The notes below the pieces were generated by a model that saw nothing but the letters and a program-made list of their open reading frames with translations, made no database searches and was not told where the DNA came from. A program made the position numbers and the translations under genes. DNA of 32,396 bases from Ruminococcus sp. GTDB taxonomy: Bacteria; Bacillota; Clostridia; Oscillospirales; Ruminococcaceae. Position 1 is the first letter of the stretch; the number at the start of each line of letters is the position of its first letter. Positions 1 through 32,396 of the stretch are shown here, in pieces. The stretch spans positions 1 to 32,396 of the forward strand of contig JAGBNQ010000066.1 in the NCBI GenBank assembly GCA_017634275.1. The letters run 5' to 3'.

Positions 1-743
1 ATTTCTACTCAAACCCGTTTTACTACAACATCGGAAATACGTTGAACGGCGGCGGTATCGACTTCATCTACGCTCAGACAAATGATGCCTTCGGGCAGAT
101 AGAAACGCTCAATGTCCGCACGAATGAGCCTGAAATGATCGGCTCATGGAACGAGCGCTTTGCGTACACCGATGATGATATTGATGCCTACCTGACCTAT
201 GCGCAAAAGCTCGGTTATAAGCACATCATTCTCGCAGGGCATTCCCTCGGTGCAAACAAGGTCATTTACTACCTTTCCCGTCATCACGATGAACGGGTTG
301 AAAAGTTCATTTTGCTAAGCCCTGCCAACCTCACCAACATGATGAGCAGCGTGACCGACGAAGAGCGCTTTTACATCAAAAACGAAGTGGAACACGGCTA
401 TGGCAGGCGAGTGCTGCCGTTCTATTTTATGGGGTGGGGTGAATGTACCGCCAATACCGCCTATGACTGGATAAGCGGAATGCTTAACAATGTTCATGTG
501 GAGCGTGACGGCGATTTCTCGCAGGCAGAGAATATCACCCACACGGGCGCTCTGCTGATAGGTACGCTTGACCGCTTTACCTACGGCGACCCGTCGGGGT
601 TTCTCCGAAACATCAATGACCATATCCCGACAGCGGAGCAGAACAAGCTGATATTTATTGAGGGAACAGGTCACACCTATCAGCAGAAGGAACAGCAGCT
701 TGCAGATTCTTTGCTTGAAACGCTGAAGGAATGGGGGTATTGA
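1..743 (+). CDS. Alpha/beta hydrolase, 5'-truncated by window edge
   Basis: This is an alpha/beta-hydrolase fold protein, probably a cytoplasmic esterase or lipase-like hydrolase of unknown substrate. The frame is open to base 1 (it reads FYSNPFYYNIGNTLNGG before any start), so the true start lies outside the window; the TTG at 42 is not needed. Visible are the nucleophile elbow GHSLG, in the context LAGHSLGANK, and a C-terminal GTGHTY that would supply the catalytic His. An acid such as the Asp in LIGTLDRF lies between them. No signal peptide can be judged because the N-terminus is missing. The stop is followed after one base by the ATG of the flavin oxidoreductase, so the two are almost certainly co-transcribed. 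The family is clear; the substrate is unknown. Confidence 0.8.
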   Translation, partial: FYSNPFYYNIGNTLNGGGIDFIYAQTNDAFGQIETLNVRTNEPEMIGSWNERFAYTDDDIDAYLTYAQKLGYKHIILAGHSLGANKVIYYLSRHHDERVEKFILLSPANLTNMMSSVTDEERFYIKNEVEHGYGRRVLPFYFMGWGECTANTAYDWISGMLNNVHVERDGDFSQAENITHTGALLIGTLDRFTYGDPSGFLRNINDHIPTAEQNKLIFIEGTGHTYQQKEQQLADSLLETLKEWGY

Positions 744-744
744 T

Positions 745-1725
745 ATGAAAACCATTTTTGACAAAACCGAGATAAAAAACCTGAAACTGAAAAACCGCCT
801 TTTCCGCTCCGCCACATGGGAGGCGCTTGCAGACGAAAACGGTCACTTTGACGAGGAAATATACAACATATATGACGAGCTTGCCGCAGGAGGGGTGGGC
901 TGTATCATCAGCGGATTTACTTCAGTTTCCGACGGAGACCAGTATTTCGGCGGTATGGCAAGGCTCTCAAATGACGGGCTTATCCCCGAACACAAGCGGC
1001 TTGTCGATACTGTCCATAAGCATGGTGTACCAATAATTGTACAGCTTGCTTTGGGAGAATATCAGAACAAGGAGATAGACGAGCTGACTGAAAATGACAC
1101 CCACACTATCCGTGAAATGTTTATTAGTGCCGCTGACAGAGCTGTTCTTGCAGGCTATGACGGAGTGCAGATACACGCCGCACACGGTTTCTTTTTAAGC
1201 CGCTATATCAGCCCTGCCTATAACCGCAGAGCTGACCCCGAACAGCTTATCATTGATATTGCAAAGGCTGTCCGTGAGCATCACAATGACCTGCATATCA
1301 CCATGAAGATAAACTCCGATGACTTTATGTACGGCGGACTTGACGAAAACGGCAGTATGCGTATCTGCCTTGCCTGTGTACCTTTCCTTGACAGCATCGA
1401 GGTCAGCGGAAACGGCACATCTGTTGCAGGAATAAAGGCAGGCGTGAACGAGGCATATTTCAAGAGGTTTGCTCTTGCGCTTGCTGAAAAGGCAGATATT
1501 CCCGTGATACTTGTGGGCGGACATCGGAGCATTGAGAATATGAACAGAGTGCTGAACGAGGGCGGTATTGAATGCCTCTCGCTGTCCCGTCCGCTTATCC
1601 GTGAGCCTGATCTGATAAACCGCTGGCAGAGGGGCGAATGTTCTCCTGCAAAATGTGTAAGCTGTAATATGTGCTACCGCACACCTGCACACAAATGCAT
1701 TTTCAGATTGAGGGGGATAGAATGA
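745..1725 (+). CDS. NADH:flavin oxidoreductase (Old Yellow Enzyme family)
   Basis: An FMN-dependent TIM-barrel oxidoreductase of 326 residues, related to Old Yellow Enzyme and to the N-terminal half of 2,4-dienoyl-CoA reductases; members reduce activated C=C bonds with NAD(P)H. The N-terminus (IKNLKLKNRLFRSATWE) is the typical first strand. The active-site segment VQIHAAHGFFLSRYISP carries the His pair that binds the substrate carbonyl, and PVILVGGHRS is the phosphate-binding strand. Near the C-terminus CVSCNMC recalls the Cys cluster that binds 4Fe-4S in the long dienoyl-CoA reductases, but the second Rossmann domain is absent, so this is the short form. It lies one base after the hydrolase and overlaps the next gene (ATGA). 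Substrate unknown. Confidence 0.85.
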   Translation: MKTIFDKTEIKNLKLKNRLFRSATWEALADENGHFDEEIYNIYDELAAGGVGCIISGFTSVSDGDQYFGGMARLSNDGLIPEHKRLVDTVHKHGVPIIVQLALGEYQNKEIDELTENDTHTIREMFISAADRAVLAGYDGVQIHAAHGFFLSRYISPAYNRRADPEQLIIDIAKAVREHHNDLHITMKINSDDFMYGGLDENGSMRICLACVPFLDSIEVSGNGTSVAGIKAGVNEAYFKRFALALAEKADIPVILVGGHRSIENMNRVLNEGGIECLSLSRPLIREPDLINRWQRGECSPAKCVSCNMCYRTPAHKCIFRLRGIE

Positions 1726-2123
1726 AGGTCAGAGTAAATGTTAAAAGCATTATTGACGGTGAGGAGATCATCAATGAAACTGTCGGTGAATATGAAGTGA
1801 TAAACGGTGAGCATCGCCTTGCCTACAGCGACCTTTCGGGGAATATGATAACAAACAATTACCTTACGGCAAGCCCCGACTGTCTGCACATAAAGCGAGA
1901 GGGCGGCTTTGAGGGGGAGATACTATTCGACCCGATGATAGACACCGTTATGAAATACCGCATAATTATGCTTGAATGCGGCTTTTCACTGCACACCTAC
2001 GAATACACGCTGACAGAGAGCGAAAACGGTCTGATGATAGCCGTCCGCTACGGTCTGAATGACGGAAAAGCGGAGGAGATAAGCGCAGAGCAGACGATCA
2101 CAGCTATTTTTTCTGCCGATTGA
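1722..2123 (+). CDS. DUF1934-like beta-barrel protein
   Basis: A small protein of 133 residues with no signal peptide or membrane segment. The start at 1722 is chosen because its ATG overlaps the upstream stop (ATGA) and AGGGGGA sits just before it; an in-frame ATG at 1671 would lie deep inside the oxidoreductase gene. The alternating charged and hydrophobic pattern, with GEYEVINGEHRLAYSD early and an HIKREG segment in the middle, resembles DUF1934 (B. subtilis YwiB-like, lipocalin-like barrel). The role of that family is unknown. Translational coupling suggests it is expressed with the hydrolase and reductase. The family call is by pattern only and could be wrong. Confidence 0.5.
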   Translation: MKVRVNVKSIIDGEEIINETVGEYEVINGEHRLAYSDLSGNMITNNYLTASPDCLHIKREGGFEGEILFDPMIDTVMKYRIIMLECGFSLHTYEYTLTESENGLMIAVRYGLNDGKAEEISAEQTITAIFSAD

Positions 2124-2148
2124 CCTTTTGACCGCAGTATGGTATAAT
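2120..2148 (+). promoter_or_regulatory. Promoter P1 (upstream copy of a tandem pair)
   Basis: TTGACC (2120-2125), a 17-base spacer, then TATAAT (2143-2148). The -35 box overlaps the stop codon of the preceding gene. Downstream bases (GGTATAATAAGGG, then GAGAGCGATACGG) recur almost unchanged 66 bases later, so this is one half of a duplicated promoter. Confidence 0.65.
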
Positions 2149-2185
2149 AAGGGTAAGCAAGAGAGCGATACGGATAGCCCGTTTA

Positions 2186-2214
2186 TTGACTTTTTCGGGG
2201 CGGTTTGGTATAAT
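2186..2214 (+). promoter_or_regulatory. Promoter P2 (downstream copy of the tandem pair)
   Basis: TTGACT (2186-2191), a 17-base spacer, then TATAAT (2209-2214) inside TGGTATAATAGGATAA, followed by GAGAGGGCGATATGG. It matches the P1 block and would drive the papain-like gene starting at 2320. Confidence 0.65.
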
Positions 2215-2236
2215 AGGATAAATGAGAGGGCGATAT

Positions 2237-2292
2237 GGCTTTGCCTGCTCACGAAGTAAGCAAGCGCCCCCATACCCCCGACGCCAAACTCC
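2237..2292 (+). repeat. Dispersed palindromic repeat, copy 1
   Basis: Contains a 26-base segment (CTTTGCCTGCTCACG onward, about 2239-2264) that is the exact reverse complement of a segment in copy 2 at 15104-15200. The segment folds on itself (CCTGCTCAC / GTAAGCAAG around GAA). It is followed by CGCCCCCATACCCCC and GCCAAACTCC. It sits between promoter P2 and the gene at 2320, so it would lie in that gene's 5' leader. Confidence 0.7.
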
Positions 2293-2319
2293 AATTTTCC
2301 AATGAAAGGAAAGCTCAGT

Positions 2320-2976
2320 ATGAAAGGCTGGATAACCGCACCCGAGCAGTATCACGGGCTGCAAGGGTACAGAATAAAACGCGCCGAAACAAATTACGAG
2401 CATAATAAAGCGGCCTTTACTATCGGCAAGGGCAAAATGCTGCACGGGCAGGGAACTAAGGTGCTGAAAACGCTTATCTACGGAACGCATTCGCTTGAAT
2501 GGTGCGGCTGTGAGCTGATAGCTGTTGCAAATACGCTCACACTTACGGGGCATGATATGCTTTTGCCCGAGGTCATATACGAGTTTGAGCTTAATATGAT
2601 GCACTTTATCTTCCCCTCGGGCTATTTCGGAACAGCACCGCGTAAGATGAAAAGGTTTTATGACTTCCATGCCATACCTTATCATAGCTTTAATAACGCT
2701 TTGCTGCTTGAGGAGTATTTAAAGGATAAGGAAAAGGTATGCGGAATTCTTTCCTTCTGGAACAGGGAGAGGGAAACCTGCAAGTTTTTCCCCTTGCAGT
2801 TTTTCACAAAGGGGCTGCATACTGTAGCCTTTGAGAAAAAGTATGGCAAAATATATGTGTACAACCGTTCAAATTCAGTAACGGCGGCAAGGCAGTATTT
2901 AAGTGTCGGCGAGGTGTTCGCAGGCAGGCGCTTTATAACGGCCTATGTACTTGATGAAAAAACCAATGCTTTGTAA
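2320..2976 (+). CDS. Putative papain-like (C39-like) cysteine protease-fold protein
   Basis: A protein of 218 residues that I do not recognise with certainty. No signal peptide is evident. The segment SLEWCGCELIAVANTL (Cys about 62 and 64) at the start of a helix, followed by a later His strand (GLHTVAFEKK, about residue 168) and YVYNRSN, has the Cys...His...Asn order of papain-like folds such as C39-like peptidases. Function as a peptidase or transglutaminase-like enzyme is inference. The start at 2320 is preferred over an ATG at 2302 because AAAGGA lies nine bases before it. The gene has its own duplicated promoter and a hairpin-rich leader, and ends six bases before the HAD phosphatase start, so the two are probably one operon. 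Confidence 0.45.
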   Translation: MKGWITAPEQYHGLQGYRIKRAETNYEHNKAAFTIGKGKMLHGQGTKVLKTLIYGTHSLEWCGCELIAVANTLTLTGHDMLLPEVIYEFELNMMHFIFPSGYFGTAPRKMKRFYDFHAIPYHSFNNALLLEEYLKDKEKVCGILSFWNRERETCKFFPLQFFTKGLHTVAFEKKYGKIYVYNRSNSVTAARQYLSVGEVFAGRRFITAYVLDEKTNAL

Positions 2977-2982
2977 ACGGTG

Positions 2983-3639
2983 ATGAAAATGAATTATAAA
3001 TATGTGCTTTTTGACCTTGACGGAACTATACTTGATACGCTTGACGATCTGGCGGATGCAACTAACGCAGCCCTAAGAGAATGCGGCTGCCCCGAAAGGA
3101 CAAAGGAAGAGGTAAGAATGTTTGTCGGCAACGGCATAAGAAAGCTTATTGAGCGCGCTGTTCCGACCGGCACGGGTGAGGAGGATATCATAAGAACTCA
3201 CGAGGCTTTCACGGCTTATTATTCCGTTCACTGCAAGGACAAGACAAAGCCTTATGACGGCATTTTAGAGCTTGTAAGAACGCTTAAGCAAAACGGAATC
3301 GCATCTGCGGTGATATCAAACAAGGCGGATTATGCTGTAAAGGCGCTTTGCGATGAATATTTTGAGGGCTTGTTTGAACTGAGCGTAGGCGAGCGCGAGG
3401 GCATAAGAAAAAAGCCTGCCCCCGATTCGGTTTTCGAGGCTATGCGAGTAATGGGTGCAAAGAAAGATGAAACGGTCTATATAGGTGACTCGGACGTTGA
3501 CGTTATGACAGCCAAAAATGCAAGGATAGACTGTATAGGCGTTTCCTACGGCTTTCGCGGCAGAGAGTTTTTACAGCAGCACGGTGCTGAGGTAATAGCC
3601 GACACGGTATCAGAGCTTAAGGAATTGCTGATAGGATAG
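2983..3639 (+). CDS. HAD-family phosphatase (phosphoglycolate phosphatase-like)
   Basis: A haloacid dehalogenase hydrolase of subfamily IA, 218 residues, cytoplasmic. Motif I is FDLDGTILDT near the N-terminus (nucleophile Asp and acid Asp), motif II the Ser of AVISNK, motif III the Lys of KKPAPDS, and motif IV YIGDSDVDVMTA. Between motifs I and II lies an all-helical cap of the Gph type (FVGNGIRKLIERA). Length and motif spacing are typical of phosphoglycolate phosphatase or the related pyrophosphatases; the sequence does not settle the substrate. Starts at 2983, 2989 or GTG 2980 are all possible and none has a strong ribosome binding site, which fits translational coupling to the gene that ends six bases earlier. 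Confidence 0.88.
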   Translation: MKMNYKYVLFDLDGTILDTLDDLADATNAALRECGCPERTKEEVRMFVGNGIRKLIERAVPTGTGEEDIIRTHEAFTAYYSVHCKDKTKPYDGILELVRTLKQNGIASAVISNKADYAVKALCDEYFEGLFELSVGEREGIRKKPAPDSVFEAMRVMGAKKDETVYIGDSDVDVMTAKNARIDCIGVSYGFRGREFLQQHGAEVIADTVSELKELLIG

Positions 3640-3645
3640 CTTTAA

Positions 3646-3849
3646 CAATGCACAATTCATAATGCACAATGCACAATTGATGAGTCGGCTCGCACCGACG
3701 GATCATAAAAGTGACTGTGTTGCTTGTATTACAAAGTGTTTGATAAATGTTGATTGCTAATTAGCCGCCTGCGGCGGCTGCCCGAATGGGCATAACGCGC
3801 GCTGTGCGCGCACCTTAATTGTGCATTGTGCATTGTGCATTATGCATTG
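3646..3849. repeat. Palindromic element with TGCACAA-heptad inverted repeats
   Basis: About 204 bases bounded by imperfect 33-base inverted repeats (3646-3678 and 3817-3849), each made of tandem AATGCAC/GTGCATT units. Inside are further short hairpins: GTCGG...CCGAC, GCCGCC-TGC-GGCGGC and GCGCGC-TGT-GCGCGC. No reading frame is evident. It fills the whole gap before rubredoxin, so it may supply a terminator for the HAD gene or alter rubredoxin expression. It looks like a non-autonomous mobile or REP-type repeat. Confidence 0.75.
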
Positions 3850-3877
3850 AAAATAGGCTGAAAGTGAGGTGAGAAGA

Positions 3878-4036
3878 ATGGCAGTATATGTTTGCTCGGT
3901 ATGCGGCTGGGAGTATGATGAGGAAAAGGGCTGCCCCGAAATGGGTATCGAGCCGGGCACAAAGTTTGAGGATCTTCCCGATGATTTTGAGTGTCAGCTC
4001 TGCGGCGTAGGCAAGGATCAGTTTGAAAAGCAGTAA
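3878..4036 (+). CDS. Rubredoxin
   Basis: A 52-residue rubredoxin, a small cytoplasmic one-iron electron carrier with a Cys4 site. The protein reads [18 protein letters not shown] then [18 protein letters not shown] then [15 protein letters not shown]. The two knuckles CSVCG and CQLCG supply the four Cys ligands, and the linker [12 protein letters not shown] is the family hallmark. GTGAGGTGAG lies just upstream of the ATG. In anaerobes rubredoxin feeds electrons to rubrerythrin, superoxide reductase or diiron flavoproteins; no such partner is adjacent. A strong terminator follows, so it is a single-gene unit directly downstream of the palindromic element. Confidence 0.95.
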
Positions 4037-4045
4037 ACAGTATTA

Positions 4046-4085
4046 AGCGGTGTGAGAATATTCTTGCACCGCTTTCATTTTTTAA
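4046..4085 (+). terminator. Rho-independent terminator of rubredoxin
   Basis: AGCGGTG (4046-4052) pairs with CACCGCT (4067-4073), the loop contains the palindrome AGAATATTCT, and a T-rich tract follows (TTTCATTTTTTT). Confidence 0.85.
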
Positions 4086-4144
4086 TAATTTAACTTTAGC
4101 GAAAAATGTTTAGTTTCTAAAACGTTTGAGAACAATTCAAAAAA

Positions 4145-4173
4145 TTGACACAATCTGCCCCATGTGTTATAAT
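4145..4173 (+). promoter_or_regulatory. Promoter of the prepilin gene
   Basis: TTGACA (4145-4150), a 17-base spacer and TATAAT (4168-4173): a full consensus match. Initiation near 4180 gives a leader of about 28 bases before the ATG at 4208. Confidence 0.85.
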
Positions 4174-4207
4174 ATGGTAAAAGGGAAACTTGATTTGGGG
4201 TGGTAAT

Positions 4208-4867
4208 ATGAAAAAAATGAAGAAAGGATTTACGCTTGTTGAGCTGATAGTTGTTATCGCTATAATCGGAACTCTTGCGGCAATTATCGTTCCTGCGATA
4301 ATGGGCTATGTCAGAGAGGCAAATAAAAGGGCTGACCTTGAAACGGCAAGGCAGTTCGGTGAGAGAATAGAGACAGAAATGGTAAAGGACGATTCTCTTT
4401 ATGAGAAGTTCTGCTATGCCCAAAGCGGAAGTAAAACTATTTACAGAGGTGTATATAACTATGTAGGCGGCGTTAAGGAAACACCTTATGATTTTATGGT
4501 AGTCACAAAGCTGAGAGCCGTAAAAAACGGTTATTATACATCGTTTGAATCGGGTGCTAATAACGAATGGAAGGATTATGGCAGAATTCTTGATAATATT
4601 TTTGATACAGCACACGGTAATCCTGCATATAAGATGAGAGCCACAAACCATAACGGCATCAAGACGGATGAATGGCTCATCGGCTACAGGATAGAAAAAG
4701 ATGCAAGGGGAAGAGATGTAGTTACCGAAAAAATAGAGGTCTGGGCAGGGTGCAAATCTGACGATGCTGCTCACCCGCTTGACTGGGATACAAAAAACGG
4801 CTGGGGCTGTAATCCGAGATACCGTATCTGGCCGAACCCGAGCGATGAATATACAGTCTTTGACTAA
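4208..4867 (+). CDS. Type IV prepilin-like protein (orphan pilin)
   Basis: A 219-residue protein with a class III (prepilin) signal: a short basic leader MKKMKKG followed by FTLVELIVVIAIIGTLAAI. Cleavage is expected between Gly and Phe with Glu at +5. The hydrophobic helix would anchor it in the membrane or assemble it into a pseudopilus; the rest is a polar globular domain with several Trp and two late Cys (EVWAGC and GWGCNP). The start at 4208 is chosen because GGGGTGG lies a few bases upstream; an upstream ATG at 4190 would spoil the leader. It has its own consensus promoter and a perfect terminator. No prepilin peptidase, PilB, PilC or other pilin gene is in the window, so the assembly machinery must be elsewhere. 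Confidence 0.85.
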   Translation: MKKMKKGFTLVELIVVIAIIGTLAAIIVPAIMGYVREANKRADLETARQFGERIETEMVKDDSLYEKFCYAQSGSKTIYRGVYNYVGGVKETPYDFMVVTKLRAVKNGYYTSFESGANNEWKDYGRILDNIFDTAHGNPAYKMRATNHNGIKTDEWLIGYRIEKDARGRDVVTEKIEVWAGCKSDDAAHPLDWDTKNGWGCNPRYRIWPNPSDEYTVFD

Positions 4868-4883
4868 ACTGCATATAATATGA

Positions 4884-4910
4884 AATAAAAGCCCCGAGTG
4901 GGCTTTTATT
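4884..4910. terminator. Terminator after the prepilin
   Basis: A perfect 11-base-pair stem, AATAAAAGCCC (4884-4894) and GGGCTTTTATT (4900-4910), with loop CGAGT. The A and T tracts on either side make it potentially bidirectional. Confidence 0.88.
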
Positions 4911-4983
4911 ATTCTATGTTTTTAACTGTGATTAATATTTTGATATAAAGAATAAATCTCTTGTATTAATAAACCCTTTCAAA

Positions 4984-4992
4984 TGCTATAAT
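4984..4992 (+). promoter_or_regulatory. Extended -10 promoter before the GH16 gene
   Basis: TGC-TATAAT (TG 4984-4985, TATAAT 4987-4992) is an extended -10. No good -35 lies at 17 bases. The leader to the ATG at 5063 would be about 65 bases. Confidence 0.5.
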
Positions 4993-5062
4993 ATCTACAA
5001 TGAGAATCAACAAAACCCTAATGCATCTGCTATGGTCGGTCTGATTGAAGGAGGAATTAATT

Positions 5063-5875
5063 ATGTTTAGAAAGGGAATGGCTATATCTTTAGCTCTTGC
5101 GGCACTTATGCTAACAGCCTGCGGCGAGGGTGGCTCGTCATCATCGGGTGCATCGTCTGACAGCACATCAGCATCATCAGCAGCAACTGAGCAGGAGAGC
5201 AAAAAAAGCTTTAAGAATGACAGCGGAATGCTTGCAGACCTCTCAGAGGGGAGCCCCGAGTTTTTTGAAAGCTCAAACGGCTGGACTAACGGCAGTATGT
5301 TCAATGTTTTCTGGCGCGCTGAGAATGTGACATTTGAAAACGGAAAAATGCAGCTTGTAATTGATAATGACCCACGTGAGGAGCAGGGGATACCCTATTC
5401 GGGCGGCGAGTTTCGCAGCAAGGATTTCTACGGCTACGGCAGGTATGAGGCGAGCATAAAGGCTATAAAGAATAACGGCGTTGTCACTTCGCTTTTCACC
5501 TACACGGGGCCTTCGGATTCTAACCCGTGGGACGAGATAGATATAGAGATCCTCGGCAAGGATACTACAAAGGTGCAGTTCAACTACTTTACCGACAGCA
5601 AGGGCAACCACGAGTTTATGTACGACTTGGGGTTTGATGCATCGGAGGATTTCCACACCTATGCATTTGAGTGGCATAAGGATAAGATAGTATGGTTCGT
5701 TGACGGCAAGGAGGCTTACACGGCAACAGAAAACCTGCCCACAACACCGAGCAAGATAATGGCAAACGTGTGGTGCGGCAAGGGCGTTGACGGCTGGCTC
5801 TCACCGTTTGATGATGGCAATATCCCACTAAAGGGCGAGTATGAATGGATAAAATTTACGCCATTTGATGAATAA
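5063..5875 (+). CDS. GH16 beta-glucanase (licheninase-like) lipoprotein
   Basis: A glycoside hydrolase of family 16, 270 residues, predicted to cleave beta-1,3-1,4-glucan (lichenan, cereal beta-glucan) at the cell surface. The signal peptide MFRKGMAISLALAALMLTAC ends in a lipobox with Cys 20, so the mature protein should be lipid-anchored. A Ser/Thr/Ala-rich linker follows to about residue 50. The catalytic motif DEIDIE (about 157-162) supplies nucleophile and acid/base and is in the regular lichenase form without the extra residue of laminarinases. RSKDFYGYGRYEASIKA and FHTYAFEWHKDKIVWFVDG are typical sheet segments. AAGGAGG stands just before the ATG at 5063. The gene lies 37 bases before a GH5 gene, consistent with a small glucan-use operon. 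Confidence 0.92.
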   Translation: MFRKGMAISLALAALMLTACGEGGSSSSGASSDSTSASSAATEQESKKSFKNDSGMLADLSEGSPEFFESSNGWTNGSMFNVFWRAENVTFENGKMQLVIDNDPREEQGIPYSGGEFRSKDFYGYGRYEASIKAIKNNGVVTSLFTYTGPSDSNPWDEIDIEILGKDTTKVQFNYFTDSKGNHEFMYDLGFDASEDFHTYAFEWHKDKIVWFVDGKEAYTATENLPTTPSKIMANVWCGKGVDGWLSPFDDGNIPLKGEYEWIKFTPFDE

Positions 5876-5912
5876 AACACAGCATATATCGACAAATTAA
5901 AGGAGGATATTT

Positions 5913-6866
5913 ATGTTAAGGGAAAGAGGATTTTATAAGGGTGTCAATCTCGGCGGCTGGCTTTCACAGTGCGATTACAGCAAGGACAGGCTTGATAATT
6001 TCATAAAGGAGGAGGATTTCAAGACCCTCTCCACATGGGGGATAGACCACGTTCGTCTGCCGTTTGACTATAACATTTTGGAAAATGATGACGGCACATA
6101 TAACGAGGAGGGCTTTGGCAGGCTTGGGCGCGCTATAGAGCTTGCGAAAAAATACGGCCTTAATATCGTGCTTGACCTTCACAAAACAGCAGGCTTTTCG
6201 TTTGACAGCTACAGCGAGAACGAGCATGGATTTTTTGAGAGCGAGGAGTATCAGGAGCGTTTTTATAAGCTGTGGGAGCAAATGGCAGAGCGCTTTGGCA
6301 AGTACAGCGAAAATGCGGCATTCGAGCTTTTGAATGAGGTGACTGATGACAAGTTCATCGACGTGTGGAACAAGGTCATTCGCGAGTGCATAAGAAGAAT
6401 AAGAGCATATGCGCCCGACACTATCATAATAGTCGGCAGCTACTGGAACAACCACGCATCGGCAGTTAAGGCGCTTGAAAAGCCGTATGATGAAAAGGTG
6501 GTTTATAATTTCCACAGCTATGATCCCGTAGAGTTTACTCATCAGGGCGCATACTGGGCTGAAATGATAGACAAGGAAAAGAGGATAGCCTTTGAGGATT
6601 CAAATACCACAGAGGAATTCTTTGAAAAGACCTTTGCATCGGCTATAGAAAAGGCAAAGGCCGAGGGAACAGACCTCTACTGCGGCGAGTACGGTGTTAT
6701 CAACATCGTTTCCCCCGAGGATACGCTCAAGTGGTATAAGACTATCAACGCGGTTTTCGAGAAATACGGTATCTCAAGGAGCGCATGGAGCTACAGAGAA
6801 ATGGATTTCGGCCTTGTTGATGCTCACCTTGACACGGTAAGAGATGAGCTTATAAAATATCTGTAA
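5913..6866 (+). CDS. GH5 endoglucanase-like glycoside hydrolase, no signal peptide
   Basis: A glycoside hydrolase of family 5, 317 residues. It opens with GFYKGVNLGGWLSQCDY, the usual first strand, and WGIDHVRLPFDYNIL carries the conserved Arg. The acid/base Glu is in FELLNEV (about residue 141) and the nucleophile Glu in YCGEYGV (about 258); FHSYDPVEFTHQG and SAWSYREMDFGL are substrate-cleft strands. No signal peptide or membrane anchor is visible, so it probably acts in the cytoplasm on imported oligosaccharides released by the upstream lipoprotein GH16; this division of labour is inference. Activity may be endo-glucanase, beta-glucosidase or mannanase. AAAGGAGGAT fixes the start. A weak GC-rich hairpin follows the stop around 6872-6915. 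Confidence 0.88.
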   Translation: MLRERGFYKGVNLGGWLSQCDYSKDRLDNFIKEEDFKTLSTWGIDHVRLPFDYNILENDDGTYNEEGFGRLGRAIELAKKYGLNIVLDLHKTAGFSFDSYSENEHGFFESEEYQERFYKLWEQMAERFGKYSENAAFELLNEVTDDKFIDVWNKVIRECIRRIRAYAPDTIIIVGSYWNNHASAVKALEKPYDEKVVYNFHSYDPVEFTHQGAYWAEMIDKEKRIAFEDSNTTEEFFEKTFASAIEKAKAEGTDLYCGEYGVINIVSPEDTLKWYKTINAVFEKYGISRSAWSYREMDFGLVDAHLDTVRDELIKYL

Positions 6867-6918
6867 TATTATTTGTGGCTTTGTTATTGTTATCAATGGC
6901 ACAGCCGCCTGATTTTAT

Positions 6919-6947
6919 TTGACAAATAGATAAAAATGTGGTAAAAT
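6919..6947 (+). promoter_or_regulatory. rnpB promoter
   Basis: TTGACA (6919-6924), a 17-base spacer and TAAAAT (6942-6947), ending about five bases before the predicted 5' end of RNase P RNA. The spacer (AATAGATAAAAATGTGG) is nearly the same as that of the promoter at 7368-7396. Confidence 0.85.
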
Positions 6948-6951
6948 AGCC

Positions 6952-7300
6952 TTGTGAGCAGACTGTGCGGCAGCGCAAACGAGATAGTTTGTGAGGAAAG
7001 TCCGGGCATCATAGAGCAGGGTAGCTGATAACGTCAGCCGGAGGCGACTCCCGAGACAGTGCAACAGAAAATTACCGCCGAATTTTTCGGTAAGGGTGGA
7101 AAGGCGAGGCAAGAGCTCACCGGAGGCGCAGAGATGCGTCTGCCGTGTAAACCTTACCCGATGCAACCCCAATGGCAGCGTATATGTCAATGGCTGCTCG
7201 TCAGGCGTATTGCTGTAGGGGGCGTTAAAGCTTTGTGGCGACATAAAGCTCAGATAGATTGCCGTACACGACAAAACCCGGCTTACAGGTCGGCTCACAT
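6952..7300 (+). ncRNA. rnpB: RNase P RNA component (bacterial A-type)
   Basis: The catalytic RNA of RNase P, which removes 5' leaders from tRNA precursors. Conserved blocks occur in the right order: GAGGAAAGTCCGGGC near the 5' end, ACAGAAA, GGGTGGAAAGGCG and GGCAAGAGCTCACCGG in the middle, GTAAACC, and near the 3' end CAGATAGATTGCC and ACAAAACCCGGCTTACA. The terminal P1 helix is TGTGAGC (6953-6959) with GCTCACA (7293-7299). About 349 bases is a normal length. It has its own promoter and terminator. The exact ends are estimated from P1. Confidence 0.95.
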
Positions 7301-7307
7301 CAAAAGC

Positions 7308-7335
7308 GCTCCTTTTTTATAAAGGAGCTTTTTTG
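7308..7335 (+). terminator. rnpB terminator
   Basis: GCTCCTTT (7308-7315) pairs with AAAGGAGC (7321-7328), followed by TTTTTT. Confidence 0.9.
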
Positions 7336-7367
7336 ATTTAAGCGGATAACCAAATTTTTGATAATTA

Positions 7368-7396
7368 TTGACAAATAGAGAAAAATGTAATATAAT
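7368..7396 (+). promoter_or_regulatory. Consensus promoter of the DUF3048 gene
   Basis: TTGACA (7368-7373), a 17-base spacer and TATAAT (7391-7396), a perfect consensus. The spacer differs from the rnpB promoter spacer at only a few bases. The ATG at 7410 or 7413 follows so closely that the transcript leader would be only about 7-10 bases. Confidence 0.88.
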
Positions 7397-7409
7397 ATTA
7401 TTGGTGATA

Positions 7410-8549
7410 ATGATGAAGAAAGCTTTCAGGAAAACTATATGTGCGGCTGCTGCTTTGATAATGGCAATAGGCTGCACCTCCTGCGGAAAGAAGAATATAG
7501 AGCAAAGCGATGTTTCGTCAGGTACGACAACTGCGGCGGTGACAAATGCGACCGAGGCGGCTGCCCCTGCCGAAGAAGAGCCTGCGCAGACCGAGGCCGC
7601 AAAGAAAAAGGCGAAAAAGACCGTCAAGAAAGAAAACTACAACCAGCTGACGGGGCTTTACGATGTTGCCGACAGCGCTAAGGGCAAAAGGCCGTGCGCG
7701 GTAATGGTGAATAATATCGAGGCATCTTTGCCGCAGTATGGGATATATGATGCGGATATTCTGTTTGAGATAGTTGCTGAGGGCGGCATCACAAGGCTTA
7801 TGGCGATATATGCCGATGAATCGGATATTCCGAATGTCTGCTCGATAAGGAGTGCGAGGTATTACTATATGCTGTTTGCGCAGTCCTTTGACGCGGTGTA
7901 TCTTCATTGGGGGTCTGACCCGAAGGTGTGCAGGCCTATGTTTACCGAGCTTGATATCGACCATATCGACGGCATGAGCGATACCGTTATCTTCGACAGA
8001 GATTATGACAGAATGAACTACTATGATATGGAGCATACGGGCTACCTTAATGGCTCGGCTGTAATGGGCGATATCGAAAGCTACGGCTATCGCACAGAGA
8101 TAAAGGACGGCTATGAAAGCATTTTCAGCTTTTATGATGAATTTACAAAGCCTGCGGGCGATGAATGCACGAAGGCAGTTATCACATTCTCGGATTGGTA
8201 CTACTCGCAGTTTGACTATGATAAGAAGAGTAAGACCTATAAAAAGCTGCACAACGGCTCAAAGCATATGGATATAGGTAAGGATAAGCAGCTTGAATTT
8301 ACTAATCTGCTTTTCCTTGACGTTCCCGAGATAAAGGAGATAAATGAGGACAGCCACATCGTCGGCTTTGATATGGACGGCGGCAGCGGCTATCTTATCA
8401 CGGCAGGTAAAAAGAAGAGCATAAACTGGCGCAAGGACGGCGACTTCGGAAAGCTTATTATCACTGACGATAACGGCTCGCCCGTAGAGATGAACGTCGG
8501 CAAGACATATATCGCAGTTGCCGAGGCAAACGCGCTTAGTACAAGCTGA
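7410..8549 (+). CDS. DUF3048 (YerB-like) lipoprotein
   Basis: A 379-residue putative lipoprotein of the DUF3048 family (B. subtilis YerB); the family function is not established. The signal peptide has a basic start (MMKKAFRKT), a hydrophobic stretch and Cys in AIGCTSCGKK, either of which could carry the lipid. An Ala/Glu/Lys-rich linker runs to about residue 75. The family domain follows: RPCAVMVNNIEASLPQYG, then ILFEIVAEGGITRLMAIYAD, then IRSARYYY. This is the hallmark order, and the Asp/Glu-rich second half fits the rest of the family. ATG 7410 and 7413 are both possible; a frame extending back to 7368 would begin inside the -35 box. The weak ribosome site (GGTGAT) and the very short leader are odd. 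A large hairpin terminator follows. Confidence 0.88.
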   Translation: MMKKAFRKTICAAAALIMAIGCTSCGKKNIEQSDVSSGTTTAAVTNATEAAAPAEEEPAQTEAAKKKAKKTVKKENYNQLTGLYDVADSAKGKRPCAVMVNNIEASLPQYGIYDADILFEIVAEGGITRLMAIYADESDIPNVCSIRSARYYYMLFAQSFDAVYLHWGSDPKVCRPMFTELDIDHIDGMSDTVIFDRDYDRMNYYDMEHTGYLNGSAVMGDIESYGYRTEIKDGYESIFSFYDEFTKPAGDECTKAVITFSDWYYSQFDYDKKSKTYKKLHNGSKHMDIGKDKQLEFTNLLFLDVPEIKEINEDSHIVGFDMDGGSGYLITAGKKKSINWRKDGDFGKLIITDDNGSPVEMNVGKTYIAVAEANALSTS

Positions 8550-8561
8550 TAAATGAGTATA

Positions 8562-8616
8562 AGGGTATCGCTTTACGATGAACTATGACCTCATCGGGCA
8601 GGCGATGCCTTTTTTT
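8562..8616 (+). terminator. Terminator after the DUF3048 gene
   Basis: A long stem-loop: GGTATCGC pairs with GCGATGCC, with an inner stem CGATGA/TCATCG, followed by a run of seven T ending at 8616. Confidence 0.8.
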
Positions 8617-8703
8617 ATGGATATCCCCTTGATACACCAATGTCTGATAGCTGTAGATCTGCATTTTATGCTGAAAATGTGTTGTGTCAGGGGGGATAGC
8701 CAT
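8617..8703. repeat. MITE-like element, family A, short copy
   Basis: An 87-base element with terminal inverted repeats: ATGGATATCCCCTTGATACA at the left, and a right end whose reverse complement begins ATGGCTATCCCCCCTGACAC. Its ends and the right inner part (AAAATGTGTTGTGTCAG) match the longer copy at 28826-28999. No coding capacity. It starts directly at the end of the terminator T-run. The remaining gap to 8795 is A/T-rich with nothing further recognised. Confidence 0.72.
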
Positions 8704-8794
8704 GATTTTTTAAATGTGTAAATGTAATATCTGTTTCAAAAATATAGCTGCCAAATGGTTTATTAATTTTATACAAAAAAATTGGCTGATGAGG

Positions 8795-8823
8795 TTGATT
8801 TTTGAAACTTTTTATGATATAAT
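8795..8823 (+). promoter_or_regulatory. Promoter of the c-di-GMP gene pair
   Basis: TTGATT (8795-8800), a 17-base spacer and TATAAT (8818-8823). The leader would be about 30 bases, with AAAGGAGCGGAG just before the ATG at 8860. Confidence 0.75.
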
Positions 8824-8859
8824 ATAAATGGATTATTATTTTGTAAAGGAGCGGAGAAA

Positions 8860-10623
8860 ATGGAAAAACTTCAAAAGGGTATCCCTGAGCGTGAGCCTAT
8901 CTCCTTTCTTAAGCTTGCGCTTGCTCTGGCAAACGATTATGACAGTATATATGTAATAGACCCTGATGATGACAGCTATATCGAGTATTCTACCGCAGAC
9001 GAAAAAAAGGAGATGGCTGTCCGCTCCGCAGGTGATGACTTTTTTGAGGAGCTTAGATATAACCGCCGCGTGCAGGTCTACCCGGAGGATCAGGAGGATT
9101 TTCTTCGCGCGTTCAAAAAGGAGGCTGTCATTGATGCACTTAAAGACGGCAAGAGCTTTTCTCTTAACTACAGGCTCGTGATCGGCGGCAAGCCCTTGTA
9201 CTATTTCCTTAAAGCGATAAGGGGCGGCGACGGAAGTATCGTTATAGGCGTTCAGAATGTTGACGAGCAGCGCAGGCGCGAGCTTGCCGCAGAGGAGCGC
9301 AGCAGAACTTATTCCGAGATAGCCCAGTCACTTGCAAGCCTTTTTGAGGTTATCTACCACATTGATATAAATACAGGGCACTATACCGAATACAGCGCCT
9401 CTGAGAGTTATGCGCGCTTAGGCCTTGATCGCGGCGGTGAGGATTTCTTTGAAAAGGTGAGAGCTGATATCATCAAGGTGATACATAAGGATGACCGTAA
9501 AAAGCTGATAGACGTTCTTGACAAAAACAGACTGCTTAACGAGCTTAACAGCAAGGGCATCGTTTCAGTAGTCTACAGGCAGCTGCTTGATAAAAAGACG
9601 CAGTTTTTAAACCTTATCGCCCTAAAGATGAAAAATGACAGCGACAGGATAGTTATAGGTGTTCGCAATATAGATAAGCAAAAGAGAAAAGAACAGGATA
9701 TGGAGGATAAAAACCGTACCTTCGGTGAGATAGCTCTTGCACTCGCTGCAAGGTATGAGGTAATATATCATGTCAATATAGAGAATAATGAATACCGTGA
9801 GTACAGCGCGAGCGAGAAATATAAGCGTATCGAGATCGGCGCTAAGGGCAAGGATTTCTTTGCCGATACTCAGGTAAATATGAAACGCGATATCTACCCC
9901 GAGGATTATCCTATGATGGCGCTTGCTATGAGAAAGGATTATCTTCTTGACAGCCTGAAGGAAACGGGAAAGAACTTCTTAAGCTACCGCCTTATCCTTG
10001 ACGGCAGGCCGCAGTATGTCACCCTGTTTGCCGTAAGGCCGAAGGAGGACAGCTCGCACATCATAATTGCCGTTGCAAACGTTGACGCGGCAAAGAGAAT
10101 GGAGCTTGATTTCAGCGATGCACTCGGGAGCGCTATGGATATGGCTAACCGTGATGAGCTGACGGGCGTAAAAAATAAGCGTGCCTATGCTCAGGCAGAA
10201 ATGCAGCTTGATGAACAGCTCACAGGCAAGGAAAAAGCCCCCTTTGCTATAGCTGTTTGCGATATTAACGGCTTAAAGCAGGTCAATGACAGCTTAGGCC
10301 ATAAGGCGGGCGATGACTTTATAAAGAGCGCCTGCTCGGTGATATGCAATACCTTTAAGCACAGCCCCGTTTTCAGGATCGGCGGCGATGAGTTCGCCGT
10401 TATATTAAAGGGGAGCGATTTTGAGGAGAGAGCCTGCCTTATGAGCGAGCTTAAGCGCATTCAGAATGAAAACAGCAAGTGCGGAAAGGTGACTATCGCC
10501 GCAGGCATATCCGATTTCAATGTAAAAAACGATATCCGCGTTCAGGACGTTTTTGAGCGTGCTGATGAGGCGATGTATGAGAATAAAAAGGAATTTAAAC
10601 TACACCTGAAAAGAGGAAACTGA
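8860..10623 (+). CDS. Diguanylate cyclase with three tandem sensor repeats (GGDEF)
   Basis: A 587-residue cytoplasmic protein ending in a GGDEF domain, predicted to make cyclic di-GMP from two GTP. The N-terminal part is a triplicated PAS-like unit of about 130 residues (roughly 14-137, 146-275 and 288-415). Each repeat runs from a helix such as LALALANDYDSIY, SLASLFEVIYHID or ALAARYEVIYHVN, through YxEYSASE and xDFF, to a last strand IVIGVQNVDEQ, IVIGVRNIDKQ or IIIAVANVDAA. The GGDEF domain (about 425-585) has DELTGVKNKRAY, the metal-site VCDINGLKQVNDSLGH, the intact active site RIGGDEFAV and ADEAMYENKK. No RxxD inhibitory site is visible before GGDEF. No membrane segment, so the signal is cytosolic. 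The stop overlaps the start of the phosphodiesterase gene (TGATG). Confidence 0.92.
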   Translation: MEKLQKGIPEREPISFLKLALALANDYDSIYVIDPDDDSYIEYSTADEKKEMAVRSAGDDFFEELRYNRRVQVYPEDQEDFLRAFKKEAVIDALKDGKSFSLNYRLVIGGKPLYYFLKAIRGGDGSIVIGVQNVDEQRRRELAAEERSRTYSEIAQSLASLFEVIYHIDINTGHYTEYSASESYARLGLDRGGEDFFEKVRADIIKVIHKDDRKKLIDVLDKNRLLNELNSKGIVSVVYRQLLDKKTQFLNLIALKMKNDSDRIVIGVRNIDKQKRKEQDMEDKNRTFGEIALALAARYEVIYHVNIENNEYREYSASEKYKRIEIGAKGKDFFADTQVNMKRDIYPEDYPMMALAMRKDYLLDSLKETGKNFLSYRLILDGRPQYVTLFAVRPKEDSSHIIIAVANVDAAKRMELDFSDALGSAMDMANRDELTGVKNKRAYAQAEMQLDEQLTGKEKAPFAIAVCDINGLKQVNDSLGHKAGDDFIKSACSVICNTFKHSPVFRIGGDEFAVILKGSDFEERACLMSELKRIQNENSKCGKVTIAAGISDFNVKNDIRVQDVFERADEAMYENKKEFKLHLKRGN

Positions 10624-12333
10624 TGAGTAATGATATAACCGACAGAGAGCTTAAATTCTATCAGCTTTATGAAGAACTCGTGTCGGCAATGACTGATTTT
10701 GATGATCTCGATCCTGCAAGGGTAAGGGTCAAGATATCAGAGCTTTGCGCGCATCTTCGTATAGCTAAGGCTGTAACAAGGCTTTACCGAAATGAGAGGG
10801 AGGAAAGAGAGGGAAAGGGCGAAACTATCGCTACCTTCCTTTCAAATAAGCCCTGCACAGAATATATGAAAAAGAGGATAGTTACAAGCGTTCTGTCTAT
10901 ATGCACGCTTACTATTTATAAGGCGGACGATGAGCCCGAGCTTGATGATTTTGAAAAAAGCTCGTGTGACCTTGTGATGAGAACGGTCATGAGCTTTGTC
11001 AGCCGCAACAGAATGCGTGACCTTGTAAAGGAACTTGCGTTTTTTGACGATAACGGCTATAAGAATTTAAGAAGTCTTATAAATTTTCTAATGCATTACA
11101 GCAATGCAGGCACGCTCGGCGGGCGCGCCGCTATAAACTATAATCTTCGCCACTTTGCGCTTGTTAATCAACAGCTTGGCAGGCCTCTTGGTGATGTGGT
11201 AATGCGCACCCACTACGAAACGCTTGAAAAAATGATAGGCTCGCGCGGTATCGTTGTGCGCCTCGGTGGGGATAACTTTGTCTGCGTGTGCGGTGCAGAG
11301 CAGCTTGATGACGTTGTTTCATACCTTACCGAAACGGTAGTAGTGTACGATAAAACGGATGGCAGCGGTGTCAAGGTGACAACGAGCGCAGGCGTTTACC
11401 CGTTCCCCGAGGAGTATAGGATAAACAACCATAATGAGGTAATGGGTAAGATAGTCAATGCCTTCCGTGCAGCGCAAAGCGGCGGTAAGGAGCATATAGT
11501 TTTCTTCAGCGACCGCCTTTTAAAGGGCAGAGAAAAAAGTATGCGCGTTCAGCAGCTTTTCCCCGATGCGCTGAGAAATGAAGATTTCAAGGTGTTTTAT
11601 CAGCCGAAGGTCGATGTTACTACGGGCAGGCTGCGCGGTGCCGAGGCGCTTTGCAGGTGGTTCCATAACGGAAAGATAGTTCCGCCTATCGACTTTATAC
11701 CGAGCCTTGAGCAGACAAACGATATCTGCAAGCTTGATATGTATATGCTTTCCCACGTCTGCCGCGATATAAAGCGCTGGCTTGAAGAGGGGAGAGATGT
11801 CGTAAAGGATATCCGTAAACCTTTCAAGAAAAAATATGATAAACCCACACCTTCTTGAAACGATAATGCAGATAATAAGCGACAGCGGCATACCAAACGA
11901 TTATATCGAGATAGAGCTTACCGAAACTACCACCGACGTTGAGTTTACCGACCTAAAGCACGTTGTCGGCGGCTTGCAGCAGCAGGGCGTTTTTACATCT
12001 GTTGATGATTTCGGTATCGGCTATTCATCGCTCAACCTTATAAGGGCGATACCGTGGAATGTGCTTAAGGTAGATAAAAGCTTTCTTCCTACGGCCGCCG
12101 ATGATGATTCGGGCGACTGTAAGAGCAGCATAATGTTCAAGCACGTTGTTGCAATGGCGCGCGAGCTTGGCCTTGAATGTATCGCCGAGGGCGTTGAAAC
12201 TAAGGAGCAGGTAGATATATTAAGAGAAAACGGCTGCATGATAGCGCAGGGCTTTTACTTTGATAAGCCCTTGCCGATAGAGGAATTTGAAAAGCGCCTT
12301 GAAAATCAGAGCTACCCCTTAGATAAAGAATAG
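10623..12333 (+). pseudogene. GGDEF-EAL c-di-GMP phosphodiesterase, interrupted by a frameshift
   Basis: One gene of 569 residues when a single extra A near 11804-11806 (GTAAAGG where GTAAGG is expected) is ignored. As written, the first frame stops at 11858, and the second frame carries the rest of the EAL domain to 12333. The restored junction reads DVVRISVNLSRKNMINPH, the standard EAL sequence. The GGDEF part is degenerate (RLGGDNF, about residue 215) and unlikely to cyclise GTP. The EAL part has GAEALCRW, ELTET, DDFGIGYSSL, KVDKSFL, EGVET and QGFYFDKPLP, all residues expected for c-di-GMP hydrolysis to pGpG. It overlaps the cyclase gene by one base, so the pair is an opposing synthesis/degradation module. 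The frameshift is either true inactivation or a sequencing error. Confidence 0.88.
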
Positions 12334-12348
12334 CTTATTTATTAGCTT

Positions 12349-12420
12349 ATGACCTCCTTGAATTTTACTTTAGCAATGCGGCCGCCAAACCTTTGCTATT
12401 GTATCATTCTTGGAGGTTAT
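12349..12420. repeat. Small palindromic element
   Basis: A 72-base near-palindrome. ATGACCTCCTTGAAT (12349-12363) mirrors ATTCTTGGAGGTTAT (12406-12420) with three mismatches, and inner TAGCAA (12371-12376) mirrors TTGCTA (12393-12398) at symmetric spacing. No frame. It lies directly before a strong terminator. Confidence 0.6.
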
Positions 12421-12437
12421 TATATTTTTTTATTATA

Positions 12438-12475
12438 AAAAATGCGTCTGCTTGATTTTAAGCAGGCGCATTTTT
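12438..12475. terminator. Bidirectional terminator between convergent genes
   Basis: AAAAATGCGTCTGCTT (12438-12453) pairs with AAGCAGGCGCATTTTT (12460-12475) with one wobble, with A and T tracts on both flanks. It serves the rightward c-di-GMP genes and the leftward cupin gene. Confidence 0.92.
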
Positions 12476-12488
12476 GCGTTTTTTTATT

Positions 12489-13244
12489 TTATTTCAGCTT
12501 GCCGTAGTCCTCGTCGGATACAGCCTCGCACCATTCGGTGCTGCCCTCCTCGCCCGGTATCTCAACAGCAAGGTGCGAAAAGAAACTGTCAGGCGCAGCG
12601 CCGTGCCAGTGCTTTACCTCGGCAGGAATGTTTATTACCTTGCCGGGGGTAAGCTCTACAGCCTCTTTGCCCCATTCCTGATAATAGCCTCTGCCGCCTA
12701 CGCAGATGAGCATCTGTCCGCCTGCGCTTTTAGCGTGATGAATGTGCCAGTTGTTGCGGCAGGCAGGCTCAAAGGTCACGTTGAATATCGGCAGCTGCTC
12801 TGTCGATACGGGCGCAAGATAGCTCTGCCCTACAAAGAATTCACCGTAAGGGTTAGGCTCGCCGATAGGGAAGAAGATAGTGTTCTGATATCTGTCCTTG
12901 TCGGTAAGCTCTGTGGTTTTTTCGTTCCATACCTCTTTTGCAAGCCTGAATACCGCCCAGCCCTTCGGCCAGCCCACATACATCGTCGCGTGGGTGATGA
13001 TCGCTGCTATCTCCTCTTTTGAAACGCCGTGCGCCTTAGCGTTTTGCAGATGATATAAAAGCGAGCTGTCGGTTATCCCCGATGCCATAAGGGAAACTAC
13101 GGTTATGATGCATTTTGTCTTAACATCAATTGCTTTCTCGTTCCATACCTCGCCAAAAAGTATATCGTCATTAAGGTGAGCAAAGCTCGGCGCAAATTCG
13201 CCTAACTGCTCTCTGCCTGCTGTCTGTACTATTTTCTCGCTCAT
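12489..13244 (-). CDS. Carboxymuconolactone decarboxylase (AhpD-like) plus cupin fusion
   Basis: A cytoplasmic two-domain protein of 251 residues. The N-terminal half is a carboxymuconolactone decarboxylase/AhpD-like helical domain (NEKAIDVKTKCIITVVSL, then LLYHLQNAKAHGVSKEEI and TYVGWP-type turns, about 30-105). The C-terminal half is a cupin (about 140-230) with metal-site residues in NNWHIHHAKSAGGQM, then GGRGYYQEWG and NIPAEVKHWHGAAPDS. Such fusions are common next to aldo-keto reductases in anaerobes and are thought to act on reactive or quinone-like small molecules; the reaction is not known. AGGAGG precedes the ATG. It is the last gene of a TetR-AKR-cupin operon, 12 bases after the reductase, and a bidirectional terminator follows. 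Confidence 0.88.
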   Translation of the reverse strand: MSEKIVQTAGREQLGEFAPSFAHLNDDILFGEVWNEKAIDVKTKCIITVVSLMASGITDSSLLYHLQNAKAHGVSKEEIAAIITHATMYVGWPKGWAVFRLAKEVWNEKTTELTDKDRYQNTIFFPIGEPNPYGEFFVGQSYLAPVSTEQLPIFNVTFEPACRNNWHIHHAKSAGGQMLICVGGRGYYQEWGKEAVELTPGKVINIPAEVKHWHGAAPDSFFSHLAVEIPGEEGSTEWCEAVSDEDYGKLK

Positions 13245-13256
13245 AATGCTTACCTC

Positions 13257-14294
13257 CTATATTTTCTGTGCGCCTGTACTCCAGACGTGTTTTTCATTTT
13301 TGTTTGCAGGCTTGTTCTGCGCCATTACCCCTGCAAGTGCGTGGGGAACATACGGCTCTTCAAGATAAGCTATGTCGCCCTCGCTAAGCTCTAAGTCAAC
13401 AGCCTTTGCCGCCCCCTCAATGTGGTGCAGCTTTGTTGCCCCCACAACGGGAGATGTCACCTTTGTCAGCAGCCACGCAAGAGAGATTTCCGTCATGCTG
13501 ACCCCGTATTTTTGCGCAAGCTCATTGACCCTGTTTATAATTACCTCGTCCTGCTCCTTTGTTGCGTCATACTTGAATTTTGCGTAGCTGTCCTCCTCGG
13601 CGCGCTTTGATGTTTCACCGGGCAGCCTTGCGAGCCTGCCGCTTGCCAAAGCGCTGTAGGGGGTCATAGCGATGTTGTCCTCCTCGCAGAGCAGCGCCAT
13701 TTCCCTCTCCTCCTCGCGGAAGATAAGGTTGTAATGCCCCTGAATGCTCACAAATTTCGTAAAGCCCTCTTTCTCGGCTAAAGCATTGGCCTTTGCAAGC
13801 TGCCACGCATAGCAGTTTGAAATGCCTATGTATCTTGCCTTTCCTGCTTTGACTATTCTGTTGAGCCCGTCAAGAATATCGTATATGGGCGTGTTCCAAT
13901 CCCACATATGGTAGATGTAAAGGTCAACATAGTCTACCCCTAAGTTTTGCAGGCTTTTGTTTATCATGCGCTCGATATGCTGCTGTCCCGTTATTCCTGC
14001 CTCAATGTCCGCAGTAGTCCTCGGCAAAAACTTTGTTGCGATAACTACATCGTCACGCTTTGCAAAATCGCGCAGAGCCCTGCCTACAAACCGCTCGCTC
14101 GTTCCCGACTGATATGCTATCGCCGTGTCATAGAAATTCAACCCGAGGTCAAGCCCACGCTTTATTATCTCACGGGTATGCTGCTCGTCTATCGTCCATG
14201 AATGCTGCCCGTTTGCCGCATCGCCAAAGCCCATGCAGCCCATGCATATGCGTGAAACATTAAGCTCTGAATTTCCGAGTCTTGTGTATTTCAT
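13257..14294 (-). CDS. Aldo/keto reductase
   Basis: An NADPH-dependent TIM-barrel carbonyl reductase of 345 residues, cytoplasmic. The tetrad is present: Asp and Tyr in LNFYDTAIAYQSG, Lys in VVIATKF and His in YIYHMWDW. The coenzyme-binding end SPVVGATKLHHIEGA fits family members that use NADP(H). The N-terminus MKYTRLGNSELNVSRICMG is typical of the AKR branch often seen in stress operons. The start overlaps the stop of the TetR gene by four bases (ATGA), so translation is coupled and the gene is under the TetR promoter. The substrate (aldehyde, ketoacid or quinone) is not determined by sequence. Confidence 0.92.
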   Translation of the reverse strand: MKYTRLGNSELNVSRICMGCMGFGDAANGQHSWTIDEQHTREIIKRGLDLGLNFYDTAIAYQSGTSERFVGRALRDFAKRDDVVIATKFLPRTTADIEAGITGQQHIERMINKSLQNLGVDYVDLYIYHMWDWNTPIYDILDGLNRIVKAGKARYIGISNCYAWQLAKANALAEKEGFTKFVSIQGHYNLIFREEEREMALLCEEDNIAMTPYSALASGRLARLPGETSKRAEEDSYAKFKYDATKEQDEVIINRVNELAQKYGVSMTEISLAWLLTKVTSPVVGATKLHHIEGAAKAVDLELSEGDIAYLEEPYVPHALAGVMAQNKPANKNEKHVWSTGAQKI

Positions 14295-14914
14295 TTTACC
14301 GCCCCTCCTAAAAGCTGCATAACGCAGCAGTAAACTATCTCATAAATGCTGTGCATTTTAAAATCCATTTTTGCGTCCTCCATAGCCTTTAGCTGCTTGT
14401 CGGTCGCCACCGAGTAGGGGTAGACCCCGAACAAAAACGGGAAGAACACAAATATAAAGTTCTCGCTGTCGGTATCGGGGAAGAATTTGTTCAGGCACTC
14501 TCTCATAGCGTCAAGCGTTGCCCCGTAGGCTATCTTAAACTCAGTTAGCCTTTCTGCGCGCGAGTTTTCCTCCATATCATAGTGGTTCATTGCAAGCAGC
14601 TTTAATAGCTGCTCGTGCTTTTCAAGCGAGCCTGCAACTGCAGCGGCAAAGTCCTCCTTGCTCATTTTGTCATTTTCCCTTGCAAGGGCGAACATCTCAT
14701 CAGCCCAAACCTCATATTCCCTTTGCATAAGCGCTAAGAAAATTTCCTCCTTAGTCTGAAAATAGTTGTAGATAGATGTGCGTGTAAATGATGTCACAGC
14801 GCCTATCTCCTTCATAGTTATCTCCTTAAAGCTCATAGTTTTATAAAGCTTTTCGCAGGCGCCGACTATTTCCTCTTTCCGCGATGCTGTCAGCTCGGGT
14901 GATCCCTTCGGCAT
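14291..14914 (-). CDS. TetR-family transcriptional regulator
   Basis: A 207-residue DNA-binding repressor. The N-terminal helix-turn-helix (about residues 10-58) reads SRKEEIVGACEKLY, then FKEITMKEIGAVTSFTRTSIYNYFQTKEEIFLALM, close to the TetR signature. The C-terminal helical domain has no recognised ligand signature. Its own promoter carries two 13-bp dyads of the form TGACAC-NN-GTCA flanking the -10, so autorepression is likely. The same promoter/operator layout lies in front of the aldo-keto reductase operon at 22497-22546, so it probably regulates that too. The inducer is probably an electrophile or a substrate of the reductases; this is inference. Confidence 0.92.
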   Translation of the reverse strand: MPKGSPELTASRKEEIVGACEKLYKTMSFKEITMKEIGAVTSFTRTSIYNYFQTKEEIFLALMQREYEVWADEMFALARENDKMSKEDFAAAVAGSLEKHEQLLKLLAMNHYDMEENSRAERLTEFKIAYGATLDAMRECLNKFFPDTDSENFIFVFFPFLFGVYPYSVATDKQLKAMEDAKMDFKMHSIYEIVYCCVMQLLGGAVK

Positions 14915-14939
14915 AATACCGCCCTCCTTCCCAGTATTC

Positions 14940-14989
14940 TGACACTATGTCACTATAGCTATTATACCACCATTCTGACACGATGTCAA
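14940..14989 (-). promoter_or_regulatory. TetR promoter with twin operators
   Basis: On the minus strand: TTGACA (14989-14984), a 17-base spacer and TATAAT (14966-14961). One 13-bp dyad, TGACACGATGTCA (14976-14988), overlaps the -35 box; a second, TGACACTATGTCA (14940-14952), lies at the start of transcription. Binding at either would block RNA polymerase. Confidence 0.85.
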
Positions 14990-15103
14990 TATAATTTCCT
15001 CCGTTTGTTTATTTTTGGCATTATGTACTATCAGTCAGAACAAATGCTGTAGATTATGCACAAGCAGGCAGCTGTGGTATTGTATTGCCTGATAAGATAA
15101 CCT

Positions 15104-15200
15104 GAGTTTGTGGAGCGAGCGCTATCCCGAAGGGGGTATGGGGGGCACTTGCTTACTTCGTGAGCAGGCAAAGCCCCCCAGACCTCCTTCGCCAAACTCC
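15104..15200. repeat. Dispersed palindromic repeat, copy 2 (full-length form)
   Basis: Bounded by GAGTTTGTGG (15104) and CCAAACTCC (15192-15200). Internal arms GAAGGGGGTATGGGGGGC and GCCCCCCAGACCTCCTTC pair around a core hairpin CTTGCTTAC-TTC-GTGAGCAGG. The 26-base core is the exact reverse complement of the core in copy 1 at 2237-2292. It lies in a gene-free stretch (14915-15329) that otherwise holds the TetR operators and, at 15239-15277, a GCCATAGTA/TACTATGGC stem-loop without a T tract. Confidence 0.75.
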
Positions 15201-15238
15201 AATTTTTGTTAACAAACAGTAGCGCAGCTAATAGTAAT

Positions 15239-15277
15239 GCCATAGTACTTCTGACTTTAGATCGGAAATACTATGGC
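15239..15277. other. Stem-loop GCCATAGTA/TACTATGGC
   Basis: Nine perfect base pairs (15239-15247 with 15269-15277), extended by TTC/GAA across one mismatch, with no T run on either strand. It may mark the end of the lipoprotein remnant's transcript, but its function is unknown. Confidence 0.45.
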
Positions 15278-15329
15278 GTTAAATCTCTGTATAAGTACCG
15301 CGCTTATCGGGAGGTTTATTAAATGCAGC

Positions 15330-15598
15330 TTATGATATTATGCCCTTCATAAGCTCTTCAAGCTCTTCATCAGACTTGGCCGTAAGCTCATCACTATTGT
15401 AGAACCTTGTGATCAGCGCCCCGACAGCCTTGCCGTCCGACTCAGCAGGTGCTGTTTCAGACTTGGTCTGTGGATCTTTTGTGGATTGATCATTTGCTGT
15501 GGTCGTTGTAGTGGTTTGCGTTTGGCTGTCAGCCTTGCTTGATGATGCGTCCTTGTCACCGCACCCTGCTCTGATATAAGAACAGGCTGTTTTTTACA
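15330..15598 (-). pseudogene. Decapitated lipoprotein gene remnant
   Basis: On the minus strand an open frame reads AGCGDKDASSSKADSQ, then a Thr-rich stretch and a charged tail ending SDEELEELMKGIIS and a stop at 15332-15330. AGCGDKD followed by a Ser/Thr-rich linker is what follows the lipobox Cys in lipoproteins of this genome (compare LTACGEGGSSSS in the GH16 protein). There is no start codon: the frame runs back directly into the TAG stop of the Rpn-type nuclease gene, in the same frame. The signal-peptide half is therefore missing, and the remainder is about 75 residues. I read it as a lipoprotein gene whose 5' part was replaced or lost when the nuclease gene arrived. Confidence 0.6.
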
Positions 15599-16405
15599 CT
15601 ATGCAGGCCTGCCCTCGGCAAGCGCCTTTACCTCATCAAGACTAAGACCGGAATACTTAGCGATATCTTCAAATGAAAGCTTTCCGTCGTCGATCATTGC
15701 CTGAGCGGTTTTTATCATATGTTCTTTTCTGGCCTCAGCTCTGCCTTCATTTCTGGCCTCATCTCTTAATTCTTCAACTATCTTACACATTTTCTCCCGA
15801 CCTCCTTCTGTTTCCTTGTAATACTTTACACCATCGGCAAGCTGAGGATAGTTCATATCCTGCGATTTAAGGCACTTAAAATCGTGCATAAGCTTTGCAA
15901 GCGGTGTATCGTCCTTGTCGTGCTCGCCGTTTACATATATAATATGTGTCCCGTCGCCAAATGGCTCATCTGTTTCCTCTATCCTTCTTGTGATGTGATA
16001 CAGCGGCAGATCGCGCCCGAGTACATCATGCTCGGTTATGAATATAACGTAGCTGTCAACAAGCTCGGAATACGCCTGCCCCTTGTCAAGCAGACGTGTA
16101 TCGAGCATACTGCTGTTGTAGCGTGCCCTGCGGATATCCGCCCCGTCATTATCACGCTGGACTTCAATGTCCATAACTCTGTTCGCAGAATCAACAGCGG
16201 TTATATCTAACCTTACCGAGCGCTTTTTGAGATTTCTGTATTCGTGCTGAACGGTTATCTTTTTGACCTTGATCGCAGGCTGTTTGAGTATGATACTCAG
16301 CACCAGCTCAACCCCTGCATAGTTTTCATCAAAGACCTGGCACATAAAGTCATCGTCCATTAAAGTCATTCTGTCAATGGCGTTTTCGATTTTCTGTCTG
16401 TCCAT
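15599..16405 (-). CDS. Rpn-type PD-(D/E)XK nuclease / putative transposase
   Basis: A 268-residue protein of the Rpn (recombination-promoting nuclease, formerly transposase-like YhgA) group. The N-terminus has TLMDDDFMCQVFDENYAG and the nuclease core is SVRLDITAVDSANRVMDIEVQRD, giving the Asp and Glu-x-Gln of the PD-(D/E)XK fold. RARYNSSMLDTRLLDKGQAYSEL and YVIFITEHDVLG follow in the usual order. The C-terminal helices (about 210-265, ARNEGRAEARKEHM, then LSFEDIAKYSGLSLDEVKAL) are the usual tail in Clostridia. These proteins are mobile or rapidly changing and promote recombination. It abuts a headless lipoprotein gene. Family confidence is good; whether it moves is not known. Confidence 0.82.
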   Translation of the reverse strand: MDRQKIENAIDRMTLMDDDFMCQVFDENYAGVELVLSIILKQPAIKVKKITVQHEYRNLKKRSVRLDITAVDSANRVMDIEVQRDNDGADIRRARYNSSMLDTRLLDKGQAYSELVDSYVIFITEHDVLGRDLPLYHITRRIEETDEPFGDGTHIIYVNGEHDKDDTPLAKLMHDFKCLKSQDMNYPQLADGVKYYKETEGGREKMCKIVEELRDEARNEGRAEARKEHMIKTAQAMIDDGKLSFEDIAKYSGLSLDEVKALAEGRPA

Positions 16406-16425
16406 AGCTTACCACTTTTTCTTTA

Positions 16426-16453
16426 AATATAATATACCATATCTGCCCGTCAA
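16426..16453 (-). promoter_or_regulatory. Possible promoter of the Rpn-type gene
   Basis: On the minus strand: TTGACG (16453-16448), a 16-base spacer and TATATT (16431-16426), about 20 bases before the ATG. The region is A/T-rich and other -10 choices exist. The rest of the gap 16454-16697 shows only a small hairpin GCTTTT-GCG-AAAAGC (16602-16616). Confidence 0.4.
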
Positions 16454-16697
16454 AATCAATAGGAAGTGAAATAAAAAATCGTGCAATATGTTTGTCTTTT
16501 AAGCTGTACACTTTTATGTACAAAGGCGGCTTTTGCGCTAAAATAGGGGAGTGGGGTATTACTGTCGGACGTAAAATTTAGATGTCAATTATCCCGAGGC
16601 AGCTTTTGCGAAAAGCCTTGTGTATGGGCAATTTTTATAAATAAATCCTTATTATCATACGCTGTATTGTTCAATACATTCTATTTTGGAAAAGGAG

Positions 16698-16726
16698 TTG
16701 ACAATCTGAAATTCAAGGTGTATAAT
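16698..16726 (+). promoter_or_regulatory. Consensus promoter of the ABC exporter genes
   Basis: TTGACA (16698-16703), a 17-base spacer and TATAAT (16721-16726), a perfect match. Transcription would begin near 16733, at the edge of the dyad described separately. Confidence 0.88.
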
Positions 16727-16732
16727 AATTAC

Positions 16733-16750
16733 AGTTAGCTAAAACTAACT
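16733..16750 (+). promoter_or_regulatory. Operator-like dyad at the ABC transcription start
   Basis: AGTTAG-CTAAAA-CTAACT is a perfect 6-base inverted repeat placed at about +1 to +18. The position fits a repressor site of MarR or TetR type. The regulator is not next to it, and the dyad differs from the TGACAC dyads of the TetR gene in this window. Confidence 0.6.
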
Positions 16751-16776
16751 CAAAAATGAGATCGGGGTGTTTTTAT

Positions 16777-17471
16777 ATGGCTAAGACACAAGTTGAATTT
16801 AAAGATGTTGTAAGGGTGACGGGCAGCAGACAGCGGTTGACCACGTCAGCTTTACTATAGATGAGGGGGAGTTTGTAGTTATCCTCGGGCGCTCGGGTGC
16901 AGGCAAATCGACTGTGCTTAATATGCTCGGTGGAATGGATACGCCTACCGAGGGAAAGGTGATCGTTGACGGTGCAGAGGTATCATCAATGAATGACAAA
17001 GAGCTTTCAGTCTACAGGGCTGACACGATAGGGTTTATCTTTCAGTTTTATAACCTTATCCCGGGGCTTACGGCTTATGAGAACGTAGCTCTTGTTAAGG
17101 ATATAAAAAAGGATTCGCTCGATGCAAATGAGATGCTTGAGCGCGTTGGCCTTGCTGACCAGAAAAACAAGTTTCCCTCGCAGATGTCGGGCGGTCAGCA
17201 GCAGAGAGTTTCAATAGCGCGTGCGCTTGCGAAAAACCCGAAAATAATCCTCGGTGATGAGCCTACGGGCGCACTTGATTCCGAAACGGGGCTGATAGTG
17301 CTTGAAATGCTGCAAAAGCTCTCGACCGAGGAGGGCAATACGGTCATACTTGTAACGCATAACGCCGATATCGCAAAGTGCGCAAACAAGGTTATACATA
17401 TGCGAAACGGCAAAATAAAATCAATAAAGACAAACGACGCCCCCTTATCGGTGCGCGAAATTGAGTGGTAG
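16777..17471 (+). pseudogene. ABC exporter ATPase (MacB/LolD-like), frameshifted near its N-terminus
   Basis: The gene starts at 16777 (MAKTQVEFKDVVRV) after GGGGTG, but this frame stops at a TAG within 30 codons. Adding one base, T, after 16818 restores GTG-TAC-GGG, giving VVRVYGQQTAVDHVSFTIDEG and 231 residues in all, with the A-loop Tyr. The rest is intact: Walker A GRSGAGKST, Q-loop FQFYNLIPGL, signature SGGQQQRVSIARAL, Walker B IILGDEPTGALD and the H-loop VTHNAD. It would power the FtsX-type permease 12 bases downstream. The ATG at 16914 lies after Walker A and cannot give an active protein. True loss of function and sequence error are both possible. Confidence 0.85.
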
Positions 17472-17483
17472 GGGGGAGCATAT

Positions 17484-19778
17484 ATGCTTAGGCGAAAAAT
17501 GCTCCGCGATATAAGGGGCAGCTTTGCACAGTTTTTTTCTATATTTATTCTTGCGGCGGTGGCGATGTGGTGCTATACGGGCTTTCAGGCAAACGTCATA
17601 GGCGGCACTCAGGCAAGGGAGGAATTTGAAAGCAAGTCAAACTTTTCAGACGGCTGGATATACGGCGCGGCCTTTGGCGATGAGCAGGCAAAGGCAGTAG
17701 CCGATATTGACAAGGTTAAGGACGTTCAGCTGAGAAACGAGGTGCTTGGAAAGGCTGATGAAAAATTCAACACGGCCGAGCTTTACTGCTATTTTCAGGA
17801 TAGCGTGAATGTTACAAAGCCCTATGTAATAAAGGGAGAAGGCTTTGACCCCGATGATACCGAGGGGGTATGGCTTTTCTACCGCTTTGCTGATGCGTGG
17901 GGGCTTAAGGTCGGTGATGAGTTTACCTCTCACGCGCTCGGGCAGGATATAACCAAAACTATCCGCGGCCTTGTGGTAACGCCCGAGTATGAATTTGCCT
18001 GCGCATCGACCGATGCGGATACCGACTTTCACAACATAGGCTTTGCCTATATGTCGGTAAAAGTGCTGCCCGAGGAGCTTAGGAGCTTTAACGAGATAGT
18101 TTTCACCTGCTCGGGCGACCCGTTAAAGCTTGAAGGTGACATAGAAAAGGCACTTGACGGAAACTACGCTTTCTTAGCTGACCGCAAGAGCATTGACGGC
18201 TATAACCGCTTAACTGACGAGCTTGGCCAGCATGACGGGTTTTCGTATGTGTTCTCGGCGGTGTTTGTGGCGATAGCGCTGCTTGTTATAACAACTACCA
18301 TGAAAAGAATGGTAGCCCGTCAGCGCACGCAGATAGGAACGCTAAACGCGCTCGGTATGAAAAAGAGCAAGATAATGATGCACTACATAAGCTTTAGTGT
18401 AGTGGTAACGGCGCTCGGCTGCTTTGTGGGCGTTGTGCTTGGCATATTCACCTTCGGTAAGATGATGGTCGATATTTTCAGCGATGCTTACTCTGTTCCC
18501 GGGTGGGGGCCGGGGTATGATGCCAAGAGCATTATCCTCTCGCTTGTAATAGTTATGATCTGCGCTTTGGCGGCATTTTTAAGCTGTAAGAGCATTCTTA
18601 AGATACACCCCTCCGAGGCGCTGCGGCCTGCGGCTGCAAAAAGCTCAAAGCCCTGCATTTTTGAAAAGCTGCCGTTTTGGGATAAGCTCGGCTTTACCGC
18701 AAAATACGACCTGCGCGACATTGCGCGCTCAAAGCTGAGGGCAGTAATGGGCATTTTCGGTACGATGATGGGAATGGTGATAATGCTCCTCGGCTTAGGT
18801 GCTTATGATACGGTGGATCATGTCGAGAATTGGTATTTTAAGGACATACAGAATTATGACTCGCAGGTGCTTTTTACCGACAGCTGCACACCCGAGCAGG
18901 CCTTTGAAAGTGCTGACAAGTATAACGGCGAGCTTATCTCGGCTGACCTTATATCAATTGCCGCGCAGGAGCATCCGACATCGGACGACATTTTAAGCTG
19001 CAAGCTTACAGTTACCGAGGGCAAGGGGCTGTTCTGCGTATCGGACGTTGACCTGAACGTTACCGACTTAGAGCCTGGAACTGTAGCGCTGACAATGAAA
19101 CAGGCCGAAAAATTAGGCCTTGAAAAGGGTGACACTGTATACTGGAAACGTTCAAGCGACAACAGCTGGAACAAAAACAAGATAGGCTTTATTTCAAGGC
19201 ACCCCTCAATTATGGGAATAACGATGCTTAGGGCAGATTATGAGGCGGAAGGCTTTGAATTCAAGCCGCAGATGCTCGTTTCAAAGGATGAGTGTGACGG
19301 GGCAGATGAGCTTTCGTATGTTTCGGCAGTTCACAGAATGAGCGACCTTAAGGCGGCATTTGAAAAGAATATGGAGATCATGAATCTGCTCGTTTACTTT
19401 ATGATATTCTTTGCCTGCCTGCTGATAATAGTTGTGCTTTACAACTCGGGAAACCTGTCCTTCAACGAGCGCGAGAAGGAATTTGCAACGCTTAAGGTGC
19501 TGGGCTTTAAGAGCAATGCTATAAGAAAGCTCATATCCGTGCAAAATCTGTGGCTGTCGATCATCGGCGTTATTCTGGGAATACCGCTCGGGCAGGGGCC
19601 GCTGCAGGCGATGATGGATTCAAACGGCGACCAGATAGACTGGCCCTGCTACGTTTCACCGCTTACATACCTTATTTCAGCGGCGTTTGTTATGGTAGTA
19701 TCGGTCATCGTCGGCTTTATGTTCCAGCGCAGGATAAAGAGAATAAATATGATAGAGGTTCTTAAGGGAATGGAATGA
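17484..19778 (+). CDS. ABC exporter permease, FtsX/MacB-type with two FtsX domains
   Basis: A 764-residue membrane protein of the FtsX-like permease type. An N-terminal membrane helix (GSFAQFFSIFILAAVAMWCY, about 10-30) is followed by a large extracytoplasmic domain. A first three-helix FtsX block lies at about 252-370 (VFSAVFVAIALLVITTTMKRMVARQRTQIGTLNALG). A second extracytoplasmic part follows an internal helix (AVMGIFGTMMGMVIMLLGLG), and a second FtsX block is at about 630-760 (FNEREKEFATLKVLGF). Such permeases with MacB-like ATPases export peptides or lipids or sense antimicrobial peptides. The gene follows the ATPase by 12 bases and ends before a strong terminator. Substrate unknown; its ATPase partner is frameshifted. 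Confidence 0.9.
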   Translation: MLRRKMLRDIRGSFAQFFSIFILAAVAMWCYTGFQANVIGGTQAREEFESKSNFSDGWIYGAAFGDEQAKAVADIDKVKDVQLRNEVLGKADEKFNTAELYCYFQDSVNVTKPYVIKGEGFDPDDTEGVWLFYRFADAWGLKVGDEFTSHALGQDITKTIRGLVVTPEYEFACASTDADTDFHNIGFAYMSVKVLPEELRSFNEIVFTCSGDPLKLEGDIEKALDGNYAFLADRKSIDGYNRLTDELGQHDGFSYVFSAVFVAIALLVITTTMKRMVARQRTQIGTLNALGMKKSKIMMHYISFSVVVTALGCFVGVVLGIFTFGKMMVDIFSDAYSVPGWGPGYDAKSIILSLVIVMICALAAFLSCKSILKIHPSEALRPAAAKSSKPCIFEKLPFWDKLGFTAKYDLRDIARSKLRAVMGIFGTMMGMVIMLLGLGAYDTVDHVENWYFKDIQNYDSQVLFTDSCTPEQAFESADKYNGELISADLISIAAQEHPTSDDILSCKLTVTEGKGLFCVSDVDLNVTDLEPGTVALTMKQAEKLGLEKGDTVYWKRSSDNSWNKNKIGFISRHPSIMGITMLRADYEAEGFEFKPQMLVSKDECDGADELSYVSAVHRMSDLKAAFEKNMEIMNLLVYFMIFFACLLIIVVLYNSGNLSFNEREKEFATLKVLGFKSNAIRKLISVQNLWLSIIGVILGIPLGQGPLQAMMDSNGDQIDWPCYVSPLTYLISAAFVMVVSVIVGFMFQRRIKRINMIEVLKGME

Positions 19779-19852
19779 TGATGTGCGGAAGTAAAAAAGC
19801 TATGTATTTAGTAATTTATGAGCCGACGCTATAAAAAAAGAAGAATAAATAA

Positions 19853-19907
19853 AAAAAGTGATCGCTGCGTGATAGGTCTTAATACCCTACCGCGCAGCGA
19901 TTTTTAT
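19853..19907. terminator. Terminator after the ABC permease
   Basis: ATCGCTGCG (19861-19869) pairs with CGCAGCGAT (19893-19901), with an A tract before and TTTTTATTTT after. It may act in both directions, since the flavodoxin gene converges on it. Confidence 0.85.
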
Positions 19908-19935
19908 TTTGCTATTTATCTCTTGTGGAGATTTA

Positions 19936-20469
19936 CTATAATGAGCTGCCGAGGGCAAAGGCTTTTTGGGGGTAATCTGTCATACGGGTCATTGACGGGC
20001 TGCCGCAGCCGCAGCCGAGAACCATTCCTTTATCCTCAAAGTTAATGTAGCGCACGAGTGTTTTGTAGTGGGCGGCAAGTGCCTCAAATGTCCAGTCCTG
20101 AGAATTCCACGCAACGCTCAGCAAGGCTGATTTTAAGTGCCGTCTGTTAAGGCTGCTGTTGTATGCGCAAAAACGGTCAACGACTGCCTTTAGCTGCGCG
20201 CTCATTCCGTAGTAGTAAAGCGGCGTTGCAAACACGACCATATCACACGATAGCAGCGCTTTGCGAACTATCGCGTTATCATCATCCAAAACGCAGTCAC
20301 CCTCATAGCCGCAGGCTATGCAGCCTATGCAGGGGCTTATACTTAGCTTGCAGACATCGATCATTTCTACCTCGTGGCCGCCTTGCTCTGCACCTCTTTT
20401 GAAATTATCCGCAAGTATGCTTGTTGAGCCGTTTTCATTCGGGCTCGCCATAAGAATTACTATTTTCAT
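19936..20469 (-). CDS. Flavodoxin-family NAD(P)H-dependent FMN reductase
   Basis: A 177-residue flavoprotein of the NADPH-dependent FMN reductase / flavodoxin_2 type, cytoplasmic. The FMN phosphate loop is ILMASPNENGSTS at the N-terminus; the flavin-side loop is FATPLYYYGMSAQLKAVVDR. SPCIGCIACGYEGDCVLDDD has the CxxC-x2-C arrangement typical of this iron-sulfur-associated or thiol-active branch in anaerobes. The true start is 20469; the open frame runs further upstream only because it crosses the MITE at 20489-20660. It is the third gene after the aldo-keto reductase and the DUF4405 gene, now separated from them by the insertion. Probably part of a redox-stress operon. Confidence 0.88.
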   Translation of the reverse strand: MKIVILMASPNENGSTSILADNFKRGAEQGGHEVEMIDVCKLSISPCIGCIACGYEGDCVLDDDNAIVRKALLSCDMVVFATPLYYYGMSAQLKAVVDRFCAYNSSLNRRHLKSALLSVAWNSQDWTFEALAAHYKTLVRYINFEDKGMVLGCGCGSPSMTRMTDYPQKAFALGSSL

Positions 20470-20488
20470 TTTTTGCACCTCACAATTA

Positions 20489-20660
20489 GGCAACACCGCA
20501 CAAAGATTGTGGTACAGATACGCAGTCAGATTTTTCGTCAGATTGCCCAAAATTACCGCAGGAATACTAACGTATTTCAAGGTAAATTTGGGTGATATGA
20601 CGGAAAATCTGCAAGTAGATGTGCCGCAAAGCTCTCAGGCGGTCTTTGTGCGGTGTTGCC
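20489..20660. mobile_element. MITE with 18-bp perfect TIRs and TTA target duplication
   Basis: A 172-base element bounded by perfect 18-base terminal inverted repeats, GGCAACACCGCACAAAGA (20489-20506) and its complement (20643-20660), with TTA directly repeated on both sides (20486-20488, 20661-20663). Most of the interior is also palindromic (CAGATTTTTCGTCA with TGACGGAAAATCTG, and ATAC-TAAC-GTAT at the centre), so one strand can fold into a single long hairpin. No transposase. The 3-base TNA-type duplication fits IS5-like transposases, but the donor is not in the window. It separates the DUF4405 gene from the flavodoxin gene. Confidence 0.88.
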
Positions 20661-20670
20661 TTAGTTTTTT

Positions 20671-21516
20671 TCAGGTCTTAAAATCACTGTAAAGGCTTTT
20701 ACCGCCTTGCGAAGTATTTTGTGCGGCGTTTGCGTTATTCTGCCAGCTTGCTGTTGTGCTGCCAAAACCGCCGCTGTTATTATCATCTTTTAGCGCAAGG
20801 AACATGACGCTGCCTATAGCCGCAGCTATCAAGAGCCATATCAGCGGCTTTGCAGAGTATTTCTTATCCTTATTTTTCTGCACAAGCTCACAGATAGTGT
20901 CGCCCACAAGCACAAAGAAAAGCAGCATTGCGAGGTTTTGCCAAATGATGAGCCACTTTGCAGTTTCATAATCAAGGAAGGCAAAGTGCGTTTTGAAAAA
21001 GATGTAGTTTACAATATCGCTCTTTATAAAAAGCCAAAAGCCTGCGCCTGCGGCTAATGTTAAAGCGCCCTTGAAAACCGCCTTGCCCTTGCCCTGTATT
21101 TTAGCGGTCATCGCCTTTATATGCATTCCTATATGCAGCCCCATAAGTATAAATGACCAGTAGGAAAATGCAAGGTGCAGCGTGCGCGCGGTCATTACAT
21201 TTATAAGTCCATACATAAAAGGGACAGCATGGCCGCTCATTGACATTCCGCTTAGTGCGGTAAGTAAAATGGCTGTGAGCATAAGCGAGTTGACCGCCGT
21301 GACCGCTATTCGGTAGGGGGAGTATTTCCCCTTAAAAACCGCCTTATACCAGCCGAGGTTCAGGATGTTGTGCAAAACAAGCGTTACCGTCATTCCTATC
21401 CCGAGCCACTCGTGCAGCACATCGCCCGTCACCTGAATGGCCATTAAAAACAGCAAAAGGACTGTCAGAAAAGCATCAACTATCCTTTTGATGATATTTT
21501 TGGTCTTAGCCTGCAT
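20671..21516 (-). CDS. DUF4405-like cytochrome b-type membrane protein
   Basis: A 281-residue integral membrane protein with about six helices. The first helices (VDAFLTVLLLFLMAIQVTGDVLHEWLG, then MTVTLVLHNILNLGW, then LMLTAILLTALSGMSM) and the fourth (HLAFSYWSFILMGLHIGMH) place His residues where DUF4405 and cytochrome b561-like proteins bind haem. This suggests a membrane electron carrier. Two more helices and an Asn/Ser/Gly-rich tail (NNSGGFGSTTASWQNNANA) follow; the tail may be exposed. It starts 19 bases after the aldo-keto reductase stop and is followed directly by the MITE and then a flavodoxin. Partners are probably those soluble reductases. Haem binding is by pattern only. Confidence 0.72.
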   Translation of the reverse strand: MQAKTKNIIKRIVDAFLTVLLLFLMAIQVTGDVLHEWLGIGMTVTLVLHNILNLGWYKAVFKGKYSPYRIAVTAVNSLMLTAILLTALSGMSMSGHAVPFMYGLINVMTARTLHLAFSYWSFILMGLHIGMHIKAMTAKIQGKGKAVFKGALTLAAGAGFWLFIKSDIVNYIFFKTHFAFLDYETAKWLIIWQNLAMLLFFVLVGDTICELVQKNKDKKYSAKPLIWLLIAAAIGSVMFLALKDDNNSGGFGSTTASWQNNANAAQNTSQGGKSLYSDFKT

Positions 21517-21535
21517 GACGATCCCTCACTCTCTC

Positions 21536-22471
21536 TTATTTCATTTCCTTTTCCCAAAAACGGATAACGTTAAGGCCGAGCCCGTCAGCAACGCTTTCAA
21601 GCTCTGCGACCTCATCGGGGGTGAGGGCTATGCTTGCCGCCTTTACAGCGTCATCAACATGGCTTGTCTTAGTTACACCGATTATCGGCAGAGTTCCCTT
21701 AGCTATAGCCCATGCAACAGGGATTTGCGCTATTTTGACACCGTATTTATCGGCCAGCTTGCCGAGCGCTTTGTTCATTATTTCAAGCTTGTCAAGAATG
21801 GGGTTATAGCTCTGCGCCCTTGCCGAGCCCTCGGGCATCGGGTGAGAAGTATCATACTTGCCCGAAAGCGCGCCCTGCTCAAGCACCATATATGAGAAGA
21901 AGGTTATATCGTTTTGCTTGCAGTAATCAAGTATTCCCGACTGCTCGGAGGAGCGGTTTATAAGGCTGTAATGGTTCTGAACCGCCGAGAGCTTAAGGCC
22001 GTGTGCGGCAAGGATCTCAGCTGCCTGCTTTATTTCCGAGAGGTTGTGGTTTGATACGCCTATCATCGGCACATTGTCCTTGCCCTCAAAATACTTTGCA
22101 AGCTCCTCAGTCCACTTTGGTGCGTCCCATACATTATGTATCCAGTAGATATCAAAGCTGTCAAGCTCCATAAGACCGAGCTGCATTTCTATCATATCCT
22201 TCATAGCCGCAGGTGATGAGCTGTCAGCGCATTGGGGAGTGAATTTATCCGAAATAAGAACACTCTCTCGCGGCAAGCCCTTAACAAAGCCTGCAAGCAC
22301 CTTTTCAGATGTGCCCATACCGTATGCGTAGGCGGTATCCCATAGGTTAAGGCCGTTTTCCATTGCCTTATCAAATATAGGGCGGAGTGTATCAGCTGTT
22401 AAGCTGCCGCCGAATGTACCGTCATTGCCCCATGCCCATGCACCGAGCGCTATCTTTGGTAGGTTTTTCAT
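21536..22471 (-). CDS. Aldo/keto reductase (second copy)
   Basis: A 311-residue NADPH-dependent TIM-barrel reductase, clearly distinct from the copy at 13257-14294. The tetrad residues are Asp and Tyr in LWDTAYAYGMGTSE, Lys in SDKFTPQ and His in IYWIHNVWD; the coenzyme end is LPIIGVTKTSHVDDA. The start is set at 22471 (MKNLPKIALGAWAWG) by AAGGAGGAA just upstream; the frame continues to 22546, but that part is the promoter/operator. It is the first gene of a leftward operon with the DUF4405 membrane protein and a flavodoxin. The promoter is a near copy of the TetR promoter, so it should answer to that repressor. Confidence 0.92.
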   Translation of the reverse strand: MKNLPKIALGAWAWGNDGTFGGSLTADTLRPIFDKAMENGLNLWDTAYAYGMGTSEKVLAGFVKGLPRESVLISDKFTPQCADSSSPAAMKDMIEMQLGLMELDSFDIYWIHNVWDAPKWTEELAKYFEGKDNVPMIGVSNHNLSEIKQAAEILAAHGLKLSAVQNHYSLINRSSEQSGILDYCKQNDITFFSYMVLEQGALSGKYDTSHPMPEGSARAQSYNPILDKLEIMNKALGKLADKYGVKIAQIPVAWAIAKGTLPIIGVTKTSHVDDAVKAASIALTPDEVAELESVADGLGLNVIRFWEKEMK

Positions 22472-22496
22472 AATAAATTCCTCCTTGTACTTATTC

Positions 22497-22546
22497 TGAC
22501 ATCGTGTCATTATAGATATTATAGCACTATTCTGACACGGTGTCAA
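22497..22546 (-). promoter_or_regulatory. Second TetR-type promoter with twin operators
   Basis: On the minus strand: TTGACA (22546-22541), a 17-base spacer and TATAAT (22523-22518). Dyads TGACACGGTGTCA (22533-22545) and TGACATCGTGTCA (22497-22509) sit at the same positions relative to the -10 as in the TetR promoter at 14940-14989. The gap between the two dyads is 23 bases in both. Confidence 0.87.
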
Positions 22547-22733
22547 TATGCTGACGGGAATTAATTTATTTTTGGTAAAGCTGACAGTTAATAGCTATCG
22601 GCTTTGTGCAAAATGCTAAATTTATAAATACTCCCAAATAGTTGCTGAAGGTAAAAAACTTTTGTGAGTAATGTGCATTTGCATAAAAATAGCAGGGCTG
22701 ATTTGTGCAAATGGTCAAAAGATAAAAACTTGC

Positions 22734-22767
22734 GAACCCAAAACAGCTTTGTGAGGGTGTTAATTAC
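22734..22767 (+). promoter_or_regulatory. Putative alternative-sigma promoter, site 1
   Basis: GAACC (22734-22738), 16 bases, then GGGTGTTAATTAC (22755-22767), 41 bases before the ATG of the 1073-residue protein. It is the least conserved of four such blocks (GAACC for GCACC, GGGTGT for GGGTAT). No TATAAT promoter is visible in its place. The upstream part of this gap (22550-22733) is A/T-rich with nothing else recognised. Confidence 0.5.
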
Positions 22768-22795
22768 AGAATAGCATTTTAAGGAGGAAATAAAA

Positions 22796-25700
22796 ATGCC
22801 AAGTTTAAAGCAAATATATGATAATGCGATAGAGACAGTTAAAAGAGAACCGCAAAAGATCGGCTCACATTTCTGGATTGCACTTATTGCCTATAAAATG
22901 ATGCAGGATGACCCTAACGATAACAGCTATGATCATAGCTTTAGGGAGATAGGAATGGATCAGTTTAAGTATATGAGCTCCCCTTCATATACAAAGACGC
23001 TGAAAATCATCGGTGAAGAACAATCCTTAGAGCTTATGCAGGATCCCGGCAGGTTCTGGAATGTATTTAACGTTTTTGAGGAGGAACCCGAGCGTCGTCC
23101 CGCTGCTGACATCAAGGCGGATGAAAAGTCGGCTTATGAAAAAAAGGTGGCTGACTTCAGCAAGACTTTAAAAGATGTAGAGAACGAGATAACACAAACA
23201 TACAACCAATCAAGGGCGATAGAAGGTAATACTCCTGAAAAAGAACAGCTTGCAGCAAGATCAAGAGAGCTTTCAAATCAGAGAAAAAAGCTGCAAAAAG
23301 ATATTTCTAAAGCCCGTGTGCAGCAGGCTAAAAGAAGTATTGCGCTTGCAGCTGCCGATTCAAATAACGGCAATGTTGGTGCTGTAAGCCCGGATGAGAT
23401 CGAAACTGAACTTGCAAACTTTGAAAAAGACCAGTATTTTGTTGAAAAGATAAATATGCTCAGCAGCCAAAGACTTGATGCAGTAATTGACGATTCTGCG
23501 AAGTTCATTGAGGAATACAGGGCTGAAAGAAAGATCTATGATGAGCTATTGGAGCTGAAGAACAGCAAGGATTACAAGAAGTTTGTTGACCGCATCGAGA
23601 CGCTTTTCAGCAATGACAGTGACCCCTTGTATGATAGCTATCAAAGCGCTGTCAATGCGTGCATAGACCGGAGTATATCTTTCAAAGGCGCTGATAAGGA
23701 GCTTGATGATGATGCTAAGGAATTCATTATCGGGGTATCTGATGAGCTTTCAAGACGTACTGCTGAAAACTGCATGGCTGTAAGGCAGGCAGAGCTTCAG
23801 ATGAGGCAGAGGGTAAGAAATGGCGAGTTTCCCGAAACAAGGCTTATAAATGATAATGGTAAGCTCCTTGATAAGATCGCTTATGATCTGACACAGTATC
23901 AGACTGATGCGGGCAGGAAGATGGACGTTTACAGCCAGCTGAATGAAGTGTTTGTCAGATGCACAACAACGTCAACAAGCGTTGATAAGGGTACTATAGA
24001 CGGAAAAACAGCGCGTGATTATGTAAAAGATAAACTATTAAATACCATTAAAGACACCTACGAGAAGAATCACCCCGAGTTCCTTGAGGGAATGGATAAG
24101 CACCCTGAAGGAGCGAGCGCTTTTATTAGGGAGCAGTATTTCTATCAGCCCCGAAAGAACAGGGAAGGCTTTGTCTATAAGAATAAGCTTGCAAAGGAAG
24201 GCGAGTCATACTTTGAGGGAATGCCTAAGTTCCATAAAAAGCTTTTGGATATGACACCCGAGGAATTCCTAAAGTTTGAAAACGAGGAGCTGAGAAAGCG
24301 CACTATTGACGCTGAGGCATCTGAGAAATTCAAGGGTATCTCCGGCAAGGCGGATTACCTTATCAGGGAAATGGAAGCTGAAAATGACGAAGTAAAGCAG
24401 ACAGATATTTACAAGAAGATGTATGATGAGCTTAAGAATTTCCAAAACCTCGGGACCAAGGATTTTATCACTGTAGGAAGTGTAGGCGACAAACGCACCG
24501 CTAAGAGAGGTGATCTATCAAGGCCGACAGTTAAAATGGCGCTTTCAAGGCTTAAAGATGCTGCTGAAGAATATAAGAAATACGACCCCGATTTTGCTAA
24601 TAAGATAAAGGGCTTTATATGGGAGCGTAATATAGAATACAAAAAATATCTTGAAAATGACCCTCTTCTTGAAAATGACTTTAAGCTTGTTGAAAAGGCA
24701 AAGAACGTAAGGGAAGAGATAAGGACAGCTAAATTTGATGAATACGCTGACATTACCAAGCGCCAGGCAGACTTTGGCGGAGAAAACGGCAAGATCAAAA
24801 AGCTTACCGATAAGTATAATAAAGCAAAGGTCATTTTAGGCAAAAAGGAATTTGACCGCGTAGGCGAGATGCTCGGCCGTGTAGCTAAGTCTTTTGAAAC
24901 AATGGAAAAGGCCGAAAAGCTCCGTGACAGCAAGAACAAGCAGGAAGATACAAATGCTAATAACGCATTGCGCAAAGAGATAGAGAAAGTAATAGAAAAC
25001 CTTGAACTGCTTAAAGAGGCAACGGGCAAGTATTTTGAGCATAAGAAGAATGACGGGCAGTGGATAGGCAATAATAAAAATGCCAACAAGAGAATAGCGG
25101 CTGTTAAGGATATCGACGAGTTTGCTGATACGTTCATTGAAATGATGAAGACTAAGTCGGATATTCTTGATAAAATGATAAAGGGCAAGCTTACCGAGCA
25201 TCAGAATATTATTGCTCAGCCTAAGCAGCCCTCGCCCGAGGAGAAATTTAATCAGAGCAAGCAAAGCTTTGCAAACGAGGCTGCCGAGGTTTGGCTCAAA
25301 AATAAGTTTAACAGCTACATTGATGAGCAGATAGATCTAAAGCACCCCGAGTATGATGCCGAGCAGAGAAAGCAGATACATGAGAAGAATGCTGACAAGG
25401 TCGGTGAGTATATTGCTCAGAATAAAGATGCGCTTAAAAATGATGAGGCCTTCAAGAGATTTATGGGCAGGATAAAAAATGAGCGTGACCTTGATAAGAT
25501 GAGGGGCTATGCTGTAAGTGATAACGGCAATAAGCTCTACAGGATAATAAACGGCGAGAAGATAATCGAGAAAGAGATCGTTGACCTTGACAAGAAGATC
25601 TTAAACGCTCAGGAGGATCTTACTAAGCGCAAGGACGGGCTTGATGAGAATGAATACCCCAACCCCGGGTACGAAGAAAACTTCAGCGATTATTCATCTA

Positions 25701-26017
25701 TCATTACTGCTTACTATTTCAAGGCGCATAAGCAGGAGCTTGGTGAGAACATCACAAACGAGAGCTTTGACAAGATGCAGCAGGAAATAATGGATAAGAA
25801 GATAATGAGAAATGTTATCCAGTCAAACAAGCCCGAAGAGCTTTACAATAAGGCTACATCAGGCAAGGGGCAGAATATCTGGAGCGAGTACAGTCACCAG
25901 CTCACAAAGCAAAATGAGCGCAAGAACAGCGTAATTAACAATGAGCCTAACAAAGAGATCGGTAAAAATGCTAATACCGAAAAAAATGCAGTCAATAGAA
26001 ACAGTGTATTGGGCTAA
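22796..26017 (+). CDS. Large charged helical protein of unknown function
   Basis: A 1073-residue protein that I do not recognise. No signal peptide, membrane helix or enzyme motif is seen. It begins MPSLKQIYDNAIETVKREP; a first helical region with a Trp (GSHFWIALIAYKMMQDDP) leads into long Lys/Glu-rich segments with coiled-coil character (about 110-170: KKVADFSKTLKDVENEI, KEQLAARSRELSNQRKKLQK; and again about 650-770). Hydrophobic residues are sparse. The last 50 residues are Asn/Lys-rich and end NRNSVLG. AAGGAGG precedes the ATG. The two following genes have the same kind of promoter and the third encodes a similar charged protein, also starting MPS and ending RNMFG. A structural, scaffold or storage role, or an effector, are all conceivable; none is shown. 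Confidence 0.85.
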   Translation: MPSLKQIYDNAIETVKREPQKIGSHFWIALIAYKMMQDDPNDNSYDHSFREIGMDQFKYMSSPSYTKTLKIIGEEQSLELMQDPGRFWNVFNVFEEEPERRPAADIKADEKSAYEKKVADFSKTLKDVENEITQTYNQSRAIEGNTPEKEQLAARSRELSNQRKKLQKDISKARVQQAKRSIALAAADSNNGNVGAVSPDEIETELANFEKDQYFVEKINMLSSQRLDAVIDDSAKFIEEYRAERKIYDELLELKNSKDYKKFVDRIETLFSNDSDPLYDSYQSAVNACIDRSISFKGADKELDDDAKEFIIGVSDELSRRTAENCMAVRQAELQMRQRVRNGEFPETRLINDNGKLLDKIAYDLTQYQTDAGRKMDVYSQLNEVFVRCTTTSTSVDKGTIDGKTARDYVKDKLLNTIKDTYEKNHPEFLEGMDKHPEGASAFIREQYFYQPRKNREGFVYKNKLAKEGESYFEGMPKFHKKLLDMTPEEFLKFENEELRKRTIDAEASEKFKGISGKADYLIREMEAENDEVKQTDIYKKMYDELKNFQNLGTKDFITVGSVGDKRTAKRGDLSRPTVKMALSRLKDAAEEYKKYDPDFANKIKGFIWERNIEYKKYLENDPLLENDFKLVEKAKNVREEIRTAKFDEYADITKRQADFGGENGKIKKLTDKYNKAKVILGKKEFDRVGEMLGRVAKSFETMEKAEKLRDSKNKQEDTNANNALRKEIEKVIENLELLKEATGKYFEHKKNDGQWIGNNKNANKRIAAVKDIDEFADTFIEMMKTKSDILDKMIKGKLTEHQNIIAQPKQPSPEEKFNQSKQSFANEAAEVWLKNKFNSYIDEQIDLKHPEYDAEQRKQIHEKNADKVGEYIAQNKDALKNDEAFKRFMGRIKNERDLDKMRGYAVSDNGNKLYRIINGEKIIEKEIVDLDKKILNAQEDLTKRKDGLDENEYPNPGYEENFSDYSSIITAYYFKAHKQELGENITNESFDKMQQEIMDKKIMRNVIQSNKPEELYNKATSGKGQNIWSEYSHQLTKQNERKNSVINNEPNKEIGKNANTEKNAVNRNSVLG

Positions 26018-26031
26018 GCGGTGAAAAAAGC

Positions 26032-26060
26032 TATCTCCCCGTGAAAAAAGCGGGGAGATA
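26032..26060. terminator. Stem-loop after the large protein gene
   Basis: TATCTCCCCG (26032-26041) pairs perfectly with CGGGGAGATA (26051-26060). GTGAAAAAAGC is repeated before and inside the hairpin. The following bases are A-rich rather than T-rich on the plus strand, so termination may be inefficient; on the minus strand a T run follows. Confidence 0.55.
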
Positions 26061-26081
26061 TCAAAAAATCCTAAAAATGAT

Positions 26082-26115
26082 GCACCATAACAGATATTAT
26101 CAGGGTATTACTTAT
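26082..26115 (+). promoter_or_regulatory. Putative alternative-sigma promoter, site 2
   Basis: TGCACC (G at 26082), 16 bases after GCACC, then GGGTATTACTTAT (26103-26115). The 13-base right half is identical to site 3. It lies 78 bases before the ATG at 26181, further than at the other three sites. Confidence 0.6.
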
Positions 26116-26180
26116 AGAGATGGGAATACTCATTTCAAGAATCTTTTAACCTGAACAAAGAAATAAAAACGGAGAAAGCT

Positions 26181-26402
26181 ATGAACGAAGTAAGGATCGA
26201 GGCGGCTTTAAGGGCAATGGGGCAGATGACGCCCCACGCGCCCGAAAAGACAGTTGAAAACATGATAAGCAAAATAAGAGCGCTTGACGCTAAAAGGCAA
26301 AAGCTTGCCGATAAGAGTGAGCCTTCGCTTAGTGCGCGCCAAAAGGAGATCAGCGCGCCGCAAAAGGACAATACTGTCAAGGGCATAAAGAAAACATTAT
26401 AA
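26181..26402 (+). CDS. Small basic protein of unknown function
   Basis: A 73-residue protein without recognised family. It reads MNEVRIEAALRAMGQMTPHA, then EKTVENMISKIRALDAKRQK, then a Ser/Lys/Gln-rich end. It is rich in Lys, Arg and Glu, predicted helical, with no membrane segment. GGAGAAAG precedes the ATG and a terminator follows, which supports a real gene. It lies between two genes for long charged proteins and shares their promoter block, so it is probably expressed with them and could be a partner or adaptor. No function is claimed. Confidence 0.7.
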   Translation: MNEVRIEAALRAMGQMTPHAPEKTVENMISKIRALDAKRQKLADKSEPSLSARQKEISAPQKDNTVKGIKKTL

Positions 26403-26410
26403 AACAAATC

Positions 26411-26440
26411 TGCTCTGAGGATATCGGGGCATTTTTGTTT
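26411..26440 (+). terminator. Terminator of the small basic protein gene
   Basis: TGCTCTGA (26411-26418) pairs with TCGGGGCA (26424-26431) including G-U pairs, followed by TTTTTGTTT. This separates the small gene from the next, which has its own promoter block. Confidence 0.7.
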
Positions 26441-26522
26441 AGGGCAAATAACGTAGTGCAGATAACGATATGTAAAACCAAACAAAACGGCTTTTTGAAA
26501 CTTGCAAAAAATGTGAGAGCCT

Positions 26523-26556
26523 GCACCCATTCATCATTTTATGGGGTATTACTTAT
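26523..26556 (+). promoter_or_regulatory. Putative alternative-sigma promoter, site 3
   Basis: TGCACC (G at 26523), 16 bases after GCACC, then GGGTATTACTTAT (26544-26556), 42 bases before the ATG at 26586. The left and right parts and their spacing equal site 2. Confidence 0.62.
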
Positions 26557-26585
26557 GAAAACAAAAAATCAAAGGAGAGATTTTT

Positions 26586-27524
26586 ATGCCAAGCAATAAC
26601 ATTGAGCTTTTAAAAGACCTAAAAGAGTTTAAGAAAAAGATCAAGGATAATAAAGAGCTTTCTGCCAAGGTTGACGGCTTTATAGATTTTTGCAATAAGA
26701 ATAAGGGCTTTGATAATTTTGACATCTTCTCACAAAAAGAGTCACTTTTTGACTTTGAAAGGAAAGAGCAGGAGGAGAAGAAGAAAAAGACCGCCGATAT
26801 GTTTGTTATCAGAGTTCATTATATTCAGGAGCTTGAGGAAGAGGCAAAGAAACTAAATGATAATTCGCTTAATGATAATATAAATAAGATCGCATCATCA
26901 CACAAGCTTACCGACGACGAGATAAAGACGCTGCAAAACTTTGAAAACGAGCATATGCTCAAAAAGGTCGAGGAGCAAAAGACTACCTCGCTTGAATTCA
27001 GCAAAATGGATGAGATATACAAGGACATCTCAAGCGAAAAGCTTATGGCGCCGCCCGAGGGTACCGACCCATATCAGTATCAGAAGGATACAGAGCCCGA
27101 GTTTGAAAAAGCTAAAGCAGCTTTGCAAAAACACTTTGCAAAGGCGCTCGCTGTCAAGACCTTCGGCAGAACTATCAGCAGCATGGCTGTCGGCGATGAA
27201 TCGGTAACGGAACATGATAAGGACGAAATGGCTAAGGAAATGCTGACAGATGAAAACATCAACTCATCGGCGAAGGATATCCAAACAAGGGACGACTTTA
27301 CGAGAATGATGCAGGATATCAGAACATGGCGTGACCTTAGGATAGTCACCCAGGAGGCTCAGGCAGGCGGTAATCTGCTGTTTAAGCGCCTTGCAGATAC
27401 CACTAAGAGAATGCTTGCCGAGGAGAGGCAGGCAGAGCAGGCGCAAAAACAAACGGAGGCTGAGAAGGAGCTTAATAAGGAAAGAGTGCTTAAGCCGCAG
27501 AACCAGCGCAATATGTTCGGATAG
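26586..27524 (+). CDS. Charged coiled-coil protein of unknown function
   Basis: A 312-residue protein that I do not recognise. It starts MPSNNIELLKDLKEFKKKIK, is dominated by Lys, Glu, Asp and Gln, and has coiled-coil-like heptads around 70-150 (QEEKKKKTADMF, YIQELEEEAKKLNDN, EHMLKKVEEQKT) and at the C-terminus (RMLAEERQAEQAQKQTEAEK). A more ordered middle (about 160-280) contains AKALAVKTFGRTISSMAVGD and DDFTRMMQDIRTWRDLRIVTQ. No signal peptide or membrane helix. The ends (MPS... and ...QRNMFG) resemble those of the 1073-residue protein (MPS... and ...NRNSVLG), hinting at a related origin or a common recognition tail. AAAGGAGAG precedes the ATG and a strong terminator follows. Confidence 0.82.
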   Translation: MPSNNIELLKDLKEFKKKIKDNKELSAKVDGFIDFCNKNKGFDNFDIFSQKESLFDFERKEQEEKKKKTADMFVIRVHYIQELEEEAKKLNDNSLNDNINKIASSHKLTDDEIKTLQNFENEHMLKKVEEQKTTSLEFSKMDEIYKDISSEKLMAPPEGTDPYQYQKDTEPEFEKAKAALQKHFAKALAVKTFGRTISSMAVGDESVTEHDKDEMAKEMLTDENINSSAKDIQTRDDFTRMMQDIRTWRDLRIVTQEAQAGGNLLFKRLADTTKRMLAEERQAEQAQKQTEAEKELNKERVLKPQNQRNMFG

Positions 27525-27559
27525 ATCTGACATTTTCTAATTTCCCCTATAGAATAGCT

Positions 27560-27594
27560 CCCGATACCTTTTAAAAGGTGTCGGGGGTTTTTTG
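27560..27594 (+). terminator. Terminator after the charged-protein cluster
   Basis: CCCGATACCTTTT (27560-27572) pairs with AAAAGGTGTCGGG (27573-27585), then GG and a T run. It closes the three-gene cluster. Confidence 0.9.
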
Positions 27595-27600
27595 TATATA

Positions 27601-27629
27601 TTGCATTTTTTACGGCTTTGTGATATAAT
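27601..27629 (+). promoter_or_regulatory. Promoter of the anion permease
   Basis: TTGCAT (27601-27606), a 17-base spacer and TATAAT (27624-27629), about 45 bases before the ATG at 27674. Confidence 0.65.
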
Positions 27630-27673
27630 CATAATTGCGGCTTAAATAATCTGCCGAAAAAAGGAAAAAGAAA

Positions 27674-28819
27674 ATGAAAAAAATAAAAGCGTTTTTAAAA
27701 AAAGAGCTGATGCTTACAATATCCGCGGCGGCCGCGGCGGCATCGCTTTTTATAACACCGCCGAGTGTGCAGCTTTTAAAGGATATCGACTGGCACACTC
27801 TCGGAACTCTGCTTATGATGCTTTGCGTGCTTGAAGGGTTCAAGCAGGAAAACGTTCTGAGGCCGCTTGTGTCATACGTTTCAAAAATGAAGAAAATGAC
27901 GAGCGTTTCGCTCTTTTTGATATTCGGGGTGTTTTTCAGCTCAATGTTCGTTACAAACGATGTTTCGCTCATCATTTTTGTGCCGCTTACCATTTTGATA
28001 TTCCGCGGCTGCAAAAAGGAGCATTACATTCTCCCCGTGATAAGCTTAGAAAACATCGCGGCGATACGCGGCTCGCTGCTCACCCCGTTTGGCAGCCCTC
28101 AGAATTTATATCTATTCGGGCAGTCGGGGGTAAGTGCGCAGAGGTTTATGCTGCATATGCTGCCGCTTTGTGCGATGTCGGCGGTGCTGCTCGTTATCTT
28201 TGTGCTTGTCCTTTACCGCAAGGACTTATCTGAGCCTATTGATTCCGACACTGACTCGCTCCCCGAGTGGAGTGCTGAAAACCGCGTAAAGCGAATAGCC
28301 TACCTCTCGCTTTTTGCGCTGATAATTATAACTATCGTTACACGCACGCAGTATTGGCCAATAGCCCTTGCTATTGTTATCGTAGTTATCTTTGCCGTTG
28401 ATAAGGGGCTCTTTTTAAAGGTCGATTATGTGCTGCTGTTTACCTTTTTGTGCTTTTTTATCTTCTCATCATCAGTCGCGGCAAATGACGGGATATCGGT
28501 AATTCTTGACAAGGCGGTCTCGGGGCATGAATATTTCTGGGCTATAGGGTTAAGCCAGATAATCTCAAACGTTCCCGCAACGATAGTTCTCTACCCCTTT
28601 GCGGATAATTTTGCAGGGCTTATCTACGGCGCTGACACGGCAGGGCTTTGCTCGCTTATCGGCTCGCTCGCATCGGTGATAAACTACCGTATTTATGTGC
28701 GCGAATACCCCGACGGGGGAGGGCGCTTTATAAAGGTTTTCACGATTATAAGCTGGGCATTTTTCCTGATAGTCGTTATCCCCGGGCTTTTGCTAAGCAG
28801 GTGGGATTTCTTTTCATAA
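27674..28819 (+). CDS. SLC13/ArsB-NhaD-type anion permease
   Basis: A 381-residue inner-membrane transporter of the ion-transporter superfamily (CitMHS, ArsB/NhaD, SLC13). About ten helices are seen, beginning MLTISAAAAAASLFITPPS. The two symmetric hairpin regions are FVTNDVSLIIFVPLTILIF (Asn-Asp, first half) and IGLSQIISNVPATIVLYPF (Ser-Asn-Val-Pro, second half), the family's ion and substrate sites. LTPFGSPQNLYLFGQSG after the first half is the usual re-entrant loop. The substrate may be a dicarboxylate, citrate, an oxyanion or a proton-coupled ion; the sequence does not decide. It has its own promoter and no partner gene; a MITE-like element begins seven bases after its stop. Confidence 0.85.
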   Translation: MKKIKAFLKKELMLTISAAAAAASLFITPPSVQLLKDIDWHTLGTLLMMLCVLEGFKQENVLRPLVSYVSKMKKMTSVSLFLIFGVFFSSMFVTNDVSLIIFVPLTILIFRGCKKEHYILPVISLENIAAIRGSLLTPFGSPQNLYLFGQSGVSAQRFMLHMLPLCAMSAVLLVIFVLVLYRKDLSEPIDSDTDSLPEWSAENRVKRIAYLSLFALIIITIVTRTQYWPIALAIVIVVIFAVDKGLFLKVDYVLLFTFLCFFIFSSSVAANDGISVILDKAVSGHEYFWAIGLSQIISNVPATIVLYPFADNFAGLIYGADTAGLCSLIGSLASVINYRIYVREYPDGGGRFIKVFTIISWAFFLIVVIPGLLLSRWDFFS

Positions 28820-28825
28820 AATAAT

Positions 28826-28999
28826 ATGGTTATCCCTTTGACACACCAAAGACAAATCGCCTTAATACGGTGTGCTAAGCAGGGGCGACCCCACCCCCAA
28901 CCCCCTCCCCTTACGAAGGGGAGGGGGCTATGGCAAGCCGTTTTATAGCAACGACCCTATTTGCTTGCAAAAAATGTGGTGTGTCAGGTATATAACCAT
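28826..28999. repeat. MITE-like element, family A, long copy
   Basis: A 174-base element with terminal inverted repeats: ATGGTTATCCCTTTGACACA at the left, and a right end whose reverse complement begins ATGGTTATATACCTGACACA. The ends and the inner right part (AAAAATGTGGTGTGTCAGG) match the short copy at 8617-8703. In the middle CCCCCTCCCC-TTAC-GAAGGGGAGGGGG forms a very strong hairpin absent from the short copy. No coding capacity. As it lies just after the permease stop it may serve as its terminator. Confidence 0.75.
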
Positions 29000-29010
29000 A
29001 TAAAATAAAG

Positions 29011-29047
29011 ATCACCATAATGTCGCATTGACATTACGGTGATTTTT
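29011..29047. terminator. Bidirectional terminator before the anti-sigma gene end
   Basis: ATCACCATAATGTC (29011-29024) pairs with GACATTACGGTGAT (29030-29043) with one mismatch, followed by TTTTTG on the plus strand. On the minus strand it closes the anti-sigma operon. Confidence 0.85.
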
Positions 29048-29058
29048 TGTAAGTATTC

Positions 29059-29487
29059 TCATTTTAACAGCAGACCCTTTTTGAGAGTGAGGATATTATG
29101 CCCGTCAAGGTACTCATACCTTACATCGTCCATATTCTTCTTTACCATGAATATACCGAGGCCGCCTATCTTTCTTTCCTTTGCCGAGAGCTTTACATTC
29201 GGGTCTTCCTTAGCAAGCGGATCATATGGCACGCCGTTGTCAATAAAGGTTATATCAACAGAAGGCGGATCGCCGAGAACCTCAACGCGCACCTTAGCCG
29301 TGCCTATTTCGGGGTTGTAGGCATAGTGCGCGATGTTTACAAATATCTCCTCCACCGCGACATCTATCTGCACCTGCACCCTCATAGGGCACTGAGCCTT
29401 TTCAAGCTCCTCATCAATAAAGGCAAGAACTTTTGGGAGGTTTTTGTCAGTAGCCTCTATTTCAAGCTCCTTCATTTTCTTAATCAC
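29059..29487 (-). CDS. Anti-sigma factor/serine kinase (RsbW/SpoIIAB-like HATPase)
   Basis: A 142-residue GHKL-type ATPase of the RsbW/SpoIIAB group, which binds an alternative sigma factor and phosphorylates its anti-anti-sigma partner. The N box is DVAVEEIFVNIAHYAY, the G1 box FIDNGVPYDP and the G2 box GGLGIFMVKKNMD. Length and order fit the family. The frame can start at GTG 29487, overlapping the STAS gene stop (GTGA), or at ATG 29475; coupling favours the overlap but both are plausible. The gene follows the STAS gene in one leftward operon. A sigma-factor gene, which often follows such pairs, is not here: a terminator ends the operon. It may instead control a remote sigma factor or another regulator. 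Confidence 0.87.
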   Translation of the reverse strand: MIKKMKELEIEATDKNLPKVLAFIDEELEKAQCPMRVQVQIDVAVEEIFVNIAHYAYNPEIGTAKVRVEVLGDPPSVDITFIDNGVPYDPLAKEDPNVKLSAKERKIGGLGIFMVKKNMDDVRYEYLDGHNILTLKKGLLLK

Positions 29488-29792
29488 GCCCCTTTTTTCT
29501 CAATATTCAAGATCGTCGAAAATCCGGTGATATCGAAGACCTCCATTATCTCATCGCTAACCCCCGTAACTCTCAGGCCGCCCTTTTTGCTCATGACCTT
29601 ATGAGCCGAAAGAAGTATACGCAGCCCTGCAGAGGAAACATATTTAACATCTGTAAAATCCACCACCAGAGCGTTGCACTCGTCATAGCTTGCCCTTATT
29701 TCGGTTTCAAGCATGGGGGTAGTTGTGGTATCCACCCTTCCGCTTACGGTAAGTATCGTTGTGTTGTTATCAAAAGTTTTATTAATATCCGT
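29484..29792 (-). CDS. Anti-anti-sigma factor (STAS domain, RsbV/SpoIIAA-like), probable ACG start
   Basis: A single STAS domain of about 102 residues that would sequester the RsbW-like kinase. The core is LTVSGRVDTTTTPMLETEI, VDFTDVKYVSSAGLRILLSAH with the phosphorylatable Ser of SSAG, and ITGFSTILNIEK. A GTG at 29735 would remove the first strand. In-frame upstream sequence (DINKTFDNNTTILTVSG) fits the family start, but no ATG, GTG or TTG is present. ACG at 29792-29790, about six bases after AGGGTGAT and directly before GAT-ATT-AAT, stands where ATG is expected. So either initiation is at ACG or ATT, or one base is wrong. The stop overlaps the kinase gene. Its promoter is at 29827-29855, with a possible attenuator further upstream. 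Confidence 0.82.
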   Translation of the reverse strand, partial: TDINKTFDNNTTILTVSGRVDTTTTPMLETEIRASYDECNALVVDFTDVKYVSSAGLRILLSAHKVMSKKGGLRVTGVSDEIMEVFDITGFSTILNIEKKGA

Positions 29793-29826
29793 AGTATATC
29801 ACCCTTTCAAAGTTTAATACACACTA

Positions 29827-29855
29827 ATTATAACATATATTTATGAGTTTGTCTA
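29827..29855 (-). promoter_or_regulatory. Promoter of the STAS/anti-sigma operon
   Basis: On the minus strand: TAGACA (29855-29850), a 17-base spacer and TATAAT (29832-29827), with TG two bases before the -10. The transcript would start about 30 bases before the proposed ACG start. Confidence 0.75.
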
Positions 29856-29863
29856 CCTGATTT

Positions 29864-29914
29864 AAAAAAATGTGAGAGTTAAACGGGCACACTCTCAGGG
29901 GGAGGGTATGCCCG
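29864..29914 (-). terminator. Terminator with an overlapping alternative hairpin (attenuator-like)
   Basis: On the minus strand, TGAGAGT (29897-29891) pairs with ACTCTCA (29879-29873), followed by CATTTTTTT: a terminator. An alternative stem, CGGGCATAC (29914-29906) with GTGTGCCCG (29892-29884), nine pairs with one G-U, uses overlapping bases, so both cannot form together. Confidence 0.6.
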
Positions 29915-29986
29915 CCTATATAGAAGGGGTGTATCACATAAGCATTGCAAAAGAAAAGTGTGTTACTCTGTTTCCTATATCAGCAT
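29864..29986 (-). ncRNA. Candidate small RNA or leader upstream of the STAS operon
   Basis: An extended -10 (TGG-TATAAT, minus strand 29998-29993) with no good -35 could start a transcript near 29986 that ends at the hairpins at 29864-29914, about 120 bases. No open frame of note. It matches no RNA family I know. It could be a free small RNA or a leader for the STAS operon. The rest of the gap to 30150 shows nothing else. Confidence 0.4.
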
Positions 29987-30152
29987 ATTAGTATTATACC
30001 ATATCACCTGCAACATATCCGCAACAAATCGCCGCTGTTTGGGGTGGTCATTGTTACGAAATTTTTGCCGTTATTTTGTAAACTTTGCACAAAAAAGGCA
30101 ATACTGCATAAATGATCCTACGGTACTGCCGGAATAACAGAAAGACAATATA

Positions 30153-30185
30153 AACGGGCACCGCCGATAATGTGCGGTACCCGTT
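30153..30185 (-). terminator. Hairpin after the membrane protein gene
   Basis: On the minus strand AACGGG...CCGC pairs with GCGG...CCCGTT (30185-30180 with 30158-30153), nine bases after the stop, followed by TTATATTGTCTTT. A moderate terminator. Confidence 0.65.
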
Positions 30186-30193
30186 GATACTAT

Positions 30194-31081
30194 CTATTTT
30201 TGGTCTATTTTAAACTGTAAAGAATTCTTTTCCTTGTATATCGTGAGCTCAAAGCTGTCCTCTTTGTCACCGTCCTTGATAGTAAAGCTTACTGTTCCGA
30301 CCTTTTTTGCATTTACATAGACAATGCCCTGCCCGGGGTCACTGAGCTCGACGCTTATCCCCTCGTCGCCCTCTACGGTCAGCTCGGCATTCTCGGAATA
30401 GGTATAGCCATCGGGGAGAAAAGAATCGCCCGAATAGCTTATATTATTCATATTAATAATGACTGCCGCCACAGTAACTGCCGCTATGGCAGCAAGTATT
30501 ATCTTCTGCTTTTTGTCTGATGTGAATGCAAAAATAAATACCGCCGTCTGAGCAAGACAGAGAACCGTGGTAACGATCATTTTAGGCGGGTCTGAAATAA
30601 AATCAAACAGTGTTCCCATACCTGTGACGGTCATAAATACCACCACAGGGGCGATGATAAGCGTGCTTAACCAGTTTCTCTTTTTAAGATACCAGCCGAT
30701 AAACGCCATTGGGAAAGTAAGCAGCGTCCAGTAAAACCAAGTTCGGTAATATCCGAAGAGCTTCCAGCCCATATCGGAAAACGGCACCTCAAAAAGATAG
30801 ATAAGCGGCTGGCTTATCAGGAAAAATACAAAGGTCTTGAGTGCCGAGTCAAGGGGCTTTTTGCAGTTTGGCATAATAAGTATGGCAAGAACGAACCATG
30901 CCTCAAAGTCAATGCCCATACGCTCAAAGGAGGTATCTTTAAATATCGGCACGACAAGGAAAACTGTCGTGATGACAGCCGAGATGAGTGCCAGGGCTAT
31001 CACCTTTACCCAGCTCATTTCAATTCCGCCGTACAGCTTTTGTAATACTCCGCTTTTTTCTGCTGTTTTGTTTTCTTCCAT
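30194..31081 (-). CDS. Membrane protein with C-terminal extracytoplasmic beta domain, unknown function
   Basis: A 295-residue protein that I do not recognise. A polar N-terminus (MEENKTAEKSGVLQKLYGG) is followed by about six or seven membrane helices between residues 25 and 210 (WVKVIALALISAVITTVFLV, WFVLAILIMP, TFVFFLISQPLIYLF, WFYWTLLTFPMAFIGWYL, LIIAPVVVFMTVTGM, TTVLCLAQTAVFIFAF, IILAAIAAVTVAAVII). The last 80 residues are a Gly/Asp/Val-rich domain with beta pattern (VEGDEGISVELSDPGQGIVYVN), probably Ig-like and outside. The start at 31081 is chosen over GTG 31090 because GAAAGG lies eight bases before it. Its only promoter candidate is a (T)GCACC-N16-GGGTATTA block, as in front of the charged-protein genes, so co-regulation is likely. 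Confidence 0.8.
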   Translation of the reverse strand: MEENKTAEKSGVLQKLYGGIEMSWVKVIALALISAVITTVFLVVPIFKDTSFERMGIDFEAWFVLAILIMPNCKKPLDSALKTFVFFLISQPLIYLFEVPFSDMGWKLFGYYRTWFYWTLLTFPMAFIGWYLKKRNWLSTLIIAPVVVFMTVTGMGTLFDFISDPPKMIVTTVLCLAQTAVFIFAFTSDKKQKIILAAIAAVTVAAVIINMNNISYSGDSFLPDGYTYSENAELTVEGDEGISVELSDPGQGIVYVNAKKVGTVSFTIKDGDKEDSFELTIYKEKNSLQFKIDQK

Positions 31082-31114
31082 TTTCTTCACCTTTCTTTAT
31101 TGTTCTCACATATA

Positions 31115-31143
31115 TAATACCCTTATTTTCCCATTTCGGGTGC
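31115..31143 (-). promoter_or_regulatory. Putative alternative-sigma promoter, site 4
   Basis: On the minus strand TGCACC (GCACC at 31143-31139), 16 bases, then GGGTATTA (31122-31115), 41 bases before the ATG at 31081. Spacing and boxes equal sites 2 and 3, although it stands in a different operon on the other strand. It begins just after the stop of the flavodoxin gene. Confidence 0.6.
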
Positions 31144-31146
31144 ATT

Positions 31147-31692
31147 TTATTTTATACTTTTTCCAAGCCTGTAAGCGCTTTCGCAGAAGGGGATATTATT
31201 GATATCCTGCTCATCTGTATGTAAAATTTCGGCGTGCCCTAAGTTTTTCCACGCAAGGCGCGTCATCATATAATCAAAGTGCTCATATAAAAGCTCGGGG
31301 TGGCTGCCGCCTGCTGCCACAAGCAAAGCGCCTGCTCTGCCCTTGCCTATAAGCATTGACCTGTCACACTCCGCCAAAGCCCAAAGCCTGTCGATAACAT
31401 TTTTGAGCGTTCCCGAATAGCTCCAGAAAAAGAGCGGTGTTGCAAAAACGATAACCTCGGCGGTTTTCATTTCACCGAAGATAATATCCATATCATCACG
31501 GATAGCACAGGGGTGCAGGCTATCCTTTCCGCCCTTAAGGCAGCCTATGCAGCTGTGAATCTTAAGTGAGGAGAGGTTTATGACACTAACATTATTGCCG
31601 CCCTCCTCAGCGCCCTTGCAGAAAGCTGATATCATTGCAGCGGTAAAGCCGCGCGGCCTTGCCGAGCCGTTAAGTACAAGTATATTAGCCAG
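31147..31692 (-). CDS. Flavodoxin-family FMN reductase with probable CTG start
   Basis: A 181-residue NADPH-dependent FMN reductase-like flavoprotein, cytoplasmic. It starts (M)ANILVLNGSARPRGFTAAM with the FMN phosphate loop, has KIHSCIGCLKGGKDSLHPC (compare SPCIGCIACG in the copy at 19936-20469) and the flavin loop FATPLFFWSYSGTLKNVIDRLW. An ATG at 31719 is in frame, but it lies at the transcription start predicted from the perfect promoter at 31724-31752, so it has no leader. AGGGGGTG sits seven bases before CTG 31692, exactly where family members begin MANILVLNG. CTG initiation is therefore the better reading, though leaderless ATG is possible. It is divergent from a flavin reductase gene. 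Confidence 0.8.
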   Translation of the reverse strand: MANILVLNGSARPRGFTAAMISAFCKGAEEGGNNVSVINLSSLKIHSCIGCLKGGKDSLHPCAIRDDMDIIFGEMKTAEVIVFATPLFFWSYSGTLKNVIDRLWALAECDRSMLIGKGRAGALLVAAGGSHPELLYEHFDYMMTRLAWKNLGHAEILHTDEQDINNIPFCESAYRLGKSIK

Positions 31693-31723
31693 ACCCTCAC
31701 CCCCTGAATACAATAACATATCT

Positions 31724-31752
31724 ATTATACACTTTTACGCTTTTTGTGTCAA
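31724..31752 (-). promoter_or_regulatory. Consensus promoter of the flavodoxin gene
   Basis: On the minus strand: TTGACA (31752-31747), a 17-base spacer and TATAAT (31729-31724), a perfect match. The start of transcription near 31717 decides against the in-frame ATG at 31719 as a normal start. Confidence 0.88.
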
Positions 31753-31763
31753 GCGAAATAATC

Positions 31764-31791
31764 TTGACTTTTGTTATATTTGTGTTATAAT
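31764..31791 (+). promoter_or_regulatory. Promoter of the flavin reductase gene
   Basis: TTGACT (31764-31769), a 16-base spacer and TATAAT (31786-31791). It is back-to-back with the flavodoxin promoter; the -35 boxes are 11 bases apart, so the two genes may share a regulator. No clear dyad is seen between them. Confidence 0.72.
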
Positions 31792-31832
31792 TATAATAAG
31801 GTTATTACCTTAGATCAAAGGAGGTTTTTATT

Positions 31833-32396
31833 ATGAGAAAGAATTTGGGAGCATCGCCCGCACTTTTCCCCATGCCCGTTGTTATAGTTGCAGCATACGG
31901 CGCTGACGGAAATATCTGCGCTATGAACGCAGCATGGGCGCAGATATGCGGCAGCGACAAGATTGCGCTTTTTATAGACGCTGACCACAAGACCACTAAA
32001 AACATCATGGAAACAAAGGCCTTTACGGTAAGCATTGCAGATGTGAAGAATATGGAATCGGCTGATTTCTTCGGCATTGCTACGGGAAACAAAATGCCCG
32101 ATAAATTTGAGCGCAGCGGCTGCCATGCAGTCAAGAGCGAGTTTGTTAACGCGCCGATAATCGAAGAATACCCCGTGACGATAGAGTGTGAGCTTGCCGA
32201 GGAGGTAAACACCCTCAATATGCACGCGATAGTCGGCAAGATTGTAAACGTAAGCGCTGATGAAAGTGTAGTGGGCGACAAGGACAAGATAGACCCCGAA
32301 AAGGTAAACGCGCTTATTTTTGACCAGTACAGGAGCGGATATTACTCCGTTGGCGAAAAGGTAGGTCAGGCATGGAATGCAGGCAAGGCGCTTATG
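31833..32396 (+). CDS. Flavin reductase-like FMN-binding split-barrel protein, 3' end beyond window
   Basis: The frame is open to the last base: 188 codons are visible and the family is about 190 residues, so it is nearly complete. It reads MRKNLGASPALFPMPVVIVAAYG, DGNICAMNAAWAQICGSDKIALFID, then KNIMETKAFTVSIADVKNMESADFFGIATGNKMPDKF, the order seen in flavin reductase-domain proteins of the split-barrel fold that bind FMN. CxxMNAAW and the ADFFGI...GNK segment are typical of the anaerobe branch often called flavoredoxin. AAAGGAGG fixes the start at 31833. It is divergent from a flavodoxin-type reductase, so the pair may exchange flavin or electrons. No signal peptide. Confidence 0.88.
   Translation, partial: MRKNLGASPALFPMPVVIVAAYGADGNICAMNAAWAQICGSDKIALFIDADHKTTKNIMETKAFTVSIADVKNMESADFFGIATGNKMPDKFERSGCHAVKSEFVNAPIIEEYPVTIECELAEEVNTLNMHAIVGKIVNVSADESVVGDKDKIDPEKVNALIFDQYRSGYYSVGEKVGQAWNAGKALM

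What the first reader, a model, noticed from the sequence alone, without database searches (positions are those of the whole stretch)
22734..31143. Four copies of a non-housekeeping promoter, (T)GCACC-N16-GGGTATTA, in front of unknown genes
Seen: at 22734, 26082, 26523 (plus) and 31143 (minus) a GCACC-like box (GAACC once) is followed after exactly 16 bases by GGGTATTA (GGGTGTTA once). In three cases GGG lies 41-42 bases before the ATG. None of these four genes has a TTGACA/TATAAT promoter, whereas many other genes here do. Known: SigB, SigF and SigG-type sigma factors use a GGGTAT-like -10 with a separate -35 about 12-15 bases before it. Inferred: these four genes form a regulon of such a sigma factor. 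Most of its products are unrecognised proteins.
Basis: partly seen in the sequence, partly recalled or inferred. Interest (0 to 1): 0.82.

Follow-up and report, generated by a model that had tools for sequence, protein, structure and literature searches.

The report
Sigma switch for a secretion system
The repeated DNA signal is a real promoter, found across a group of rumen bacteria, that is very probably read by one dedicated sigma factor controlling a type IV secretion machine together with a large set of unknown proteins that look like its cargo.

Summary
A motif model trained only on other genomes scores the four window sites 24-45; the best of 40 simulated windows scores 13.7. Six of seven congeneric genomes hold 9-24 copies each. 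Named congeners are Ruminococcus, mostly from rumen. In 13 of 13 orthologues a copy of the motif ends 3 nt before the ATG of a 156-aa ECF sigma gene. Behind it lies a Gram-positive type IV secretion operon: pilin in 12 of 12 loci, VirD4 in 9 of 9 long enough. The -35 variant (TGCACCC or TGCAACC) differs regulon-wide between species, with two sigma residues in the -35-reading helix. Most other targets are large, soluble, unknown proteins (0 of 54 with a membrane segment) with basic N/Q/P/K-rich tails; 19 of 23 carriers of one module have it 39-57 aa from the C-terminus. I infer that they are T4SS effectors; translocation is untested. The window's own 58.65%-complete assembly lacks the sigma and VirB4. 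Dedicated Gram-positive T4SS effector translocators are a long-standing open question (PMC12857230 passages).

The parts
22734..22762 (+). Regulon promoter, variant box (GAACCC-N15-GGGTGTTA), in front of the 1073-aa gene
   Evidence: weight matrix trained on other genomes scores it 24.0, best of 40 simulated windows 13.7; GGG 41 nt before ATG
22796..26017 (+). 1073-aa soluble, predicted all-helical putative T4SS effector; residues about 280-832 belong to the largest regulon protein family
   Evidence: iterated HMM from the 756-aa protein, E 1.5e-100; no Pfam or NCBIfam match; low-confidence helical model (pLDDT 54.8), residues 921-1073 below 50
26082..26110 (+). Regulon promoter (GCACCA-N15-GGGTATTA)
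   Evidence: matrix score 31.8
26181..26402 (+). 73-aa protein; paralogue of the ~70-aa protein encoded between the sigma and pilin genes of the T4SS operon; candidate anti-sigma, adaptor or small substrate
   Evidence: blastp 43-59% identity to L142, L140, L138 and L143 proteins; operon position in 10 of 12 loci
26523..26551 (+). Regulon promoter, perfect consensus
   Evidence: matrix score 45.2
26586..27524 (+). 312-aa putative T4SS effector; residues 73-262 are the recurrent C-terminal module, followed by a 50-residue end
   Evidence: module found in 23 proteins of the fetched loci; AF2 all-helical, pLDDT 79.7, last 10 residues below 50
31115..31143 (-). Regulon promoter (GCACCC-N15-GGGTATTA) on the minus strand
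   Evidence: matrix score 32.1
30194..31081 (-). 295-aa protein, membrane-like to the eye, with a look-alike regulon gene in genome G005 (289 aa, own box 44 nt before ATG)
   Evidence: likeness read by eye from the two sequences; no Pfam match

Best explanation
The boxes are promoters of a dedicated ECF sigma factor. The sigma gene is controlled by its own promoter (a positive-feedback switch, probably with a leaderless mRNA, since ATG starts 11 nt after the first G of the -10 GGG). Its transcript should run on into a Gram-positive type IV secretion operon: ~70-aa protein, VirB2-like pilin, exported protein, VirD4 coupling ATPase, exported protein, VirB6-like, VirB4. The same sigma fires 9-24 or more dispersed promoters per genome, whose products are mostly large soluble helical proteins with a shared C-terminal module and/or a basic N/Q/P/K-rich tail. 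The likely working: a signal activates the sigma, machine and cargo are made together, and VirD4 recognises the C-terminal ends and passes the proteins through the T4SS into or onto neighbouring cells of the rumen. Shown by sequence: promoter, sigma linkage, T4SS operon, families that share the promoter, C-terminal bias. Inferred: that the sigma binds the motif, read-through into the operon, translocation, the target cell.
For: Motif genome-wide: G000 9, G001 17, G002 15, G003 0, G004 11, G005 16, G006 24, reversed control 2 in these seven; in the 113 other genomes 2 hits and 4 control hits. A longer form in 15 of 396 family genomes, reversed control 0 in all 396. Motif abuts an ECF sigma gene in 13 of 13 orthologues with the same 11-nt geometry; the nearest other sigma (G021, E 6e-36) lies in a genome with no box. 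T4SS genes downstream: pilin 12 of 12, VirD4 9 of 9, VirB6-like 8 of 8 contigs that reach; domains. G003, with no TGCACCC box, has the sigma with TGCAACC in its own promoter and 4 TGCAACC boxes; G125 10 of 10 and G126 2 of 2 are TGCAACC; G121 18 of 18 and G000 10 of 10 TGCACCC. Only sigma positions 137 and 145, in region 4.2, separate the classes; the classes are not clades. Of 21 further family members picked, 16 carry a high-scoring box; of 153 other genes 3 do, all of them regulon genes (a sigma gene, window 30194, a fragment of a family gene). Largest effector-like family: 6 of 120 relatives, the six with multiple TGCACCC boxes. Tails: net charge of last 30 aa +1.74 vs -0.38 in 87 soluble controls, N+Q+P+K 0.37 vs 0.22; membrane-like segments 0 of 54 vs 76 of 163. 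Module 39-57 aa from the C-terminus in 19 of 23 carriers. No PF03432 relaxase in the sigma-T4SS stretches; none at all in G001 and G002.
Against: The window's own assembly (58.65% complete) contains neither the sigma nor a VirB4 match, so the link rests on congeners. No transcript or binding data. VirD4-dependent export and any target are unproven; the helical proteins could have a role inside the cell. No convincing enzymatic domain was found; one weak partial bromodomain match (37 of 84 positions). VirB1, VirB3 and VirB8 were not recognised in the operon. Some targets are not effector-like: the 295-aa window protein, three exported proteins, an internal promoter before a STAS gene. G003, with sigma and T4SS, has no member of the largest family at E <= 1e-10. 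-35 classes are mixed in G120 (6+1) and G123 (2+1). The residue test is modest: two or more separating columns arise in 13 of 286 three-versus-ten splits, in region 4.2 in 4 of 286, the observed one included. Iterated profiles of helical proteins can drift.
Confidence: 0.72

Rival explanations
1. Promoters of a SigB/SigF/SigG-type sigma factor (general stress or sporulation).
For: The -10 GGGTAT resembles that of SigB (recalled). RsbW/RsbV-like genes lie in the window at 29062-29735. Adjacent pairs of ~241-244-aa and ~260-273-aa sigma genes, which look like sigE-sigG, occur in five congeners (identity recalled, not tested).
Against: The sigma gene tied to the motif by position is an ECF sigma, in 13 of 13 orthologues. 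TIGR02980 has no hit over its cut-off in the own genome, though that assembly is incomplete. The -35 block co-varies with the ECF sigma. The motif is patchy (15 of 396 family genomes), unlike core sporulation or stress promoters.
Confidence: 0.04
2. The boxes and the ECF sigma are as described, but the T4SS moves DNA (a domesticated or degenerate conjugative element) and the large proteins are not its cargo but a co-regulated cytoplasmic or structural programme.
For: VirD4, VirB4 and pilin match conjugation families (CD1115, Mbov_0397, Mbov_0395). Relaxases exist elsewhere in 5 of 7 genomes.
Against: No PF03432 relaxase in the operon; the nearest on the same contig are about 25 kb (G005) and 48 kb (G004) from the sigma gene; none in G001 and G002. 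The sigma-pilin arrangement is kept in 12 of 12 loci. The products share C-terminal features and lack membrane segments, and the largest family is absent from the 113 relatives outside the genus.
Confidence: 0.22
3. The motif is the binding site of a classical transcription factor, not a sigma promoter.
For: ACCC...GGGT is a partial inverted repeat in the consensus.
Against: Two conserved blocks 15 +/- 1 nt apart with mostly free sequence between, A- and T-rich stretches upstream, a mostly constant short distance to gene starts (11 nt for the sigma gene) and no sigma-70-like promoter in the four window leaders. The -35 block co-varies with residues of the linked sigma.
Confidence: 0.03
4. Chance or repeat-borne motif.
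For: The loose 3-mismatch scan is weak.
Against: 92 hits against 2 reversed controls in seven genomes; spacers and flanks differ between copies; 40 simulated windows give no score above 13.7.
Confidence: 0.01

Closest known systems
HrpL ECF sigma regulon (type III secretion of plant pathogens)
   Same: One ECF sigma with one promoter type controls a protein-injection machine and its effectors (HrpL as ECF sigma of T3SS genes: passages of PMC7600996; the hrp box GGAACC-N15/16-CCACNNA and the effector regulon are recalled)
   Different: Here the machine is a Gram-positive T4SS, the -10 is GGGTATTA, the sigma gene heads the secretion operon and carries its own box; no relation of the effectors was tested
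Xanthomonadales X-T4SS with XVIPCD effectors
   Same: Mostly dispersed effector genes; common C-terminal domain (~120 aa, Gln-rich end) needed for VirD4 binding and T4SS-dependent secretion (passages of PMC6536674), like the C-terminal module plus N/Q/P/K-rich tail here
   Different: Diderm, full VirB set, antibacterial enzymes with cognate inhibitors; no ECF sigma operon known to me; no sequence relation tested
Streptococcus suis 89K T4SS
   Same: Gram-positive T4SS reported to export a protein (passages of PMC12857230)
   Different: On a pathogenicity island; one substrate named in the passages; no sigma factor mentioned there ('sigma' occurs 0 times in that review)
Patescibacteria and mycoplasma-ICE T4SSs
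   Same: Pilin of Pfam T4SS_pilin / Mbov_0395 family, VirB4 nearest Mbov_0397, VirB6-like nearest MMCAP2_0566; the review names Patescibacteria as the one Gram-positive exception with VirB2-like pilins
   Different: Here in Ruminococcus, under one ECF sigma, with a large co-regulated protein set and no PF03432 relaxase in the operon
SigB / SigF / SigG promoters
   Same: GGGTAT-like -10 (recalled)
   Different: -35 TGCAMCC, 15-nt gap, and an ECF sigma

Membership tests
ECF (group IV) sigma factor | Only regions 2 and 4, small size, TIGR02937 | tested here: met
   156 aa; PF04542 1.9e-12, PF08281 1e-13, no region 1.2 or 3 among Pfam matches up to E 1; TIGR02937 1.2e-27, 96.6 bits over the 42.9 cut-off (G006 copy)
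ECF (group IV) sigma factor | Autoregulated promoter upstream of its own gene | tested here: met
   motif copy with ATG 11 nt after GGG in 13 of 13 orthologues; by sequence only
ECF (group IV) sigma factor | Cognate anti-sigma encoded next to it | tested here: inconclusive
   a ~70-aa protein follows sigma in 10 of 12 loci; its window paralogue has no Pfam match over a cut-off; function unknown
SigB/SigF/SigG family | TIGR02980 match over cut-off in the own genome, or region 3 in the motif-linked sigma | tested here: not met
   own genome: 5 hits, none over cut-off; the linked sigma shows regions 2 and 4 only. Congeners were not searched with TIGR02980
Type IV secretion system | VirB4 and VirD4 ATPases, VirB6-like channel protein, pilin | tested here: met
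   NF045975 1e-99 (334.5 bits, below its 590 cut-off, on a truncated VirB4), NF045973 6.5e-84, NF045848 1.8e-45, PF18895 2.2e-10, these three over cut-off (G005 and G006 copies)
Type IV secretion system | VirB1, VirB3 and VirB8 homologues of Gram-positive systems | tested here: inconclusive
   none recognised; two exported-looking operon proteins have no usable Pfam or NCBIfam match
Conjugative element (ICE) | Relaxase encoded with the T4SS | tested here: not met
   PF03432: none in the sigma-T4SS stretches; none in G001 and G002, whose assemblies are incomplete; other relaxase families not searched
T4SS effector repertoire | C-terminal recognition region shared by dispersed, co-regulated, soluble proteins | tested here: met
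   (sequence features only; recognition not tested)
T4SS effector repertoire | VirD4-dependent translocation into another cell | not testable with these tools
   needs a bench experiment

The most novel reading that the evidence does not exclude
A dedicated effector-delivering type IV secretion system in Gram-positive rumen bacteria: one self-driving ECF sigma turns on the machine and an arsenal of ten to more than twenty large helical effectors per genome, aimed at rumen ciliates, fungi or rival bacteria, and its -35 code has switched more than once together with two recognition-helix residues.
Probability: 0.55. Interest if true: 0.92.

Novelty: new variant of a known kind. Interest (0 to 1): 0.85.

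Why it matters
A 2025 review calls it surprising that nearly all known Gram-positive T4SS functions are limited to DNA transfer, and calls the question of dedicated effector translocators long-standing, with one described protein exporter (PMC12857230 passages). This finding gives a defined machine, a promoter that lists candidate cargo without homology, and a named strain (Ruminococcus sp. FC2018; that it is a cultured rumen isolate is recalled) in which to test it. It would add a contact weapon or signalling route to the ecology of the rumen, and it shows a sigma-promoter pair changing its -35 code between species.
Full report
1. Observation. The four boxes are at the stated coordinates with the stated 16-nt gap. 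Three exact copies of GCACC-N16-GGGTATTA occur in 32 kb; the fourth (22734) has two mismatches. A weight matrix built only from 83 sites of other genomes ranks the four as the top four sites of the window (45.2, 32.1, 31.8, 24.0); the highest score in 40 Markov-1 windows is 13.7. A sigma-70 scan shows no promoter-like site in the four leaders.

2. Genome-wide. In the window's genome (G000, 1.76 Mb, 58.65% complete) the pattern GCACCN{15,17}GGGTATTA occurs 10 times with no reversed-control hit. GCACCC-N14..16-GGGTATTA occurs 9, 17, 15, 0, 11, 16 and 24 times in G000-G006, the seven genomes of the genus (two reversed-control hits), and twice, with four control hits, in 113 genomes of other genera. 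A longer form (TGCAMCC...GGGTATTAYTT) occurs in 15 of 396 family genomes, with 0 reversed-control hits: all 7 of the genus and 8 others, two of which (single sites in G239 and G389) stand before a lipoprotein gene and are not counted as this system. The 92 sites give the consensus T-GCACCC-RWW-N12-GGGTATTA-CTTAYGAAA with A- and T-rich stretches upstream; the spacer is 15 nt in 77 of 92.

3. The sigma factor. Among sigma-70 region 2 matches in the genus (listing capped), five lie directly behind a motif copy, one each in G001, G002, G004, G005 and G006. They are one orthologous 156-aa protein whose ATG begins 11 nt after the first G of GGG. It is an ECF sigma. A scan of named genomes returns 12 orthologues of 70-100% identity, labelled Ruminococcus or Oscillospiraceae and, where the title tells, from rumen or omasum; one is Ruminococcus sp. 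FC2018, and several are the same contigs as G001-G004 and G006. All 12 have TGCA[AC]CC-N15-GGGTATT[AC][CT]TT directly before ATG; with G005 this is 13 of 13. If the start site lies 6-8 nt after the -10, as is usual (recalled), the sigma mRNA is leaderless or nearly so (inference). The nearest other sigma among 120 relatives (G021, E 6.2e-36) lies in a genome without a box. G000 itself has no match to the sigma.

4. Co-variation. G003 scored zero with GCACCC but has the sigma with TGCAACC in its own promoter, and 4 TGCAACC boxes genome-wide. G125 (10 of 10) and G126 (2 of 2) are likewise TGCAACC; G121 18 of 18, G000 10 of 10, G124 2 of 2 and G122 1 of 1 are TGCACCC; G120 and G123 are mixed (6+1, 2+1); one reversed-control hit in the ten genomes searched. 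Across 13 sigma sequences only positions 137 and 145, both in the region 4.2 helix, separate the classes as read from the sigma promoters. The three TGCAACC sigmas are not one clade (3 changes on the tree). Of 286 possible three-versus-ten splits, 13 give two or more separating columns anywhere and 4 give two in region 4.2, the observed one included. C. glutamicum SigH position 166, which by my alignment matches 137, was among those altered in published -35 specificity work (PMC11588781, section 12 read).

5. The operon. Downstream of the sigma gene come a ~70-aa protein (10 of 12 loci), a pilin (12 of 12), an exported-looking protein, VirD4 (9 of 9 contigs that reach), another exported-looking protein, VirB6-like (8 of 8 that reach) and VirB4 (seen in 6 of 12; the sequence held for the others ends too early to show it) (domains). 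A further promoter copy inside the 3' end of virB4 precedes a STAS gene in G002 and G004, with similar copies in G006 and G001 (only the G004 STAS was scanned with Pfam). No PF03432 relaxase lies in the sigma-T4SS stretches; G001 and G002 have none at all, the other five genomes have them elsewhere. A histidine kinase / response-regulator pair, an HD-domain protein and STAS proteins lie near the operon in G004 and are candidates for the input signal.

6. The other targets. 79 of 92 sites have an ATG-started open frame of at least 60 aa within 130 nt; 56 of 92 first genes begin Met-Pro. With the two extra window genes, 62 of 81 products fall into four similarity networks (25, 20, 9, 8). Of 54 complete large products, 0 have a membrane-like segment, against 76 of 163 other genes of the same stretches. 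Their last 30 residues are basic (+1.74 against -0.38 in 87 soluble controls, p 3.9e-6), rich in N/Q/P/K (0.37 against 0.22, p 4e-12) and poor in aromatics (related proteins, so the p values are too small). A module of about 190 residues, residues 73-262 of the window's 312-aa protein, recurs in 23 proteins and ends 39-57 residues before the C-terminus in 19 of them, whatever their length; the four others give 0 (cut by a contig end), 86, 87 and 218. Of 21 further family members 16 carry a high-scoring box; of 153 other genes three do, and those are a sigma gene, window 30194 and a fragment of a family gene. The largest family is found in 6 of 120 relatives, the six with multiple TGCACCC boxes, and not in G003. 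Pfam and NCBIfam recognise almost none of the products.

7. Reading. Promoter, sigma and secretion operon are tied by position, conservation and co-variation. The step from co-regulated proteins with shared C-terminal features to exported effectors is inference; the nearest precedents are the XVIPCD effectors of Xanthomonadales (PMC6536674 passages) and, for the regulatory logic, HrpL (PMC7600996 passages, and recall). The main gap is that the window's own incomplete assembly lacks the sigma and VirB4.

Noticed in passing
window 29062-29735 (-): An anti-sigma kinase-like protein (HATPase_c_2, 4.5e-21) and a STAS protein side by side, like RsbW/RsbV; STAS genes also lie near the T4SS operon of G004. 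No link to the ECF regulon shown.
   Followed up: partly
first ~10 nt after the -10 in 92 sites: CTTAYGAAA is conserved after GGGTATTA, often giving an ATG-like triplet even where the gene starts 30-60 nt later; it may be an initial transcribed element or, in some leaders, a short leaderless ORF.
   Followed up: partly
L005/L115, L018/L081, L028, L198 leaders: A repeat with the core GCAACACCGCACGACC or part of it sits in several leaders between promoter and gene, in one case apparently beside an interrupted family gene.
   Followed up: no
L077, L081, L101, L123, L132: Several regulon genes in relatives look split or truncated, suggesting fast turnover of the repertoire (or assembly error).
   Followed up: no
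G001, G002, G004, G005, G006: Adjacent pairs of sigma genes (~241-244 and ~260-273 aa open frames) with the layout of sigE-sigG, hinting that these Ruminococcus keep sporulation sigmas.
   Followed up: no
L195, L196 (two genomes of genus g132): A single TGCAACC...GGGTATTATTT box conserved before a lipoprotein gene, with a similar TCAGAAAGCG leader but no detected link to this system.
   Followed up: partly
L101:444-2636 (G001): One 731-aa regulon product has an N-terminal stretch that looks to the eye like a papain-type cysteine protease site; no such family appears among the Pfam matches of the 69 products.
   Followed up: no
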